Assembly (NCBI RefSeq): GCF_021568285.1
Contig: NZ_JAKGTQ010000005.1
Location: 62,001-126,000 of the forward strand
Reading direction: 5' to 3'
DNA: 64,000 nucleotides
DNA from: Rheinheimera sp. UJ63
GTDB taxonomy: Bacteria; Pseudomonadota; Gammaproteobacteria; Enterobacterales; Alteromonadaceae
Both the position numbers and the translations under genes were made by a program. Each line of letters opens with the position of its first letter. The first letter of the stretch is position 1. Below the pieces are notes generated by a model. The model did no database searches. It was given only the letters and a program-made list of their open reading frames with translations, and was not told where the DNA came from. This document shows positions 1 to 64,000 of the stretch, piece by piece.

Positions 1-1
1 C

Positions 2-760
2 AACATAATCACAGGTGGCCGCACGCTCGGTAGTCACAAGCAACTTTGTCCGCTCTCTTGCTAGTTTTAACTCCCGGCCTGCATCGTCAAAAGCGTACAT
101 TTCTGCTAACTCGTCAAGCAAACCATAAGTGGGCTTCATATGCTCATCGCCATAGCCGTTCACGACGTTTTTCAATGCCTGTATCACACTCTCCAACCGG
201 TCAGCTTCCCGCAAGGCCCGGTAAGCATCACCGGCAACTTGTTCGGCGCTGGCTTCTGCCTTGGCGATTATAATTGCCGCTTGTGCATTGGCTTCAGCCA
301 GGAGAGCAGCTGATCGTTCTCGTTTCGACTTAGTATCAGCGTTAGTGTCTCGCCGAAGCACATCGGCTTCCAACTGGGCTTTAGCAATTATCGAACTAGC
401 CTCATTGTTGGCTCGCTGAAGTAAATCGGTGATTTGTTGCTGGCATTCGTTTTCTCGGGCAAGAATTTCAGCCTTTAAACGATCAAGCTCTAAAGTGGTA
501 TCCCGAACATAAGTAAACTGAGATAACGACTTAACCTCGGCGATTAAGTCGGCAACCTGGCTGGTAAGTTTGTCCCTTACAGATTGAAGTGACGCAAAAT
601 CTTGAGTTAATGCAGTGTGAGTTAACTTAAGGTCAGTGTATTCCTCAGTTTTCTGCTTTAAGCTGCTTTCATAAGAATCACGGTTAACCGTAAGCCGTCT
701 AATCAGTTCAATTATGATAATAAAAAAGACAATGGCAATTACAACACTCAACTTGTCCAT
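2..760 (-). CDS. DUF4041-type coiled-coil protein, 5' part only
   Basis: The gene reads leftwards from ATG at 760 and leaves the window without a stop, giving about 253 residues. It opens with one hydrophobic membrane segment (residues about 5-19, rich in Val, Ile and Phe). A long Lys/Glu/Ala-rich coiled coil follows (about 25-185). It then enters a conserved block with LLDELAEMYAF, LKLARERTK and AATCDYV. That block matches the DUF4041 region of proteins that often end in a GIY-YIG-like T5orf172 domain, which would lie outside the window. Such proteins are common in accessory and prophage-associated DNA. The function is unknown; nuclease activity can only be guessed from the missing half. Confidence 0.75.
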   Translation of the reverse strand, partial: MDKLSVVIAIVFFIIIIELIRRLTVNRDSYESSLKQKTEEYTDLKLTHTALTQDFASLQSVRDKLTSQVADLIAEVKSLSQFTYVRDTTLELDRLKAEILARENECQQQITDLLQRANNEASSIIAKAQLEADVLRRDTNADTKSKRERSAALLAEANAQAAIIIAKAEASAEQVAGDAYRALREADRLESVIQALKNVVNGYGDEHMKPTYGLLDELAEMYAFDDAGRELKLARERTKLLVTTERAATCDYV

Positions 761-1118
761 AAGCACTCCGTTTCACTTCCATATAGAGATGTTAATTTTG
801 GCCCTATAAGCCAAACATTTAATACCATATCACCAATCAGAATTTACTCAAGCAACAATAAACACCAGAAATACAATAGGGTGCAGTTCAGAAAACACTT
901 GCGGGTGTGTCAGAATTATTTAGAGTAAAATTTGGCATGCCAAATTCCTTTTTGAGGAACGCAGGTTATCCATTGGCAATCCTGGAGAGTACATAAACAC
1001 TGGCAATCTTTGTCCGATGGCAGAGTTAAGGCCATTTATTTACAGGCATTAGCTTTGACGATTACTCATGGAATATGTTTTGACATAAGGCCTGCAACAG
1101 CAACACGGTGTGAACATT
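761..1118. other. Gene-poor spacer with an 18-bp palindrome
   Basis: No convincing gene is present in these 358 bases between the DUF4041 gene and the 3' end of the LysR gene. The stretch is AT-rich. The one clear structure is the perfect palindrome at 929-946, listed separately. The promoter of the DUF4041 gene must lie in its left part. No terminator hairpin with a T tract was seen for the LysR gene. Confidence 0.5.
929..946. repeat. Perfect 18-bp palindrome
   Basis: AATTTGGCATGCCAAATT reads the same on both strands with no central spacer. It lies 169 bases upstream of the DUF4041 start and within the spacer after the LysR gene. It has the size and symmetry of a dimeric regulator site. It is not followed by a T tract, so a terminator is unlikely. 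Which protein, if any, binds it cannot be told. Confidence 0.5.
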
Positions 1119-2006
1119 TTATAAACTAAATTTCTTTGAGAAAAAGTTAACAAACGCCGAAATTCTCGACGATACCGCCGAGTTTTTATAATAGACCGCG
1201 TGGATCTCTTCGCGAGGATTAGGGGAAGTGACTGTGCCGGGTAGCAACTCTACTAGGCGGTTATTCTCGAGGTCTTTTCTGATCATGAAGTTTGATAGCA
1301 ATGCTATACCATTGCCGTTTAAGGCAAGCTGTCTTAACGCTTCACCGTTACTTGCGGTAATTCTGGGGCGTAATTCGATGTCTTCCTTTAAAAACCAATT
1401 ATTTAGCTTTGGCGAATCAGCAAAACCGATTAAAGCATGGTGTTTGAGTTCAGACAGGTGTTTTGGAATGCGGGTCTTCGTTAAATATCGTGGGCTCGCA
1501 ACGATATGCAGTGTACTGTTACCCAGTTTTTTTGCATGTAAATTGGAGTCTGCCAACTTACCGATCCGAATGGCAACATCGGTCTTCTTTTCAATTAAAT
1601 CAATAATATTTTCATTTGAAATAAGGTCTAATTGAATGTCTGGATACGCTATTTGAAAGTCTTCAATATAAGGGATAACTTGATGAAATAGAAAAGGGCT
1701 TGCGGCATCTACCCTTAATCGCCCTTTCGGCACACCTTTAAGGTTATTTAATTCTTCTTCTCCTCGGCTAAGCATATCTAAGCCTTCTTTGGCATATTTC
1801 AGAAACAGATGCCCTTCCTCTGACAGCTCTATTCTTCTCGTACTGCGGTTTAGTAAGGTAACGGCTAACTCTTTTTCTAAACGCGCAATTGAGCGTGATA
1901 TTGTTGCCACTTGCGTATTAAGCAAGTTTGCCGCTGCGGTAAAACTCCCACAATCGACAACCGTAATAAAGTTCTCTAGATCTTCCGTTTTCGCTTTTAC
2001 CATCAT
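1119..2006 (-). CDS. LysR-family transcriptional regulator
   Basis: This 295-residue protein has the usual LysR length. The N-terminal winged helix-turn-helix covers about residues 8-67 (LENFITVVDCGSFTAAANLL, then SRSIARLEKEL and LLNRSTRRIELSEEG). The C-terminal effector-binding domain (about 95-290) contains GRLRVDAASPF and DVAIRIGKLADSNL. It is divergent from the MFS transporter gene, with 169 bases between the two starts, so it probably regulates that transporter and the oxidoreductase behind it. A GCAATAA dyad lies between them. The start could be either of two adjacent ATGs (2006 or 2003). The effector is unknown. Confidence 0.9.
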   Translation of the reverse strand: MMVKAKTEDLENFITVVDCGSFTAAANLLNTQVATISRSIARLEKELAVTLLNRSTRRIELSEEGHLFLKYAKEGLDMLSRGEEELNNLKGVPKGRLRVDAASPFLFHQVIPYIEDFQIAYPDIQLDLISNENIIDLIEKKTDVAIRIGKLADSNLHAKKLGNSTLHIVASPRYLTKTRIPKHLSELKHHALIGFADSPKLNNWFLKEDIELRPRITASNGEALRQLALNGNGIALLSNFMIRKDLENNRLVELLPGTVTSPNPREEIHAVYYKNSAVSSRISAFVNFFSKKFSL

Positions 2007-2056
2007 GGAATAGCTCTTTGTTATAACAATCTAGAAGTCACTTTATAATAAATACC

Positions 2057-2081
2057 GCAATAAATCCCAGCTTATTATTGC
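2057..2081. promoter_or_regulatory. Candidate LysR operator (GCAATAA-N11-TTATTGC)
   Basis: GCAATAA at 2057-2063 and TTATTGC at 2075-2081 form a perfect 7-bp inverted repeat with an 11-base spacer. It sits in the divergent region between the LysR gene and the MFS gene. Dyads of this size and spacing in that position are typical of LysR-family sites, which carry a T-N11-A core. Binding by the neighbouring regulator is inferred from position only. Confidence 0.5.
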
Positions 2082-2175
2082 AATTTTGTCAAAAGTGTTT
2101 TGTCTTTAATACTGTTTTTGCAAGTACCTCAATAGTTGAAAATCGCCTTACTGAAACTACTTGAGGATTATAGAT

Positions 2176-3348
2176 ATGCCCTTAGCATTACTCGCACTGA
2201 CATTAAGTGCATTTGCAATAGGAACGACTGAATTCGTTATTGTTGGTCTTATCCCAACCATAGCGGCTGATTTAGGCGTTTCTTTACCATCCGCTGGCTT
2301 ACTGATTAGTTTATACGCGCTAGGTGTAGCAATTGGTGCCCCAGTACTGACCGCTTTAACTGGCCGCTGGAATAGAAAGTCAGTATTACTCACGCTCATG
2401 GCACTTTTCGTTATGGGTAACTTACTTGCTTGGCAAGCGCCAAGTTACGAAACGCTTATTATTGCTCGCATATTAACAGGGCTTGCACATGGTGTGTTTT
2501 TTTCCATCGGTTCCACTATTGCTACGAGTTTAGTCAGCAAAGATAAAGAAGCGAGCGCCATCGCCATCATGTTTACAGGTTTAACGGTAGCTTTAGTGAC
2601 GGGTGTACCTCTAGGTACTTGGATCGGTCAAGAGTTAGGCTGGAGAGCGACTTTTTTAATTGTCTCCATACTGGGGTTTGTGGCTTTGATTGGGAGCGCA
2701 ATCCTTGTTCCATCGAACTTAAAGCAAGCGGCGCCGGCAAAGTTATCCGAACAACTTAAAGTGTTAACCCAACCAAGATTGCTGCTGGTTTATGCAATGA
2801 CGGCTGTTGGTTACGGCGGTACTTTTGTCGCGTTTACCTACTTAGCGCCTATTTTGGAACAAGTATCAGGTTTCGAATCAAGCTCAATTGGCTTAATTAT
2901 GCTGGTATATGGTGTTTCGGTGGCGTTCGGAAATATTTGGGGCGGTAAGCTTGCAGATAAAATGGGCCCGATAAAGGCGCTACATATCATCTTCACTGCA
3001 CTTGCCGTGGTGCTGTTCGCTTTTACGTTCACCGCAGGAAACCAAATTGGTGCCGTGTTAACTGTACTTATTTGGGGGGCATTCGCCTTCGGTAACGTCC
3101 CTGGATTACAGGTATATGTTGTGCAACTTGCTGAGAAATACACTCCAAATGCCGTTGATGTCGCTTCAGGTCTTAATATTGCGGCATTTAATGTGGGCAT
3201 TGCCATAGGTTCGATTATTGGCGGCATGGTGGTAGAAGATATGGCGCTGATTGACACACCTTGGATCGGTGCATTGATTGTGGTGTTCGCCATTATTCTG
3301 ACCAGAGTGTCTGGTTTCTTAGATGCTCGTGATCAAGCAAAAGTCTAG
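2176..3348 (+). CDS. MFS efflux transporter (DHA1/AraJ-like)
   Basis: This 390-residue protein has about twelve hydrophobic segments. It opens with the DHA1-type segment SAFAIGTTEFVIVGLIPTIA and carries the loop 2-3 region LTGRWNRK. The segment GLTVALVTGVPLGTWIG corresponds to the antiporter motif of drug and sugar efflux proteins. An in-frame TTG at 2161 would add five residues. However, TTGAGGA there looks like the ribosome-binding site for ATG 2176, so that start was chosen. The luciferase-like oxidoreductase starts 43 bases downstream and is probably co-transcribed. The substrate is unknown; export of a small organic compound is inferred. Confidence 0.85.
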   Translation: MPLALLALTLSAFAIGTTEFVIVGLIPTIAADLGVSLPSAGLLISLYALGVAIGAPVLTALTGRWNRKSVLLTLMALFVMGNLLAWQAPSYETLIIARILTGLAHGVFFSIGSTIATSLVSKDKEASAIAIMFTGLTVALVTGVPLGTWIGQELGWRATFLIVSILGFVALIGSAILVPSNLKQAAPAKLSEQLKVLTQPRLLLVYAMTAVGYGGTFVAFTYLAPILEQVSGFESSSIGLIMLVYGVSVAFGNIWGGKLADKMGPIKALHIIFTALAVVLFAFTFTAGNQIGAVLTVLIWGAFAFGNVPGLQVYVVQLAEKYTPNAVDVASGLNIAAFNVGIAIGSIIGGMVVEDMALIDTPWIGALIVVFAIILTRVSGFLDARDQAKV

Positions 3349-3391
3349 TCATCAATAAAGTGGGGGCGAGCCCCCCATCAAGGATACTGAT

Positions 3392-4333
3392 ATGGGTTTT
3401 GATAAGTTACAGCAACTTGGATTTTCAATAGGAGTTGAGTTGCCTCTGGACAATGATTGGTCAAAGGATGGGCAAATAAAGAGAATGCGCGATAAAAGAG
3501 CCTTTGGTGTACCCGATATGGCTCTGCATAAAGAGCGAGTTGTATTAGCGGATGAATTGGGTTTTAGCACTGCATGGGTTAGAGACGTTCCGTTGTACGA
3601 TCCCAATTTTGGTGATGCGGCTCAAGTTTTTGAGGCATTCACTTACTTGGGGTTCTTAGCTGGCGTTACTAAGAACATTTTACTTGGCACTGCCGCAATA
3701 GTGTTGCCTCTTAGACAACCTTGGCTGGTCAAGAAAGCCGCTAATACTGTTATGGAGCTAAGTGACAACCGATTAATACTCGGTGTTGCAAGCGGCGATA
3801 GGCCATCTGAATATCCTCTTTTTAAAGTGGATTATAGTTCTCGCGGGGAGTTATTTAGAAACGCAGTGCAAGTCATTAAAAACACGGCAGCTTCAAAACT
3901 TGAGGCTGGCCAAGCGATCCTTCCGCATGTTCCTGCATACCCACTCTATGTTGCAGGTCTTGCACAACAAACCCCTGAATGGATTGGCGCTCACTTAGAT
4001 GGATGGTTGGCCTACCCCGGTACGCCTGAAGATCATTGCCAAAGAGTTGAACTTTGGCGAAGTGTTGCAGGGGATAAACCTTATGTAAGTTTTATCCATC
4101 TAGACTTTATCGATAACCCAAATGCACCAATAGAACGACATCGCTTTGGTGTTAAAACAGGAATTAACGGTTTAATCGAAGAACTTTCAGCGATGAAAGC
4201 GGCAGGCGTTAACCATATCGGGCTGCACTTTAGACGGAATGACGCGTCGGTTGAAGAAAGTATGAACGCTATTGCTGAATATGTACTTCCTCATTTTCAT
4301 GTAAATACGGATAAAAAATGTATTTACAAGTAA
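3392..4333 (+). CDS. LLM-class (luciferase-like) oxidoreductase
   Basis: This is a 313-residue flavin-dependent monooxygenase-type TIM barrel. The N-terminus (IGVELPLDNDW) is followed by LADELGFSTAWVRDVPLYDP, NILLGTAAIVLPLRQPW and LILGVASGDRPSEYPLF. This order matches the BA3436-type subfamily of bacterial luciferase-like proteins. These enzymes normally need reduced FMN or F420 supplied by a partner; no flavin reductase gene is adjacent. It follows the MFS gene on the same strand, behind the divergent LysR gene, so the three genes look like one small inducible module. The substrate is unknown. Confidence 0.85.
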   Translation: MGFDKLQQLGFSIGVELPLDNDWSKDGQIKRMRDKRAFGVPDMALHKERVVLADELGFSTAWVRDVPLYDPNFGDAAQVFEAFTYLGFLAGVTKNILLGTAAIVLPLRQPWLVKKAANTVMELSDNRLILGVASGDRPSEYPLFKVDYSSRGELFRNAVQVIKNTAASKLEAGQAILPHVPAYPLYVAGLAQQTPEWIGAHLDGWLAYPGTPEDHCQRVELWRSVAGDKPYVSFIHLDFIDNPNAPIERHRFGVKTGINGLIEELSAMKAAGVNHIGLHFRRNDASVEESMNAIAEYVLPHFHVNTDKKCIYK

Positions 4334-4380
4334 GGCACAAGTTAATTGCTGACACCTAGCCAACATTGCTGCATCTGAGC

Positions 4381-4405
4381 GTCGTAAAGATGAGCACTTT
4401 ACGAC
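4381..4405. terminator. Hairpin after the oxidoreductase gene
   Basis: GTCGTAAAG and CTTTACGAC form a perfect 9-bp stem around a 7-base loop, 47 bases after the stop codon. The tail that follows is TTGAAAAAAC rather than a run of T, so it is not a textbook intrinsic terminator. It may end or protect the transcript of the MFS-oxidoreductase unit, or be a regulator site. Confidence 0.4.
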
Positions 4406-4539
4406 TTGAAAAAACACACACTATTGCAGAGCAATCCGCTATCGACTACTCTCTAAGGGCTTCAGCATTTTTGCTTCCTTATGACTTTTTCATTTAAAGC
4501 AGATTTAACCTGATAAACAACGCATTAAGGATATATTTC

Positions 4540-4920
4540 ATGATGAAAAACGTATTAAAAGTCGGCATTATCAGTTCGATGTTAATTCTGGGTATGGGCC
4601 ACGCAACCGCTGGTGTTTATAGCTCTAGCCAGGTCATTGAGAGCCAGCAATATCAGTTTAATAAGCAGCAAGTGTTATCATTTGTAAATAACGCCGATGT
4701 GCAAAGCAAACTCGTTGAGTTAGGCGTTAGCCCTGCGGATGCGGAAAAGCGCATTGCGAATATGACCAGTGAAGAATTAGCCGCGTTAAACGCACAGTTA
4801 AATGATATGCCCGCGGGCGGTGTTATTGGTACCGTAATCACGGTATTAGTTGTTGTTGCGGTTTTAGATTTAATGGGCTTAACCGACGTATATCCGTTTA
4901 TTCGCCCTATCGGCCGATAA
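4540..4920 (+). CDS. PA2779-family exported protein with a C-terminal membrane helix
   Basis: This 126-residue protein has a signal peptide (about 1-24, ending in ATAG). A polar, probably helical central part (25-90) follows, with LGVSPADAEKRIANMTSEEL. Then come MPAGG (90-94), one strongly hydrophobic helix (about 95-113) and the tail GLTDVYPFIRP. This layout matches the PA2779 family (DUF6627). The next gene starts directly after the stop codon and encodes the PA2778-like peptidase. The pair recurs in other proteobacteria by my recollection. The Gly-Gly just before the helix could be a cleavage site for that peptidase, which is inference. The start may be ATG 4540 or 4543. Confidence 0.75.
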   Translation: MMKNVLKVGIISSMLILGMGHATAGVYSSSQVIESQQYQFNKQQVLSFVNNADVQSKLVELGVSPADAEKRIANMTSEELAALNAQLNDMPAGGVIGTVITVLVVVAVLDLMGLTDVYPFIRPIGR

Positions 4921-5910
4921 GTGTTGTTACGTAAGCTACTGCAGACCAGCCCTTGGGCTGGTTTTATTTTGACCGTATTGTTACTGTCGGCTTGTCAAAC
5001 GCCGCCACAAACTCAACAATTACTGCGCGAACCACCCAACATCACTTTTTCTCATCTGATCGCGCAAGTGCCCTTTTATCCACAACAACAATTTTACTGT
5101 GGCCCAACCACCTTAGCGGAAGTGGCCAATTTTCATGGGGTTGAGGCGTCACCGGATACTATCGCGGCCCATACCTTTACCCCGGGTCTTGAAGGTACCT
5201 TGCAAATTGAAATGGCCGCAGCCACTCGGCAATTTGGGCTGGTTGCTTATCAGCAACGTGGCAGCATGCAACAATTATTGCAGCTACTGGCGGAAGATAT
5301 TCCGGTTATTGTGTTACAGAACAATTCTGTAGCTTGGCTGCCACAGTGGCATTATGCCGTAGCGATTGGGTACGATTTGAGTAAGGCAGAAATCATCTTA
5401 CATAGCGGCGTTACCGCAGTGCATCGCTTGAACTTCGCCACTTTTGAGCGCACTTGGCAACGCGGTAAATACTGGATGCTGGCCATGTTACCTAGCCACA
5501 TCACCAGCCCGCACTTAGACCCTTTTATTTATAGCAAAGCTTGCCATGATTTACTGAACACGCAACAAGCGGCAGCCGGTGTAGCTGCACTAATTAGTGC
5601 CACACAGCAATGGCCTGATTACTGGCTACCTTATTTTTTATTAGGGAATCATTATTTTAATAGCCAACCCAACTACGCGGCACAATGGTTTGCTAAAGGC
5701 TTACCTTACGCCAAAAATGAAGTGAGTTATTTAAACAACTACGCGATGTTATCAAGCGAACTAGGCTGCCAGCGTAAAGCCATCGCCCTGATCAATATGG
5801 CACTGCAGTTAGCACCACAAGACGCTAACTTGCTGGATAGTCAGCAGCAAATTTTATCTGCCGATTTAAGTCAGGAAAATCTTGCGGCATGTTTAGTTGA
5901 TTTGAAGTAG
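4921..5910 (+). CDS. PA2778-family C39-like peptidase lipoprotein with TPR tail
   Basis: This 329-residue protein starts at GTG 4921, immediately after the preceding stop. The signal sequence ends in the lipobox LLSAC (Cys25). A papain-like C39 domain follows: Cys60 in FYCGPTTLAEV, His144 in WHYAVAIGYD with Asp152 nearby, and Gln58 just before the Cys as a possible oxyanion residue. The C-terminal third (about 205-320) is TPR-like helical (YFLLGNHYF, YLNNYAMLSSELG). It should be a membrane-anchored periplasmic cysteine peptidase or an inactive relative. C39 enzymes usually cleave after Gly-Gly, and the upstream partner has such a site before its helix. The physiological substrate is not established. 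Confidence 0.8.
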   Translation: MLLRKLLQTSPWAGFILTVLLLSACQTPPQTQQLLREPPNITFSHLIAQVPFYPQQQFYCGPTTLAEVANFHGVEASPDTIAAHTFTPGLEGTLQIEMAAATRQFGLVAYQQRGSMQQLLQLLAEDIPVIVLQNNSVAWLPQWHYAVAIGYDLSKAEIILHSGVTAVHRLNFATFERTWQRGKYWMLAMLPSHITSPHLDPFIYSKACHDLLNTQQAAAGVAALISATQQWPDYWLPYFLLGNHYFNSQPNYAAQWFAKGLPYAKNEVSYLNNYAMLSSELGCQRKAIALINMALQLAPQDANLLDSQQQILSADLSQENLAACLVDLK

Positions 5911-5973
5911 CACATAGTTAACGTTGCAAAACTGAACACCGCGCTGTCAACCACGAAAACAGGGATGTTTGAA

Positions 5974-6072
5974 ATGATCAAGAAAACCGTCTTTTTACTC
6001 ACGTTTATGTTGTTGGGTTGTAGCCATACAGCTTTCAAACAAGTAGAAAAGGTTACAGCCACGAACCGATAG
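5974..6072 (+). CDS. Very small lipoprotein, possibly the start of a broken gene
   Basis: A 32-codon frame starts at ATG 5974 behind AGGGA (5961-5965). It begins MIKKTVFLLTFMLLGC, a clean lipoprotein signal with lipobox LLGC, followed by only about 17 residues before TAG. The frame is too short for most gene finders. It may be an entericidin-like mini-lipoprotein, or the surviving head of a longer gene whose body continues in another frame downstream (see the pseudogene entry). Confidence 0.4.
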   Translation: MIKKTVFLLTFMLLGCSHTAFKQVEKVTATNR

Positions 6073-6295
6073 CTGGCCCGCCGAAAACTCAGGTTTTAAA
6101 CCCACCCTGCTTAGTTAGCGTTTTACCCGAGCCAGCCGTATCGTGCTAAACACTCAGCGGATTGGTATTAGCTTTAAACCGCTATTTTTTGCTGGGTTTT
6201 ATCGTAACAGTCAACAATTAGCACTTCTGAATTGCTGGCGATACCCCAAATGCAGTTTACTTACAGTTATCTCGTTATTCCGCAACTTCAACTGA
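5974..6295 (+). pseudogene. Possible decayed lipoprotein gene
   Basis: After the 32-codon lipoprotein frame stops, a second frame (codons from 6065) continues for about 75 codons to TGA at 6293. One TAG at 6116 interrupts it. Its translation looks protein-like (SWPAENSGFKP, then FKPLFFAGFYRNSQQLALLNCW). A single frameshift near 6060 plus one CAG-to-TAG change would give one lipoprotein of about 106 residues. This is inferred from frame continuity; no family was recognised. The rest of the 450-base gap to the S9 peptidase holds only that gene's promoter. Confidence 0.3.
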
Positions 6296-6361
6296 TCTGA
6301 TCTTGTCTGTTACACCATACCCTATATGGTAAATCTAATCCTGTTAATCTCTCGAGGTTTT

Positions 6362-8407
6362 ATGAACATTTTCCCGATGCTTGCACTCGCCACTGCGCTA
6401 GGTGTTGCGCCCGCAATAGCGGCTAGCACCACCCCATTTCAAGCTGAAGATATTTTTAAACTGGCGGCGGCGAATGATGTACAGATCTCGCCTGATGGCA
6501 AATACATTGTTTATGTGCGCCAACAGAACAACATTATGACGGATCGTACCGAGAGTAACCTATGGTTAATCGAGGTCGCAAGCGGCAAGCACTCGCCGCT
6601 CTTTGCCGATAAGTTCAGTTACAGCCAACCACGCTGGGCCCCCGACAGTAAACGCATTGCCTTTGTCTCGGATCGTGATGGCAGCAGCCAAATCTACGTG
6701 CACTGGCTAGCAGAACAAAAAACCGCAGCCATTAGCCAACTGCAAGTGCGCCCCTCGCAACTGAGTTGGTCTCCTGATGGTAAGCGCATTGCATTTATGG
6801 CTGAAGTGAGCGCCCCCACTACCGATTTTGCGAAAAGTGTTTATCAACCGAAAAAACCGGCTGGAGCGAATTGGTCGCAAAGCCCCATCGTGGTAGAACG
6901 CACTTATTATCAGGCCGATGGCCGAGGTGTTATGCGCTCTGCGTATAACCAGTTATTTGTCTTACCCAGTGAAGGCGGTGTAGAGCAGCAACTCACTGAA
7001 GGCCCTTATGCGCATCGCGGGCCAGTTGTTTGGACCAAAGATAACAATAACCTGATTTTCTCGGCTAACCGTAATGCCGACTGGGAATATCAAAGCAACC
7101 AAGGCGATCTGTATAAAGTTAGCATTAACAACCAGCAACTGACTCAATTAACCCGCCTTGATGGTGCAGAAAGCGAACCCGCTTTATCACCCGACGGTAA
7201 AACCTTGGCCTTTACCTTTAGCAGCCCAGCTGCCGTTTCTTACAGCAACACTAAACTTAAATTGTTAGCGTTAGATTCAGGTAAATTCAGCGATCTTGCC
7301 GCCAACTTGGATCGCAGTGTTGAAAGCCCTAACTGGGTCGACAACAGCACTTTAGTGTTTCAATATGCTGATCAAGGCCAAACTAAAGTAGCGCAAATCA
7401 GTACCCGTGATCGCATGACCGACTTGGTTAACGATCTCGGCGGTACCTCATTAGGTCGGCCTTATTTAAGCGGCATGTTCAGTGTGGCCAACGACGGCAC
7501 CTTGGCTTACACCCAAGGCACTAGCCAACGTCCTGCAGAAGTGGCGGTGTTTAATGATAAACGCAGTCGCACTTTAACCCGTTTAAATAGTGGCTTGTTA
7601 TCGCAGCGACAGCTCGGTCAGGTACAAGAAATTCGTTATACCTCTTCTGCAGGCAATGAAGAAATTCAGGGCTGGTATATTACCCCGCCGAATTTTGACC
7701 CAAACAAAAAATACCCGCTGTTAGTCGAAATTCATGGTGGCCCACACCTAGCCTATGGCCCACAGTTCGCCGCTGAATTACAGCGCTATGCAGCTGAAGG
7801 TTATGTGGTGTTTTATAACAATTATCGCGGCAGTACCGGTTATGGCGAACGCTTTGCCATGCTGTTGCACTTTAATTATTCATCAGAGTTTGATTATCAA
7901 GATCATATGTCAGGCGTTGACGCGATGATTGCCAAAGGCTTTATCGATGAAAACAATCTGTACATTGCTGGCGGCTCAGCCGGCGGTATTGCCACGGCTT
8001 ATGCCGTGGGGCTAACCGATCGTTTTAACGCAGCCGCCGCCACGAACCCGGTGGTGAACTGGACCACCAAGGTACTGACTGCTGATAGCTATATTGGGCA
8101 AATTCAGAACCAATTTCCTGGGGTGCCTTGGGAGCATCAAGCCCATTATTGGCAGCGTTCACCGTTATCTTTAGTCGGCAATGTGAAAACGCCGGTACTG
8201 CTGTTTACCGGTGAGAAAGACCGCCGCACGCCCATTTCCGAAACAGAGCAGTATTATCAAGCATTAAAGCTGCGCCAAGTGGATACTGCGATGGTGCGGG
8301 TGCCTGATGCTTATCATGGTGTGACTAATCGGCCATCTTGGATGATTGCGAAGGTAGAGCATGCGCTAGCCTGGTTTAAGCGTTATCAAAAAGCGCCAGC
8401 GCAGTAA
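6362..8407 (+). CDS. S9 family (prolyl oligopeptidase-type) peptidase
   Basis: This is a 681-residue periplasmic peptidase with a signal peptide (MNIFPMLALATALGVAPAIAA). A beta-propeller of repeated SPDGK motifs (about 30-400) precedes the alpha/beta-hydrolase domain. That domain contains EIHGGPH, the nucleophile in GGSAGG (Ser539), Asp in GEKDRRTP and His in AYHG, so the catalytic triad is complete. These are features of the acylaminoacyl/dipeptidyl-peptidase branch. An earlier in-frame ATG at 6326 would bury the signal peptide, so ATG 6362, with an upstream GAGG, was chosen. It stands alone and ends at a strong terminator. Confidence 0.9.
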   Translation: MNIFPMLALATALGVAPAIAASTTPFQAEDIFKLAAANDVQISPDGKYIVYVRQQNNIMTDRTESNLWLIEVASGKHSPLFADKFSYSQPRWAPDSKRIAFVSDRDGSSQIYVHWLAEQKTAAISQLQVRPSQLSWSPDGKRIAFMAEVSAPTTDFAKSVYQPKKPAGANWSQSPIVVERTYYQADGRGVMRSAYNQLFVLPSEGGVEQQLTEGPYAHRGPVVWTKDNNNLIFSANRNADWEYQSNQGDLYKVSINNQQLTQLTRLDGAESEPALSPDGKTLAFTFSSPAAVSYSNTKLKLLALDSGKFSDLAANLDRSVESPNWVDNSTLVFQYADQGQTKVAQISTRDRMTDLVNDLGGTSLGRPYLSGMFSVANDGTLAYTQGTSQRPAEVAVFNDKRSRTLTRLNSGLLSQRQLGQVQEIRYTSSAGNEEIQGWYITPPNFDPNKKYPLLVEIHGGPHLAYGPQFAAELQRYAAEGYVVFYNNYRGSTGYGERFAMLLHFNYSSEFDYQDHMSGVDAMIAKGFIDENNLYIAGGSAGGIATAYAVGLTDRFNAAAATNPVVNWTTKVLTADSYIGQIQNQFPGVPWEHQAHYWQRSPLSLVGNVKTPVLLFTGEKDRRTPISETEQYYQALKLRQVDTAMVRVPDAYHGVTNRPSWMIAKVEHALAWFKRYQKAPAQ

Positions 8408-8432
8408 GTCCACGTTCATTCGCGCGAAAACG

Positions 8433-8475
8433 AAAACCGGCACCTAAGCTCATCACTTAAGTGCCGGTTTTTTTA
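8433..8475 (+). terminator. Intrinsic terminator after the S9 peptidase
   Basis: An inverted repeat with core CCGGCAC (8437-8443) and GTGCCGG (8461-8467) is followed by seven or more T residues. It lies 25 bases after the peptidase stop codon. Confidence 0.85.
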
Positions 8476-8561
8476 TCACAAGAGCGACTATCTCACTATC
8501 GGCTAAGGCGCTTTTGGAGTAAACAAGCCATTAGCTGAGCAACGATTTATCCATCCCCCGT

Positions 8562-10013
8562 TTAAAGCCCACCAAGGTACAAATACTTTAAATCGGTATA
8601 ATCATCTAGCCCGTATTTTGACCCTTCACGCCCATATCCTGACTGCTTGATGCCACCAAAAGGTGCCGCAGCATTAGAGATAATGCCTTCATTAATACCC
8701 AGCATGCCAAATTGTAAGGCATCGGCCACACGAAACACTTGCGCTAAATCTTGGCTGTAAAAATAACCCGCCAAGCCATATTCAGTGGCATTGGCAAGTT
8801 GTATCGCTTGCGCCTCGCTGTTAAAACTACTGATGGCCACGACCGGGCCAAAGATCTCTTGTTGTGCTATTTCCATATCAGCACGAACATCGGTTAATAC
8901 TGTGGCAGGGTAAAATAAACTATCCACGGCTTGGCGCTGACCGCCACAATGCAAGACAGAACCTGCTGCCAAGGCTTTTTCAACCAACTGCTCTACTTTT
9001 TGGATGGCTTTTTCGTCAATTAAGGGGCCAATTTGCGCGCCCTCTTGCTCGCCAGCGGCCATTTTTAGTGCCTTCACTTTGGGTAATAGCATCGCTAAAA
9101 AGTCTGGTAACACGCTTTCTTCAACTAAAATACGATTGGCGCACACACAGGTTTGGCCGGCATTACGAAACTTCGCCGCCAGCAGGCCTGTTACCGCTTG
9201 CTCTAAGTCGGCATGGGCAAACACAATAAAAGGCGCATTGCCACCAAGCTCCATGCTCACCCGTTTTACTCCTGTCGCGCATTGTTGTAGCAGTTTTTTA
9301 CCAACGGCAGTTGAACCGGTAAAGCTGAATTTATTCACCTTGGGATGTTGCGTGAGCACCTCACCCATACCCTGTGCATCAGTGCCAATCAGCACGTTAA
9401 AGATACCTGATGGCACACCGGCCTGCTGCGCTAACTCGGCACAGGCTAAAGCAGATAATGGCGTTTGCTGTGCTACCTTGACCACAAAACTACAGCCGGC
9501 TGCTAAGGCGGCAGCGGCTTTGCGCATCATCATGGCATTGGGGAAATTCCAAGGGGTGATCGCAGTCACAACGCCCACTGGCTGTCGCTGCACTAAAATG
9601 CGTTTATCTGAGGCCGGTGCAGGGATCAGGTCGCCGTAAAGTCGTTTCGCTTCTTCGGCAAACCATTGCAGGTAAGAAGCACCATATTCGATTTCTGCCG
9701 CCGCTTCCGTTAGCGGTTTGCCTTGTTCTAAAGTGAGTAGCAGGGCTAAATCAGTTTTATGCTGCAACAACAACTGCTGCCAGCGCAATAATACTGAGGC
9801 TCGCTGTTGAGCCGGTTGGGCAGCCCAGGCGGCTTGGGCCGCCGCCGCAGCGACTACCGCAACCTCTGCCATGTCGGCATTAGCGCCTTGCACGTCCAGC
9901 AGCACCTGTTGTGTTGCAGGGTTTGTTACGGCAAAACTATCAGGGCCGGCTTGCCATTGGCCATTAATAAAGGAACAGGTTTTCAGTAAACTCGCATCTA
10001 CGTTAGTCAGCAT
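8562..10013 (-). CDS. gabD: Succinate-semialdehyde dehydrogenase (NADP+)
   Basis: This 483-residue aldehyde dehydrogenase probably oxidises succinate semialdehyde to succinate at the end of the 4-aminobutyrate shunt. Visible features are Asn156 in PWNFPNA, Lys179, the Rossmann segment FTGSTAVGKKL, the general base Glu255 in MELGGNAPF and the nucleophile Cys289 in NAGQTCVCANR. Length and sequence fit GabD. One oddity is KVAQQTPLS, where most relatives have a Pro after the Lys. AAGGAG lies nine bases before the ATG. No gabT is adjacent; upstream on the same strand are two small conserved genes. Confidence 0.88.
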   Translation of the reverse strand: MLTNVDASLLKTCSFINGQWQAGPDSFAVTNPATQQVLLDVQGANADMAEVAVVAAAAAQAAWAAQPAQQRASVLLRWQQLLLQHKTDLALLLTLEQGKPLTEAAAEIEYGASYLQWFAEEAKRLYGDLIPAPASDKRILVQRQPVGVVTAITPWNFPNAMMMRKAAAALAAGCSFVVKVAQQTPLSALACAELAQQAGVPSGIFNVLIGTDAQGMGEVLTQHPKVNKFSFTGSTAVGKKLLQQCATGVKRVSMELGGNAPFIVFAHADLEQAVTGLLAAKFRNAGQTCVCANRILVEESVLPDFLAMLLPKVKALKMAAGEQEGAQIGPLIDEKAIQKVEQLVEKALAAGSVLHCGGQRQAVDSLFYPATVLTDVRADMEIAQQEIFGPVVAISSFNSEAQAIQLANATEYGLAGYFYSQDLAQVFRVADALQFGMLGINEGIISNAAAPFGGIKQSGYGREGSKYGLDDYTDLKYLYLGGL

Positions 10014-10074
10014 CGCATCGGTCTCCTTGTATCGCGACTAACCAGCCTAGACGTTCAGCCCACAGGAAACAACC

Positions 10075-10326
10075 CTAACGCTTATATTGTGTTGGACAAT
10101 ACGCCCGACTAACGGCGGGATCACGTAACTGTAAATGTTTCGTTTTACGGCCCGTTACTCGCGCTCGCCATAGCCGAAAACTTCCGGCTTTGAGTGTTTT
10201 GCGCATTAATTTAATCACCGCACTTTCATTTAAGCCATACAGCCCTTCGATCGCCTCAAACGGCGTACGATCTTCCCAAGCCATTTCGACAATACGAGAG
10301 ACATCTTCTTCAGATAAGGTCTGCAT
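10075..10326 (-). CDS. TIGR03643/DUF2805 family small protein
   Basis: This 83-residue protein begins LSEEDVSRIVEMAWEDRTPF, with GLNESAVIKLMR and a basic C-terminal half (FRLWRARVTGRKTKH). These match the TIGR03643 (DUF2805) family, whose first half resembles a helix-turn-helix and suggests nucleic-acid binding. The gene starts two bases after the DUF2237 gene ends and lies 61 bases before gabD. All three are probably co-transcribed. Its function is not known. Confidence 0.8.
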   Translation of the reverse strand: MQTLSEEDVSRIVEMAWEDRTPFEAIEGLYGLNESAVIKLMRKTLKAGSFRLWRARVTGRKTKHLQLRDPAVSRAYCPTQYKR

Positions 10327-10328
10327 CG

Positions 10329-10691
10329 TTACTCCTTAAGCGCATACTGCTGATACAACGCTAATTCGGCAAACTGCAGTGCTTTGCTATGACAAGCCGA
10401 TAGCTTTAATAAGGGCGCAACGCCGGCCTGCTCGGCTTCTAACCAACGCATGGCACAAAGACACCAAAAATCGCCCGGTTGTAAGCCTGGGAAATGCCAC
10501 TCGGGCCGGGGCGTAGTCAGATCATTGCCCTGACTTAAGGTAAAAGCTAAAAACTCACTGCTGATTTGACCACACAGCACATGACTACCGCTATCTTGTG
10601 CGGTTGTTTTGCAAAAACCATCACGAAAATAGCCAGTCATCGGTGAGTAGCAACACGCTTCTAGCGCACCGCCAAGAATATTTTTGTCCAT
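10329..10691 (-). CDS. DUF2237 family protein
   Basis: This 120-residue cytoplasmic protein matches DUF2237: NVLGG-type start (KNILGGALEACCYSPMTGYFRDGFC), HVLCGQISSEFLAFTLSQGNDL, and the conserved FPGLQPGDFWCLCAMRWLEA. The clustered cysteines could bind metal, though nothing in the sequence proves that. It is the first gene of the unit running into DUF2805 and gabD and is divergent from blc. Its biochemical role is unknown. Confidence 0.82.
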   Translation of the reverse strand: MDKNILGGALEACCYSPMTGYFRDGFCKTTAQDSGSHVLCGQISSEFLAFTLSQGNDLTTPRPEWHFPGLQPGDFWCLCAMRWLEAEQAGVAPLLKLSACHSKALQFAELALYQQYALKE

Positions 10692-10782
10692 ATCATCTGC
10701 TTTTTGACACTGTTAAGCTTGTTAAACGTATAGAATCGCCGAGTCGATTAATCATCTGCGAAATATTTAAACAGGAGTGGTT

Positions 10783-11292
10783 ATGCGTTTTTTCTGGATC
10801 TTCATCTTTTTTTTGACCAGCTGTACCTCGGTACCTGATGGCGTAACGCCGGTGCAACCTTTTGAGCTAGAGCGCTATCTTGGTACCTGGCATGAAATTG
10901 CCCGGTTAGATCATTCTTTTGAGCGAGGCTTAACCCAAGTTACCGCAGAATATCAACGGCGTGATGATGGTGGTGTGAGTGTTATTAACCGTGGCTACGA
11001 TGCTAAAAAACAACGCTGGAACACCGCTAATGGCAAAGCTTACTTTGTGGAAGCCGCTGATGTTGGCCGCTTAAAAGTGTCGTTTTTTGGGCCTTTTTAT
11101 GGCGGCTATAATATCGCCATGTTAGATGCCGATTATCAAATTGCCTTGGTAATAGGCCCTAATACGGATTACGCTTGGCTACTGGCACGCCAACCGCAAT
11201 TAACGGCGGCAGAATGTGCGCCTTTCTTAAAAGAAGCCGAACGGATCGGGGTGGCGACTGACGATTGGATTTGGATTGGCAGCTGCAAATAG
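10783..11292 (+). CDS. blc: Outer-membrane lipocalin (Blc)
   Basis: This 169-residue lipoprotein has a short signal ending in the lipobox LTSC. The lipocalin signature LERYLGTWHEIARLDHSFERG follows, with GRLKVSFFGPFYGGYNI, YAWLLARQP and a C-terminal IGSCK. It should be anchored in the outer membrane and bind fatty acids or lysophospholipids. A GTG at 10777 is in frame but forms part of the AGGAG ribosome-binding site, so ATG 10783 is the start. It is divergent from the DUF2237 gene. Confidence 0.9.
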   Translation: MRFFWIFIFFLTSCTSVPDGVTPVQPFELERYLGTWHEIARLDHSFERGLTQVTAEYQRRDDGGVSVINRGYDAKKQRWNTANGKAYFVEAADVGRLKVSFFGPFYGGYNIAMLDADYQIALVIGPNTDYAWLLARQPQLTAAECAPFLKEAERIGVATDDWIWIGSCK

Positions 11293-11303
11293 TGCGCTGG
11301 CCC

Positions 11304-11336
11304 AAGAAAAAGCCGCAGTAATGGCTCACTGCGGCT
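11304..11336 (-). terminator. Intrinsic terminator of pepD
   Basis: AGCCGCAGT (11311-11319) and ACTGCGGCT (11328-11336) form a perfect 9-bp stem. Read on the minus strand it is followed by a T tract (A run at 11306-11311 on the plus strand). It lies between the convergent ends of blc and pepD and may also serve blc weakly. Confidence 0.75.
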
Positions 11337-11347
11337 GGCTTAGTGAC

Positions 11348-12814
11348 TTAAGCTGCGGTCTTTTCCGGAATACGTTCTAGTACCGCTAACAGCAATTGCC
11401 AATACTGGCCGACCGTTTCGATATTCACCATTTCGTCAGGGCCATGCGGATAACGAATGGTTGGGCCAATCGATACCATATCCATCTCAGGATAAGGCTT
11501 TTTAAATAAACCACATTCTAAACCCGCATGGATCACCATTATCACTGGCTCTTTATTATAGATGTCTTCGTAAGTGGCTTTAACGATAGCCATTACCGGT
11601 GAATCAGGATCCGGCTTCCAACCTGGATAAGCACCGTTAAATTTGATCGAGACACCCGCTAATGCCGCCAAACTGGTCAATACCGACTCGACATGCTCAC
11701 GGCCCGAATCGATCAGTGAGCGAATTAAACACACCACCTGTACACTGTCGCCATCGGTGGTGATCACACCTAAGTTTAACGAGGTTTCTACTACGCCCGC
11801 CACGTCATCACTCATCCGCATCACGCCATTCGGACAAGCATGTAATAAGTTTAATAGCGTTTGTTCACACTGTGGCGCCATGACTTGTGAGGGTAAAATG
11901 GTTTCCGCCATAGCAAAGCGGATCGCCGGCTCAATAGCCGCTAACTCTTGCTGTAATAACGCTTCAAAAGCCGCGACTTTTTCAGCTAACAAAGCTTGAT
12001 TCGCCGCAGGCAAGGTCACCGTAACACCGGCTTCACGCGGAATGGCATTTCGTAAAGAGCCGCCGACTATTTCACTGATCCGCAAACCTAATTCAGCGGC
12101 CGACATCACTAAAAAGCGCGCTAATAGTTTGGCGGCATTACCGCGACCTAAGTGAATATTTACGCCCGAGTGGCCGCCCTTTAAACCGGTTAAACTTAAC
12201 CGAAATGCTTGATGTCCTGCAGGGATCGGTTGCCACTGCATCGGCACACTAAATTCGGCGTCTACACCACCGGCGCAGCCCATGTAGATTTCACCCTCTT
12301 GCTCTGAGTCGGTATTAATTAAAATTTCCGCTTCTAGCACACCGGGTTGCAAAGCAAAAGCGCCCGTCATGCCCGCTTCTTCATCTACCGTTAGTAATAC
12401 TTCTAATGGGCCGTGTTTAATGTCATCACTGCCTAAGATGGCTAACGCAGATGCCATACCGATACCGTTGTCTGAGCCCAGCGTGGTGCCACGTGCCGTG
12501 ACCCATTCGCCATCAACGTAAGCATCAATAGGATCTTTTGTAAAATCATGCACTTTATCGGCATTTTTCTGTGGCACCATATCAAGGTGCGCTTGAATAA
12601 CCACGGCTTTACGGTTTTCCATGCCCGCAGTAGCGGGTTTTTTAATAATTAAGTTGCCAACTTGATCTTCATGCACGGCTAAGCCTTTATCTCGCGCCCA
12701 GGCTTGAATATGCCGGCTAAGTGCTTGTTCATGTTTTGAAGGATGAGGAATGGCACAAATTTGCGCAAACCATTGCCATAAGGGTTGTGGATATAAGCTA
12801 GATAAAGCAGTCAC
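11348..12814 (-). CDS. pepD: Aminoacyl-histidine dipeptidase (peptidase D)
   Basis: This 488-residue cytosolic M20-type zinc dipeptidase cleaves Xaa-His dipeptides. Metal-binding and catalytic motifs are visible in order: QAHLDMVPQ, GSDNGIGMA and TVDEEAGMTGAF, then GLKGGHSG in the dimerisation lid and HAGLECGLF near the end. An upstream frame would add 20 residues. GTG 12814 was preferred because AGGAG precedes it by five bases and the resulting length is close to E. coli PepD. It is a single gene with its own terminator. Confidence 0.9.
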   Translation of the reverse strand: MTALSSLYPQPLWQWFAQICAIPHPSKHEQALSRHIQAWARDKGLAVHEDQVGNLIIKKPATAGMENRKAVVIQAHLDMVPQKNADKVHDFTKDPIDAYVDGEWVTARGTTLGSDNGIGMASALAILGSDDIKHGPLEVLLTVDEEAGMTGAFALQPGVLEAEILINTDSEQEGEIYMGCAGGVDAEFSVPMQWQPIPAGHQAFRLSLTGLKGGHSGVNIHLGRGNAAKLLARFLVMSAAELGLRISEIVGGSLRNAIPREAGVTVTLPAANQALLAEKVAAFEALLQQELAAIEPAIRFAMAETILPSQVMAPQCEQTLLNLLHACPNGVMRMSDDVAGVVETSLNLGVITTDGDSVQVVCLIRSLIDSGREHVESVLTSLAALAGVSIKFNGAYPGWKPDPDSPVMAIVKATYEDIYNKEPVIMVIHAGLECGLFKKPYPEMDMVSIGPTIRYPHGPDEMVNIETVGQYWQLLLAVLERIPEKTAA

Positions 12815-12979
12815 AAAGGCTCCTGAAAATCGAAGAAAACGACAGGCTCTGCGCGAACATGCAGGCAAAGCCAAATTGACGCCAGTTTAACATAAGCCAA
12901 CATCAGAGTTGAGTTTCTGCCGCAGCGAACACACCGACACAGGCTAAAGAGAACGCGGAGCTGTAAAGGTAGGCTGCCA

Positions 12980-13021
12980 GTTAACTATGTCGCGTTAACT
13001 ATGCCGCTTTAACTATGGCAC
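12980..13021. repeat. Three imperfect 14-bp tandem repeats
   Basis: GTTAACTATGTCGC, GTTAACTATGCCGC and TTTAACTATGGCAC follow each other without gaps. The last unit contains the stop codon of the sheath gene. This is probably slippage at the 3' end of that gene; no function is evident. Confidence 0.7.
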
Positions 13022-14218
13022 GCTAAGAGGATACACTAACCTAAGAATGACAAACTCTGCCGGCTTAAGCAAAGCCACGCCGCATAAAAGAATCAGCTGC
13101 TGCTGGAGGATATCTTGCACGGTCATCGTCTGCCCCAAGCCACAACGTACAAAAAAAGCCTCTTTCGGCACCGTGCCTTTCATAGCCCCGGCTTGAAATA
13201 GCGAGAGCAGAAACTGTTCCACATTACTGCGTACCGCTTGCCACAGTGGCTCACTGTTTTCCACAGCGTGAGCCCACTCAAGGTTGTGTAAAATACTTTG
13301 CTCAATAAAGATAGCGGTGCGCCGCACTGAAAGATACCGCCATTCTGGCTCGGCCGCCGATGCCAAGGTACGCCCACCCCAAAGCACAGTGTCTGCCTTG
13401 GGTAACGCTCTTAGGCAATTAATCCCTAATGGATTGAGCTGCTGCAGCAAGGTATTGCTTATCGGCAGCCGCAAATTGCAGGCGTCATAAAGTTTTGCCG
13501 TAGTACCTGCTGGCGCTTTCCAAACACCGTTTTTGCTATCCATAGTGCCGTAAATCGCCGCCGCTGCGGCTGAAGGTGGAACAGTGAGCGCTGGCAACAC
13601 CCCGCTTTTCGTTCGGGGCTGATAGATGGGATCAGGCATCGTTAACCATGGATAATACAACACGGCATAGCTTGATGAAGGTAACTGTAAGGCAGCAACA
13701 TCGGCGGCACTGTGCAGTTGCACTGTCGGCGCGATATCTAACAGCAAGATGCAGCGACGAGACTGCTGACAAAACGCCAGCGTAGTTTTAATCGCCTCAT
13801 TCGCCGCACTGGGTTTTCTCCCGCTCCAATATTGCCCAGGCAAAACAATCAGGCTGAAATCAACATAAGCAGTTAATACTTTTTGATAAAGCGGCTGATA
13901 ATCGTCATCAGCCACAGGGCAAATATAGGCTTTGTTACCGTTATTGGCATAAAACGTCATCACCGCTTGATTCATTGCTGCAGCAAGCTTGCTATCGTGT
14001 AGTTTGCCTTGTCCCGGCAGGTCTTTTTGCGGTGTTTGAAATAACTGCTGATATTGCGCCAAGCTGTCAATTAATATCGGTTTAGCAACAATGCCATATT
14101 CGGTGCGACCGATAAAAAGCACTGTGGCGGTGCTTACCGCCACTATGGGTGTTGCTATCCCTGTCTGCTGCATCTGATCCCCCGCTGCGCCGATATTGGC
14201 GCTACTGTGCAAGGGCAC
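13013..14218 (-). CDS. Orphan contractile-tail sheath protein
   Basis: This 401-residue protein matches the phage/eCIS tail sheath family. The N-terminal part has TATVLFIGRTEYG with a conserved Gly, followed by NNGNKAYICPV and LIVLPGQYW. The C-terminal sheath domain has VLWGGRTL, EWRYLSVRRTAIFIEQSI, EPLWQAVRSNVEQFL, GAMKG, EAFFVRCG, TMTVQDI and LKPAEFVILRL. In phages and contractile injection systems this protein polymerises around the inner tube and contracts. Here no tube, baseplate, spike or ATPase gene is nearby; the neighbours are pepD and a quinone reductase-like gene. The reading frame is intact. A domesticated or remnant role is inference. Confidence 0.88.
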   Translation of the reverse strand: MPLHSSANIGAAGDQMQQTGIATPIVAVSTATVLFIGRTEYGIVAKPILIDSLAQYQQLFQTPQKDLPGQGKLHDSKLAAAMNQAVMTFYANNGNKAYICPVADDDYQPLYQKVLTAYVDFSLIVLPGQYWSGRKPSAANEAIKTTLAFCQQSRRCILLLDIAPTVQLHSAADVAALQLPSSSYAVLYYPWLTMPDPIYQPRTKSGVLPALTVPPSAAAAAIYGTMDSKNGVWKAPAGTTAKLYDACNLRLPISNTLLQQLNPLGINCLRALPKADTVLWGGRTLASAAEPEWRYLSVRRTAIFIEQSILHNLEWAHAVENSEPLWQAVRSNVEQFLLSLFQAGAMKGTVPKEAFFVRCGLGQTMTVQDILQQQLILLCGVALLKPAEFVILRLVYPLSVP

Positions 14219-14288
14219 ACCGTTATGGTTGCCCTTTGCTAAAGGTAGTCAGGGATCCGCGTTATCGCCATGCGATTGCTGAAATGGC

Positions 14289-15314
14289 TTAAAACCCTTC
14301 TAATACAATTTTTCCGATAGCTTGGCCAGACTCCAGTTCGGCATGGGCGCGAATTAAGTTTGCAGCATTAATTTGCCCAAAATGCTGCCCAAGCGTAGTG
14401 CGCACAACACCTTGTTCAATCAATGCCGCTACCTGATTGAGCAAATGACGCTGCTCTAGCATATCGGCCGTTTTAAACATTGAGCGAGTAAACATAAACT
14501 CCCAGTGCAGCGAAATGCTCTTTGGCTTTAACTTTTTAATCTCCAGTGTGGCCGGATCATCAATCAAACCTAACTTACCGAAGGGCTGTAACACCTCGAC
14601 ATAATCATCTACATAACGTTCTGTATGGTTCAAACTTGCAACATGGGTGACCGCCGCTATCCCTAAAGCGTTAATTTGAGCCGCTAAAGGTTTGCTGTGA
14701 TCAACCACATAATCCGCGCCTAATGCCTTGACCCAAGCTTTCGAGCTGTCACGCGACGCCGTAGCAATAATGGTTGCACCCGTTAAAGCTTTAGCCAATT
14801 GCAGTAACATAGAGCCCACACCGCCAGCGGCGCCCACCACTAACAGCACTTCCGCCGTTTTTTGTGTTTGTCCTACAACTTGCTGCTGCATGCCCAACTG
14901 CTTAAACAATAATTCATAAGCAGTAATGGTGGTTAAGGGTAAGGCCGCCGCTTCGGCCGCGGTTAAATTGCTGGGTTTATTACCGACAATACGCTCATCA
15001 ACTAATTGATATTCTGCATTACTGCCCTGCCGTGTTAGATCCCCTGCGTAATACACTTGTTGCCCAACACTGAGCAACGCCACTTCATCACCCACCGCGA
15101 CCACTTCACCCACGGCATCCCAACCCAGTACCCGATACTCACCTGCTGCCGGTTGCGCATTTTGCCGGATCTTAAAGTCGACCGGATTAACGGCAATTGC
15201 CTGTACCTTGACTAACACATCGCGACCCGAGGCGATCGGTTGCGGCAATTCGATATCGACTAAGGCGTGCGGTTCAGTAATGGCTTTATTTGCATGGTAT
15301 CCGATGGCTTTCAT
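14289..15314 (-). CDS. Zinc-type alcohol dehydrogenase-like / quinone reductase family protein
   Basis: This 341-residue medium-chain dehydrogenase/reductase has the N-terminal GroES-like part (VLVKVQAIAVNPVDFKIRQ, VLGWDAVGEVVAVG). The nucleotide-binding motif LLVVGAAGGVGSMLLQLAKAL and the C-terminal LESGQAIGKIVLEGF follow. The catalytic-zinc cysteine of true alcohol dehydrogenases is absent, as in quinone oxidoreductases of the TIGR02817 type. It probably reduces quinones or enals with NADPH. It is divergent from a LysR gene that likely controls it. The substrate is unknown. Confidence 0.87.
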   Translation of the reverse strand: MKAIGYHANKAITEPHALVDIELPQPIASGRDVLVKVQAIAVNPVDFKIRQNAQPAAGEYRVLGWDAVGEVVAVGDEVALLSVGQQVYYAGDLTRQGSNAEYQLVDERIVGNKPSNLTAAEAAALPLTTITAYELLFKQLGMQQQVVGQTQKTAEVLLVVGAAGGVGSMLLQLAKALTGATIIATASRDSSKAWVKALGADYVVDHSKPLAAQINALGIAAVTHVASLNHTERYVDDYVEVLQPFGKLGLIDDPATLEIKKLKPKSISLHWEFMFTRSMFKTADMLEQRHLLNQVAALIEQGVVRTTLGQHFGQINAANLIRAHAELESGQAIGKIVLEGF

Positions 15315-15371
15315 GTTGTTGCTCCGAAACGGTATTGAATGAGGGATGTAGCATAGCGCTTGCTTTTACAA

Positions 15372-15403
15372 TGATAAACAACGCAATATTTGTTTTATTA
15401 TCA
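15372..15403. promoter_or_regulatory. Imperfect dyad between the reductase and LysR genes
   Basis: TGATAAACAA (15372-15381) faces TTGTTTTATTATCA (15390-15403), complementary except for a two-base bulge. It lies in the divergent promoter region just upstream of the LysR start. Its position suits the operator of that regulator; this is not tested. Confidence 0.4.
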
Positions 15404-15422
15404 AAAAATATTTGAGTATCGA

Positions 15423-16361
15423 ATGCAAATACAAGATTTATGGGTGGTATTGAAAGTGGCTGAGTTTCGCAGTATCACGGCAGCCGCAACCAGTTTAAAC
15501 ATGCAAGCTGCCACCGCCAGTGCGGCTCTAAAACGGGTAGAGCAAGCGTTAGGTGCAGAACTGTTTGTACGCACAACCCGACAATTACGCTTATCGCCAC
15601 AAGGTGAAAAATTTATCCCGCAATGTGAACACGCTCTGCAACTATTACAACAAGCCGGCCAAAATCTAAAAGATGAACAGCACATTATTGATGGCGAACT
15701 ACGGCTGGCTTTATCGTCAGATCTGGGCCGCAATATTATTTTACCGTGGTTAGATGAGTTTATGCTGCAGCACCCAAAGCTGAGTATCAAAGCGCATATC
15801 AGTGATACCAATGTCGACTTTTACCGTGATCCGGTTGATTTAGCCTTACGCTATGGCGCACCAAGAGATGCCAGCCTCTATGGCTTTAAAATATGCCATG
15901 TACCCAGAGTACTATGTGCCGCGCCAAGTTACTTAGCCACACATGGCACTCCCACGCATCCGCATCAACTCGCCTCACATAATGGTTTATGTTATCAACT
16001 GTATGATTTAGTAAAAGACGTCTGGGAGTTTCAGCATCAAAACGACACCTTTAAAGTGAAAATCTCCGGTAATCGGGTGGCTAACGATGCCGATCTCGTG
16101 CGGCGTTGGTGCGTTGCTGGGCAAGGTGTCGCCATCAAATCGGCGTTAGACATGTCAGCGCATTTATTAGATGGCACTGTGCAGCGACTGCTGCCCGAGT
16201 ACCAACCCACGCCAACTGAATTATGGTTAGTTTGCCCTAGCCGACAACTTATTACCCCGACGGTGCGTTTATTACGTGACATGTTGCGTACTCGCTGCAC
16301 TGATTTATTGCAGCAATTACTGCAGCAAGCGCTATTACATCCAGCTGATTTACCAGCATAG
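15423..16361 (+). CDS. LysR-family transcriptional regulator
   Basis: This 312-residue LysR protein has a helix-turn-helix at about residues 4-60 (LWVVLKVAEFRSITAAATSL, ATASAALKRVEQALGAELF, TTRQLRLSPQGEKF). The effector domain has GELRLALSSDLGRNIILPWL and DLALRYGAPRDASLYG. An upstream TTG at 15390 is in frame but lies inside the promoter dyad. ATG 15423 gives the standard family N-terminus. It is divergent from the quinone reductase-like gene, its likely target. Confidence 0.88.
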   Translation: MQIQDLWVVLKVAEFRSITAAATSLNMQAATASAALKRVEQALGAELFVRTTRQLRLSPQGEKFIPQCEHALQLLQQAGQNLKDEQHIIDGELRLALSSDLGRNIILPWLDEFMLQHPKLSIKAHISDTNVDFYRDPVDLALRYGAPRDASLYGFKICHVPRVLCAAPSYLATHGTPTHPHQLASHNGLCYQLYDLVKDVWEFQHQNDTFKVKISGNRVANDADLVRRWCVAGQGVAIKSALDMSAHLLDGTVQRLLPEYQPTPTELWLVCPSRQLITPTVRLLRDMLRTRCTDLLQQLLQQALLHPADLPA

Positions 16362-16511
16362 CGAAGGCAACCATGCAGCATCAACCCAGCACTTTGCCGA
16401 TGTAAAACCGCGAAATGACGAAAGGCGGCGAATTTACATTAACAACCTCACCAATATGCTTTAGTCTTAGACGCATTACCTGATCTTATTTTCAGACAAC
16501 AAGGTTTCATT

Positions 16512-17597
16512 ATGAAGTTAAGCACCCTGCTCAGCACGGTTTTTATCGCTACACTCAGTTTTACCAGCCAGGCGAATAATACCGCCGCAACTCGCCATAG
16601 CTTGACCCAAGCCGAAGCTAACAAGCTGGTGACATTACCGCTGCATTGTGTCGAAACACCTTATCCATACAAAACGGGCACCGTATTGGGCAGTGCCGCG
16701 GATTTACAAGAACCGTCGGTAGTCCACCCGATTTTTTATGGCTGTTTTGATTGGCACAGTGCGGTGCATGGCTATTGGTCAATGGTCACTTTACTGAAAC
16801 AGTTTCCTGAGCTGGCGCAAGCTGAAGACGTTAAAACCATTTTAAAACGTCATCTCACCGCTGAAAAAGTGGCACAAGAAGTCGCGTTTTTTAGCAAAGA
16901 TATCAATGCGTCGTTTGAACGCACTTATGGCTGGGCCTGGTTGTTAAAGCTATCCGCAGAGCTGCACAGTTGGCCCGATCCGCTTGGCCAACAATTGGCT
17001 AAAAATTTACAACCACTGGCCGATGTGATTGTTAGCCGCTACGAAAACTTCTTACCGCGCTTGGTTTATCCAGTGCGAGTGGGTGAACATACTAACACCG
17101 CCTTTGGTTTAAGCTTTGCTTACGATTATGCGCTTACCCTGCAGCATACCGCGTTACAACAGCTGATCAGTGAGCGTGCCAAAAGCTATTATTTAGACGA
17201 TGCCAACTGCCCCATCACTTGGGAGCCGAGTGGTTATGACTTTTTATCGCCTTGCTTAGAAGAAATTGGCCTGATGCAGCGCATTTTACCTGCCGGTCAG
17301 TTTTTACGCTGGGTAAACCGCTTTATGCCGCAATTAGCCGATAAGAACTATAAACTGGCCGTTGGCCAAGTTAGCGATCGCAGCGATGGTAAACTGGTGC
17401 ATTTAGATGGTTTAAACTTCAGTCGCGCTTGGAATTTATCGGTACTGGCCAAACAATACCCACGCTATGCCCATTTACAAGCCATTGCCGATCAGCATGT
17501 TGCGCACTCCTATCCTAACCTGATTGGCGACAGTTACGAAGGTGGTCATTGGTTAGGTAGTTTTGCCATTCATGCGTTAAATAGTGCTAAGCCATAA
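16512..17597 (+). CDS. DUF2891 family exported protein
   Basis: This 361-residue protein has a signal peptide (about 1-21, ending SQA). The DUF2891 body contains HPIFYGCFDWHSAVHGYW, RTYGWAWLLKLSAEL, HTNTAFGL, CPITWEPSGYDFLSPCLEE and the C-terminal GDSYEGGHWLGSFA. The family is predicted to form an alpha/alpha toroid like glycan-active enzymes, but no activity is established. The DUF502 gene starts ten bases after its stop, so the two are probably co-transcribed. Confidence 0.85.
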   Translation: MKLSTLLSTVFIATLSFTSQANNTAATRHSLTQAEANKLVTLPLHCVETPYPYKTGTVLGSAADLQEPSVVHPIFYGCFDWHSAVHGYWSMVTLLKQFPELAQAEDVKTILKRHLTAEKVAQEVAFFSKDINASFERTYGWAWLLKLSAELHSWPDPLGQQLAKNLQPLADVIVSRYENFLPRLVYPVRVGEHTNTAFGLSFAYDYALTLQHTALQQLISERAKSYYLDDANCPITWEPSGYDFLSPCLEEIGLMQRILPAGQFLRWVNRFMPQLADKNYKLAVGQVSDRSDGKLVHLDGLNFSRAWNLSVLAKQYPRYAHLQAIADQHVAHSYPNLIGDSYEGGHWLGSFAIHALNSAKP

Positions 17598-17607
17598 AAG
17601 GAATGAC

Positions 17608-18216
17608 ATGAACATTTTTGTAAAAAGCCTATTGAAAGGCTTGGTGATCATTTTACCCTTAGTGATCACCATTGAGATCTTACGCTGGCTGCTGCATACC
17701 ATCGAAAGCAGTTTAGCCCCGCTGTTTAAAATGGTTCTGCCGGGTGAATGGTACTTTCCAGGTTTAGCGATTGTCGGTTTTCTCTTAGTTTGTGTTGCAG
17801 TAGGGTTTAGCTCTCGCTGGCGTAGCCTAAATTGGCTGTGGCAATTACCCGGCAAAACGCTGATGAAATTGCCCGGTACCAAACAAATTTACGGCATGCT
17901 GCAAGATATTATTGATGTGATGTCGGGTAAAAACTTTAAAGATGGATCAGTGGTACTGGTTAAGCTGCCCTCATCCGAGATTGAGATGATTGGTATTGTC
18001 ACCAAACAAGGCGGCCAAGCCGATGACCGCATGTCGAGCTTAATGCAAGAAGAGCAATTAGCCGTCTTTTTACCGATGGCTTACAATGTGGGCGGTTATA
18101 CCATTATTGTACCGCGTAGCTGCACCCGAAAAATTGATATGAAACCCGCTGAAGCGCTACAACTGGTGTTAAGCGGGGGTATTGGCAGTGCCAAAGCACC
18201 GCCTAAGCCCGATTAA
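17608..18216 (+). CDS. DUF502 family membrane protein
   Basis: This 202-residue protein has two N-terminal transmembrane segments (about 6-26 with GLVIILPLVITIEIL, and about 50-70 with GLAIVGFLLVCVAVGF). A soluble domain follows with LPGTKQIYGMLQDIIDVMSG, FKDGSVVLVKLPSSEIEMIGIVT and PMAYNVGGYTIIVPR. This is the DUF502 layout. An upstream in-frame ATG would overlap DUF2891. ATG 17608, with AAGGAA before it, was chosen. The function is unknown; a membrane or envelope role is likely. Confidence 0.85.
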   Translation: MNIFVKSLLKGLVIILPLVITIEILRWLLHTIESSLAPLFKMVLPGEWYFPGLAIVGFLLVCVAVGFSSRWRSLNWLWQLPGKTLMKLPGTKQIYGMLQDIIDVMSGKNFKDGSVVLVKLPSSEIEMIGIVTKQGGQADDRMSSLMQEEQLAVFLPMAYNVGGYTIIVPRSCTRKIDMKPAEALQLVLSGGIGSAKAPPKPD

Positions 18217-18219
18217 ACG

Positions 18220-18843
18220 TTAATCGACTAGCATCCACAGCGCCACGCCGAACATCAGGCTGGCGCCAATGCGATTGAGATACTGCACCCGATTAGACCG
18301 TGTTAAAAACAATGCCAAGGCTTTACCGCCACTGGCATACAGCAGCATAGATAAAAACTCTAGCAACAAAATAATACTAATCAAAATAGCCAGTTGTGGC
18401 CAAAACGACAGCGAACTGTCGATAAACGGCGGTAATAACGCCATATGAAAAGCCCAGCCTTTCGGATTGGACACTGCGGTGATAAACCCCTGACTAAACA
18501 AGGCGCGGCGCGATAACAATTGCGGTACGGCGCCAGCACTGGGTAAAGCTAACTTGCCTTTAGCCCGCCACATTTGGATACCCACATAGCACAAATAAGC
18601 CGCGCCCAGCAGTTTGAACCATTGAAATAACGCCGGAAATTGCAACATGAGCGCGGCGACGCCTAGCACGGCCAATACCGCCACCAGCCCCACGCCTAAC
18701 ATTTCACCCCACATCATCCAAAAGGTGCGGCGCACGCCCTGACTCATACCTAGCGTCATTGCCAGCGTCATACACATACCCGGTGTGACCGACACAAACA
18801 AAAACGTCGGAATAAACGCACCCAGCAAAGCTAAATTAACCAT
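18220..18843 (-). CDS. LysE/RhtB-family amino-acid exporter
   Basis: This 207-residue membrane protein has about six hydrophobic segments. The family start FLFVSVTPGMCMTLAMTLGMSQG is followed by LLGAAYLCYVGIQMWR and FITAVSNPKGWAFHMALLPPFI. These are hallmarks of LysE/RhtB exporters of amino acids or related compounds. A longer frame begins at 18897. GAGGT five bases before ATG 18843 and alignment with the family N-terminus support the shorter start. Its 3' end nearly abuts DUF502 on the other strand. The substrate is unknown. Confidence 0.85.
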   Translation of the reverse strand: MVNLALLGAFIPTFLFVSVTPGMCMTLAMTLGMSQGVRRTFWMMWGEMLGVGLVAVLAVLGVAALMLQFPALFQWFKLLGAAYLCYVGIQMWRAKGKLALPSAGAVPQLLSRRALFSQGFITAVSNPKGWAFHMALLPPFIDSSLSFWPQLAILISIILLLEFLSMLLYASGGKALALFLTRSNRVQYLNRIGASLMFGVALWMLVD

Positions 18844-18953
18844 AGTGACCTCATCGCAGTAGGCGGCTATTTTGGCGATTAGTTGTGCACTCAGCAAGTG
18901 ACTTTAAACAGGAATTAGCGCCCTTCAGGTAGTTTGACGGTTTTATCAAAGCA

Positions 18954-18979
18954 AAAAAGCTGGATTACTCCAGCTTTTT
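18954..18979. terminator. Bidirectional terminator of the RND efflux operon
   Basis: AAAAAGCTGG and CCAGCTTTTT form a perfect 10-bp stem around a six-base loop, giving a T tract on either strand. It lies 25 bases after the outer-membrane factor stop codon on the minus strand. Confidence 0.85.
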
Positions 18980-19003
18980 AACTCAAAGCACGGCAAGCTG
19001 TAT

Positions 19004-20386
19004 TTATTGCAGCTGGATCGCACCACCAAAACTGCGGTAAATAGCCACTAAGCGACCAAAACTTTGTTGCTGCAGTTGCGCTAACTGATCGCGCGCGGAC
19101 AGCTGCTCGCGCTCGGCATCTAATAACGCTAAAAACTCACCGCTACCGGCATTGTAACGCTCACGCGCGATACGCAGCGCTTTATTGCTAGCTTGCCATT
19201 GCCGCTCAGTGCTCAGTTGCTGCTCACGGCTCAAATTGTAGCTTTGCAAGCTCAGTTGCATATCGGCAATGGCATTGAACACCTGCTGCTCAAACTGGGC
19301 TAAGGCCATAGTGGCATTGGCTTCAGCCACACGGATCCGCGCTTTCACCGAGCCTAAATCGGCAGCCTGCCAGCTTAGTGTGGGCGCTATCGCCCAGCTT
19401 TGATTATCGCTGCCCAACGAAAAACCCGGGCCAGATAAAAAGCCTAAAAAGCCCGATATCGACACATTCGGATACAAATCGGCGGTAGCCACGCCAATAT
19501 CGGCAGTTCTTGCCGCTAACTCGCGCTCAGCGCTGGCAACATCGGCGCGATAACGCAGATAATTTTCACCGGCGACCACGGCGACAGGCTCGGCCAACTC
19601 AGGCAGTTTCGGTACAGAGCCTAAGTTAAGTTTGCCGGGTTGTTGCGCTAATAACGCTGATAAAGTGGCATCGGCAGTTAACAAAGCCACCCGAAACGCA
19701 GGCACCGCGGCTTGCACCTGATGATATTGCACCTCAATTTGCGCTAACTCTAATTCAGACGCTAAACCGGCCTCAAGCCGAGCCAGCACGATGTCACGAC
19801 TTTGCTGCAAATTCTGCAAATTTTGCTCTGCCACTAATAACCGCAGCTGAGCACCGCGATATTCACCATAGCTGGTGGCAACTTGGCTAATCAGCTGTAC
19901 TTGCGCATCATGCCACAAGATATCGGCTTGCTCTGCCGCCGCGGTTGCCGCTTCGGTGGCCCGCCGTAGCTTACCAAATAAGTCGATATCCCAACTTAGG
20001 CTAGCGCCATTGCTAAAGCCACGGGTAATGACACCGTCATCGCTGCTCGACACTGTGCCATTTTCAGTTGCTTGATAACCGCTCGCTAAACTCCCCTTGG
20101 GCAAGCTATTATTTTGCGTGTCACGAAATACCGCATAGGCGCGGTCAACGTTAGCGCGGGCTTGCACTAAGGTGCGGTTCTCCACTAAAGCACGGCTAAT
20201 TAAGCGGTTTAACGTGGCATCATCGAACGCTAGCCACCAGCTTTGAGCTTGCTCTGCTTGTTGATAAGGGCTATCAAAGTTAATGGTGGCTACCTGAGTC
20301 GGTTGCTGATAATCGGGTCCCACCGCGCAGGCACTTAACGCAGCGACCAGTATTGCCACCGTTGATAGCTTAAACATGTTAGGCAT
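19004..20386 (-). CDS. RND efflux outer-membrane factor (NodT/OprM type)
   Basis: This 460-residue lipoprotein has a signal ending in LSAC and the mature start AVGPDYQQP, the hallmark of NodT/OprM channels. Two similar halves contain long helices (QARANVDRAYAVFRD, then RIRVAEANATMALAQFEQQ). FLALLDAEREQLSARDQLAQ is close to the end. It forms the TolC-like exit duct for the pump encoded upstream. ATG 20386 overlaps the RND permease stop by eight bases and has GGAGG at good spacing, so translation is coupled. Confidence 0.92.
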   Translation of the reverse strand: MPNMFKLSTVAILVAALSACAVGPDYQQPTQVATINFDSPYQQAEQAQSWWLAFDDATLNRLISRALVENRTLVQARANVDRAYAVFRDTQNNSLPKGSLASGYQATENGTVSSSDDGVITRGFSNGASLSWDIDLFGKLRRATEAATAAAEQADILWHDAQVQLISQVATSYGEYRGAQLRLLVAEQNLQNLQQSRDIVLARLEAGLASELELAQIEVQYHQVQAAVPAFRVALLTADATLSALLAQQPGKLNLGSVPKLPELAEPVAVVAGENYLRYRADVASAERELAARTADIGVATADLYPNVSISGFLGFLSGPGFSLGSDNQSWAIAPTLSWQAADLGSVKARIRVAEANATMALAQFEQQVFNAIADMQLSLQSYNLSREQQLSTERQWQASNKALRIARERYNAGSGEFLALLDAEREQLSARDQLAQLQQQSFGRLVAIYRSFGGAIQLQ

Positions 20387-23300
20387 CAGAAGCCTCCACA
20401 GTCGAGTTTTGTTGCACTGGCGTCGCGGCGCGTTTTTGCTGTTGCCGACTGGCCAGTAAATAATAAAACAACGGGGTTAAAATTAAGCCGAAAATAGTGA
20501 CACCAATCATGCCGGCAAAGACCGCTACGCCCATCGCTTGGCGCATTTCTGCACCGGCACCACTGGAGAACACCATCGGTACTACGCCCATAATAAAGGC
20601 AATAGACGTCATTAAAATCGGTCTTAAACGTAAGCGACCGGCCTCTAAAATGGCCTCTAAAGCTGTCATGCCTTGGTCTTGCAACTCTTTCGCAAACTCG
20701 ACGATAAGAATGGCATTCTTCGTTGCCAAGCCCACCAACACAATTAAACCGATTTGCGTAAAGATATTGTTATCACCGCCGTATAACAGCACACCACTTA
20801 ACGCCGATAATAAGGTCATTGGAATGATCAGGATAATCGCCAGTGGCAAGCTTAAGCTTTCGTACTGCGCCGCTAACACCATAAACACCAGCAAAATCAC
20901 TAACGGGTAGATAAACATACCCGCATTACCGGCTAAAATTTGCTGGTAGGTCAGTTCAGTCCACTCGTAAGTCATGCCATTGGGTAGCGTTTCTGCCAAG
21001 ATTTTCTCAATAGCCGCTTGCGCTTCACCACTGCTAAAACCGGGCGCCGCACCACCATTTAACTCTGCCGTGGTAAAACCGTTGTAGTGCATCACGCGAT
21101 CAGGGCCGGCGGTATCGGTTACCGTGATAAAAGAACCAAGTGGGATCATCTCCCCCTGGGCATTCGGTACTTTTAACTGGCTGATTTGTTCTGGCGTTTG
21201 TCTAAACTTTTGATCAGCTTGCATATTCACCTGATAGGTGCGACCAAACTGGTTAAAGTCATTGACATAAACCGAGCCCATATACGCCTGCAGCGTTTGA
21301 AACACCGTATCCAACGAAACTTGCTGTTGTTTCGCTTTGGTGCGATCAATATCTAAATCTAGCTGCGGTACATTAACCTGATAACTTGAAAACACCCCAG
21401 CAAGTTCAGGTGTCTGCCACGCTTTCATCATTACCTGCATGGTCACGTTGTACAGCTCTTCATAACCATAATTAGCACGGTCTTGAATTTGCAATCTAAA
21501 GCCGCCAATGGTGCCTAAACCTTGTACTGGCGGTGGCGGGAAAATAGCGATGTAAGCATCTTCAATACCAGCAAATTTTTGGTTTAAGGCCGCAGCGATG
21601 GCATTAGCGGATAACGCTGGATCTTGACGCTCGTCAAAGCTGTCTAACGGGGTAAAGACCACACCACTGTTCGGGCTATTGGTAAAGCCATTGATGCTCA
21701 GTCCTGGAAAGGCCACCGAATTAGCCACACCTGGCTGTGCTAAGGCGATCCGTGACATTTCTTTCACCACTGCTTCGGTACGCTCAAGTGAAGCGGCATC
21801 CGGTAGCTGCGCAAAAGCAACTAAATACTGTTTATCTTGCCCTGGTACATAACCGGTTGGCGTAGTGGCAAACTGCAAGCCGGTTAAACCGACCAAGGCA
21901 ACATACAGCAACATCACAATGGCACCAAAACGAATGATTTTTTGCACCAAATAACCATAGCCATTCGACAACCGCGTAAAGAAACGGTTAAACGGTGCAA
22001 ACAACCAACCGCCTAACAGTTTGTCCATACCACGGGTTAGCGCATCTTTTTTCTCGCCATGCCCTTTTAACAAAAGGGCCGACAATGCCGGGCTCAACGT
22101 TAACGAGTTAATCGCCGAAATAAAGGTAGAGATCGTAATCGTTAGCGCGAATTGCTTATAAAACTGCCCGGTTAAACCCGACATAAACGCCGTTGGAATA
22201 AACACGGCCGCTAATACCAAAGTGGTGGCCACGATAGGCCCCGTGACTTCTTTCATGGCTTTTTGTGTAGCCGCTACCGGTGATAAACCTTCGCTGATAT
22301 TACGCTCAACGTTTTCGACCACCACAATGGCATCATCAACCACGATACCAATTGCTAACACTAAGCCAAATAACGATAAGGCATTTAATGAGAAACCCAT
22401 TAAGTGCATAAAGGCAAAAGTACCCACTAAAGACACCGGCACAGCCACCAGCGGAATAATAGACGCGCGCCATGTTTGTAAAAACAGCACCACCACTAAC
22501 ACCACCAGCAATACGGCTTCAAGTAAGGTTTTTACAACGGCTTCAATTGAGCCCCGCACGAAAACCGTCGGATCGTAAACGATGTCGTAACTAAGCCCAT
22601 CCGGAAAGCTTTTGCTTAAGCTTTGCATGGTGCTACGTACATCATTAGAGATTTGAATGGCGTTTGAACCTGACGCTTGGAAAATCGGTAAAGCAACCGC
22701 ATCTTTATTATCTAACAAGGAACGCAGTGCATAGGTAGATGCACCCAATTCGACCCGTGCGACATCTTTTAAGCGGCTGATTTCACCGCGCTCGCCCACT
22801 TTGATAATAATGTCTTCAAACTCTGCCTCCGTGGTTAAACGGCCTTTCACATTGATCAATAATTGAAAATCGGCATCGCCACTGGGTTGTGCGCCCAAAC
22901 TACCGGCAGCGGCTTGTTGGTTTTGCTCACGAATGGCACTGGCAATTTGGCTTGGCGATAACCCTAAGGCCGCAACCTTACTCGGATCTAACCAGATACG
23001 CATGCTGTAATCACCCGCACCAAATACCCGTACCGCGCCAACACCTTCAATACGCGCTAATTCATCTTTAACATTTAGCGCAGCATAATTAGATAAATAC
23101 AGCATGTCGTAACGATCGTCTGGTGACGTTAAATGCACCACCATGGTGAGATCGGGTGACGATTTCTCTGTGACAATGCCCAGCCGCTGCACTTCTTGCG
23201 GCAGTCTTGGCATAGCGCGATCAACCCGCGCTTGCACCTGACTTTGCGCTAAATCGACGTTGGTACCAATGGCAAAGGTAATGGTTAAGGTCATGCGGCC

Positions 23301-23558
23301 ATCCGAGGTGGCTTGCGATGACATATACAACATATCTTCAACACCGTTGATTTCCTGCTCTAACGGCGAGGCAACGGTTTCAGCAATCACTTTAGGGTTG
23401 GCACCCGGATAATTTGCGGTGACCACCACAGTGGGTGGCACCACTTCTGGATATTCCGTTACCGGCAGTTGCCAAACCGCAATGGCACCACTGATAAAAA
23501 ACAGTAATGAAATAACGGCAGCAAAGATCGGCCGTTTGATAAAAAATTGAGAAAACAT
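20379..23558 (-). CDS. RND multidrug efflux permease (HAE1/MexF-AcrB type)
   Basis: This 1059-residue inner-membrane permease begins MFSQFFIKRPIFAAVISLLF. Duplicated porter and transmembrane halves are visible: PTVVVTANYPGANP and QVQARVDRAMPRLP early, then VLAIGIVVDDAIVVVENVER with the two Asp residues of the proton relay in TM4. VLVGLATKNAILIVEFAKEL follows in TM10 with its Lys. It exchanges protons for hydrophobic compounds and works with the adaptor and channel genes on either side. Regulation by the divergent TetR gene is expected. The sequence is closest in feel to MexF/BpeF-type pumps; the substrate is inferred only as multidrug. Confidence 0.93.
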   Translation of the reverse strand: MFSQFFIKRPIFAAVISLLFFISGAIAVWQLPVTEYPEVVPPTVVVTANYPGANPKVIAETVASPLEQEINGVEDMLYMSSQATSDGRMTLTITFAIGTNVDLAQSQVQARVDRAMPRLPQEVQRLGIVTEKSSPDLTMVVHLTSPDDRYDMLYLSNYAALNVKDELARIEGVGAVRVFGAGDYSMRIWLDPSKVAALGLSPSQIASAIREQNQQAAAGSLGAQPSGDADFQLLINVKGRLTTEAEFEDIIIKVGERGEISRLKDVARVELGASTYALRSLLDNKDAVALPIFQASGSNAIQISNDVRSTMQSLSKSFPDGLSYDIVYDPTVFVRGSIEAVVKTLLEAVLLVVLVVVLFLQTWRASIIPLVAVPVSLVGTFAFMHLMGFSLNALSLFGLVLAIGIVVDDAIVVVENVERNISEGLSPVAATQKAMKEVTGPIVATTLVLAAVFIPTAFMSGLTGQFYKQFALTITISTFISAINSLTLSPALSALLLKGHGEKKDALTRGMDKLLGGWLFAPFNRFFTRLSNGYGYLVQKIIRFGAIVMLLYVALVGLTGLQFATTPTGYVPGQDKQYLVAFAQLPDAASLERTEAVVKEMSRIALAQPGVANSVAFPGLSINGFTNSPNSGVVFTPLDSFDERQDPALSANAIAAALNQKFAGIEDAYIAIFPPPPVQGLGTIGGFRLQIQDRANYGYEELYNVTMQVMMKAWQTPELAGVFSSYQVNVPQLDLDIDRTKAKQQQVSLDTVFQTLQAYMGSVYVNDFNQFGRTYQVNMQADQKFRQTPEQISQLKVPNAQGEMIPLGSFITVTDTAGPDRVMHYNGFTTAELNGGAAPGFSSGEAQAAIEKILAETLPNGMTYEWTELTYQQILAGNAGMFIYPLVILLVFMVLAAQYESLSLPLAIILIIPMTLLSALSGVLLYGGDNNIFTQIGLIVLVGLATKNAILIVEFAKELQDQGMTALEAILEAGRLRLRPILMTSIAFIMGVVPMVFSSGAGAEMRQAMGVAVFAGMIGVTIFGLILTPLFYYLLASRQQQKRAATPVQQNSTVEASDA

Positions 23559-23568
23559 CGAAGAGCCC

Positions 23569-24813
23569 TTAACCTTGAGTCGCGCTGTGTGCGGCTTGTG
23601 CTGTTAAGGCGGCGTGGCTTTGCTCAAGCAGTTGCTGTGCCTGACGAATTTGCGTTAGCTGCGTTTCATTTGCCATCTCCACCATTTTCGGTGAAATTTG
23701 CATATTCGGCCGTACCCGCTGCAAACCATTGACCACAATCTTATCGCTAGGGGCTAAGCCCGCTTTAACAATGCGCAAATCATTGATTTTTTCCCCTAAA
23801 GTCACGGCGCGATATTCCAGTTGATTATTGGCATTCACCACCAATACAAACTTATTATTCAAATCCGTACCAATGGCTTTTTCATCAATTAACACGCCGT
23901 CATAGCTGTTGCTGCCAACGAGCTTTAAACGGGCAAATAAACCGGGTAATAAATGGTTATCTTGATTAGCAAAACTGGCGCGAAGACGAATCGTGCCAGT
24001 GTGTTGATTTACACTGTTATCCACAAAATCGATCTGACCGATATGTTGATAATCTGTATCGTTAGCCAGCGCCATATAAACTGGGTTGCCCGTTGCATCA
24101 CGGGTATCGGCGCGTTTTCCTTCGTTGCTTAGGCGGGCGTATTTTAAATAGCTTTGCTCGTCTACATCGAAATAGGCATACATTTTGTCAGTCGAGACTA
24201 AATTGGTCAGTTCAGTTTGCCCAGCGGTCACAAAGTTACCGGCTGTCACCATCGCATAAGACACTCGGCCACTAATAGGGGCCGTTACGCGGGTATAACT
24301 TAAATCTAATTCTGCGCGCTGTAAGGCGGCTTTCACGGCAGCGACAGTGGCCGCTGTTTGTTGTTGCCGTGCTAAGCGGCTGTCGAGTGCTTCAGTAGAA
24401 ATAGCTTGCTGTTTGCTTAACCTTTCGCCGCGCCGAAATTCACTTTCAGCTAAGCTGGCCGCGCTTTCGGCATTTTGTAATTCGGCTTTTAAACGCGCGA
24501 CATCTGCGGTAAACGGGCGAGGATCGATTTGCAGCAGTAAATCCCCTTGACGCACCAAAGCGCCCTCGTTGAAATGCACCTGTTCGATATAACCGGATAC
24601 ACGAGGCACCAGCTTCACGGTTTGCGGAGCCTGCAAACGGCCCGTAAATTCGTCCCATTCGGTGATACGCTCAGCAACAACCTGTGCCACACTCACTTCA
24701 GGAGCAGCAGGCGCCGTAGCTTGCTCAGCGGCTTCCGGGTTGCCACAAGCGGACAGCGCTAATGCCGCAACGCTGGCTAACATTAAAATTCTCACCTGTT
24801 TGAAACTACTCAT
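23569..24813 (-). CDS. RND periplasmic adaptor lipoprotein (AcrA/MexE type)
   Basis: This 414-residue adaptor has the lipobox LSAC and a lipoyl domain (VSGYIEQVHFNEGALVRQGDLLLQIDPRPF). A helical hairpin (ELQNAESAASLAESEFRR) and the second lipoyl half (LDLSYTRVTAPISGRVSYAMVTAGNFV) follow. It links the permease to the outer-membrane channel. A GTG at 24828 is in frame, but ATG 24813 behind GGAG was preferred. It is the first gene of the operon; its promoter carries a TetR operator copy just downstream of the -10. Confidence 0.92.
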   Translation of the reverse strand: MSSFKQVRILMLASVAALALSACGNPEAAEQATAPAAPEVSVAQVVAERITEWDEFTGRLQAPQTVKLVPRVSGYIEQVHFNEGALVRQGDLLLQIDPRPFTADVARLKAELQNAESAASLAESEFRRGERLSKQQAISTEALDSRLARQQQTAATVAAVKAALQRAELDLSYTRVTAPISGRVSYAMVTAGNFVTAGQTELTNLVSTDKMYAYFDVDEQSYLKYARLSNEGKRADTRDATGNPVYMALANDTDYQHIGQIDFVDNSVNQHTGTIRLRASFANQDNHLLPGLFARLKLVGSNSYDGVLIDEKAIGTDLNNKFVLVVNANNQLEYRAVTLGEKINDLRIVKAGLAPSDKIVVNGLQRVRPNMQISPKMVEMANETQLTQIRQAQQLLEQSHAALTAQAAHSATQG

Positions 24814-24864
24814 GACGCACGTCTCCACTTTGTTGCGTAATTTGCATTTAATCTGCTTGTTTTG

Positions 24865-24876
24865 TACCGGTCGGTA
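24865..24876. promoter_or_regulatory. TetR operator copy 1 (TACC-N4-GGTA)
   Basis: TACCGGTCGGTA is one of three copies of TACC-N4-GGTA (in each, N4 ends in C) in the divergent region. It directly follows the -10 box of the efflux operon promoter, where a bound repressor would block initiation. Confidence 0.7.
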
Positions 24877-24904
24877 AATATATAGATTTATCTCTTACTG
24901 TCAA
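24877..24904 (-). promoter_or_regulatory. Promoter of the RND efflux operon
   Basis: On the minus strand TTGACA (24899-24904) and TATATT (24877-24882) are separated by 16 bases, a near-consensus sigma-70 promoter. It points into the adaptor gene and is flanked by two operator copies. Confidence 0.7.
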
Positions 24905-24913
24905 TCTATTTTG

Positions 24914-24925
24914 TACCAAGCGGTA
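24914..24925. promoter_or_regulatory. TetR operator copy 2
   Basis: TACCAAGCGGTA matches the other copies in both half-sites. It lies just upstream of the -35 box of the efflux promoter, 49 bases from copy 1. Confidence 0.65.
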
Positions 24926-24986
24926 AATATAATAAGTTTGCCTTTAGAACGATTCGTTATAAGCGTTAGCTGGGGGTCAGGTTTTA

Positions 24987-24998
24987 TACCTAGCGGTA
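24987..24998. promoter_or_regulatory. TetR operator copy 3
   Basis: TACCTAGCGGTA is the third copy, 73 bases from copy 2 and 68 bases before the tetR start. It is nearest to the regulator gene and suggests autoregulation. Confidence 0.65.
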
Positions 24999-25066
24999 TA
25001 TAACCCTTGCTGGACATGGGGCGATTTGCTGTTTACTATATAAACACTATTTTCAGGAGCAGAGCC

Positions 25067-25675
25067 ATGACCGTAACAAGTTGCCCACAAAGTGTCGGCC
25101 GCCCCCGCGCCTTTGATACAGATACCGCGCTTGAGAAGGCTCTAGAGGTTTTCTGGCGCAGAGGATACGATGGCACTTCATTAGCCGATCTCACCGAAGC
25201 CATGGGAATTAACAAACCCAGCTTGTATGCCGCTTTTGGTAATAAAGAACAGCTTTTTTTAAAAGCCATTGAGCTTTATGAAAGCCGCCCTTGCTCGTTT
25301 TTTTTACCGGCACTAGAAAAACCCACTGCCTATCAAGTAGCCGAACATATGCTTTATGGTGCGGCGAATAATATGGCCGACAAAACACAACCCCAAGGTT
25401 GTTTTGTGGTGCAAGGCGCCTTGTCTTGCAGCGAAGCGGCATCGGCCGTAAAAGCGGCATTAATTAATCGCCGGTTGGCCGGTGAACAAAAACTGCATGA
25501 ACGCTTTGCTCAGGCCAAAATAGCGGGCGATCTTCCGGCACATGTTGATGCAGAAGTGTTGTCACGCTTTATGGGAACCGTGTTACAAGGCATGGCGATT
25601 CAAGCCAATAATGGCGCCACAGCAGAGCAACTGCAGCAAATTGCGGAAATGACGCTGCAGGCCTTTCCACGCTAA
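25067..25675 (+). CDS. TetR-family repressor of the efflux operon
   Basis: This 202-residue TetR protein has the DNA-binding domain at about residues 10-58 (GRPRAFDTDTALEKALEVFW, GYDGTSLADLTEAMGINKPSLYAAFGNKEQLF). A C-terminal ligand/dimer domain contains CFVVQGALSCSEA. A longer frame from 25007 lacks a ribosome-binding site. ATG 25067 has AGGAG upstream. It is divergent from the efflux operon, and the three TACC-N4-GGTA palindromes between them are its likely sites. By general knowledge of the family it should repress until a pump substrate binds. Confidence 0.9.
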   Translation: MTVTSCPQSVGRPRAFDTDTALEKALEVFWRRGYDGTSLADLTEAMGINKPSLYAAFGNKEQLFLKAIELYESRPCSFFLPALEKPTAYQVAEHMLYGAANNMADKTQPQGCFVVQGALSCSEAASAVKAALINRRLAGEQKLHERFAQAKIAGDLPAHVDAEVLSRFMGTVLQGMAIQANNGATAEQLQQIAEMTLQAFPR

Positions 25676-25747
25676 GTTTTACCTGCATTTTTTGCGGCTG
25701 AATATTCGGTGGCTTAGCCTACTTGGCGAGGCAATATTTCACCTGCG

Positions 25748-26075
25748 GTGAGATACTTTCTTTTGCGTCTGCAAGCTTCGGGGACAGATACCAAAACCTA
25801 AAACCCTTAACGTTTTCGCCGTTGGCGAGATACTTTCTTTTGCGTCGCCAAAAGAAAGTATCCAAAGAAAATGCGACCCCACTTCCGCTCGAAAGCCCAA
25901 CTGCTCATGCGTTGCCCAAGGCGAAAACGTAACTCGCGCTATGCTTCGTCGCCGCACTCAAACACCCGTTTTCTTAAAACCTTGGCCAACGATGATCAGT
26001 CGGCTCGCTCTAAGGGGACTAAAATCTAAAGCGGTATGCGCTAAGCTGCAAATGCCGTCTTTTATCCAAAATCGT
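25748..26075. repeat. Interspersed hairpin repeat, copy A
   Basis: This unit of about 300 bases recurs at 26.7 and 28.5 kb in the same orientation and, diverged and inverted, at 27.1 and 28.9 kb. Its core is a hairpin: GATACTTTCTTTTG (25829-25842), six-base loop, CAAAAGAAAGTATC (25849-25862). A partial extra copy of the left arm lies at 25750-25766. Short reading frames inside it shift between copies, so it looks non-coding. It fills the 636-base gap between tetR and the next small gene. No transposase is present; a non-autonomous element is inferred. Confidence 0.8.
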
Positions 26076-26312
26076 TTTGGTCGTCATTTATGCAACTCAT
26101 GTTTAGAGTTCAGAGAAAAAGCATTTCAAAATTAACCACTGTAAATTAATTGTTTCATCAAAAAGAAAATTCCATTAGCATCAGCTATACCAAAAACTAA
26201 GTGAATCGTCACGTTCAACTGGCGTTTATCCGTCACTGTATAACGTGTCGGATAAAACACTTAAGCGCTATGTAAAAGTTGAGTTTTTCTAATCATCCAG
26301 GAGAGAATTTTA

Positions 26313-26576
26313 ATGGACTTTCATTCAAGCAATATAGGTTCAGAGCACTTAATGACTTTTAGTCTGACTTGGAGCTTATTGCCAATTATAGCGACCATTT
26401 TAGTGCATATTGCGTTTAGTGCGGCAGTATTCAATGACGCCAAAAGGCTACAAAGTAAGCATGATTCTTTGGCCTTTGTAAACTCGTGGATTTGGTCTTT
26501 AGCCGTTTTAGTTGGTGGTGTATTTGTTGCTTTAGCCTATTGGATTATTCACCATTCAACAATTGCTAAGCATTAA
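26313..26576 (+). CDS. Small two-helix membrane protein
   Basis: This 87-residue frame has AGGAGAGAA nine bases before the ATG. Two hydrophobic segments are visible: about 20-42 (WSLLPIIATILVHIAFSAAVF) and about 58-80 (WIWSLAVLVGGVFVALAYWII). A short charged link (NDAKRLQSKHDS) joins them. The family was not recognised with confidence. The good ribosome-binding site and membrane pattern support a real gene. It stands between two repeat copies. Confidence 0.6.
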   Translation: MDFHSSNIGSEHLMTFSLTWSLLPIIATILVHIAFSAAVFNDAKRLQSKHDSLAFVNSWIWSLAVLVGGVFVALAYWIIHHSTIAKH

Positions 26577-26580
26577 AGAT

Positions 26581-26640
26581 AACATGTTTGGAGTAAGAGA
26601 CTTGTAACATGTTTGGGGTCAAAGACTGAGCATTTAAGGC
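26581..26640 (+). repeat. Direct repeat with GGGGTCAAAGACTRAGCATT-like motif
   Basis: AACATGTTTGG plus a GAGTAAGAGAC-like tail occurs twice (from 26581 and from 26606). The second copy continues as GGGGTCAAAGACTGAGCATT. Related versions occur at 27244-27270, 27745-27765 and 28830-28854, so the motif recurs at the edges of the interspersed repeats and before the toxin gene. It may mark the element ends. Confidence 0.5.
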
Positions 26641-26995
26641 TGATGTACTTTTTAATCCCATTACGTTGCAAGCCGAGCAAGTTTGCGTGACCAGGTGTTA
26701 AGACGAGGGGTGTTTGAGTAGCTTCGGGTTCTGATACCAAGACCCTTAACGATTTCGCCGTTGGCGAGATACTTTCTTTTGCGTCGCCAAAAGAAAGTAT
26801 CCAAAGAAAATGCGACCCCACTTCCGCTCGAAAGCCCAACTGCTCATGCGTTGTCCAAGGCGAAAACGTAACTCGCGCTATGCTTCGTCGCCGCACTCAA
26901 ACACCCGTTTTCTTAAAACCTTGGCCAACGATGATCAGTCGGCTCACTCTAAGGGGAATTAAAACCAGAGCGGTATTCGCTAAGCTGAATAGCTT
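26638..26995. repeat. Interspersed hairpin repeat, copy B (composite)
   Basis: The first 80 bases match the left end of the inverted-type copies (27091, 28854). At about 26717 the sequence switches to the opposite-orientation type and continues as in copies A and C. The hairpin is GATACTTTCTTTTG at 26768-26781 and its complement at 26788-26801. This head-to-head join suggests recombination or insertion of one copy into another. Confidence 0.75.
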
Positions 26996-27090
26996 GTTTG
27001 TGCAATATTGCAGACATTTCACAACGCAATCAGCAAAGACCGCTTTCACTTCTTAGCTGTAAGAATCTTAAAACCGAAATACTCTTTAGT

Positions 27091-27240
27091 CTGATGTGCT
27101 TTTCAATCCCATTACGTTGCAAGCCGAGCAAGTTTGCGTGACCAGGTGTTAAGACGAGGAGTGTTTGAGTGAGGGGCGGTAGCGCCGAGCGAGTTACCTC
27201 GTGGCCTTGGGCGGGCAAAATTGAACGGGCTTTCGCAGTA
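27091..27240. repeat. Interspersed hairpin repeat, copy E (inverted, truncated)
   Basis: This stretch is homologous, in inverted orientation, to the outer part of copies A-C and close to copy D (28854). It stops before the hairpin core and runs into the GGGGTCAGAAACTAAGCAT motif. It lies in the otherwise gene-free stretch 26577-27360. Confidence 0.7.
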
Positions 27241-27360
27241 ATAGCATGCTTGGGGTCAGAAACTAAGCATTTTTGATTGAAGTTTCGGGTGCCTGTGCTA
27301 CCGCCAAGATTAATCAAGTCTACTGAATTACTCACTTGGTACTTAGTACATCAGTTATTT

Positions 27361-27606
27361 TCAATCACTTTTTTGGTTATGCTCATGAACTGCATACCAA
27401 AAGGAAACTATGATACCTGCAGGAATAACTGTTAATGAGACCCAAGTAAACCGATATAAAGAAAATTCTTCAAAGCTTCCACTCATAAATACTTTAAAAA
27501 AGCCTAAAAAGTACATGCTACCAATTATTAAAAATGAATAAATTTTAGTGTCTTTAATTATTATCTTGTTTTGACAGTAGCCTTTGAGTTTACTCAAAAA
27601 TTTCAT
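27361..27606 (-). CDS. Hypothetical small membrane protein
   Basis: This 81-residue frame has a basic N-terminus (MKFLSKLKGYCQNK) and two hydrophobic segments: about 23-42 (YSFLIIGSMYFLGFFKVFM) and about 50-72 (LYRFTWVSLTVIPAGIIVSFWYAV). No family was recognised. The DNA is clearly more AT-rich than neighbouring chromosome, as expected for acquired material. The ribosome-binding site is weak. It may be real, but the evidence is only the frame and its membrane pattern. Confidence 0.4.
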   Translation of the reverse strand: MKFLSKLKGYCQNKIIIKDTKIYSFLIIGSMYFLGFFKVFMSGSFEEFSLYRFTWVSLTVIPAGIIVSFWYAVHEHNQKSD

Positions 27607-27775
27607 TTAAACTTTACTATTTTATCATCTGATACATGATTATTGATTGTATTTGGCACTGCGTCAATTGCTGAAATTTCAATTTTAAGGCTTTTAAGTT
27701 CGCTTTTAGGTGTTAGCAGGAAGCTTCGTTAAACATCATTTTTAGGGGAGAGACTAAGCATTTACTAACATCGTT

Positions 27776-28063
27776 TCACACATCATGCTCGGTGAGCAAC
27801 TGACGACAATGTCTTACCGTTAGCACGCGTATCTCATGACTCAAGCTATAAATGATGCGGTAATGACCAAAGATAATTTCTCGGTAGTGTGTATGAGGCA
27901 TTTCTGGAACCATTCGCCCCATTTCTGGCACTGATTCAAGGAGATCCGTTTTGTCAAAAACGTCATTTACCCATTTTTCTGCGGCGGAGGGATTATCCAA
28001 AGCAATAAACTCTGCAGCATCACCCAGCTTTTGTAATGCTAAAGGTGACCAGACTACTCTCAT
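27776..28063 (-). CDS. ParE/RelE-family toxin
   Basis: This 95-residue protein shows the RelE/ParE fold signature: VVWSPLALQKLGDAAEFIALDNPSAAEKWVNDVF, then LLESVPEMGRMVPE and YREIIFGHYRIIYSLSHEIRVLTVRHCRQL. The YRIIY and VRHCRQ strands are typical of ParE-like toxins of Phd-linked pairs. Whether it attacks gyrase or ribosome-bound mRNA cannot be told. Its ATG overlaps the antitoxin stop by four bases, so translation is coupled. The pair lies amid repeats in a plastic region. Confidence 0.88.
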   Translation of the reverse strand: MRVVWSPLALQKLGDAAEFIALDNPSAAEKWVNDVFDKTDLLESVPEMGRMVPEMPHTHYREIIFGHYRIIYSLSHEIRVLTVRHCRQLLTEHDV

Positions 28064-28341
28064 CTATTAATGCGTTTTAAGATTTGGGAACGAGCATCTT
28101 TATTTAATACACCTAAACCTGCAGCTAATTGCACTTCAGCAGTATGTATTTCTTCAAGTAACTCGATCTTCTCTTGCATTGCTTCATATTCTGCGACATC
28201 AAGAACAACGGCCACACCTTTACCATGCTGCGTAATAACCAACGGCCGACGTGTCTCATTGACTTGCTTAATAAATGATGTAACACCAGCACGAAATTCA
28301 GATAAAGGCTGAATATCTTTATCAAGATGAATACGGTTCAT
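28060..28341 (-). CDS. Phd/YefM-family antitoxin
   Basis: This 93-residue antitoxin has the N-terminal Phd/YefM DNA-binding part (IQPLSEFRAGVTSFIKQVNETRRPLVITQHGKGVAVVLDVAEYEAM). An acidic helical C-terminal tail is the likely toxin-binding part. ATG 28341 has GGAG six bases upstream; the longer TTG start at 28353 is less likely. It is the first gene of the pair, and antitoxin or the complex should repress the promoter upstream. Confidence 0.88.
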   Translation of the reverse strand: MNRIHLDKDIQPLSEFRAGVTSFIKQVNETRRPLVITQHGKGVAVVLDVAEYEAMQEKIELLEEIHTAEVQLAAGLGVLNKDARSQILKRINR

Positions 28342-28356
28342 ATTGAACTCCAATTA

Positions 28357-28372
28357 GTACAACTTAACGTAC
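28357..28372. promoter_or_regulatory. Candidate operator of the toxin-antitoxin pair
   Basis: Two GTAC half-sites (28357-28360 and 28369-28372) are separated by eight bases, giving TTGTAC twice in direct order on the minus strand. They lie 15-31 bases before the antitoxin start, where Phd-type autorepression sites occur. Binding is inferred. Confidence 0.35.
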
Positions 28373-28520
28373 AAATATTAGTCCTGTTGACCTTTGTGAG
28401 CAAGGAATTGATAAAGTCTTTATTTTTTAAAAAACTTAGACAATTGTCAGATCTTAAGTTATTGCGGATATGCGCGTAGACATTTTGGTGCGGCAGGAAT
28501 TTTGGTCCTGCGCTTTAAGG

Positions 28521-28822
28521 AGTAGCTTCGGGGGCATATACCAAGACCCTTAACGATTTCGCCGTTGGCGAGATACTTTCTTTTGCGTCGCCAAAAGAAA
28601 GTATCCAAAGAAAATTCGACCCCACTTCCGCTCGAAAGCCCGGCTGCTCATGCGTTGTCCAAGGCGAAAACGTAACTCGCGCGGCGCTACCGTCGCCGCA
28701 CTCAAACACCCGTTTTCTTAAAACCTTGGCCAACGATGACCAGTCGGCTCGCTCTAAGGGGACTAAAAGCCAGAGCCGTATTCGCTAAGCTGAATAATCC
28801 GTTTTTTACCCCAAATCGTTTT
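28521..28822. repeat. Interspersed hairpin repeat, copy C
   Basis: It has the same orientation as copy A, with hairpin arms at 28572-28585 and 28592-28605. It is close to copies A and B over its whole length, with scattered changes. One is a longer substitution around 28680 where the inner GC-rich part differs. Confidence 0.8.
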
Positions 28823-28853
28823 CATTTTTGAGGCCAAAGACTAAGTATTTAAG

Positions 28854-29058
28854 GCTGATGCGCTTTTAAATCCCATTACGTTGCAAGCCGAGCAAGTTTG
28901 TCCGACCAAGGTTTTAAGACGAGGGGTGTCTGAGTGAGGGGCGGTAGCGCCGAGCGAGTTACCTCGTCGCCTTGGGCGGGCAAAATTGAACGGGCTTTCG
29001 CCGCAACGTGGGTCGCATTTTCTTTGGTGACTTTCTTTTGGCGAGACAAAAGAAAGTT
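28854..29058. repeat. Interspersed hairpin repeat, copy D (inverted)
   Basis: This copy is inverted relative to A-C and diverged from them. The hairpin is GTGACTTTCTTTTG (29027-29040), loop GCGAGA, and CAAAAGAAAGTTAC (29047-29060). The arms keep 13 of 14 pairs despite changes on both sides, which points to selection for, or an origin by, the paired structure. It runs into the 99-bp tandem array. Confidence 0.8.
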
Positions 29059-29509
29059 ACTCGCCAACGGCGAAAAAGTTTTTAACCATATGATTATAAA
29101 GCGTTTAAAGTCGCAGGCTGTGCATTATCATTTTCGCAAGGCAAAAGAAAGCAAATCACTCGCCAACGGCGAAAAAGCTTTTAACCACATGATTAGCAAG
29201 CGTTTAAAGTCGCAGACTATGCATTATTATTTTCGCAAGGCAAAAGAAAGCAAATCACTCGCCAACGGCGAAAAAGTTTTTAACCACATGATTAACAAGC
29301 GTTTAAAGTCGCAGACTATGCATTATTATTTTCGCAAGGCAAAAGAAAGCAAATCACTCGCCAACGGCGAAAAGGTTATCAACTACACAAAGTTACAACC
29401 TGGCGAAGCTGCATGGTTTAACACGCGACTGCACCGTCGTCGCATTAAAGCAAACCACATAAAAAATTCTACTTTGACCACTGTTTTAATCTTGAACAAG
29501 GCTTTATGA
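28934..29509 (+). CDS. Open frame spanning repeat copy D and the tandem array (doubtful gene)
   Basis: This 191-codon frame begins inside repeat copy D and crosses the 99-bp array, which keeps it open because 99 is a multiple of three. It yields three copies of a 33-residue basic unit (SLANGEKVFNHMI, KRLKSQTMHYYF, RKAKESK). The tail LQPGEAAWFNTRLHRRRIKAN is not repeated. No ribosome-binding site or family was seen. It could be an accidental frame or a new repeat protein; I lean towards non-coding. Confidence 0.25.
   Translation: MRGGSAERVTSSPWAGKIERAFAATWVAFSLVTFFWRDKRKLLANGEKVFNHMIIKRLKSQAVHYHFRKAKESKSLANGEKAFNHMISKRLKSQTMHYYFRKAKESKSLANGEKVFNHMINKRLKSQTMHYYFRKAKESKSLANGEKVINYTKLQPGEAAWFNTRLHRRRIKANHIKNSTLTTVLILNKAL
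29059..29374 (+). repeat. 99-bp tandem repeat, three units plus a partial fourth
   Basis: Units start at 29059, 29158 and 29257; a fourth starts at 29356 and is cut after about 19 bases. The period is exactly 99. Each unit opens with CTCGCCAACGGCGAAAAAG, which is the outer flank of the interspersed repeat. The unit contains KRLKSQ when read in the open frame. Units 2 and 3 are nearly identical and unit 1 is more diverged. The spacing and lack of unique spacers exclude CRISPR. Confidence 0.88.
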
Positions 29510-29540
29510 TCAGCGCCTTTATCGCCACTGGCAGCGCTTT

Positions 29541-30464
29541 ATGCAAAACATCTTATTGTACTTAGTTACCGTACTGATCTGGGGTTCCACCTGGTTTGCC
29601 ATTGAGTTTCAACTCGGTGAAGTGGCGATTGAAGTATCACTCTTGTACCGTTTTGCCATTGCCGCTGTACTGATGTGGCTATTTTGCTGGTACAAAAAGC
29701 TCGATATGCGTTTCACGTTGCGCCAGCATGGTTTTATTTTGCTGTTAGCCACACTCAATTTTGCCGTTAACTTTCTGTTTATTTATCAAGCACAGCAATA
29801 CCTGACCTCCGCGATGACCGCCATCGCCTTTACCACTATGCTACTGATGAACATCGTTAATACCCGGTTGTTTTTCGGCAAACCGGTAGCGAAACGTATT
29901 TATTTTGGTGCCTTAATGGGCATCGCCGGTATTGTGGTGCTGTTTTGGCCTGATTTAGATGGGTTAGATTTTACCAATGCCAGCTTAATGGGCTTATTGC
30001 TGATCTTATCGGGTGCGCTCTCGGCCTCGTTTGGCAACATGGTCAGCGTGCGAAATTCACGTGAAGGCATGCCCATTATGCAAGTGAATGCATGGGGCAT
30101 GCTGTACGGTAGCGGCGTATTATTGTTAGCGGCATTATGGCAAGGGCAACAGTTTAACTTCAGTACTGAACCGGCTTATCTTGCTTCATTGCTCTATCTG
30201 GCGATCTTTGGCTCGGTCATCGCTTTTGCCAGTTATTTTGCGCTACTGAAAAAAATTGGCCCGGAAAAAGCCAGCTATACCATAGTGCTGTTTCCATTAG
30301 TGGCCGTGGTATTAAGTACCTTATTTGAAGGTTTTAGTTGGACCAGCTATACCTTTAGCGGTTTTGCGCTGGTGTTACTGGGCAATGCTATCGTGTTGAC
30401 TCCCTTTGAACGGATCCGAGCCTTACTGCGCCCCACCACCGTGATACCCGAGCCAATGGCTTAA
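29541..30464 (+). CDS. EamA/DMT-family permease
   Basis: This 307-residue protein has ten hydrophobic segments in two EamA repeats. It starts ILLYLVTVLIWGSTWFAIEFQLG, with LLYRFAIAAVLMW, the repeat boundary at about residue 150 (GLLLILSGALSASFGNM) and YFALLKKIGPEKASYTIVLFPLVAVVLS. It is a drug/metabolite-type inner-membrane transporter, probably an exporter of amino acids or similar. Its stop overlaps the convergent ligase gene by four bases. The substrate is unknown. Confidence 0.87.
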   Translation: MQNILLYLVTVLIWGSTWFAIEFQLGEVAIEVSLLYRFAIAAVLMWLFCWYKKLDMRFTLRQHGFILLLATLNFAVNFLFIYQAQQYLTSAMTAIAFTTMLLMNIVNTRLFFGKPVAKRIYFGALMGIAGIVVLFWPDLDGLDFTNASLMGLLLILSGALSASFGNMVSVRNSREGMPIMQVNAWGMLYGSGVLLLAALWQGQQFNFSTEPAYLASLLYLAIFGSVIAFASYFALLKKIGPEKASYTIVLFPLVAVVLSTLFEGFSWTSYTFSGFALVLLGNAIVLTPFERIRALLRPTTVIPEPMA

Positions 30465-31288
30465 TAATCGGAGTGTACTTTTAAAAATCGCGCAAAACGA
30501 GGTAAGCCATGCACGGTCAGACCGTTATACCGATAGGTTATCACCGTGCCAATTTCTGGTGGTGTTTCGCGCAGCGCATCGGTTAAACCACTGCCAATAG
30601 CAAAGGTTTTGCCTTCAGGTGTTTTGACGATAAGCGCTCCAACCATACCTTGATACTTGCCCTTACCCGGGCGATAACCCACCACTTCGGCTTCTGAATC
30701 CTGATAGGTTTTCAGCTTTAATAACGCCTGACTTCTGCCGGTATGATATAACGCGTCTTGATGGTGCAACATTAAGCCCTCTGCGCCAGCCTGCTCCAGC
30801 TCAGTAAGTTTAGTCAACAGTTGTTGCTTATCCGCAACACGAAACTGCGGCACAATGACGATATAAGGCGAATTGAGCTGCTGTTTAAGTGCGTGCATTG
30901 CCAAGACCCGATCACTAAAGGTCCCTGGCGCTTCGGGTAACTCAAATACGTAATAACGAATTTGCTGCCATTCGCTCTGTACCGGTTGTTGCTTGCTCAC
31001 TATGCTTAACGTAGCGGCAAACTGCTGGCGACCCAGCCACAGCTCGCCATCTAATTTTTGGCTTGGAAAATCAGCAAGAAACCAAGACGGCGCAGCAATA
31101 ATATTGCCTCCTCGGCTAAGTAGTTGTTGACCATCCCAATAAGCACGCACCCCATCTAATTTCTCGCTTACCCAATAATCTTGAATGTCGACATCCTCAT
31201 GATAAACCTGAGCTAGCAGCAACTCAGGCTTAGCGGCTACCCCTAAAGGCAATGCGCACACCCATAAAAAAATTAACAATCTAATCAT
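30461..31288 (-). CDS. Exported ATP-dependent DNA ligase (LigE type)
   Basis: This 275-residue minimal ATP-dependent ligase has a signal peptide (MIRLLIFLWVCALPLGVAA). The nucleotidyltransferase domain carries the adenylated Lys43 in SEKLDGVRAYW, LDGELWLG, AEGLMLHH and LLKLKTYQDSEAEVVGY. A short OB domain (GALIVKTPEGKTFAIGSGL) follows, and no extra domains are present. The signal peptide and size fit LigE, thought to seal nicks in DNA in the periplasm, for example during uptake. No competence gene is adjacent. It is convergent with the EamA gene. Confidence 0.88.
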   Translation of the reverse strand: MIRLLIFLWVCALPLGVAAKPELLLAQVYHEDVDIQDYWVSEKLDGVRAYWDGQQLLSRGGNIIAAPSWFLADFPSQKLDGELWLGRQQFAATLSIVSKQQPVQSEWQQIRYYVFELPEAPGTFSDRVLAMHALKQQLNSPYIVIVPQFRVADKQQLLTKLTELEQAGAEGLMLHHQDALYHTGRSQALLKLKTYQDSEAEVVGYRPGKGKYQGMVGALIVKTPEGKTFAIGSGLTDALRETPPEIGTVITYRYNGLTVHGLPRFARFLKVHSDY

Positions 31289-31385
31289 TATTTGGCATCC
31301 TTTATTTAAAAAATAAAGTATAGCCGTTTGTTAACGTTTGCTGGTTTTTTTGCAGTTGCGTCGCGGTTATTGCTACCACCAGTGA

Positions 31386-32075
31386 TTAATGCAATATCGG
31401 GTTTAAGTAATCACTGCCTAATTGCCGCATTTGTCGCTCGACCCAAGCGACGCGTTGACGCAAATAAGGCGTTAATTGACGTGGATCGCGCGAGCGTGGA
31501 CTGGGTAACAACACGGCAAGCCTTGCGGCCTCATTAACGGTGAGATAGCGCGCCGATTTAGCAAAATAATGTTGGCTGGCCGCTTCAACACCGTATATAC
31601 CTTGCCCAAATTCAGCAAGATTGAGGTAGACCTCTAAAATCCGTTTTTTACCCCAAATGACCTCAAGACTCAGCGCTAAACCCGCCTCTAAACCTTTACG
31701 TAAAAAACTTTGCCCTGGCCATAACAATAGATTTTTTGCCGTTTGCTGGCTTAGGGTACTCGCCCCCCGCAGACCACCGCCATTATCAAATTGCTGCAAT
31801 GCTTGACTGATCGCCGCAAAATCTACCCCCCAATGCTGAGGAAACCGCTGATCTTCAGAGGCAACCATCGCTAACGGCACATGCGCCGGTAGCTCAGCAA
31901 TGTCTATCCAATGTTGCGTCACGGGATAAGGGCTTTGCAGCATAAAAGCGGAGGTAGGTGGCGGGATAAACCGCAGCACAGACAGCAAAATCATTAAAAT
32001 CAGGCAAAAGCAGAGCAAAAAACGCCAAATGACTAACCCTGTCCAGCCAAGCCAACTGCGTTGATGTTGTGTCAT
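31386..32075 (-). CDS. mtgA: Monofunctional biosynthetic peptidoglycan transglycosylase
   Basis: This family GT51 enzyme of 229 residues polymerises lipid II glycan strands. A single N-terminal membrane anchor (WTGLVIWRFLLCFCLILMILL) precedes the catalytic motif ASEDQRFPQHWGVD with the key Glu. GASTLSQQTAKNLLLW, RKGLEAGLALSLEVIWGKKRILEVYLNLAEFG and GVEAASQHYF follow. An ATG at 32099 would add eight residues. AGAGGG lies six bases before ATG 32075, so that start was preferred. No transpeptidase domain is present. Confidence 0.9.
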   Translation of the reverse strand: MTQHQRSWLGWTGLVIWRFLLCFCLILMILLSVLRFIPPPTSAFMLQSPYPVTQHWIDIAELPAHVPLAMVASEDQRFPQHWGVDFAAISQALQQFDNGGGLRGASTLSQQTAKNLLLWPGQSFLRKGLEAGLALSLEVIWGKKRILEVYLNLAEFGQGIYGVEAASQHYFAKSARYLTVNEAARLAVLLPSPRSRDPRQLTPYLRQRVAWVERQMRQLGSDYLNPILH

Positions 32076-32246
32076 TCTAACCCTCTTCATTAAAGCCATG
32101 ACTCTTAGATGTTGCCCTTAACACTATAGACGATGACAGCAGCACACCCTATTAAGCCAGCACCCCTTTATTGCCAACGGCAATGACGGCATAGCTCAAT
32201 TACCTATGCCCTCTATTAAGGCAATATATGCCGCATTAAAAAGAGG

Positions 32247-34475
32247 TTAGGTAGTGGCGTGCTCTGGCTTACCGCGTTTGTGATTTATCAGTAAGAGTAA
32301 TTGCGCAGCGGCTTTAGCATCATCTAAGGCGCGGTGATGATTCAACAGTTGAATGTCTAACGCTTGGCATAATTTGCCTAAGCTGTAAGAAGCATGCCCG
32401 GGGTAAAACCGGCGCATATTTACCACGGTACACAGCTGCGGCATATCCAAGGGTATGGCTAACCGAGCAAACTCGGCCTTAATAAAGCCGTAATCAAATT
32501 TCACGTTATGCGCCACGAACACCGCGCCGTTGAGAAAGGCCGCCAGGCTATCGGCTATTTCGGCAAAGGTGGGGGCGCCCACAACCATATTATTTGTAAT
32601 GCCGGTTAGTCGGCTGATAAAAGACGGAATGCGCCGCTGAGGATCAAGTAAGGTGCTAAAGCTGTCAATGATCTCGCCAGATTGTACTTTAACCGCACCA
32701 ATTTCAATGACCCGATCACTCCCCGCTTTACCGCCAGTGGTTTCGACATCAAGTACCACATACAGACGATCAGGATCGATGATCCAATGCAGCTTTTCTA
32801 AACGGGCGTTAAACCCTACTTGCTGCAAAGCTAACAAACGCGCGAGTTGATGGCGCTGGATCTTGTCACCCGGGGCTTTGACTTCAACAAAAGCCAGCTC
32901 ATTCCCTTTAATCAGTAGCAAGTCAGGATAGCCACTACTGCAGCGCTGAAAATCTTGCGCCATATGACGTAACAAAGTGGTTAACGCCTTGGCAGGAGCT
33001 TGCTTAACTAAGGGTAACAGTTGCTCTGCCAAGTCTTGCGGCCAAAAACAGATACTATTGCGTTTGCCAAAATGCGCGGCCAAAGCACTGAGTAAATACT
33101 GCGTTGCCGTAGGCTCGGCTAACAACTGCAGTTTCTGTTCAATACTGTCGGCAAATTGCGAGTAAAACAGCCCAGCACTGAGATTGCGTGGCCGCCGTTC
33201 AAACGGGTTATGCAAGGCACTTGCCGGATGCTCAAATAGCTCATGCCAAAACCATAGGGCAAATAGCGCCAGCCATAGGTTATTTTCGGCATGAAACGCC
33301 TGATAACCTTGGCGTTGATAATGCGCGATCACACCTTGCTCGGCTTTGCCTAAGTACAACTCATCCACACCAATACTGGGAGCTTGTTGCAGTAATTCTG
33401 TCAGTCGGGAGCGCTTAGCACTGACCGTGCCTGGCGCAGGAAAGTGCCGAGTGAAAAAATCATCGGCAAACAGCCATTCTTCATCACAGGCTGGATCATT
33501 TAACAGTTGCTGCAAATAGCTTTGGCATTGCTCGCGCTGGCCTTGCTGCCAATATAAACGCGCCAGTCGCTCTGATGCGGGAAAATCAGCACTTTGCTGA
33601 TAAAACGCGATAGCAAAATCCATTTGCCGCTGCTGCTCGGCAATCCGGCCTAGCTGATAACACCGCTCACTGCGCTTAGTGCTGAGCTGCGGATCATCGG
33701 TTTGCGGCCAGTGTTCAACCATAGTGAGCATCGGCTGTAATTCGGCGCGGATGGTTGCCACATCTGTAAGCGGTTTCAGTTTTTTGGCTAATGCTTGGAT
33801 CGGTGCTTTAGCGCTAGCAATGCTAAAAGCCAGTTGCGCTTGAGCTAACTCGGTAAAGCGAGGTTGGAAGACTTGTTTAAATTGCCCGGTTTGCCGAATA
33901 CCCAGATCGCGCAGCGTAAACAGCGATAAGTTGCTTTCTATGCGGCCAAAATACAGGAAATAGATATAACTCAGTGCGGCTTGTCGCTGTAACACCACAT
34001 AGCGCTGTGGTAACTGGCGGATCAGTGCCAACCAATCCACTGGCAAACTCAACGCGATACGCAGCAATTGCGGTTTGGTGGCACTTTTTTTAAGCTCCAA
34101 CGGCGCGGCCAGTTGCTGCTGCGCCCGCTCAAGTAATTGCCATAAGGTGTGTTTAGTCAGACGTAACCAAAAATCGGCCAAATCCGTAGTCTGGAGTTCT
34201 GCGACAAAACCCTGTTGCTGCAACAGCATTAACCAAGGTGTTGGCTCACCAATTTCATCGTAGCTTAGTTCGCTATCACAAAACACTGCGCCTTTGCGAT
34301 TCAGCATGCGCACCAACAACAGCTGCGCAGAGGGCGCTAAGGCAGCAAAGTCACTAATAAAAGCCTGACTGTCTGCCGTTAGCACTGCTTGATAATGCGC
34401 TGCCACAAACTGCAGCAGCTCATTAAAATGCTGTAAATAATAACCGCTATCTAACTCAGGTTTGCTATATGCCAT
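32247..34475 (-). CDS. FAN1-like VRR-NUC nuclease fused to a DEDDh exonuclease
   Basis: This 742-residue protein starts like bacterial FAN1 (YYLQHFNELLQFVAAHY, LLLVRMLNRKGAVFCDSELSYDEIG). Helical and TPR-like parts (about 270-350) follow. The VRR-NUC domain (about 440-555) contains CSSGYPDLLLI and VEVKAPGDK, the PD-(D/E)xK catalytic residues. From about 568 a complete DnaQ-type exonuclease follows: VVLDVETTGG (DxE), HNVKFDYGF and HHRALDDAKAA. FAN1 cuts 5' flaps and crosslinked DNA; the added domain should be a 3'-5' exonuclease. The start overlaps the antiporter stop by one base, so the two are co-transcribed. Confidence 0.88.
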   Translation of the reverse strand: MAYSKPELDSGYYLQHFNELLQFVAAHYQAVLTADSQAFISDFAALAPSAQLLLVRMLNRKGAVFCDSELSYDEIGEPTPWLMLLQQQGFVAELQTTDLADFWLRLTKHTLWQLLERAQQQLAAPLELKKSATKPQLLRIALSLPVDWLALIRQLPQRYVVLQRQAALSYIYFLYFGRIESNLSLFTLRDLGIRQTGQFKQVFQPRFTELAQAQLAFSIASAKAPIQALAKKLKPLTDVATIRAELQPMLTMVEHWPQTDDPQLSTKRSERCYQLGRIAEQQRQMDFAIAFYQQSADFPASERLARLYWQQGQREQCQSYLQQLLNDPACDEEWLFADDFFTRHFPAPGTVSAKRSRLTELLQQAPSIGVDELYLGKAEQGVIAHYQRQGYQAFHAENNLWLALFALWFWHELFEHPASALHNPFERRPRNLSAGLFYSQFADSIEQKLQLLAEPTATQYLLSALAAHFGKRNSICFWPQDLAEQLLPLVKQAPAKALTTLLRHMAQDFQRCSSGYPDLLLIKGNELAFVEVKAPGDKIQRHQLARLLALQQVGFNARLEKLHWIIDPDRLYVVLDVETTGGKAGSDRVIEIGAVKVQSGEIIDSFSTLLDPQRRIPSFISRLTGITNNMVVGAPTFAEIADSLAAFLNGAVFVAHNVKFDYGFIKAEFARLAIPLDMPQLCTVVNMRRFYPGHASYSLGKLCQALDIQLLNHHRALDDAKAAAQLLLLINHKRGKPEHATT

Positions 34476-35446
34476 CAGCCCAACACGGTACTTAATAGAT
34501 AACCGGTATAACCACAGAACACAGCCAGCAGCAACGCGCCTTCAAACCGATTAATACGCCCCTGTTTTTTGTAACCAAACCCGAGCACTAATAACGCCGC
34601 AGTCAGCACCGCCATCAAGGTCCAATCGCGTGTTAACACTACCGCATCAACACTCATCGGTTGGATCATCGCTGCGATACCCACTACCGCTAAGGTATTA
34701 AACAGGTTTGAACCGATCACATTACCCAAGGCAATATCGTGCTCACCTTTTTTGATGGCAATCAATGAAGACGCCAACTCTGGTAACGAGGTTCCCACCG
34801 CCACCACCGTTAAGCCAATGACTAAATCGCTGACACCCAATGATTGTGCAATAAACACCGCACCGTACACCAACATCCGCGAAGCCAAAATCAATAACAG
34901 TAAGCCTACCAGCAACCAGATTATCGATTGTTTTAAGCTCATACTCTCGGCGTTGGCCAGTTCGGTATTCATTTCGACTGCCATCGGATCGCCAGGGTTA
35001 CGCATGCCTTGCCATACCGACCAAATCATTAACAGTAAAAACACGCCTAACAAACACCAAGCATCAAACCGTGTTAACTGATGATCGAATAATTGCCAAC
35101 CGGCAAACAAGGTTACGCCTAATAAAATGGGCAGCTCTTTTCGCAGCACTTGCGAATTAACCGCAATAGGGCTAATTAACGCGACTAAGCCTAAAATTAA
35201 CGCAATATTGGTGATATTCGAGCCGTAAGCATTCCCTAAAGCCAAAGCAGGATTACCATCACTGGCTGCCATCGCCGACACCACCATTTCGGGTGCTGAA
35301 GTACCAAACCCCACCACTAACATACCAATCAGCAACGGTGGCATACCTGCATATTTAGCTGTTGCCGCCGCGCCATCGACAAATTTGTCTGCACTCCACA
35401 CCAGCAAGGCTAAGCCTGCTAACAACGCTAATACCGCCAGCAACAT
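34475..35446 (-). CDS. Calcium/sodium antiporter (YrbG-type, CaCA family)
   Basis: This 323-residue membrane protein has two inverted alpha-repeats. The first contains GFGTSAPEMVVSAMAA and GNAYGSNITNIALILG; the second VAVGTSLPELASSLIA and GNVIGSNLFNTLAVVG. These carry the acidic and Asn residues of cation/Ca2+ exchangers. About ten transmembrane segments are visible. ATG 35446 has AAGGAG upstream; an in-frame TTG at 35452 lies too close to it. It is the first gene of a pair with the FAN1-like nuclease. Ion preference is inferred from the family. Confidence 0.9.
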   Translation of the reverse strand: MLLAVLALLAGLALLVWSADKFVDGAAATAKYAGMPPLLIGMLVVGFGTSAPEMVVSAMAASDGNPALALGNAYGSNITNIALILGLVALISPIAVNSQVLRKELPILLGVTLFAGWQLFDHQLTRFDAWCLLGVFLLLMIWSVWQGMRNPGDPMAVEMNTELANAESMSLKQSIIWLLVGLLLLILASRMLVYGAVFIAQSLGVSDLVIGLTVVAVGTSLPELASSLIAIKKGEHDIALGNVIGSNLFNTLAVVGIAAMIQPMSVDAVVLTRDWTLMAVLTAALLVLGFGYKKQGRINRFEGALLLAVFCGYTGYLLSTVLG

Positions 35447-35581
35447 AATCAATAATCTCCTTAATAGATTATGGGCAGTTTATCATGCGTATGGTAAGGT
35501 CAATAGAGGGGTACTCTGTACCTATGCAAAAATAAATAGCTGCCATCAACATGGCGTTAACCGAGAAGGACACATTGCCAC

Positions 35582-35764
35582 ATGGTATTAATTGGGATCC
35601 TGGCCGTATTATTTTTGGCCTTAATGATTTTAGTGCCCGTTATGGAAAAGTTTGCTAAAAAAGGCGAAACAGCAGAGCAGGACTATCGTAAATACAGTCG
35701 CTGGATCCTGCCGTTGGTCGCCTTAGTGTTAATTGCGCAATTGCTCAAGATGTTATTCGCGTAA
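35582..35764 (+). CDS. Small two-helix membrane protein
   Basis: This 60-residue protein has a hydrophobic segment at 2-19 (LIGILAVLFLALMILVPV), a charged loop (EKFAKKGETAEQDYRKYSR) and a second segment at 42-59 (ILPLVALVLIAQLLKMLF). AAGGA precedes the ATG by ten bases. Its 3' end overlaps that of the convergent RND permease by 20 bases. The pattern supports a real small protein, but no family was recognised. Confidence 0.6.
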   Translation: MVLIGILAVLFLALMILVPVMEKFAKKGETAEQDYRKYSRWILPLVALVLIAQLLKMLFA

Positions 35765-38700
35765 AACGCGGTATGGCATTAAATACCGAGATTAATAATG
35801 CCGGTAAGAAAATTAAACTGACGACCGTAGACAGCAGCAAACCACCTAATACTATGACCCCCACGCCACGATACAACTCTGTGCCTTCACCAGGGAGGAA
35901 TACTAAAGGCGCCAAACCAAACACTGTTGTTGCGGTGGACATTAAAATAGGCCTTAACCGTGTAGCCACCGCGGCCAACACTGCGGCTTGTACCTTACCT
36001 GGCTGTGCTGCAAAGTTACGCCGGCTTTGATCAACAATCAAAATGGGGTTGTTCACCACGGTGCCGAGCAAAATTAAAAACCCTAACATGGTGATCATAT
36101 CAAAGGGTTGATAAAAACCGCTTAGTCCCATCGCAGTAAACACACTCCCCGTTGCGTTAATGGTGACCAAACCGACCAGTGCCGCCGCCAGCCCTAAGGG
36201 CACAGTCGTTAGAATTAAAAGCGGATAGCCCCAATGCCGGAAAATGGCAACCAGTAATAAATAGATTAAGACAATCGCAATCATAAAGTTACCACTTAGC
36301 GCCGCCTTAGTGGCATCAAGCTGATCCGAGGCACCGGTGATATCGAGGCTAACGCCCTGGGCAATGGCGCCTTGTTGTTGTAATTGTGGCACAAGCTGTT
36401 GCTGTACTTGCTCAACAGCAGTTTCTAACGCGACGTCGCGAGGCGGGATAATATACAACGTGACAGTACGTAAACCATTTACCCGCCGTAAGTTATCACT
36501 GTCGGCCACTTCACGCAGTTCAGCTAAGGCACTCAGCGGTAATACTGCGCCAGCCGGTGTATACAAGGGCGCTTGCCCCAACGCGGCCAATTGTTGTTGA
36601 TTACCCGCCGCACTGAATAAGAAAATATCCACTTTATCGTCGTTTAAGAAAAACTCGTCAACAAAGGCACCATCGCTTAACGCGGCAACATCAAAGCCAA
36701 AGTCAGCCGCACTGTAGCCTTGCTCTGCCAAGCGTTGCCAGTTGGGGCGAATTTCAATCAGCGGCTGATCTAAAGACAACGACGACGGATCAGAATTTAA
36801 CTGTGGGTTGTCAAATAGCTGTTGTGCTGCCAAATAGGCGGCATCGGCGGTCGCATATAAACTCGCCAGATCAGGCCCCGAAATATCCAACGCCACCGCA
36901 CGGGTACCGCCATCATTACTGCTAATTATGGAACCTCGTGAAGAAAAAGCCCGCATCCCAGGATACTGCCGAAATAACGCCGTTAAGCGATCCATCATCG
37001 CCTGTATATCCGTGGCTCGCACCGGCTCACTCATCAACCAAATTCGCCCTACTGACACATTCATTGAATAATATTTCAAAGGAGGCATGCCGGTTGTACC
37101 CTCGTCAAACGCTTGCGCGTCTGCCAGCACGTGCGGCTCTAGAAACGCCCTGACCTCTTCGGCAATCATCGCCATTTCAGTGAGGTTGTAACCGGGTGGC
37201 GCAATCATCAATGAAAATGCTTTCGGCTCTTCGCCCTCGGGCAGGTACTCGGCAGGGGGCATTAACCAAGCGGCTAAGCCCAAGGTAAAGACAAGTGTGC
37301 TCAGCATAACGGCTGCCCGCCGCTTACCGTTGGCAGTTAGCTGATTTATCACAGCCAATATTCGGCTTGGCGCAGCTGATCCGCCCGCTTGAGCCGCAGC
37401 TTGACCGCCAAATCCCATTCTGGCTAAGGCGGAAGGTACCACAAACACCGCCACTAACATCGAGGCAATTATCGCCGCGGCAATCGATATCGCAATATCG
37501 GAATACAACTGCCCAGCTTCTTCTTCAATAAACAAAATAGGCAAAAACACCAACACCGTGGTCATGGTTGAGGCTAATACCGCTGGCCAAACATCACGCA
37601 CACCGGCTAAAGCTGCATCAAACTTAGTTAAGCCCCGTCGCCTGGCTTGCTCGATACTTTCGAGCACCACAATAGTGTTATCCACCGTCATACCGATGGC
37701 AAAGGCAACTCCCGCTAAAGAAATGACATTGATGGTGCGTTCAAATAATAACAAGCCAAGGAATGACGCAATGGTGCAAATTGGCAGGCCAATAATGCCG
37801 ACAAGGGTGGCACGGCCAGAACGTAAAAACAGATACATAACCAGGGTTGCTAGAGCGGCCCCTAATGCTAAGTTGGTCCAGACATTAACGATAGAATCTT
37901 CAACATAACGTACGTCATCGCCAATCAGCATCAGTTGCAAACCTTGCTGCGCTAATAAATCTTGATTAAGCTGCGCCACAACCTCCAACATACCTTGTTT
38001 AATGGCGATCACATTGGTACCACTTTCGCGGCTGACGGACAAACCTATAGCTTGCTCACCGTCTGCATAAGAAAGTTGCCGCACTTCAAAATGATCTAAG
38101 ACCAAGCTGGCAACATCACGCAGTCGCACTTGTTCAGCGCCGCGTTGTGCAAGGATAACGTCTTCTAATTCGCTTAAATTATCGAAACGGCCGATCACCC
38201 GCAATAAATAGCGTCGTTTACCGTTATCGATATCACCTGCAGAGCTATCGCGGTTACGCTCGCGAATGGCTTGGCGTACATCACTCATACTTAAACCGCG
38301 TTGTGCCAATTTAGCCGGATCGACCAGCACCTGAATTTGCCGCTCAGCACCGCCACTGACACCAATTTCGGATACGCCAAGCACGCGTTCCATACGGGGC
38401 CTAACCACGTCTTCAGCGAAATCCCGCAGCATGTCCATGTCTAATTGCAGCGGGTTGCCGGCAAGGGGCATTAAGCGGTAATACATAAAGGCATTTGCGG
38501 AAAAGGAGCTGCTTAATAAGCGCGGTTGGTCGACATTTTCAGGATAACTAGACACTTGGCTTAAAGCATTACTGACTCGGATCAAGGCTTCATTAACATC
38601 CACCCCGAACGGAAACTCTAACTCAATGTTAGCTGAGCCGGTACTCGCTCTGGATATCATCCGCTGCAAATTAGGCAAATTGCGTAAATAGCGCTCTTGC

Positions 38701-38891
38701 TCAATTAAAATTTCTTTTTCAATATCTTGCGGCGTGGCACCGGGCCAGCCCGTGACCACACTGATGGTTCTGACTTCCAGATCAGGGATCATCTGCACGG
38801 GTATTCGAAAAGCGGCAACAATACCCAACACACAAATAATTAAAACAGCAACCGTTAAAATGGTGCCATGGCGGATAGCGGCAGCTAACAT
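35745..38891 (-). CDS. RND efflux permease (second system)
   Basis: This 1048-residue RND permease has the usual two-half layout. It opens MLAAAIRHGTILTVAVLIICVLG, with VVTGWPGATPQDIEKEI, AGVAFAIGMTVDNTIVVLESIEQ in TM4 (only one of the two usual Asp residues) and LLGTVVNNPILIVDQSR in TM10. It resembles the MdtB/CusA-like branch more than AcrB. It follows its adaptor with a start/stop overlap. No outer-membrane factor gene is linked, so it probably borrows a TolC-like channel. The substrate is unknown. Confidence 0.9.
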   Translation of the reverse strand: MLAAAIRHGTILTVAVLIICVLGIVAAFRIPVQMIPDLEVRTISVVTGWPGATPQDIEKEILIEQERYLRNLPNLQRMISRASTGSANIELEFPFGVDVNEALIRVSNALSQVSSYPENVDQPRLLSSSFSANAFMYYRLMPLAGNPLQLDMDMLRDFAEDVVRPRMERVLGVSEIGVSGGAERQIQVLVDPAKLAQRGLSMSDVRQAIRERNRDSSAGDIDNGKRRYLLRVIGRFDNLSELEDVILAQRGAEQVRLRDVASLVLDHFEVRQLSYADGEQAIGLSVSRESGTNVIAIKQGMLEVVAQLNQDLLAQQGLQLMLIGDDVRYVEDSIVNVWTNLALGAALATLVMYLFLRSGRATLVGIIGLPICTIASFLGLLLFERTINVISLAGVAFAIGMTVDNTIVVLESIEQARRRGLTKFDAALAGVRDVWPAVLASTMTTVLVFLPILFIEEEAGQLYSDIAISIAAAIIASMLVAVFVVPSALARMGFGGQAAAQAGGSAAPSRILAVINQLTANGKRRAAVMLSTLVFTLGLAAWLMPPAEYLPEGEEPKAFSLMIAPPGYNLTEMAMIAEEVRAFLEPHVLADAQAFDEGTTGMPPLKYYSMNVSVGRIWLMSEPVRATDIQAMMDRLTALFRQYPGMRAFSSRGSIISSNDGGTRAVALDISGPDLASLYATADAAYLAAQQLFDNPQLNSDPSSLSLDQPLIEIRPNWQRLAEQGYSAADFGFDVAALSDGAFVDEFFLNDDKVDIFLFSAAGNQQQLAALGQAPLYTPAGAVLPLSALAELREVADSDNLRRVNGLRTVTLYIIPPRDVALETAVEQVQQQLVPQLQQQGAIAQGVSLDITGASDQLDATKAALSGNFMIAIVLIYLLLVAIFRHWGYPLLILTTVPLGLAAALVGLVTINATGSVFTAMGLSGFYQPFDMITMLGFLILLGTVVNNPILIVDQSRRNFAAQPGKVQAAVLAAVATRLRPILMSTATTVFGLAPLVFLPGEGTELYRGVGVIVLGGLLLSTVVSLIFLPALLISVFNAIPRFTRITS

Positions 38892-39946
38892 TAGTTGCCT
38901 CCTGCCACACTAACTAAGCGAACCGCTTGGCCATCACGTAAATTTTCATTACCTCGCACCACCACCGCTTCACCTTCGGGTAAACCCGACACAATTTCTA
39001 CACCGCCAGCGGTATTGCGCCCAAGGGTCACAAGTCGGCGATAGGCTTTACCTTCAGCAATAGAAAACACACTGAATTTTCCATCAGCATGGCGTAGCAA
39101 CGCATCGGCAGGCACCACCAAGACTTGACGCTCACGTTGTTGAAAATGGAATACCGCGCGGGCTGACGTACCTGGCAATAAGCCACTAAGCTGGCTCTCG
39201 ACGGTGAGCCTAGCCAGAAAACTCCGGGCATTACCGCTGGTCACGGGGACATCGGCCGTTAAGGTGGCGGACAAGGCGTTATTAGGATAAAGATCAGAGA
39301 TAACATCAATATGTGAAAGATCCGCTAAGGCGGGGTAATATTCTTGTGGTAATTGCACGTCAAGATACAACGGCGTTAAGGCCACTAAGCGAAATACTGG
39401 GGCACCTAAATTGACATATTCACCCACATCAGTGTATCGCTCAACCACCACGCCGGCAAAAGGTGCGGTTAACTGGTGACGTGCCACTTGCTCTTGCTGC
39501 TGCGCCAGCGCCGCAGCTGCTTGACGTTTTAGGGCCTCTGCTTGACGCAATGCCGCTTTTCTTAACGCTAATTCCGTTTGTGGAAAAAGCTGTTGCGACG
39601 TCAGCGTTTCGGCTTCGGCAACCAAGCGTTGCTGTTCTTGTAAGTTAACTTCAGCTAACGCTAACCCCGCTTGAAACTGTGCTAAATTATGTTGTGCTAA
39701 GGCGGCATCTAAAGTCAGCAACACGTCACCCGCTGCCACACGGTTACCTGCATCAACATGAACTTGTGCCACTAAACCCGCCGTTTTACTTGATAAGTTC
39801 GCATCTTGACGTGCCGTTAAGGTGCCGGATACCGTCAGTTGCTCTGCCAAACTGTTGGCAACAGGCTGAATCGCTTGCACAGGCACTGCTTCTTGTGCCA
39901 GCAAGATACCGCTCCACAGTAATGTTATTGCCCATAAATGCCGCAT
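38891..39946 (-). CDS. RND periplasmic adaptor (second system)
   Basis: This 351-residue adaptor has a signal peptide (MRHLWAITLLWSGILLAQ) without a lipobox Cys, unlike the first system. The lipoyl halves are visible (LSSKTAGLVAQVHVDAGNRVAAGDVLLTLD and LTAPFAGVVVERYTDVGEYV). A helical hairpin and beta-barrel domain follow, with VSGLPEGEAVVVRGNENLRDG near the end. Its stop overlaps the permease start (TAATG). It belongs to the membrane-fusion protein family and partners the downstream permease. Confidence 0.9.
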   Translation of the reverse strand: MRHLWAITLLWSGILLAQEAVPVQAIQPVANSLAEQLTVSGTLTARQDANLSSKTAGLVAQVHVDAGNRVAAGDVLLTLDAALAQHNLAQFQAGLALAEVNLQEQQRLVAEAETLTSQQLFPQTELALRKAALRQAEALKRQAAAALAQQQEQVARHQLTAPFAGVVVERYTDVGEYVNLGAPVFRLVALTPLYLDVQLPQEYYPALADLSHIDVISDLYPNNALSATLTADVPVTSGNARSFLARLTVESQLSGLLPGTSARAVFHFQQRERQVLVVPADALLRHADGKFSVFSIAEGKAYRRLVTLGRNTAGGVEIVSGLPEGEAVVVRGNENLRDGQAVRLVSVAGGN

Positions 39947-40042
39947 TGTCTCTCCTTATCATCAGCAGGTTAGCCTGATCTGTTATGCGTAAAGTGAGCA
40001 TAACGATCAATCAGCACACGGCGAAAGACGGCCTCTGCGCGA

Positions 40043-40864
40043 TTAGTGCCAACTTAACGGGTCTAATCGATAAAAGTAGCTCAATTGTTGATACAATGCC
40101 GGATGCTGTTTCGCTAATTCGGCAGACTGTTCAAAAAACACTTCAGATAGCACCGCAAAAAACTCTGCCGGGTTGGTTGCCGCGTAAGGGTCAATCAGCA
40201 CGGGTTGGCCCTGTTGTAGCTGCCATCGTAATTGATCAAAGGCTTGCTGCATCACCTGAGACCATTGCTGATAATCACTACTGCGCTGCAATAATGGGGC
40301 ACCTTGTGCACTGCCATGTTCTTGATCTAATTGATGCGCAAACTCATGGATCACCACATTGTGGCCATCCTTTGGATTGGCGGCGCCAGCCAAAGTATCT
40401 TGCCAACTTAAAATCACCCGCCCTTGTTGCCATGATTCCCCACTGAGAATACGCCGTTGCTCACTGACTAAGCCCGCCGCATCTTGTTGCGCATTGGCCA
40501 CAATAAAGGCGGCAGGATAAATCAAGATCGCTTTTAGCTGCGGAAAGTAATGATTGGGTCGGTTTAATAACAGCAAGCAGGCTTGCGCCGCTATGGTCAC
40601 GCGCATTTCATCGGTAACGGTTAAGCCTGCACAACCTATAAAATCTTTCTCTGCAATAAACACCTGAATATGTTTTTTTAATTGCAGCTGCAGATCAGTA
40701 GGCAAGGCGCGATAATAGGGTAAACGCTTTTTTAAGATCTGCCGCCAAGGCTCGGGAAAAGGCCGAGCGCGAATTTTCTGCCGTTGCCAACGTTGGTAGT
40801 AAGGCTGGCCAAAGATAAAACCACTGATTAAGATGGTCAGTATTAATAAAATAAGTAAGGGCAC
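40043..40864 (-). CDS. mtfA: M90-family zinc peptidase (MtfA)
   Basis: This 273-residue protein starts at GTG 40864 with GGAG eight bases upstream. An N-terminal hydrophobic segment (LLILLILTILISGFIF) precedes the conserved FPEPWRQILKKRLPYYRALP and the zinc site HEFAHQLDQEHG. NPAEFFAVLSEVFFEQ, carrying the third ligand, and YFRLDPL follow. MtfA in E. coli binds the regulator Mlc and modulates the glucose PTS; it is a zinc metallopeptidase. Whether that regulatory role holds here is not known. Confidence 0.88.
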   Translation of the reverse strand: MPLLILLILTILISGFIFGQPYYQRWQRQKIRARPFPEPWRQILKKRLPYYRALPTDLQLQLKKHIQVFIAEKDFIGCAGLTVTDEMRVTIAAQACLLLLNRPNHYFPQLKAILIYPAAFIVANAQQDAAGLVSEQRRILSGESWQQGRVILSWQDTLAGAANPKDGHNVVIHEFAHQLDQEHGSAQGAPLLQRSSDYQQWSQVMQQAFDQLRWQLQQGQPVLIDPYAATNPAEFFAVLSEVFFEQSAELAKQHPALYQQLSYFYRLDPLSWH

Positions 40865-40979
40865 TCAGGTGCTCCAGCAAGAGGCAGTCGAACTCTTTTA
40901 GTGGGGTGAGGTCTGACAAAATTCAAGCATTTAGCGCCAAGCAGTTAGGCGCTATGGCTGCAGTGATTTAGGAGTTGTC

Positions 40980-41450
40980 ATGTTTAATCTTTTAAAAAAC
41001 TTACTCGAGAAAGCCAGTAACGATTGGCAAGGTGCCGGCGCGGCTGAACAGCATTGGCAACAAGCGGGGCTTAACGAAGCAGAGTTTATGGCCGTGGTAC
41101 TGATGCTACAGTTATCACACGCAGACTTTGACAGCGCTGAAGCAGAGCAGCAACTGGTGCAGCGCTATTTATCAGAGGAATATCAATTAACCCCAGAGCA
41201 TACCAACAAGGTTTTTGCTCAGGCGCAGCAAATGGCGGCTGACTCAACCTGCTTACATGCTTACACCTCGAAACTAAAAAGTTTAACCGAGCCGCAGCGC
41301 ATTGCCGTTTTAGACCAGTTATGGAAAGTGGCTTATGCCGATGGCAATATCGACCCACATGAAGATGCGATGTTACGTAAAGTGGCAGATTTACTGTTCA
41401 TCCGCCACAGTGATTTTATTCAAAGTAAGCTGGCCAATAAACCCACTTAA
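40980..41450 (+). CDS. TerB-like protein
   Basis: This 156-residue helical cytoplasmic protein resembles the TerB fold: ALNEAEFMAVVLMLQLSHAD near the start, and VLDQLWKVAYADGNIDPHEDAMLRKVADLLFI with acidic residues in the C-terminal third. TerB-domain proteins may bind metal and occur in stress and phage-related settings. In isolation the role is unknown. Its stop abuts the end of the convergent 106-residue protein. Confidence 0.8.
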   Translation: MFNLLKNLLEKASNDWQGAGAAEQHWQQAGLNEAEFMAVVLMLQLSHADFDSAEAEQQLVQRYLSEEYQLTPEHTNKVFAQAQQMAADSTCLHAYTSKLKSLTEPQRIAVLDQLWKVAYADGNIDPHEDAMLRKVADLLFIRHSDFIQSKLANKPT

Positions 41451-41771
41451 CTAACGTGGATCGGTGTCATCTTTGTGGATGACTTCGCCTTCAATCACTT
41501 GACCGCCAGAGCGGGTGTGGCTTTGCTGTTGCTGCTGATATTGACCGGCCTGCTCTCTAAATTTACGCATGCGTTGCCGATGCCGAAAAATCAAAATGGG
41601 GATCAATACCCAGCTGAGTACTAAGGCAAACAACAGTAAAAAGGCCCCGACCATCAGCATGACACCCAGTACCAACCAGGCGAGCACACGCTGTAAAAAG
41701 CTGCCTCGATGCTGCAGCTGAAACTGGCGTTGCCAAGCGGCTGCTTGCTGGCGAAAGGATGAATCAAACAT
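41451..41771 (-). CDS. Hypothetical single-region membrane protein
   Basis: This 106-residue protein starts at ATG 41771 behind GAGGTTATT; a longer frame begins at 41828. A hydrophobic region at about 30-62 (VLAWLVLGVMLMVGAFLLLFALVLSWVLIPILIF) could span the membrane once or twice. A basic and Gln-rich tail (RHRQRMRKFREQ, YQQQQQSH) and the acidic end VIEGEVIHKDD follow. The end resembles a motif seen in DUF-type inner-membrane proteins. Its function is unknown. Confidence 0.65.
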   Translation of the reverse strand: MFDSSFRQQAAAWQRQFQLQHRGSFLQRVLAWLVLGVMLMVGAFLLLFALVLSWVLIPILIFRHRQRMRKFREQAGQYQQQQQSHTRSGGQVIEGEVIHKDDTDPR

Positions 41772-41896
41772 AATAACCTCATTTAATTTGCTGCAGTAAG
41801 TGGAACCTTGCTCTGCAAAAAGCGCCACCGTGTTACCACGGCAGCTTATTATCTCTTATCTGGCTGAGCCTGACCTGAATAGTTCAATAAATGCGA

Positions 41897-43078
41897 TTAC
41901 TCGGTTTTATTGCTCAGTGCCCAGCGCATAATGTCGCCCCAACTCGGTTCTTTGCCATACATCTGCATACCGCGTAAAAAAATGCGCCCGGCTAAACGCC
42001 TCAACCAATACAGCGTACCCAGTAGCAATAATAACGATAGCAAGGGTTGCCACCAAGCAAGTTCTACCATGGCTAATCTTACCGGCATAGCCGCAAACGA
42101 CGTCAATGGTAACCAACTGAGTAAGGTCATGCCAAAGCCAGTGGGGCTATCTATGACCAAGTAAGTAAATAACAGCGGTAACCATGTCACCATCATCACT
42201 ACCCCTTTACCACTGGTGTTAGGATCGTCAATCGAAGCTGCAATAGCCGCCATAAAACAGGCGCATAACAACAGCCCCGCTAAAGCGAAAGGCACTAACC
42301 AAGCAATGACCGCCCAATTTAGCCAAGTGAAATCCACCGGCTTATCGGCGATAAACAACAGCGTGATCACCGTACTTAACACTATAACTAAACTGGTGGT
42401 AAACATGGCTTTCATAGCGCTTAAGCTGTGGCCCAGCACCTTGCCATCAATCCACTGCTGTGGCGTTACAATAGCGAATAACTGTTCGGTTACGCGTTGT
42501 TGTTTTTCACCGGTAATGCTCATCAGTAATTGGCCAAAGGCCGTCGATAAACCAATCAGCAATAAAAACAATAAACCTATCGCGATCATCTTTTCAGGCC
42601 GATCGCTGCCCTTATAATTGTCATCCAAATAACGCATTTCAAGGGTAACGGGCTCTTCTAATGTCGCTAACTGTGCCGCAGACAAGCCTTGTGACTGACC
42701 ATAAACTTGCCGAAAGTACTTTTGTAACTCGCTATCCAGTGTTTGCTGCCATTTTTTACCCGATAGCGTATGCACCACAATAGCCTCAGCCTCTTCGCTG
42801 ACCACCGCATGCCAGGTCTCAGTACTTTTTAACTGTGCCAATTGCTCTTCTAAGGTTATCGTGGGCCGCTGAAACTGAAATTGCTCAGTATTTTCCAAGG
42901 TAAAATGCGCAGGAACGGCAATCCGATATTGATGCCGACTTTCGTCCACAAAAAAGCTCCAAGCCACCACCGCGGCCATCACCAACACCATTAACAGGTA
43001 GGAGATCAGCTGTTGTTTCCATTTAAAGAAGCGTAAAAACTCCCATTTAGCGACAATTAAACTTTGCTTAGAGATCAT
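41897..43078 (-). CDS. ABC-2 type exporter permease
   Basis: This 393-residue permease resembles NatB-like ABC-2 proteins. TM1 lies near the start (LISYLLMVLVMAAVVAWSFF), followed by a large periplasmic domain (about 45-175). Five more hydrophobic segments are visible, including AIGLLFLLLIGLSTAFGQLLMSITGEKQQRVTEQL. The ITGEKQQRVTEQL loop is the conserved coupling-type element. It is translationally coupled to the ATPase gene upstream (ATGA overlap). The substrate is unknown; Na+ or drug export is suggested by the family only. Confidence 0.85.
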   Translation of the reverse strand: MISKQSLIVAKWEFLRFFKWKQQLISYLLMVLVMAAVVAWSFFVDESRHQYRIAVPAHFTLENTEQFQFQRPTITLEEQLAQLKSTETWHAVVSEEAEAIVVHTLSGKKWQQTLDSELQKYFRQVYGQSQGLSAAQLATLEEPVTLEMRYLDDNYKGSDRPEKMIAIGLLFLLLIGLSTAFGQLLMSITGEKQQRVTEQLFAIVTPQQWIDGKVLGHSLSAMKAMFTTSLVIVLSTVITLLFIADKPVDFTWLNWAVIAWLVPFALAGLLLCACFMAAIAASIDDPNTSGKGVVMMVTWLPLLFTYLVIDSPTGFGMTLLSWLPLTSFAAMPVRLAMVELAWWQPLLSLLLLLGTLYWLRRLAGRIFLRGMQMYGKEPSWGDIMRWALSNKTE

Positions 43079-44004
43079 GCTGCACTCCCTTGCTGATGTT
43101 CGGCCATGGCCGACACATATAATTGATGTAAATCGGCTGCTTGCATGGTCACGGCGCGCACAGTGAATGAACCCAAAACACGTTGCAAACAGTGTGTGAG
43201 ATCCGTGCTGTTGGCTAAGGTGACACTAAAACTGTGACTCGACTGCCATTGCCAATGCTCATCAGCCAATACTGACGCTAAGCTGTCTTCACTGACTGTT
43301 TGTTCAGTTTCAATTAACACCACTTGCTTTGGCTGTGCTTGCAGGCGGATCTCGGCTAAGGTGCCCGCTAAGACTACTTTGCCCTTTGCCATCAGCAACA
43401 TGCGGTCAGCCAGTTTTTCTACCATCGCCATTTGATGGGCACTGAGGATCACCGTCATACCTTGCTGGCGCAGCTCTTTTAAAAAGGCAACGACTTTTTC
43501 CTGATTGAGTGGGTCTAAGCCAGAAAATGGCTCATCCAAAATCACCACGGCCGGCCGATGGATCACGGCCGCGATCAGCTGCACTTTTTGTTGGTTACCT
43601 TTTGATAATTGCTTTAAGTCTTCATGTCGCCGTTCAGTTAACTCAAATATCTCTAACCAGTGCGACATTTGCTGCTGTGCGGTTGCTTTGCTTAAACCGT
43701 GTAATTGCGCCAAATACAATAAATTTTTCTCAACGCTTTTATCCGGATATAAACCACGGTCTTCGGGTAAGTAACCCAACTGACGCCGTGGTATATGGTT
43801 ATAGCGCTGCTGTTGGTATTCGACCTGAATAGTGCCCGTATCGGGCAACGTCATACCCACTAACATACGAATAATAGATGACTTACCCGCACCATTTGGG
43901 CCCAGTAAGGCGAAAATCTCACCCGGTTCAATGGTAAAACTGACGCCACGCACGGCTTGCACCGTTGCATAAGCTTTTTCAATAGCCGATACCGCTATTC
44001 GCAT
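43075..44004 (-). CDS. ABC exporter ATP-binding protein (NatA-like)
   Basis: This 309-residue ATPase has Walker A in LLGPNGAGKSSIIRM, Q-loop LGYLPEDRGLYPDKSVEKNL, signature LSKGNQQKVQ and Walker B VVILDEPFSGLDP. The switch His is in ILSAHQM. The signature uses KGN in place of GGQ, as in the ABC-2 exporters with a PEDRGLYP motif. About 80 C-terminal residues form an accessory domain. A longer frame starts at 44046; GGAG eight bases before ATG 44004 decides the start. It pairs with the adjacent permease. Confidence 0.9.
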   Translation of the reverse strand: MRIAVSAIEKAYATVQAVRGVSFTIEPGEIFALLGPNGAGKSSIIRMLVGMTLPDTGTIQVEYQQQRYNHIPRRQLGYLPEDRGLYPDKSVEKNLLYLAQLHGLSKATAQQQMSHWLEIFELTERRHEDLKQLSKGNQQKVQLIAAVIHRPAVVILDEPFSGLDPLNQEKVVAFLKELRQQGMTVILSAHQMAMVEKLADRMLLMAKGKVVLAGTLAEIRLQAQPKQVVLIETEQTVSEDSLASVLADEHWQWQSSHSFSVTLANSTDLTHCLQRVLGSFTVRAVTMQAADLHQLYVSAMAEHQQGSAA

Positions 44005-44210
44005 GCTGCTTACTCCTCTATGAAAACTCGATAATAGCAAAGCCATTACGCTAATTCACAAGCAATTTGTTAGCAAATGTATAACAAAAATATCAGAACC
44101 ACTTAGCCAATGGTCTAACAACAACACTTGCTGCATTTTAGCTACGGCTATGGTAAAACAGTGTAATTGCTCTATCGCTAATTTATAGCTTTGGTATTTA
44201 AGAATAAATT

Positions 44211-45146
44211 ATGGCTCTTCAACTGGTTTTTTTAGATGCTGCCACCTTGGGTGATGCGGATTTTTCAGCGTTAAAGCACATTGATGGTGAATTAACCTTA
44301 CACGATTACAGTACAACGGCGCAGATTGTGCCGCGCTTGCGCAATGCTGATATTGCTATCGTGAATAAATGCATCTTAGATGCCGAGGTACTGAAGCAGC
44401 TACCGCGTTTAAAAGCAATTATGATCAGTGCAACCGGCACCGACAATATCGATTTAGACGCGGCAGCAGCCGCCGGAATTGTGGTAAAAAATGTGCGTAA
44501 CTATGCCGAAACGGCGGTGCCGCAGCATGTTTTTGCGTTATTACTGGCACTCACCAATCAACTTATTGGCTATCAGCAGCGGGTTGCCGCGGGCAAATGG
44601 GCACAAAGCCGTTCTTTTTGTTTGCTGGATTTTCCGATAATGGAATTAGCTAACAAAACCATGGTGATTGTGGGTTATGGTGCTTTAGGTCAAGCCACAG
44701 CAAAATTAGCTGCAGCCTTTGGTATGCAAGTGATTATCTCAGAGCGCCCCAGCGCAACCGAAGCACGACCAGGCCGAATGCTGATGGCAGAGGCCTTTGC
44801 TCAAGCCGATGTGGTGTCATTACACTGTCCGTTAACGACAGACACCCGAGCCTTTATTAACGCACAGCGGCTGGCATGGCTGAAACCTGGCGCGATTTTA
44901 ATTAATACCGCACGAGGTGCATTAATCGATACCGACGCACTGATTAATGCCCTGCAGCTAGGAAAACTGGCAGCCGGTTTAGATGTGTTAGCCGAAGAAC
45001 CCCCCGCGCCCGACACGGCGCTGTTGCACTGTGCCTTACCGAATTTATTAATTACCCCACATATTGGGTGGGCCAGCCGCGAAGCCAGAGCACGGATGGT
45101 GAGCAAAATTGCTGACAATATTAATAACTTTATAGCAACACAGTAG
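44211..45146 (+). CDS. D-2-hydroxyacid dehydrogenase
   Basis: This 311-residue NAD-dependent dehydrogenase has the substrate domain first (AIMISATGTDNIDLDAAAAAGI). The nucleotide-binding motif VIVGYGALGQATAKLAAAFG is followed by INTARGALIDTDAL with the catalytic Arg, LAEEPP with Glu and ITPHIGWAS with His. The sequence resembles glycerate/hydroxypyruvate reductases (HprA-like) more than PdxB or SerA; no ACT domain is present. It probably reduces hydroxypyruvate or glyoxylate. It is followed 67 bases later by the TPR protein gene. Confidence 0.88.
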   Translation: MALQLVFLDAATLGDADFSALKHIDGELTLHDYSTTAQIVPRLRNADIAIVNKCILDAEVLKQLPRLKAIMISATGTDNIDLDAAAAAGIVVKNVRNYAETAVPQHVFALLLALTNQLIGYQQRVAAGKWAQSRSFCLLDFPIMELANKTMVIVGYGALGQATAKLAAAFGMQVIISERPSATEARPGRMLMAEAFAQADVVSLHCPLTTDTRAFINAQRLAWLKPGAILINTARGALIDTDALINALQLGKLAAGLDVLAEEPPAPDTALLHCALPNLLITPHIGWASREARARMVSKIADNINNFIATQ

Positions 45147-45213
45147 AATATTTTACACCATGCGCCAACAAGTTGAATGCGGTGGCCAACAACCTAATAA
45201 GAGCAAAAGTGCT

Positions 45214-47262
45214 ATGAAATGCCTGACGTTTGTTACCTTTATACTGTTTATCAGTACGAACTTAGCCGCAGAAACGCTGAGCTCGAGAATGCGCGACGCA
45301 GCAAGCAGCAGTGAACATGCCGAACAAGTGATCACGTCGTTACAAACGCAAACAGAGAACAGCCTAAGCACCGAAGACTATTTAGTCTTAGCAGAAAGCT
45401 ATCAAACACTCGGCAAACGTGAAGCCGCTTTAGATGCGGTTAATAAAGCCGAAAACATGGCGCCAAGCGATTATCTTCGCGCCATGAGTTTATTTCATAA
45501 AGCGCAAATCTATGGCATTTATTTTCAAGATGCCGAGATGGCACTAGTACAATTAGTTGAAGCTGAAAAGCGCCTCACCTCGTTAAAAGATGTGGCTGCA
45601 AAAGTACTATTGAGCGATGTATTTAACAGCTTTGCCTCTGCTCATAATGTATTGGGTAATCTTAGCCAAGGCTTAGAATATGCCAAGCAGAGTTTGCTGT
45701 TGGCTGAAGAGCTCAGCAATACCCCACGCCAGTTGAATGCCTTAGTGCTGATTGGCCGATTAGCATTGCAAAATAACCAGTATAAAGTCGCCTTTAGTCA
45801 TTTTGAACGAGCGCTGGTCATTGCCCGTGAGTTATCGGATGACGAACAAATTGCATCGATTTATTTCCGGATGGGCATGGCTTATCGCAAGCTTGATCAA
45901 CATGATCTTGCCCTTACTCACTTTCAACAAGCGGCTGAACGCTATCAACAATTAAATCGGTTGTCGAATTACAGTCATGTACTGATTTACATGGCTGAAA
46001 GTTATATGGAAGGTGAACAGCAGATAGCACAAGCTGAAACTTTACTGCAACAAGCTTTAGAAATCGCAGAGCAATTGCAGCACAAACAGCGCACCGCTTT
46101 GGTTTATTACAGCTTGGGTCGCGCCGCACTTTTAAGTAAAAACTACCCACAATCAGAACAGTATTATCAGTTGGCCCTGCAGAACTTTAAACAGTTAAAC
46201 GTGCGCCCCATGATGCAAGAAACTGCGTTGGCCATTGTTAAATTATTGATTACGCAACAACGTTATGCTGAAGCGAAAGTGCTGCTAAATGAATTAAGCC
46301 CGGATATCGAACAAGCCGCCACTTTTTTACAATTGCGCTATCACGATAGCGCAGCAGCTTTAGCGAGTGCGGCAGGCGATTGGCAACTAGCTTATACCTT
46401 ACAAGAAAAAGTCACACAATTAAATCAACAAGAATTAGCAGAACAAATGCAGTACAACATGGCTGAGCTTAGCGAAGACTTATCAGAAATTAATGAAGCA
46501 GAGCAATATCGCCAGCAATTAACCACATTAAAGCAAACCTTAGCAGAAACAGAATCTCGCCAATTTTTACTGCAAGCGTTACTGGTTTTACTGATTTTTA
46601 TCTGCTTTGTTTTTTGGCAATTGGTGCGCCGGCAACAAAACGCCGTCACGCCTTCGGTAGTGCCAGAGTTAGCGCCGCCGCAATGGATCCAGTTCCGTGA
46701 GAAGGTGAAAGTGCTTGATCAACAGCAAACACAGAGCTTACTCGTTATTATGCCGCGCCAGCGTGCTGCCTTACAGCGGCAATTTGGCCGACGCATTGTC
46801 ACCGATATGCTAAAACAATTAGCACAAGAGCTTGATACGGAGGCGGTTAACGCATCCTTTAGTGGCAGTGAAATGCTTTGGCTCGCCGTTAACAGCCAAG
46901 ATAAAGCCGCACAAAGTGCTTTGTTAGAACAAGCCATCCAATCATTTAGCAATAAATTGCTCGCGCTAGGTGTTGCACCCGCTATCTTAACGGCAGAACT
47001 GGAATTAGCCTCATTGCTAGGACCCAATTGGCACAAACGTGATTTGAATGGTTTAACCGATATCTTATGGTTTGGTTGGTCATTACTTGAGCAATCTCCG
47101 CCAGCGGATCTGGCTTGGCGGTTAAGTTTCACAACTGAACATGCTAGGCCCTGCGAATGGCAGGTAGAAGATTTACGCACAGATATTGTCAATGCTTATC
47201 GCTTGGGCGAACTGACCATGTTGGTCAATCAGCAAGCTTTAACGCCAGATCAAGCCGATTAA
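45214..47262 (+). CDS. TPR sensor protein with a degenerate GGDEF domain
   Basis: This 682-residue protein has a signal peptide (MKCLTFVTFILFISTNLAA). About eight TPR-type helical repeats lie in the periplasm (up to about 430), for example IYFRMGMAYRKLDQHDLALTHFQQAAERY. A coiled coil, one transmembrane segment (about 450-470, LLQALLVLLIFICFVFW) and a cytoplasmic domain follow. That domain aligns with GGDEF proteins around RRIVTDMLKQLAQEL, but the active loop reads SFSGSEMLWL (Ser550) instead of GG(D/E)EF. It is probably inactive as a diguanylate cyclase. ATG 45214 gives the signal peptide. Confidence 0.75.
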   Translation: MKCLTFVTFILFISTNLAAETLSSRMRDAASSSEHAEQVITSLQTQTENSLSTEDYLVLAESYQTLGKREAALDAVNKAENMAPSDYLRAMSLFHKAQIYGIYFQDAEMALVQLVEAEKRLTSLKDVAAKVLLSDVFNSFASAHNVLGNLSQGLEYAKQSLLLAEELSNTPRQLNALVLIGRLALQNNQYKVAFSHFERALVIARELSDDEQIASIYFRMGMAYRKLDQHDLALTHFQQAAERYQQLNRLSNYSHVLIYMAESYMEGEQQIAQAETLLQQALEIAEQLQHKQRTALVYYSLGRAALLSKNYPQSEQYYQLALQNFKQLNVRPMMQETALAIVKLLITQQRYAEAKVLLNELSPDIEQAATFLQLRYHDSAAALASAAGDWQLAYTLQEKVTQLNQQELAEQMQYNMAELSEDLSEINEAEQYRQQLTTLKQTLAETESRQFLLQALLVLLIFICFVFWQLVRRQQNAVTPSVVPELAPPQWIQFREKVKVLDQQQTQSLLVIMPRQRAALQRQFGRRIVTDMLKQLAQELDTEAVNASFSGSEMLWLAVNSQDKAAQSALLEQAIQSFSNKLLALGVAPAILTAELELASLLGPNWHKRDLNGLTDILWFGWSLLEQSPPADLAWRLSFTTEHARPCEWQVEDLRTDIVNAYRLGELTMLVNQQALTPDQAD

Positions 47263-47283
47263 CCCCCCAACCTGATTACCCTA

Positions 47284-48114
47284 TCACGCTATACGCAGTG
47301 CCGCTGGCAGCTCAAAAAGCTGCTGGCGTCGGCGTAATGGACAGTTAAAGCTTAAACTGACCGCTTGTAATGCCAACCCTGCCGCCGACTTATTGCCACT
47401 ACCATAGTGTGGATCGCCTAACACCGGATGGCCAACACTGGCAAAGTGACGACGTATTTGATGTTTTCGACCACTGATTAACTGCACATTAAGTCGGCTG
47501 CAATCGGTAACGGCATCATAAGCCTCAACAGTAAAACGGGTTTCTGAAGCTTTATTGTCTAACGGTAAACTGATCACCCCATCTGCTATTAAATCGGCAG
47601 ATAATTGGCCTTTTACCGTAATGGCGTAACCTTTGGCAATGTGTCGCTGCGCAATTAATTGACTAAAAGCGGCAGCCGCTTTTTTGCTGTGGGCAAGAAT
47701 AACTAAGCCACTGGCCTCACGATCTAAGCGGTGTAATAAAAAAACCTGCCTCGCAGGAGTAAAATGCTGCTCAGCAAAGCGCAGTAAACTCAGATGATCG
47801 CCCCACTCATTGCCTTGCGACAACATACCTGCCGGTTTAAACCAAATACTGTACGCGGTTTCATCAAATAATAAGGTTGCCGGCGCACATTGCCGCTGCA
47901 AAATATCCTCATCGTAATTTAACAGTAGTGTTGCACCGGGCTTTAACATGAATTGAGCGCGGCGCAACCGTTTAACCGGCTTGCCGACTAACTGCACTGC
48001 ACCTTTGTTCATCGCATCTTTTAAACGGCCTTTACTTAATTCAGGAGCAGCAGAGACCAGTAAATCGATAGCAGAGATGGCCGTAGTCACCGGCAGTTGA
48101 CGAGACAACTTCAT
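47284..48114 (-). CDS. RluA-family pseudouridine synthase
   Basis: This 276-residue enzyme has an S4-like N-terminal part (LSKGRLKDAMNKGAVQLVGKPVKRL). The catalytic motif LLHRLDREASGLVILA carries the key Asp, and ISGRKHQIRRHFASVGHPVLGDPHYG follows. It converts uridine to pseudouridine in rRNA or tRNA. The sequence alone does not identify the target site; it is distinct from the rluA gene at 53.8 kb. It lies behind the sensor gene on the same strand, 36 bases apart. Confidence 0.87.
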   Translation of the reverse strand: MKLSRQLPVTTAISAIDLLVSAAPELSKGRLKDAMNKGAVQLVGKPVKRLRRAQFMLKPGATLLLNYDEDILQRQCAPATLLFDETAYSIWFKPAGMLSQGNEWGDHLSLLRFAEQHFTPARQVFLLHRLDREASGLVILAHSKKAAAAFSQLIAQRHIAKGYAITVKGQLSADLIADGVISLPLDNKASETRFTVEAYDAVTDCSRLNVQLISGRKHQIRRHFASVGHPVLGDPHYGSGNKSAAGLALQAVSLSFNCPLRRRQQLFELPAALRIA

Positions 48115-48150
48115 AATAAATTCTCAGCCCTTGCCATTGGCAAAGGTATA

Positions 48151-49188
48151 TCAGGATTTCAATCGACTGATCTTATCAAAGATCTCTTCCCAACCACTAG
48201 GAATATGTCTTACGCTACCCTGATCGCGGATCGCTCGCTCAACATGAACCGTTAAACGCCGCACCGGCCCCACTACTTTTTGCTTGTAACGATACGCATA
48301 ACCTAAGGTTGCCAGCGACAACACGACAAGATAGCCAATCCAATAAGCGATAAAGCTTTTAAAGCCGGCACTAAATAAGCCATTCCGTGCTTCAAGCATC
48401 GCTAAAGAAAACGGCTGCCGACCTATCCGCTGTAATTGCAGCAGCATTTCATCGACCTTGCTGTCGTCTTTTGTCGTGCCACCAAGCATATGGCCATGCT
48501 CATCTAATAATAGGAAATCAGCCCCCGGTGTTTGCTGTTGTAATGGCATCAACAATAAAGGGACATCTAACACAAATAAGATATACCCTGCCCCACCATT
48601 AGGCTGCTGGATACGTTGGCTTAGCAATACTTTGTTTTTACTTAGCGCCAAAGTCGCTAAACCTGGTTTAGCTGAGCCTTCAGCTTGCTCATATTGCTCA
48701 AACCACGGCACTAAATTCGCTAAAGTCGCGGTTAACTGTGTCTGCGGATTAGCATAAATAAAATGTTGTTCTGACACATACACAATGCGCTCTAGCGCGG
48801 GTTGCATCAATTCGATAGCCGTAAAGGCTAAATCGAGATGTTGCAGTAATAACAATTCGCTGGCCACACTTTCGGTTTTCTCTACTAACTCGGTGGTATT
48901 TAATGGCTCACCCTGACGATTATGCAGCTTTAACGCAAGTGTGCTTTGCAAAGCAGCTTGCTCACTAAACGGTAGCTTGGTTAACCAATTAAGCAAATTC
49001 AGCAGCGGTTGTAATTGCGTGTCAATTTGTGCGGCTTTAAATTGCAAACGTTGTTCGGTGTGTTGTAGCCGGTTATCGATGGTCAATAAAAAGTGACAGA
49101 GTGCCGCAGCAAAACTCAACATAAGGACGAATAGCGCCGCCAATTTAATCGTACGGCGATATTCGTAAAGCGCTGGATTTTGCATCAA
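48151..49188 (-). CDS. Membrane sensor-like protein without an output domain
   Basis: This 345-residue protein has two transmembrane segments, about 15-36 (LAALFVLMLSFAAALCHFLLTI) and about 278-300 (FIAYWIGYLVVLSLATLGYAY). The roughly 240-residue periplasmic region between them is Cache-like in layout (RIVYVSEQHFIYANPQT, GYILFVLDVPLLLMPL). After TM2 only about 45 residues remain (VGPVRRLTVHVERAIRDQG), where histidine kinases or GGDEF proteins carry their output domain. It is either a truncated receptor or one that signals to a partner. No clear family was recognised. Confidence 0.65.
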   Translation of the reverse strand: MMQNPALYEYRRTIKLAALFVLMLSFAAALCHFLLTIDNRLQHTEQRLQFKAAQIDTQLQPLLNLLNWLTKLPFSEQAALQSTLALKLHNRQGEPLNTTELVEKTESVASELLLLQHLDLAFTAIELMQPALERIVYVSEQHFIYANPQTQLTATLANLVPWFEQYEQAEGSAKPGLATLALSKNKVLLSQRIQQPNGGAGYILFVLDVPLLLMPLQQQTPGADFLLLDEHGHMLGGTTKDDSKVDEMLLQLQRIGRQPFSLAMLEARNGLFSAGFKSFIAYWIGYLVVLSLATLGYAYRYKQKVVGPVRRLTVHVERAIRDQGSVRHIPSGWEEIFDKISRLKS

Positions 49189-49264
49189 CCTTTCCTTGTT
49201 AACAATTGCGTTGAAACTAAATTAGCGCGTTTCATTAATTAGTCAATCTATCCATCGCAGAAAA

Positions 49265-50656
49265 CTACAAGTTCGCCTCAGCAAAAGAGGCTAATCGACT
49301 ACGAACAACCCCATTTAAATTAACGGTAGTACTGCCTTCAAAGTTTTTAAAACGCTCCACAATGTAAGTGAGCCCCGAGGTCACCGCAGTAAGATAATTA
49401 CTGTCGATTTGCGATAAATTACCTGAGCAGATTAATTTTGTTCCCTCGCCACAACGGGTAATAATGGTTTTTAACTGTGCGGCGCTTAAATTTTGGCATT
49501 CATCTAAAATAACAATGGCATTTTGAATACTGCGGCCACGCATAAAGTTAACCGACTTAAACTGAATATTCGCCTTTTCCATAATGTAATTCACGCTGGC
49601 ATGCGGATGTTCGTCGGTTTTGTGTAGCACTTCTAGCGAATCGGTAATTGCCGCTAACCAAGGTGCCATTTTTTCTTCTTCAGAGCCTGGTAAAAAGCCA
49701 ATAGACTCGGCAATTTCAGGTGTATTCCTCGTCACAATGACTTTATCGTAAATGCCTTTTTCAATAACCATCTCCAGCGCGGCAGCTAAGGCAATCAGGG
49801 TTTTACCGCAACCGGCGGGGCCAGTTAAAATCACCAAATCCATTTGCGGATCGAGCAAAGCATTTAAGGCCATGGCTTGATAAATATTTTTTGGATGAAT
49901 CCCCCAAGCATGTCGATGCATTAATCGCTCATAACCGAAGTCTTGGATTTTTAATTCGTGCTCGCTGACTGCCAAGACCTTCCCAGCAAAAGTTTCAGCC
50001 TCATCGACTAAATACTCGTTAACATAGGCATTAGGTAAGACCTTTCGGTTGATGTAATGGACCGTATCGCGCCCTTCATTCACACTGTGACATTCACCGA
50101 CTTGTGGCCAAAACTCTCCGGCAAATTTGTAATAGCCCTTATAGAGAAAGCGTACATCATCTATCAGTTGGTCAGTGCGGTAATCCTCCACTTGTTTTAA
50201 ACCCGCACCCTTGGCTTTTAAACGCATATTGATGTCTTTTGTAACCAATATGACTTTTACAGGGCTTTTTTCGCGCTGCAAATACAAGGCGGTATTAATG
50301 ATCAGATGATCGTTCTCGCCGCCGGGTAAACCAGGGATTTCATCTTTTAGATGGTGATCGTTAACAATAAAAATATGACCGGCGGGCTTAGCATCTTGGC
50401 GGCTGGGTAACGCCACACCGTGCAGCATTTGCTCTGGGGAGGCGTCTTTTAAAATATCTTCCAACGCACGAATCGCCACTCGTGCATCTCGGCTGACATC
50501 TTTATTTTTATCTTTTATATGATCAAGTTCTTCTAATACCGTCATCGGTATCACAACATCGTTTTCTTCAAAATTAAGGAAGGCAAAAGGTTCATGCAAC
50601 AAAATATTGGTATCTAGGACATAAATTTTTTTCGCTTGCTGTTTTTTCCGCGCCAT
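49265..50656 (-). CDS. PhoH-family ATPase with PIN domain
   Basis: This 463-residue protein has an N-terminal PIN ribonuclease domain (KIYVLDTNILLHEPFAFLNFEEND, VSRDARVAIRALEDIL, with the acidic residues of the fold). The C-terminal PhoH ATPase contains ILTGPAGCGKTLIALA (Walker A) and AIVILDECQNLS (Walker B). PIN-PhoH proteins are thought to couple RNA cleavage to helicase activity. ATG 50656 follows AGGAG; a GTG at 50662 overlaps that site. It is divergent from rapA. It stands alone, away from the ybeY-linked phoH type. Confidence 0.9.
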   Translation of the reverse strand: MARKKQQAKKIYVLDTNILLHEPFAFLNFEENDVVIPMTVLEELDHIKDKNKDVSRDARVAIRALEDILKDASPEQMLHGVALPSRQDAKPAGHIFIVNDHHLKDEIPGLPGGENDHLIINTALYLQREKSPVKVILVTKDINMRLKAKGAGLKQVEDYRTDQLIDDVRFLYKGYYKFAGEFWPQVGECHSVNEGRDTVHYINRKVLPNAYVNEYLVDEAETFAGKVLAVSEHELKIQDFGYERLMHRHAWGIHPKNIYQAMALNALLDPQMDLVILTGPAGCGKTLIALAAALEMVIEKGIYDKVIVTRNTPEIAESIGFLPGSEEEKMAPWLAAITDSLEVLHKTDEHPHASVNYIMEKANIQFKSVNFMRGRSIQNAIVILDECQNLSAAQLKTIITRCGEGTKLICSGNLSQIDSNYLTAVTSGLTYIVERFKNFEGSTTVNLNGVVRSRLASFAEANL

Positions 50657-50903
50657 AAGCACTCCTTTATTTGCTTATCTCACCGTAAAGCATTACGGCT
50701 CTTTTTAGCATAGTGCAACTTTGCCAGACTGCGACTAAAAGTTCCGAACCGCACCTTAGACGCTAATTGCTACGTTGCCGTTACCAGATGACAACAGCAT
50801 GACAACTTATAATCGTTGCTGAAGAAAAAGCTGTGCGAGACAGATGCAACCAAGGTCGTTTCGCTGTACCATAGCGCCCCGTTTTTGACAGTTAGGGTTT
50901 AGA

Positions 50904-53807
50904 ATGAATTTTGCACTGGGACAACGTTGGATCAGCGATACAGAGTCTGATTTAGGCTTAGGTACTGTAATTGCACTGGAGGGCAGAATGCTATCAATTC
51001 TGTTCCCCGCCAGCGGTGAAACACGCTTTTATGCTCAGCAAGAAGCGCCACTGACTCGCGTGAGTTTTAACATCGGCGATGAAGTGAAAAGTGCAGAGGG
51101 CTTTACTTTACTGGTACAGCAAGTAACGATTGAAAACGCGCTATTAAGTTATCACGGTATTCGCTTAGATACGCAAGAGCCCTGCATTTTACGCGAAACC
51201 TTTTTAGACCACTTCCTGAGTTTTAACAAACCTCAAGATCGCTTATTTGCCGGTCAAGTAGACCGTTTTGAGTTCTTCCCATTACGCTATCAAAGCTGGC
51301 AGCATCAACAAAGCCTGCAACAAAGCCCGCTGCGTGGTTTGGTTGGTGGTCGTGTTAGCTTGATCCCACATCAGCTTCATATTGCACGCGAAGTTTCACA
51401 GCGCCACGCACCACGGGTGTTATTGGCAGATGAAGTGGGTTTAGGTAAAACCATTGAAGCCGGTTTAATTATTCACCAGCAATTACTAACGGGCTTGGCC
51501 AGTCGTATTTTAATTATCGTGCCCGAGTCATTACAACATCAATGGTTGGTAGAAATGTTGCGGCGCTTTAATCTGCGTTTTGCGATTTTTGATGAAGAAC
51601 GTTGCCAGCAAGCGCAACTCGATGCGGATAACCCCTTTGATACCGAACAACTCGTGCTGTGTAGCATGGAGTTTTTAGCGAAAAAGCGCAGCTGGCACGA
51701 GCATGCGGTGAGTAGCCACTGGGATTTATTGGTGGTCGACGAAGCCCACCATTTACATTGGGATCCATTAAAGCCCAGTACGGAATATCAGCGCATCGAG
51801 GCCCTAGCCCAAGATACAGCCGGTTTAATCTTACTGACAGCCACCCCCGATCAACTTGGCCATCAGAGCCACTTTGCCCGGCTACGGTTATTAGATCCTG
51901 ATCGTTTTTATGATTACGAACAATTTCAAGCTGAAGAGCAAGATTATCAGCAGATCGCCAAATTGGCTCAGCAACTGTTAAACGCCACGTCACTGAATGC
52001 CAACTTGTTAGCCTCGTTAAACAACTTGTTAAACGATAGCGCTAGCCAAGCGCTATTACAGTCACTCGCCGATCAGCAACCCCTCAGCGAGACGTTGCGG
52101 CATGAGCTGGTCGAAAAGTTATTAGATCGTCATGGGACCGGCCGCATTTTATTCCGCAATAGCCGTAACACCATTCAAGGCTTTCCAAAACGTTGCCCGC
52201 TATTACAACCTCTGGCAATGCCAGAGCAATATCAAAATGCCTTAAAAGTACATCGCGCCTTGCAACAAGACGCCTCGGTGCACGCTAAAATCACCGCTAA
52301 TCTCTTTCCAGAGCAAGTTTTTCAGGCATTTGAAGGTGAAAACAGTCAGTGGTGGCAATTTGACCCGCGTGTAGCGTATTTGTTGTCCGCGTTAAAAGCG
52401 GCGAAACACGGCAAATTTTTAGTCATTTGTGCGTCGGCAGCCACGGCTCTCGCCTTGGAAGAGGCCTTACGTTTATCTGAAGGTATTCGTGCCGCCGTAT
52501 TCCATGAAGGCATGACCATTATCGAGCGAGATAAAGCGGCCGCCTACTTTGCCCAAGAAGAGTACAGTGCCCAAGTGTTGCTGTGTTCTGAAATTGGTAG
52601 TGAAGGTCGTAACTTCCAGTTCGCCGAGCATTTGGTATTGTTTGATTTACCGCTAAACCCTGATTTACTCGAACAGCGGATTGGCCGGTTAGATCGGATT
52701 GGGCAGCAGCATGATATTCAGATCCATATCCCCTACTTCGCGGATACTGCGCAGCAATTATTACTGCAATGGTATCATCACGGCTTAAATGCGTTTGCCA
52801 AAACCTGCCAAACGGGCCGGCTGATTTTTGAACAACAAAAAGCGCAGTTAGAACAGCTACTCGCTGACTACCGAGGCCCGAGCGACGAGGCCGAGCAATT
52901 AATCGCAGCCTGTGCTGAATTGGCCGCCGAGTTACAAACTAAATTAGAGCAAGGCCGCGATCAGTTACTAGAGATCAACTCCAGCGGTGGTCAACAAGCG
53001 TTACAACTTGCTGCGGAAGTCAGTGCACTCGATCAAGACGTTAAACTGCCAATGCTGATGTTCAAGGCGTGGGATTTACTGGGCGTTAATCAAGAGGATC
53101 GCTCTGATACCAGCATCATTTTACGGCCATCTGAGCACTTACAGCAAAACTATCCTGGATTAGCAGATGATGGCACCACCGTAACCTTCGACCGTGCTAC
53201 CGCCTTAGCCGAAGAAGATATTCAATTTTTAAGCTGGGATCACCCGATGGTCACAGGCACTTTGGATATCCTGAGTAATGATGTGTTAGGTAACAGCTCC
53301 GTGGCATTATTACCTAACAAAGCCGTACCGGTTGGTAGCTTCTTTGTGGAGTTAATTTATATCGCAGAAGCCAGCGCGCCAGCGGCGTTACAACTGGGCC
53401 GTTATTTACCACCTACGCCGATTCGTATGTTGTTAGATAAAACCGGTAAAGATCTGGCAGCCAAAGTGTCGTTTGATAACTTTAATCGTCAATTAAAACC
53501 GGTTGGTCGACAAACAGCGACAAAACTGGTGAATGCCTTACAAAATCTGATCCACCCTATGCTGCAACAAGCAGAACAGTTAGCCACGCTGCAACTTGAG
53601 CAATTACGCAGCCAAGCACAAACTCAAATGCAGCAAAGCTTAACCGCAGATATCGAGCGTTTACAGGCACTACGCCAAGTAAACCCTTTAGTGCGGGATG
53701 AAGAGATCGCTCATCAACAGCAGCAATGCCAGCAACTGAATGAGTACTTGGCCAAAGCTCGGTTAAAATTAGATGCGATCCGGGTGATCGTGGTGAGTCA
53801 CGATTAA
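50904..53807 (+). CDS. rapA: RNA polymerase-associated helicase-like ATPase RapA
   Basis: This 967-residue protein is nearly the length of E. coli RapA. Tudor-like N-terminal domains (ALGQRWISDTESDLGLGTVIALEG) precede the Swi2/Snf2 core: LLADEVGLGKTIEAGLI (motif I), LLVVDEAHHLHWDP (II), LILLTATPDQ (III) and ERIGRLDRIGQQHDI (VI-type). A RapA-specific C-terminal part follows. RapA recycles RNA polymerase after transcription. The preceding spacer (50663-50903) contains a TATAAT at 50808 without a good -35. rluA follows four bases after the stop. Confidence 0.95.
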   Translation: MNFALGQRWISDTESDLGLGTVIALEGRMLSILFPASGETRFYAQQEAPLTRVSFNIGDEVKSAEGFTLLVQQVTIENALLSYHGIRLDTQEPCILRETFLDHFLSFNKPQDRLFAGQVDRFEFFPLRYQSWQHQQSLQQSPLRGLVGGRVSLIPHQLHIAREVSQRHAPRVLLADEVGLGKTIEAGLIIHQQLLTGLASRILIIVPESLQHQWLVEMLRRFNLRFAIFDEERCQQAQLDADNPFDTEQLVLCSMEFLAKKRSWHEHAVSSHWDLLVVDEAHHLHWDPLKPSTEYQRIEALAQDTAGLILLTATPDQLGHQSHFARLRLLDPDRFYDYEQFQAEEQDYQQIAKLAQQLLNATSLNANLLASLNNLLNDSASQALLQSLADQQPLSETLRHELVEKLLDRHGTGRILFRNSRNTIQGFPKRCPLLQPLAMPEQYQNALKVHRALQQDASVHAKITANLFPEQVFQAFEGENSQWWQFDPRVAYLLSALKAAKHGKFLVICASAATALALEEALRLSEGIRAAVFHEGMTIIERDKAAAYFAQEEYSAQVLLCSEIGSEGRNFQFAEHLVLFDLPLNPDLLEQRIGRLDRIGQQHDIQIHIPYFADTAQQLLLQWYHHGLNAFAKTCQTGRLIFEQQKAQLEQLLADYRGPSDEAEQLIAACAELAAELQTKLEQGRDQLLEINSSGGQQALQLAAEVSALDQDVKLPMLMFKAWDLLGVNQEDRSDTSIILRPSEHLQQNYPGLADDGTTVTFDRATALAEEDIQFLSWDHPMVTGTLDILSNDVLGNSSVALLPNKAVPVGSFFVELIYIAEASAPAALQLGRYLPPTPIRMLLDKTGKDLAAKVSFDNFNRQLKPVGRQTATKLVNALQNLIHPMLQQAEQLATLQLEQLRSQAQTQMQQSLTADIERLQALRQVNPLVRDEEIAHQQQQCQQLNEYLAKARLKLDAIRVIVVSHD

Positions 53808-53811
53808 CGCC

Positions 53812-54462
53812 ATGCTGTTAACTTATACCCCACCGACATGGCCTTATCTCGATATTTTGTATCAAGACAACGATATCGTGGTGCTGAATAAGCCCAGCGG
53901 CTTATTGTCGGTGCCGGGTAAAGATCCTGCACACTTTGATAGCATGCAATACCGAGTGCAACGCGTTTGGCCCAATGCCAGCATTGTGCATCGCTTAGAT
54001 ATGGCCACCTCAGGGGTGTTTATTATGGCAATGCACAAAGAGGCGCAACGTGAGCTAAACCGGCAATTTCAACAGCGCGAAACTGAAAAAAGTTATGAAG
54101 CGCGAGTCTCCGGTTTAGTTAAGGCGAGCAGTGGCAGTATTGATTTGCCATTGATTTGTGATTGGCCAAATAGACCGATGCAAAAGGTGTGTTATCAACA
54201 TGGTAAGCCTTCTTTAACGCACTATCGCGTGCTTAGCCGCGCCAATAACCAAAGCCGCGTGGCATTAACCCCTGTCACCGGACGCTCTCATCAACTACGC
54301 GTGCACTTACAATTTATTGGTCATCCCATCTTAGGCGATAAATTTTACGCCGGAGAGGCAGTGCATGCTGCAGACCGCTTGCAACTGCATGCCTGTCATT
54401 TAAGCCTTAGCCATCCAACAACGGCAAAAAAGATGATTTTTTCAGCAATTTGCCCTTTTTAA
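53812..54462 (+). CDS. rluA: Dual-specificity pseudouridine synthase RluA
   Basis: This 216-residue enzyme lacks an S4 domain, as expected for RluA. VLNKPSGLLSVPGKDP, the catalytic Asp in SIVHRLDMATSGVFIMA and VTGRSHQLRVHLQFIGHPILGD are visible. It modifies 23S rRNA U746 and tRNA U32 in E. coli. It lies directly behind rapA, a linkage also seen in other gammaproteobacteria. The identification rests on length, lack of S4 and this neighbour. Confidence 0.92.
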   Translation: MLLTYTPPTWPYLDILYQDNDIVVLNKPSGLLSVPGKDPAHFDSMQYRVQRVWPNASIVHRLDMATSGVFIMAMHKEAQRELNRQFQQRETEKSYEARVSGLVKASSGSIDLPLICDWPNRPMQKVCYQHGKPSLTHYRVLSRANNQSRVALTPVTGRSHQLRVHLQFIGHPILGDKFYAGEAVHAADRLQLHACHLSLSHPTTAKKMIFSAICPF

Positions 54463-54558
54463 GTAAAAAGAATCGGCTATTAACGCAACATTCATTTAAC
54501 TGCACTATTATTGTATTGTCTTAAAAATAAACTTTATTTTTTGCAAAAACCAATAATA

Positions 54559-54586
54559 CTGACAAAACAATATGGTAAACTATAAA
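54559..54586 (+). promoter_or_regulatory. Likely promoter of the OmpA-family gene
   Basis: CTGACA (54559-54564) and TATAAA (54581-54586) are separated by 16 bases in an AT-rich region. They lie 37-64 bases before the porin start codon. The AAGGAGA ribosome-binding site at about 54610 is strong, as expected for an abundant protein. Confidence 0.55.
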
Positions 54587-54622
54587 AAGTTTGCTTAATT
54601 GGATGAATCGAAGGAGAAACGG

Positions 54623-55702
54623 ATGAAACTTAAAGCAATCGCTGTAGCAGTTCTTGCGGCTATTCCGCTGTTTGGCGCTCAGGCTATTGCCGATGCACCA
54701 ACAGCTCAAGATCTAGAAAAAAAGGTTTTTGGCTCACTATTTGGTGAAGGCTACTGGAATGATTCGCGTAAAGCGCAATCAGCTACCTGGAGCAACACTG
54801 ATGATGCTTGGGGTGTAGGTGCAGACATTGGTTACCGTGTCAACGAAACTTGGGGTGTGCGTTTTGAATATGCTCGTCAGAGCTTCAATTCACTGGCTCA
54901 AAGTTCTCGCGTAACGGGTGACCGTTTTGGTTTAGATGCAATGTATCATCTGGCTAACACTAATCTGTATTTAGTGGGTGGCTGGAAGCATTTTGAAAAT
55001 GACATCGCCTTTGATGCAGTAAATATCGGTGTTGGTTACCGTTATTTTGTTAGCCCAGCTGTAGCCTTATTTGTTGAAGGTAACCGTTTCCGTGGCATTA
55101 ACAACGGCGATTGGAATGATGCGTCTTTAAAAGCAGGTGCAACGTGGGTTTTTGGTGCTGAAGCAGCTGCTGCTCCTACACCAGCTCCAGCACCCGCTCC
55201 GGCCCCAGCGCCAGCACCAATGCCTGTTGATTCTGACCGTGATGGCGTAGTTGATAGCCAAGACAAGTGCCCTAACACACCAGCGGCTCACAAAGTAGAT
55301 GCTCAAGGCTGTACTATCTACACTGAGAAAATGGACCGTGTAGGCGATGTCGATATCGAAGTTCGTTTCGCGTTTGACTCTGCAGCAGTATCTGCTGACG
55401 GCCAAACTGAAGTTAACCAGTTAGCCGCCTTTATGAAACGCTTCCCTGAAGCGGTTGTATTCATCGAAGGTCACGCGTCTAACATCGGTAATGCCGCTTA
55501 CAACATGCGTTTATCTGAGCGTCGTGCTAAAGCCATCGCTGATTTATTAACAGCGCAAGGCATCAACAGCAGCCGTATTACCTCTAAAGGTTTCGGCGTA
55601 ACTCAGCTTCGCGTTGAGGGTAATACCCGCGCAGCACACGCTGCCAACCAACGTATTGAAGCAAAAGTAACGGCTAAGATTAAAGAGCCAGTACTTCGCT
55701 AA
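54623..55702 (+). CDS. OmpA-family outer-membrane protein
   Basis: This 359-residue protein has a signal peptide (MKLKAIAVAVLAAIPLFGAQAIA). An eight-strand-type beta-barrel part (about 25-175) contains WGVGADIGYRVNETWGVRFEYAR. A Pro/Ala linker and a TSP3-like calcium-binding segment (DSDRDGVVDSQDKCPNTP) follow. The peptidoglycan-binding OmpA domain has VEVRFAFDSAAVS-type start, VFIEGHASNIG, YNMRLSERRAKAIADLL and SKGFG. It should anchor the outer membrane to the wall. ATG 54623 gives the proper signal peptide. Promoter and terminator flank it, so it is monocistronic. Confidence 0.93.
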   Translation: MKLKAIAVAVLAAIPLFGAQAIADAPTAQDLEKKVFGSLFGEGYWNDSRKAQSATWSNTDDAWGVGADIGYRVNETWGVRFEYARQSFNSLAQSSRVTGDRFGLDAMYHLANTNLYLVGGWKHFENDIAFDAVNIGVGYRYFVSPAVALFVEGNRFRGINNGDWNDASLKAGATWVFGAEAAAAPTPAPAPAPAPAPAPMPVDSDRDGVVDSQDKCPNTPAAHKVDAQGCTIYTEKMDRVGDVDIEVRFAFDSAAVSADGQTEVNQLAAFMKRFPEAVVFIEGHASNIGNAAYNMRLSERRAKAIADLLTAQGINSSRITSKGFGVTQLRVEGNTRAAHAANQRIEAKVTAKIKEPVLR

Positions 55703-55723
55703 TAGTATTTAAGTACTAATATT

Positions 55724-55756
55724 AAATAAAGCCGCTACGCTAGCGGCTTTATTTTT
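55724..55756 (+). terminator. Strong terminator of the OmpA-family gene
   Basis: A perfect 14-bp stem (AAATAAAGCCGCTA at 55724-55737, three-base loop, complement at 55741-55754) ends in a T-rich tail. It lies 21 bases after the stop codon. Confidence 0.9.
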
Positions 55757-55853
55757 ATTGGCTTTCGCTACTCTACTATTATTTTCTATTGCCGTAATTT
55801 ACAATCACTGCTAATTTTTAGTACATAATGTCAATTACTGGACTCCTCCTATC

Positions 55854-56216
55854 ATGGCTAAGTTTGTTTTTCTTCTCATTACATGCGGTCTATGCATGTT
55901 TAGCATTAACGCCATGGCGGATGATGCTGAAATGATTCAATTGCAGCATTCAGCACATGTCTGTAATGACGAGCAAGAAACACAACGTCTCGCAGCAAAC
56001 GATCATCTTAGAGAAATGGCCAAAGCGTTAGTCGAATTTAAAGCCACCAAATTTTGTTTTATCATCCAACCTTCAACTGTGGTTGCTTTACTCGAGCATA
56101 AAGGCAATTACATAAAATTCAGACATAACAACAAAGTGCTGTTTGCTTTTGCCGAAGATTTACTGGCACAACGCCTTCCCGCTCAAGATATGGGAACACA
56201 AGCCGCTATAGAGTAA
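55854..56216 (+). CDS. Hypothetical exported protein
   Basis: This 120-residue protein has a signal peptide (MAKFVFLLITCGLCMFSINAMA). The mature chain has two cysteines (HVCNDEQET and KFCFIIQPS), possibly a disulfide, and a C-terminal part FRHNNKVLFAFAEDLLAQ. No family was recognised. The DUF3530 gene starts 32 bases downstream on the same strand, so the two may be co-transcribed. Its role is unknown. Confidence 0.6.
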   Translation: MAKFVFLLITCGLCMFSINAMADDAEMIQLQHSAHVCNDEQETQRLAANDHLREMAKALVEFKATKFCFIIQPSTVVALLEHKGNYIKFRHNNKVLFAFAEDLLAQRLPAQDMGTQAAIE

Positions 56217-56248
56217 TCAACTTGAGTTTCTCAATGGCGGTAGCATAG

Positions 56249-56998
56249 ATGCAAAATAAAGGGTTCGCGTTTGCTGTTATGCTTTTAGCCGCGACCAGCA
56301 GCCAAGCAGCACCTCACTGGCAAGATATTCAACGCCAATTCCCACAGGTTAACTTACAACAATTTGATGCTGCGAGTGCCTCCTTCATGGCATTGCATAC
56401 CCCCAGTGCGGCTCTTTTAACACGAGGCAGCATCGTGTTGCTTCCGGATGCCCATCAGCACGCTTTTAGTCCTTCGTTACTGAATCAACTTCGCTTATCC
56501 TTACCTGATCGTGGCTGGGATCTCTGGGTGTTGCCGCAACCAGAGCCAGTAATGGCGACCAACCCTGCGCAGCAATTAACATTACAAAAAACCCAACTGA
56601 GCCAACGCTGGCAATTATTAGCGCAGCAAGCCCGATTAAAGCCACCGGTGATTGTTATTGCACAAGGGGAAATCGCAGCGGTAATGAATTTACTGCTAGC
56701 AGACAGTTTAAATATGCCACCGGCCGCGCTTGTGAATTTAGGGGCTTATTTATCAGCAGCCGAGCAACAGAATAGCGTTGCGCAAAACGTATTGAATAAC
56801 ATGCCGGTACTCGATTTATTAACGGCGCATGACCATCCACAAGCACTCGCCTTGGCCACAGCAAGGGCAGAATTAGGACAACAGCGTGGCAATGCTTTAT
56901 ATCGACAACGTCATTTAAACGACGGTTATCATCAACAAAGCCTGCAACACTGGCAAGTCAATGAAATTATCGGCTGGTTACACTCTACGGGTTTTTAG
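56249..56998 (+). CDS. DUF3530 family alpha/beta-hydrolase-like protein
   Basis: This 249-residue exported protein has a signal peptide (to about residue 20). A DUF3530-like body contains SIVLLPDAHQHAFSP, LRLSLPDRGWDLWVLPQPEP, PPVIVIAQGEIAAVMNLLL and the C-terminal HWQVNEIIGWLHS. Family members look like alpha/beta hydrolases. Here the nucleophile elbow reads AQGEIAA with no Ser at the usual place, so catalytic activity is doubtful. It overlaps the convergent djlA end by 14 bases. Confidence 0.78.
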   Translation: MQNKGFAFAVMLLAATSSQAAPHWQDIQRQFPQVNLQQFDAASASFMALHTPSAALLTRGSIVLLPDAHQHAFSPSLLNQLRLSLPDRGWDLWVLPQPEPVMATNPAQQLTLQKTQLSQRWQLLAQQARLKPPVIVIAQGEIAAVMNLLLADSLNMPPAALVNLGAYLSAAEQQNSVAQNVLNNMPVLDLLTAHDHPQALALATARAELGQQRGNALYRQRHLNDGYHQQSLQHWQVNEIIGWLHSTGF

Positions 56999-57788
56999 CT
57001 CGGGCCTGCTTGATTTGCTCATACGCCGCTTGAATATCTTGCGTACGTCTTTTTGCTACCTCTAACATCGCCGCTGGCACTCCCTGTGCAATTAATTTGT
57101 CTGGATGGTGTTGCGACATCAATTTACGGTAAGCACGCTTCAGCTCTTTGTCAGCAATCTCTGGTGTACAGCCCAGCATTTGATAAGCCGCAAGTAAAGA
57201 AGGCCCTTGTTCTTTGCCGGGGGCTTGCCCCTGTTTAAACCGTGACTGCGCCTGATAAGCCAAAAGCAATTGCGCTAAAGTGCTGCGCGAAATATGCAAA
57301 GACTCGGCAACTTGAATTAGAAGCTGATGCTGCTCAGCGCTGATGCGGCCATCAACACAGGCAATACTTAACTGAATTTCTAGGAATAATTGTAAAACAT
57401 CCGGCCGCCGTTTATAGCGTTGGTAAAACTCCGTGATTTGCGCGCGAAACGGAAAATTAACCGCCTTGCCATCTCTAAATGCCGCTTGTGCTTCTTTTTG
57501 CTGCTGAGCATTTAAACCTAACTGTTGCATAAAGTGGGTGGCTTCTGAGATATGTGCTTTGGTTACCACACCCGTCGCTTTCGCAAGATGCCCCATTGCA
57601 GCAAAACTACTGTACATAAATAAGGCTTGTTCATCGTCTTGCCCGAAAACGCTTTGCAGCCCTTCCCAATTCGCTAATTTGCGCTGAAACATCTGATCAA
57701 TAAGATGCCCTACTACCACACCCAACAACAGGCCAGGCAGCTTAAATAAAGCGATACCAAATAAGGCACCAAGAATTTTTCCCCACAC
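56985..57788 (-). CDS. djlA: Membrane-anchored DnaJ-like co-chaperone DjlA
   Basis: This 267-residue protein starts at GTG 57788 (WGKILGALFGIALFKLPG), matching the E. coli DjlA N-terminus; a TTG further up at 57830 is in frame. One N-terminal membrane segment leads into a TerB-like domain (about 50-180, with LSIACVDGRISAEQHQLL). The C-terminal J domain has the HPD motif in SQHHPDKLIAQG. It stimulates DnaK at the inner membrane and affects envelope stress signalling. It is divergent from lptD, the usual gammaproteobacterial order. Confidence 0.92.
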   Translation of the reverse strand: MWGKILGALFGIALFKLPGLLLGVVVGHLIDQMFQRKLANWEGLQSVFGQDDEQALFMYSSFAAMGHLAKATGVVTKAHISEATHFMQQLGLNAQQQKEAQAAFRDGKAVNFPFRAQITEFYQRYKRRPDVLQLFLEIQLSIACVDGRISAEQHQLLIQVAESLHISRSTLAQLLLAYQAQSRFKQGQAPGKEQGPSLLAAYQMLGCTPEIADKELKRAYRKLMSQHHPDKLIAQGVPAAMLEVAKRRTQDIQAAYEQIKQARAKNP

Positions 57789-57951
57789 GTAACATACCCC
57801 GAAAACTGCAATGAGCCCTGAGCCAGCCAATGGTCTGGCATAACACGATTAACATAGGCACTATATCGGATTAGCAGGAATTCTAAAATTGATTTATCAT
57901 AACCCACCCAAGGTCGGCTGGTGCGACGCAGTAAGCAATGAGTAGAAAGGC

Positions 57952-60216
57952 ATGAAACAAGGTTTAAGTTTAGCAGGATTACTCTGGGTAGCGATGACAC
58001 CTCTGCAGGTTAATGCTGCACCGCTTGCTAGCCAAACTTGCCAGCAACCCGTTCAACTGCCTGATATCTTAAAAGATTTAAATGAACAAGACAGTCGAAT
58101 CCGCATTTTCTCAGACAACGTCGACTTACAAGAAAACCAAAGCGCTGAATTTTCAGGTAAAGTACAAATCCTGCACCGCGATACCTTATTACAAGCACCT
58201 AAAGCACGTTATGATACCCGCGCCCAAACACTTCGTGCCGATGGCGGTATTGAGTATTTTAATCCAGCACTGTCGGTGAGTAGCCAATTTTTTGAAGCAG
58301 ACATTAGCCAAAACCGCGTTACGCTGGGTGATGCGCGTTATCAATTTGTTGAAAATGCCGGTCGCGGTGAAGCTTCAGCCATGGTGGCCTCGAACGAGGC
58401 GTTAGTGTTACGCCAAGCCGTGTTTACAACTTGCCCCGAACAAGATGACAGCTGGGGCTTACACGCAGAAGAAATCAGCATCGCGGCAGACTCAGGCTGG
58501 GGTGAAGCGCGTAATGCGGTGTTTAAAATTAAAGACATCCCTATTTTTTATATCCCTTATTTAACTTTCCCGGTTGATGACCAACGTAAATCAGGATTAT
58601 TGGTGCCGAAAGTCGGCAGCTCACAAAGCACCGGGATAGACATAGAATTACCCTATTACCTCAACTTGGCCGAAAACTACGATCTGACGCTTACACCGCG
58701 TTTTATGAGTAATCGTGGTGCTCAGTTAAAGTCGCAACTGCGGTATTTAACATCCGAGCACAGTGGCTTACTGCAATTAGAATACATGGGTAGCGATGAT
58801 GAAAAAGCCAATGATTTTGGCGCGCGTTACTTAACGCATTTGACGAATCGCTCCGATTTTAGTGATAAATGGCGTGGCTATATCGACTTTACCGATGTTA
58901 GCGATAGCGCTTATCTAACAGAATTAGGCTCTGATTACACAAACCAGAGTGATACTCAGTTATATCGAGAAGCCAGCCTGAGTTATTTCGGCGAACAAGT
59001 TCATTCGCATTTAAAAATGCAAGGCTTTGAGATTCTGGGTAATTATAACCAAGCCTACAAAGCGATCCCGCAACTGAGTGTAGCTTCAGCGGCGCCTATC
59101 GCTTTAGGTAACTGGCTAGAAGCCAGTTGGTTTAGCCAATATGCGCATTTCAGAAATGACCAAGCCTTTTATAACGCCGCGGATCGACTGCACATTGAGC
59201 CAACGCTTCGAATTCCTATCATCACCTCGGCAATTGAATTCACGGCTGAAACAAGCTTGCTTTATACTTATTATCAACAAGATAGCTTAAGCTCACTCAC
59301 GGAAGAACAAGCCGAGATCACTCGGACCTTACCTAAGGTCCGCTTGCATGCCAAAGTCAATATGGAACGAGAATACGATTGGTTTGGCGAGCCGGCATTA
59401 CAAACCTTTGAACCGCAAATACAGTATTTGTATATTCCTTATCGCGATCAAAGCAATATTGGCCTGTACGATACCACGCGCTTGCAAGACGATTATTACG
59501 GCTTATTTAGGCAGAACCGTTTCTCAGGCTTAGATCGTATCAATGAAGCGAATCAAATTACCCTTGGTGGTACGACGCGCTTTTACGACAATACCGAAAA
59601 TGAATTATTCCGTTTTAGCCTTGGCCAGATTTTTTTCTTAAAAGATCCGGAAATCACAGCAAATACCATTACTCAAGATTTGCCATCCACTGAATCGATG
59701 CTCGCCTCTGAAATGATCTGGAATTGGTATCGTCGTTGGTATGTCAGCAGCGCGCTGCAATATGACATTGAACAAAACAAACTGATCAAGAGTTCAGCCA
59801 GCTTAGATTACCGAGGCAGTGAGAATACGTTATTCCAATTGAACCATCGCTACAGCCGCGCAGTCTCAGGAGTGGAAATTCAACAATTAGGTGTTATTGG
59901 TGCCTTTCCAATAGATAAAAACTGGCAACTGATCGCCAGTTACTACCGTGATGTGACGAATCATCGTATGATAGACGCCAATATAGGACTGCAATATGAA
60001 TCCTGTTGTTGGGCAGTGCGTTTTGTCGCTCGCAGACAGGTACAGGCAGATTTTGACACCGCCGTGGATAATGTTAACCAATTTGCCGAACTGGATAGTG
60101 GTTTCAGTGTGCAGTTTGTCTTTAAAGGATTTGGTGATAAAGCCGGTTTTGGCGTAGCTGACATGTTGTCAAATGGCATCTTCAGTTATCGACGTCCATA
60201 TTTACTAACAAATTAG
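57952..60216 (+). CDS. lptD: LPS-assembly outer-membrane protein LptD
   Basis: This 754-residue protein has a signal peptide (MKQGLSLAGLLWVAMTPLQVNA). The periplasmic OstA/jellyroll part (NVDLQENQSAEFSGKVQI, RYDTRAQTLRADGGIEYF) is followed by a large beta-barrel (from about 190). The four cysteines needed for the LptD disulfides are present: one near residue 30 (TCQQP), one in FTTCPEQDDSW and the adjacent pair in YESCCWAVRF. It inserts LPS into the outer leaflet with LptE. surA follows 13 bases later. Confidence 0.96.
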   Translation: MKQGLSLAGLLWVAMTPLQVNAAPLASQTCQQPVQLPDILKDLNEQDSRIRIFSDNVDLQENQSAEFSGKVQILHRDTLLQAPKARYDTRAQTLRADGGIEYFNPALSVSSQFFEADISQNRVTLGDARYQFVENAGRGEASAMVASNEALVLRQAVFTTCPEQDDSWGLHAEEISIAADSGWGEARNAVFKIKDIPIFYIPYLTFPVDDQRKSGLLVPKVGSSQSTGIDIELPYYLNLAENYDLTLTPRFMSNRGAQLKSQLRYLTSEHSGLLQLEYMGSDDEKANDFGARYLTHLTNRSDFSDKWRGYIDFTDVSDSAYLTELGSDYTNQSDTQLYREASLSYFGEQVHSHLKMQGFEILGNYNQAYKAIPQLSVASAAPIALGNWLEASWFSQYAHFRNDQAFYNAADRLHIEPTLRIPIITSAIEFTAETSLLYTYYQQDSLSSLTEEQAEITRTLPKVRLHAKVNMEREYDWFGEPALQTFEPQIQYLYIPYRDQSNIGLYDTTRLQDDYYGLFRQNRFSGLDRINEANQITLGGTTRFYDNTENELFRFSLGQIFFLKDPEITANTITQDLPSTESMLASEMIWNWYRRWYVSSALQYDIEQNKLIKSSASLDYRGSENTLFQLNHRYSRAVSGVEIQQLGVIGAFPIDKNWQLIASYYRDVTNHRMIDANIGLQYESCCWAVRFVARRQVQADFDTAVDNVNQFAELDSGFSVQFVFKGFGDKAGFGVADMLSNGIFSYRRPYLLTN

Positions 60217-60229
60217 AATGTAGGAATTT

Positions 60230-61519
60230 ATGAAGTTACAGCAAATTATCTGTGTGGTTTTGCTTGGTTTTGCCAGCGTTTCCCTGACAGCAGCAGAACG
60301 CGAAATCGACCGAGTTGCAGCGATTGTCGACAGCGGCGTGATCTTAAAAAGTGATGTTGATGAAATAGTACAACGAGTTAAACGCAACGCTGAAGCACAA
60401 GGTCAAACACTCCCATCAGATTTAGCCTTACGCACTCAGGCCACTGAGCGCTTAATAATGACCAATTTACAATTGCAAATGGCACAGCGTATGGGTTTAC
60501 AAATCAGCGATGCCCAGTTGGATGATACGATTCGTAATATCGCTCAAGGCGAGAATTTAACGATGGAGCAATTCCGTCAGCAAGTGACGAATGAAGAAGG
60601 CAACTACGAGCGCTTCCGCGAAAAAGTGCGCGAAGAAATCATGACCAACGAAGTATTACGCGGCAATGTGCAACGTCGCATCTACATCAGCCAGCAAGAA
60701 GTCGATAACCTAGTGAAACTGATGGAAGAGCAAGGTGCGATTAGCGAACAATACCAATTGGGTCATATCCTGATCGCCATTCCTAGCCAAGCGACTACCG
60801 AACAAATTACCGAATCACGCGAACGTGCGGATCAAGTACTAAAATTATTACGTGATGGCAGTGACTTCCGTCGCATCGCGATCGCTTCATCCAGTGGTGC
60901 CAATGCCCTTGAGGGCGGTCAATTAGACTGGATGAACATCAACGAAATGCCCACTTTGTTTTCTGAAGGTATTCGTGGTCGTAAAAAAGGCGATTTAATT
61001 GGCCCACTTCGCTCTGGCGCAGGTTTTCACATTTTAACCATTTTTGACATTCGTGGTGAAAACGTGGCAGAACTGACTGAAGTCAATTCACGGCATATTT
61101 TGATTAAACCCTCCATTATCGTTAGCGAAGAACGTGCTAGAACCATGCTTTTAGACATGGCCACAAAACTACGCGCGGGTGATGCGGATTTTGCGGAATT
61201 AGCAAAACAATTTTCAGAAGATCCAGGTTCAAAACTGAACGGTGGTAACCTCGGTTGGAGTGAAACAGATGTTTATGTCCCGGCGTTTCGTGACACCTTA
61301 AATCGTTTACAACCTGATGAACTGAGCGAGCCTTTCCGCACCGAACATGGCTGGCACATTGTGCAATTACTAGATCGTCGCACCGTAGATGCGACTGCCG
61401 ATAAAAAACGTAATCAAGTGTATCGGATGATTTTTAATCGCCGTTTTAACGAAGAGTCAGCCAGTTTCCTGCGTGAACTGCGTGATGATGCGTATATCGA
61501 AGTATTGGCAGAAGATTAA
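60230..61519 (+). CDS. surA: Periplasmic chaperone / peptidyl-prolyl isomerase SurA
   Basis: This 429-residue protein has a signal peptide ([14 protein letters not shown]). The SurA N-domain ([25 protein letters not shown]) precedes two parvulin domains, each with HILI and G..LGW-type motifs ([11 protein letters not shown] and GGQLDWM, then SRHILIKPS and GGNLGWSE). It helps fold outer-membrane proteins, including LptD encoded just upstream. Its stop overlaps the pdxA start (TAATG). Confidence 0.96.
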
Positions 61520-62508
61520 TGACCCTGCGTATCGCAATTACCCCGGGCGAACCGGCCGGCATTGGTCCTGATTTGGTCTTGGCGTTAACGCGTCAAGACT
61601 GGCCAGTTGAACTGGTTGTTTGTGCCAATGCCGAACTAATGCAAGAACGTGCGGCGAGCTTAGGGTTGCCGCTGCAACTTATACCTTATCAAGCCAGTGC
61701 CGCACCTCAACCGCAACGCGCAGGTACTTTAACCATTGCTGAGTTTGCGCTAGCTGAACCCGTGATCCCTGGCCAGTTAAATGCCGCTAATGGCAGTTAT
61801 GTCATTGATACATTGCGTGCTGCCGGTGATATGGTGTTATCCGCAGAAGCGGCGGCCATCGTCACTGGCCCTGTCCACAAAGGCATAATCAACCGCGCAG
61901 GCATTCCTTTTAGTGGCCATACGGAGTTTTTTGCACAGCAATCAAACACGCCTTATGTCGTGATGATGCTCGCCACTGAAGGTTTACGCGTAGCACTCGC
62001 CACGACGCATATTCCGCTGGCTTACGTTGCTAAAGCGATTACTCGCGAACGCTTACACAAAGTGATCACCATCTTGCATGAAGATTTGCAGCAAAAGTTC
62101 GGTATTGCCGAACCTCGCATCTATGTTTGCGGTTTAAACCCGCATGCCGGCGAAGATGGCCATTTAGGACGCGAAGAAATCGAAGTGATCACGCCAGCTT
62201 TAGAAGAGCTCCGCGCACAAGGTATGCACTTAATTGGGCCCTTACCTGCTGACACCTTATTTCAACCCAAATACCTGAACGAAGCAGATGCTGTACTCGC
62301 GATGTATCATGATCAGGGCCTCCCGGTATTGAAATACAAAGGTTTTGGCCGTTCAGTTAATATTAGCCTAGGCTTACCCTTGATCCGAACATCCGTTGAT
62401 CATGGTACCGCTCTAGATTTGGCAGCAACGGGCAAAGCCGATCCTGGCAGCCTGTTTCATGCCGTGACCCAAGCCATTCAATTGGCTCAACGAACCACGA
62501 ATCCATGA
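61519..62508 (+). CDS. pdxA: 4-hydroxythreonine-4-phosphate dehydrogenase
   Basis: This 329-residue enzyme of vitamin B6 synthesis oxidises 4-phosphohydroxy-L-threonine. Visible motifs are [13 protein letters not shown] at the start, [25 protein letters not shown] with a metal-ligand His, [33 protein letters not shown] and [11 protein letters not shown] with metal and substrate His residues. It is translationally coupled to surA upstream and to rsmA downstream (ATGA overlap). Confidence 0.96.
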
Positions 62509-63323
62509 CAGATAATGTACATCAGGGCCACCGTGCCCGAAAACGCTTTGGCCAAAACTTCTTACACGATCCCCATGTAATTGGCCGAATTGTTAAAGCC
62601 ATAGCACCGAAAACGACGGATGTGTTAGTTGAAATAGGCCCGGGACTTGGTGCCTTAACTGAACCGGTCGTTGCTGAAGCCGGTAAGCTTACCGTGGTTG
62701 AGCTTGATCGCGATCTTGCAGAACGTTTACGCCAACATCCTGACATGGCTGATAAATTAACCATTTATCAAGCAGACGCCATGAAGTTTGATTTTAGCCA
62801 ACTGGTGCAGCCGGGTCAGAAACTCAAAGTATTTGGTAATTTACCGTACAATATTTCTACCCCACTATTATTTCATTTATTTGAATTTGCCGACCAGATC
62901 GATACCATGCACTTTATGCTACAAAAAGAAGTCGTTGATCGAATGACTGCGGGGCATGGCAGTAAAGCCTTTGGTCGACTCAGTGTAATGACCCAGTATT
63001 ACTGTCAGGCCATTCCTGTGGTGCAAGTGGGCCCAGGTGCCTTTAAACCTGCACCGAAGGTGGATTCAGCCGTTGTGCGCTTAATCCCGTTTAACATTGC
63101 CGATCGCGCTAAAGTGGATCCCGCAATATTGAACCGTGTATGCCTAGAGGCGTTTAATCAACGCCGCAAGACCTTACGAAATTGTTTTAGTAATTTTGCC
63201 ACTGCTGAGCAATTAACCGCGCTGGGAATTGATCCATCATTACGACCGGAGCAACTCTCCGTTGCAGAATTTGTTAAAGTTGCCCAGTGGCTTGCAGAGC
63301 AGGAAAGTGCTAATGAGCCTTGA
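62505..63323 (+). CDS. rsmA: 16S rRNA dimethyltransferase RsmA (KsgA)
   Basis: This 272-residue methyltransferase dimethylates the two adjacent adenines in the 3' hairpin of 16S rRNA during small-subunit maturation. It shows [11 protein letters not shown], the SAM-binding motif [23 protein letters not shown], the catalytic [10 protein letters not shown] and [12 protein letters not shown]. The start overlaps pdxA by four bases and the end overlaps apaG by 11. The order is the conserved pdxA-rsmA-apaG-apaH. Confidence 0.96.
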
Positions 63324-63690
63324 GCAAGAAGTTACCGTATCCGTGGATAGTTTTTATTTAGGCGCTCAGTCTGATCCGGCTGAGCAGCGTTATGTCTTTG
63401 CCTATTGTGTCAATATCACTAACCAAAGCGAACAACAGGTACAACTGTTAAGCCGCTATTGGCAAATTACTGATGGCAATGGCAAACAAACCGAAGTCTC
63501 TGGCGAAGGTGTTATCGGAGTGCAGCCACAATTAGCGCCGGGTGAAACCTACAGTTACACCAGTGGCGCGGTATTAGAAACCCCCGTCGGCACCATGCAG
63601 GGTTACTATGAAATGATTGACCAAAAACAGCAATCATTTCGAACCCCCATCCCCTTATTCAGATTGGCTCAGCCACATATTTTGAACTGA
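63313..63690 (+). CDS. apaG: ApaG protein
   Basis: This 125-residue protein has the length of E. coli ApaG. An immunoglobulin/FN3-like fold is indicated by [54 protein letters not shown] and [11 protein letters not shown]. The molecular role is poorly defined. A longer frame starts inside rsmA; ATG 63313 fits the family. Its TGA shares a base with the apaH ATG. Confidence 0.93.
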
Positions 63691-64000
63691 TGGCCACCTA
63701 CGTTATAGGCGATTTGCAGGGTTGCTTTGAACCGCTTCAGCGCTTGCTGGCGCATATTCATTATCAAGCCGAACATGACGAGTTGTGGTTCTGTGGCGAT
63801 CTGATTGCCCGAGGCCCCGACTCTTTGGCATGCCTAGATTTTGTGCGCGGTTTAGGTGCGAAAGCACGCGTCGTTTTAGGCAACCATGACCTCAATTTTA
63901 TCGCCAGCTATTATGGTTTTAGTAAGGTTAAAGCCGCTGATAAACTGACCGCCTTACAGCAAGCGGCACATTTACCGGAATTAATACACTGGCTTTGCCA
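63690..64000 (+). CDS. apaH: Diadenosine tetraphosphatase ApaH, 5' part only
   Basis: The first 103 residues are present, and the gene runs off the right edge. The metallophosphatase motifs are visible: YVIGDLQGCFEPL, WFCGDLIARGPDSL and VVLGNHDLNFI. ApaH hydrolyses Ap4A symmetrically to ADP and also decaps Np4-RNA. The start overlaps the apaG stop (TGATG), as usual for the cluster. Confidence 0.94.
   Translation, partial: MATYVIGDLQGCFEPLQRLLAHIHYQAEHDELWFCGDLIARGPDSLACLDFVRGLGAKARVVLGNHDLNFIASYYGFSKVKAADKLTALQQAAHLPELIHWLC

Follow-up and report, generated by a model that had tools for sequence, protein, structure and literature searches.

The window, a stretch of 64,000 nucleotides, contains on its minus strand a solitary gene (positions 13013–14218) whose product is a sheath protein of the extracellular contractile-injection system (eCIS) type. 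Our best explanation is that this gene is a domesticated eCIS-type sheath, selected for a job performed without a contractile machine, a reading to which we assign a probability of roughly 0.55. Counted in its favour are the presence of the gene in 8 of the 31 genomes of the genus Arsukibacterium, the dN/dS values, the Mantel correlation, a conserved upstream element, 30 of 80 related loci showing no tube in the flank examined, at least eight changes on the sheath tree, the clustering of losses in the terminal arms, the constraint on both the lone sheath and the lone tube of Holophagae, and the finding of neither tube nor wedge in the window genome (G000) and in G004. Counted against it are five nearest relatives without the gene, one broken sister copy and the loss of the N-terminal arm motif in the window copy.

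The reading frame comprises 401 open codons, and its assignment is based on profile, PHROG and Protein Data Bank (PDB) matches, an alignment and a predicted fold. Two Pfam domains, Phage_sheath_1 (PF04984, 1.1e-8) and Phage_sheath_1C (PF17482, 5.6e-8), match above the curated cut-off, the second one spanning residues 290–394 and, together with the tail that follows, occupying positions 13013–13351 of the minus strand. The protein also hits tail-sheath families in PHROG (2.7e-44 and 5.8e-32); no NCBIfam model matches it. Results of the PDB search comprise 17 distinct sequences at E values up to 1, each bearing the name of a sheath protein or an eCIS sheath paralogue; CIS and eCIS sheaths rank best, with sheath chains down to 4e-44. 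The AlphaFold2 model, calculated from a 25-row alignment, has a pLDDT of 86.8 and a pTM of 0.88, with residues 1–19 below 50, and Foldseek places Streptomyces, Halogeometricum, PVC and AFP sheaths among its first ranks (query-normalized TM of about 0.7). By its two Pfam domains above cut-off and its sheath fold the protein belongs to the sheath family, and the Pfam and PDB matches together with the structure model rule out a chance reading frame. Both domains and the whole fold are common to the eCIS sheaths of known systems (Afp2/Pvc2, Streptomyces CIS, Halogeometricum borinquense CIS); the genes of those sheaths, however, sit together with genes for tube, baseplate and further components, none of which was found for the window sheath. 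The earlier note on this DNA had called a sheath gene here, and the open 401-codon frame on the minus strand and the motifs that it quoted are indeed present. Its description of the gene as intact holds for the open frame, whereas 'full-length' is not quite right, because the N-terminal arm of the orthologues (MPDYTRPGVYVNEI or similar) is degenerate in the window copy, whose start codon is GTG at 14218 or an in-frame TTG at 14212; in the alignment of upstream regions and starts, this TTG is aligned to the ATG of most orthologues.

In known structures, the terminal arms of sheaths interlock neighbouring subunits. The window protein lacks an N-terminal arm and a C-terminal tail of the kind found in machine sheaths. 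Its degenerate N-terminal arm (about residues 1–21; positions 14155–14218, minus strand) lacks the PGVY motif of the orthologues, in which the N-arm motif is largely present, is modelled with low confidence at residues 1–19, and shows a mean identity to the other orthologues of 14%, versus 54% in the core. At the opposite end, solitary Arsukibacterium sheaths differ from eCIS-type tails: among those listed, they mostly terminate in Y-x-L-S/T-P-P, whereas tube-linked relatives mostly terminate in FRIGQKTAD or FRIGQWTAD; some solitary sheaths retain canonical ends. Constraint was compared between 53 tube-linked and 26 short solitary sheaths; its losses in the solitary group are concentrated at the two ends, N arm and C tail, where 31 of 398 residues hold 12 of the 31 positions concerned (Fisher p 3e-7), in a contrast whose cut-off and division into arms and core were set post hoc, whose rows are non-independent and whose groups differ in diversity. 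The C-terminal core is about equally conserved in the two groups. Upstream of the gene lies a conserved element (positions 14240–14271, minus strand), in which ATGGCGAT and CTGACTACCTTTA are separated by 11 nt. An arrangement close to ATGGCAAT, about 11 nt and CTGACTAYCTTTA is common, with some changes, to the eight genes and one remnant that were aligned, and all 13 invariant columns of this alignment fall in or beside the element, which is probably a promoter.

Downstream of the sheath gene is a pepD-like M20 peptidase gene (11348–12874, minus strand), and directly upstream on the same strand is a zinc-type dehydrogenase gene (14289–15314), assigned by Pfam and considered to be outside the system. 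The DUF2891 and DUF502 genes (16512–18216, plus strand), like pepD, were identified by Pfam and synteny and serve as syntenic landmarks. A six-frame profile search of the 64-kb window gave zero matches to tube, LysM and VgrG. Besides the sheath, seven neighbouring ORFs were scanned with Pfam and 41 others with Pfam and PHROGs; for these 41, no tail family appears among the 25 listed of 73 matched Pfam families, nor among the 25 listed of 43 matched PHROG families. Rfam yielded nothing in the window at gathering thresholds. The profile search and the 41-ORF scans bear out the earlier statement that the gene is solitary, with no tail genes nearby.

The genome-wide search proposed in the earlier note found exactly one sheath gene in G000, no PF06841 (T4_gp19) tube at E values up to 0.01 and no PF04965 gp25-type baseplate wedge; identical searches on 60 relatives detected the tube in 17 and the wedge in 33. 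Like G000, G004 has neither tube nor wedge by these searches. With tube and gp25 wedge both undetected in the assembly, the earlier suggestion of a partner system encoded at another place in the genome finds no support here. It is likewise very improbable that the sheath is a spare part for a contractile machine whose genes lie in another region of its genome: although some carriers have a type VI secretion system (T6SS; G001) or an eCIS (G006, a carrier at the pepD locus), G000 and G004 yielded neither tube nor wedge, and the T6SS of G001, which includes the wedge of that genome together with TssF and a ClpV-like ATPase, comes with VipA and VipB sheath genes of its own. Single contractile-system genes away from the main cluster are familiar as the orphan Hcp and VgrG genes of T6SSs, tube and spike parts that work with a T6SS. 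The window gene resembles these in being a lone contractile-system gene, but it encodes a sheath, and no machine was found in its genome.

Intact homologues of the window sheath, with 53–56% identity to it, are present in seven other species (G001, G004, G006, G008, G010, G026 and G028) at the same position, beside pepD and near DUF502, and this synteny rules out a single-genome oddity. Named carriers are A. perlucidum, A. ikkense, A. tuosuense and A. indicum; a search of the main text of an exoproteome paper on A. ikkense turned up no mention of a sheath, phage or tail (PMC4767292). The Arsukibacterium sample comprises 31 genomes, and the pepD locus was obtained in 30 of them, window included. 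An intact sheath lies upstream of pepD at 8 of the 30 loci (8 of 31 genomes, the window counted), G022 retains a remnant with stops from which most of the middle is gone, and the other 21 loci show no sheath similarity within the 1.5 kb examined upstream of pepD. All five genomes closest to the window by pepD (G003, G005, G011, G017 and G023; 83–86%) belong to these 21, and the ORF in front of their pepD is an unrelated, membrane-protein-like one, which we take to be LysE-like. The signs that the earlier note had named as refuting its view, frameshift or absence in sister strains, thus both occur, as the broken remnant of G022 and the 21 loci without the gene.

Orthologues at the pepD locus are under purifying selection. 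In six pairs with dS under 1.25, the dN/dS ratio of the sheath is 0.10–0.16 (NG86) or 0.14–0.21 (YN00), and that of pepD in the same pairs is 0.04–0.06 (NG86) or 0.05–0.07 (YN00). The dN/dS estimate advised in the earlier note is available for these six pairs, whereas the ratio of the window copy itself is unreadable because dS is saturated in all its pairs. Tube-linked eCIS sheaths of the genus (rows of G026 left out) have ratios of 0.00–0.06 among 11 genomes and of 0.08–0.12 against the more distant G030, so that the solitary sheaths, at 0.10–0.16 versus 0.00–0.12, are freer than machine sheaths yet constrained. Sheath distances track pepD distances (Mantel r 0.87, p 0.0002; r 0.77, p 0.001 when the window is left out), which would fit vertical descent among the carriers without proving it. 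The ratio of sheath to pepD distance is 2.4 for the window copy versus 3.3 for the others, indicating that the window copy is not the faster one; transfer or saturation would also fit this lower ratio.

Under slow decay, the gene would be vanishing, at least in the window species, whether it is left over from an eCIS cluster since lost or was transferred as a single gene. We consider this unlikely, given that the gene is intact in seven other species with dN/dS of 0.10–0.16 in the usable pairs, that relative to pepD the window copy has not outpaced the others (2.4 versus 3.3), and that the upstream element is retained. On the side of decay stand the patchy presence at 8 of 30 pepD loci, a broken copy in G022 and a further one at a different locus in G029, the degenerate N arm and non-ATG start of the window copy, a dN/dS exceeding that of eCIS sheaths, and the case of G026, where a sheath is left alone at an eCIS site. 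This second sheath of G026 (516 aa, L032:8645–10195) is 85% identical to that of G021, and the genes upstream of it match the site of a fuller eCIS-like cluster in G021 (L033); tube, LysM and VgrG matches are missing at its site, and no PF06841 tube was found in the genome. In comparison with four eCIS sheaths its dN/dS is 0.06–0.08, and in comparison with G030 it is 0.14. The broken remnant of G029 (L186:9656–9838) is located, judging from ORF order and size, seemingly at the place where G024 has a solitary sheath of 527 aa (L029:8752–10335) beside an RNase J-like gene. The option of a remnant, raised in the earlier note, is thus not supported for the orthologue group, open in seven other species at dN/dS of 0.10–0.16, and retains signs in its favour in the degenerate N arm of the window copy.

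Solitary sheaths also occur outside the pepD locus and outside the genus. The contig scan for related loci retained the best 80 of 400 confirmed relatives, a set biased to near relatives for that reason, and among these six-frame profiles find no tube in the flank examined at 30 loci, 7 in Arsukibacterium and 23 outside the genus, from several phyla. The short frames among the best 80 loci have no tube in the flank examined, but short length was rejected as a mark of solitary sheaths, being a query bias: short sheaths also occur in full clusters, as on Deinococcus and Rhodococcus plasmids. On a Streptomyces plasmid, a short sheath is annotated, and an incomplete gene table lists no tail gene in its vicinity; among 123 plasmid records with a sheath match, the three inspected are two eCIS and one solitary. 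At a different locus of Arsukibacterium (G019, L028:9405–10601), a solitary sheath of 35% identity has CreA and a LytTR regulator as neighbours. Across the phyla, no gene family was seen to recur next to the sheath, which dismisses shared neighbours as partners; among the immediate neighbours scanned are CreA, a LytTR regulator, PdxH, CorA and glycogen enzymes. A phage or plasmid origin was rejected as well, phage matches being distant (the best of them, to a phage sheath, has 32% identity across 57% of the protein).

The sheath tree contains 98 tube-linked rows, 9 longer solitary rows and 26 solitary rows not exceeding 460 aa in frame length, 20 of which have at least 5 kb on both sides and six of which end at contig ends. 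On this quick tree with long branches, the short solitary label changes 12 times, with at least 8 changes forced by starred branches, a pattern that, with the care due to such a tree, lends no support to a single ancient solitary family and would need several independent origins of solitary sheaths. G140 has both kinds in one genome, a lone sheath and, on another contig, an eCIS-like sheath with tubes. The lone sheath of G140 is at L216:8868–10001, close to genes that are presumably infC and thrS.

Tube genes away from sheaths bear on another explanation, in which a lone sheath and a lone tube cooperate without baseplate as a split two-gene system, the tube of the window genome being too divergent or lost. 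Twenty genomes with a solitary sheath (from 21 loci; completeness unstated) have one PF17482 sheath each, and a PF06841 tube is found elsewhere in 8 of them, in line with a split system, and in none of the other 12, which argues against it; 3 have a PF04965 wedge. Also against it, the tube is absent in 6 of the 8 carriers at the pepD locus. Among 249 Pseudomonadota genomes, 20 have an eCIS-type sheath (E≤1e-25) and 17 a tube, the latter being 16 genomes with a sheath and G276, which has an adjacent tube pair and no sheath found. In favour of the split system, no lone tube occurs in sheathless genomes of this set, and in G108 and G113 sheath and tube are on separate contigs, with no wedge. G000, G088, G164 and G208 have a sheath without PF06841 tube; G088 and G164 are probably phage or tailocin, because wedge and spike-like matches lie near the sheath. 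Among the 60 relatives, sheath and tube occupy separate contigs in G001 and G034, and the tube was found in 0 of the 34 genomes without a sheath match, both points favouring the split system.

Lone tubes were located in G001 (L176), G067 (L177), G066 (L178) and G064 (L179), with no sheath, LysM or VgrG in the stretch examined; in G070 (L181), a LysM-like match adjoins the tube. The tube gene of G001, Arsukibacterium indicum (L176:9758–10231), is a T4_gp19 gene of 157 aa in metabolic surroundings, its sheath being on another contig. Since several tubes are on short contigs (9.5–18 kb in several MAGs), a distance between sheath and tube is demonstrated for few genomes: in G067 the two are 250 kb apart on one contig, and in G001 and G064 the tubes are on long contigs. 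Two Holophagae genomes have a lone sheath (82% identity, dN/dS 0.13) and a lone tube (83%, 0.17), both constrained as a split system would have it, and the two enzymes beside the sheath have dN/dS of 0.09 and 0.16. In G316 (L218:9075–10666) a short sheath and a tube are side by side, again in keeping with cooperation, and the 19 kb examined there contain neither a LysM nor a VgrG match. Taking into account the small counts and the few separations proven, and that the T4 tube protein, in the portion of the source available, does not polymerize without baseplate (PMC3185693), such a split system appears quite unlikely for the window gene.

Domestication for a job without a machine could work as follows. 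The sheath gene would be expressed and its product folded; with the core kept and the arms freer, the sheath may still accept the arms of its neighbours and donate its own poorly, and would therefore cap or poison a contractile sheath under assembly within its cell, be it that of a prophage, an incoming phage or an imported eCIS. Small oligomers only would be the alternative outcome of poor arm donation. Capping or interference is our first guess for the mechanism, possible but doubtful, with a minority share of the whole; it would fit the repeated origins, the patchy spread and the occasional lone tubes. Counted against it are the distance of the best phage sheath (32% over 57%) and the PADLOC search for known anti-phage defence, in which no family is matched by the four proteins searched.

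The main rival for the mechanism is a stand-alone polymer, in which the protein would self-assemble into tubes or rings resembling polysheath and serve as structure or scaffold; we regard this as improbable. The conserved sheath core agrees with it, but constraint is lowered at the terminal arms, the parts that interlock subunits, and the N-arm motif is lost in the window copy. The available portions of two reports describe phage sheath protein that can polymerize without tube (PMC3185693) and one phage sheath that still does so when up to 25 residues are missing at its N terminus or 100 at its C terminus (PMC6357053), and it is this polymerization of a trimmed sheath on its own that keeps the polymer in play. 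Phage polysheaths (T4 gp18, FV3 gp053) resemble the window case in that a sheath protein acts without other tail proteins (PMC3185693, PMC6357053, as far as accessible), whereas they arise by overexpression or as a side product of phage genes, unlike the conserved solitary chromosomal gene described here. Of the options in the earlier note, reuse for a new purpose is the best supported, although its stand-alone polymer version is not favoured by the relaxed terminal arms.

To our knowledge, sheaths are thought to act only with tube and baseplate. Tentatively, and at somewhat less than even odds, stand-alone eCIS-type sheath genes may form a recurrent class of domesticated contractile-tail genes in bacteria and possibly archaea, derived repeatedly from full machines and selected for a function other than injection (capping or poisoning, or a baseplate-less polymer), with a separate tube in some genomes and mostly without wedge. 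Short sheaths have been predicted in bacterial and archaeal genomes, Bathyarchaeota included, and modelled, according to the accessible part of PMC9230969, which does not take up their gene context. A large survey, in the part of the source available, left out candidates without baseplate, tube or sheath-initiator genes, so that lone sheaths would be invisible to it (PMC12210884). Among the matches listed from the open literature, no description of conserved solitary sheath genes was found. Should lone sheaths be maintained by selection across many lineages, their fold would have a second use, for which no assay was found, in defence against contractile particles or as an intracellular polymer; a direct test is feasible because named Arsukibacterium species carry the gene.

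Elsewhere in the window, positions 25700–29500 form a repeat-rich stretch of lower GC with five families of direct repeats (up to 249 nt, 96% alike), including a 99-nt tandem step at 29049–29387. These repeats surround a ParE toxin and Phd-YefM antitoxin pair at 27776–28353.
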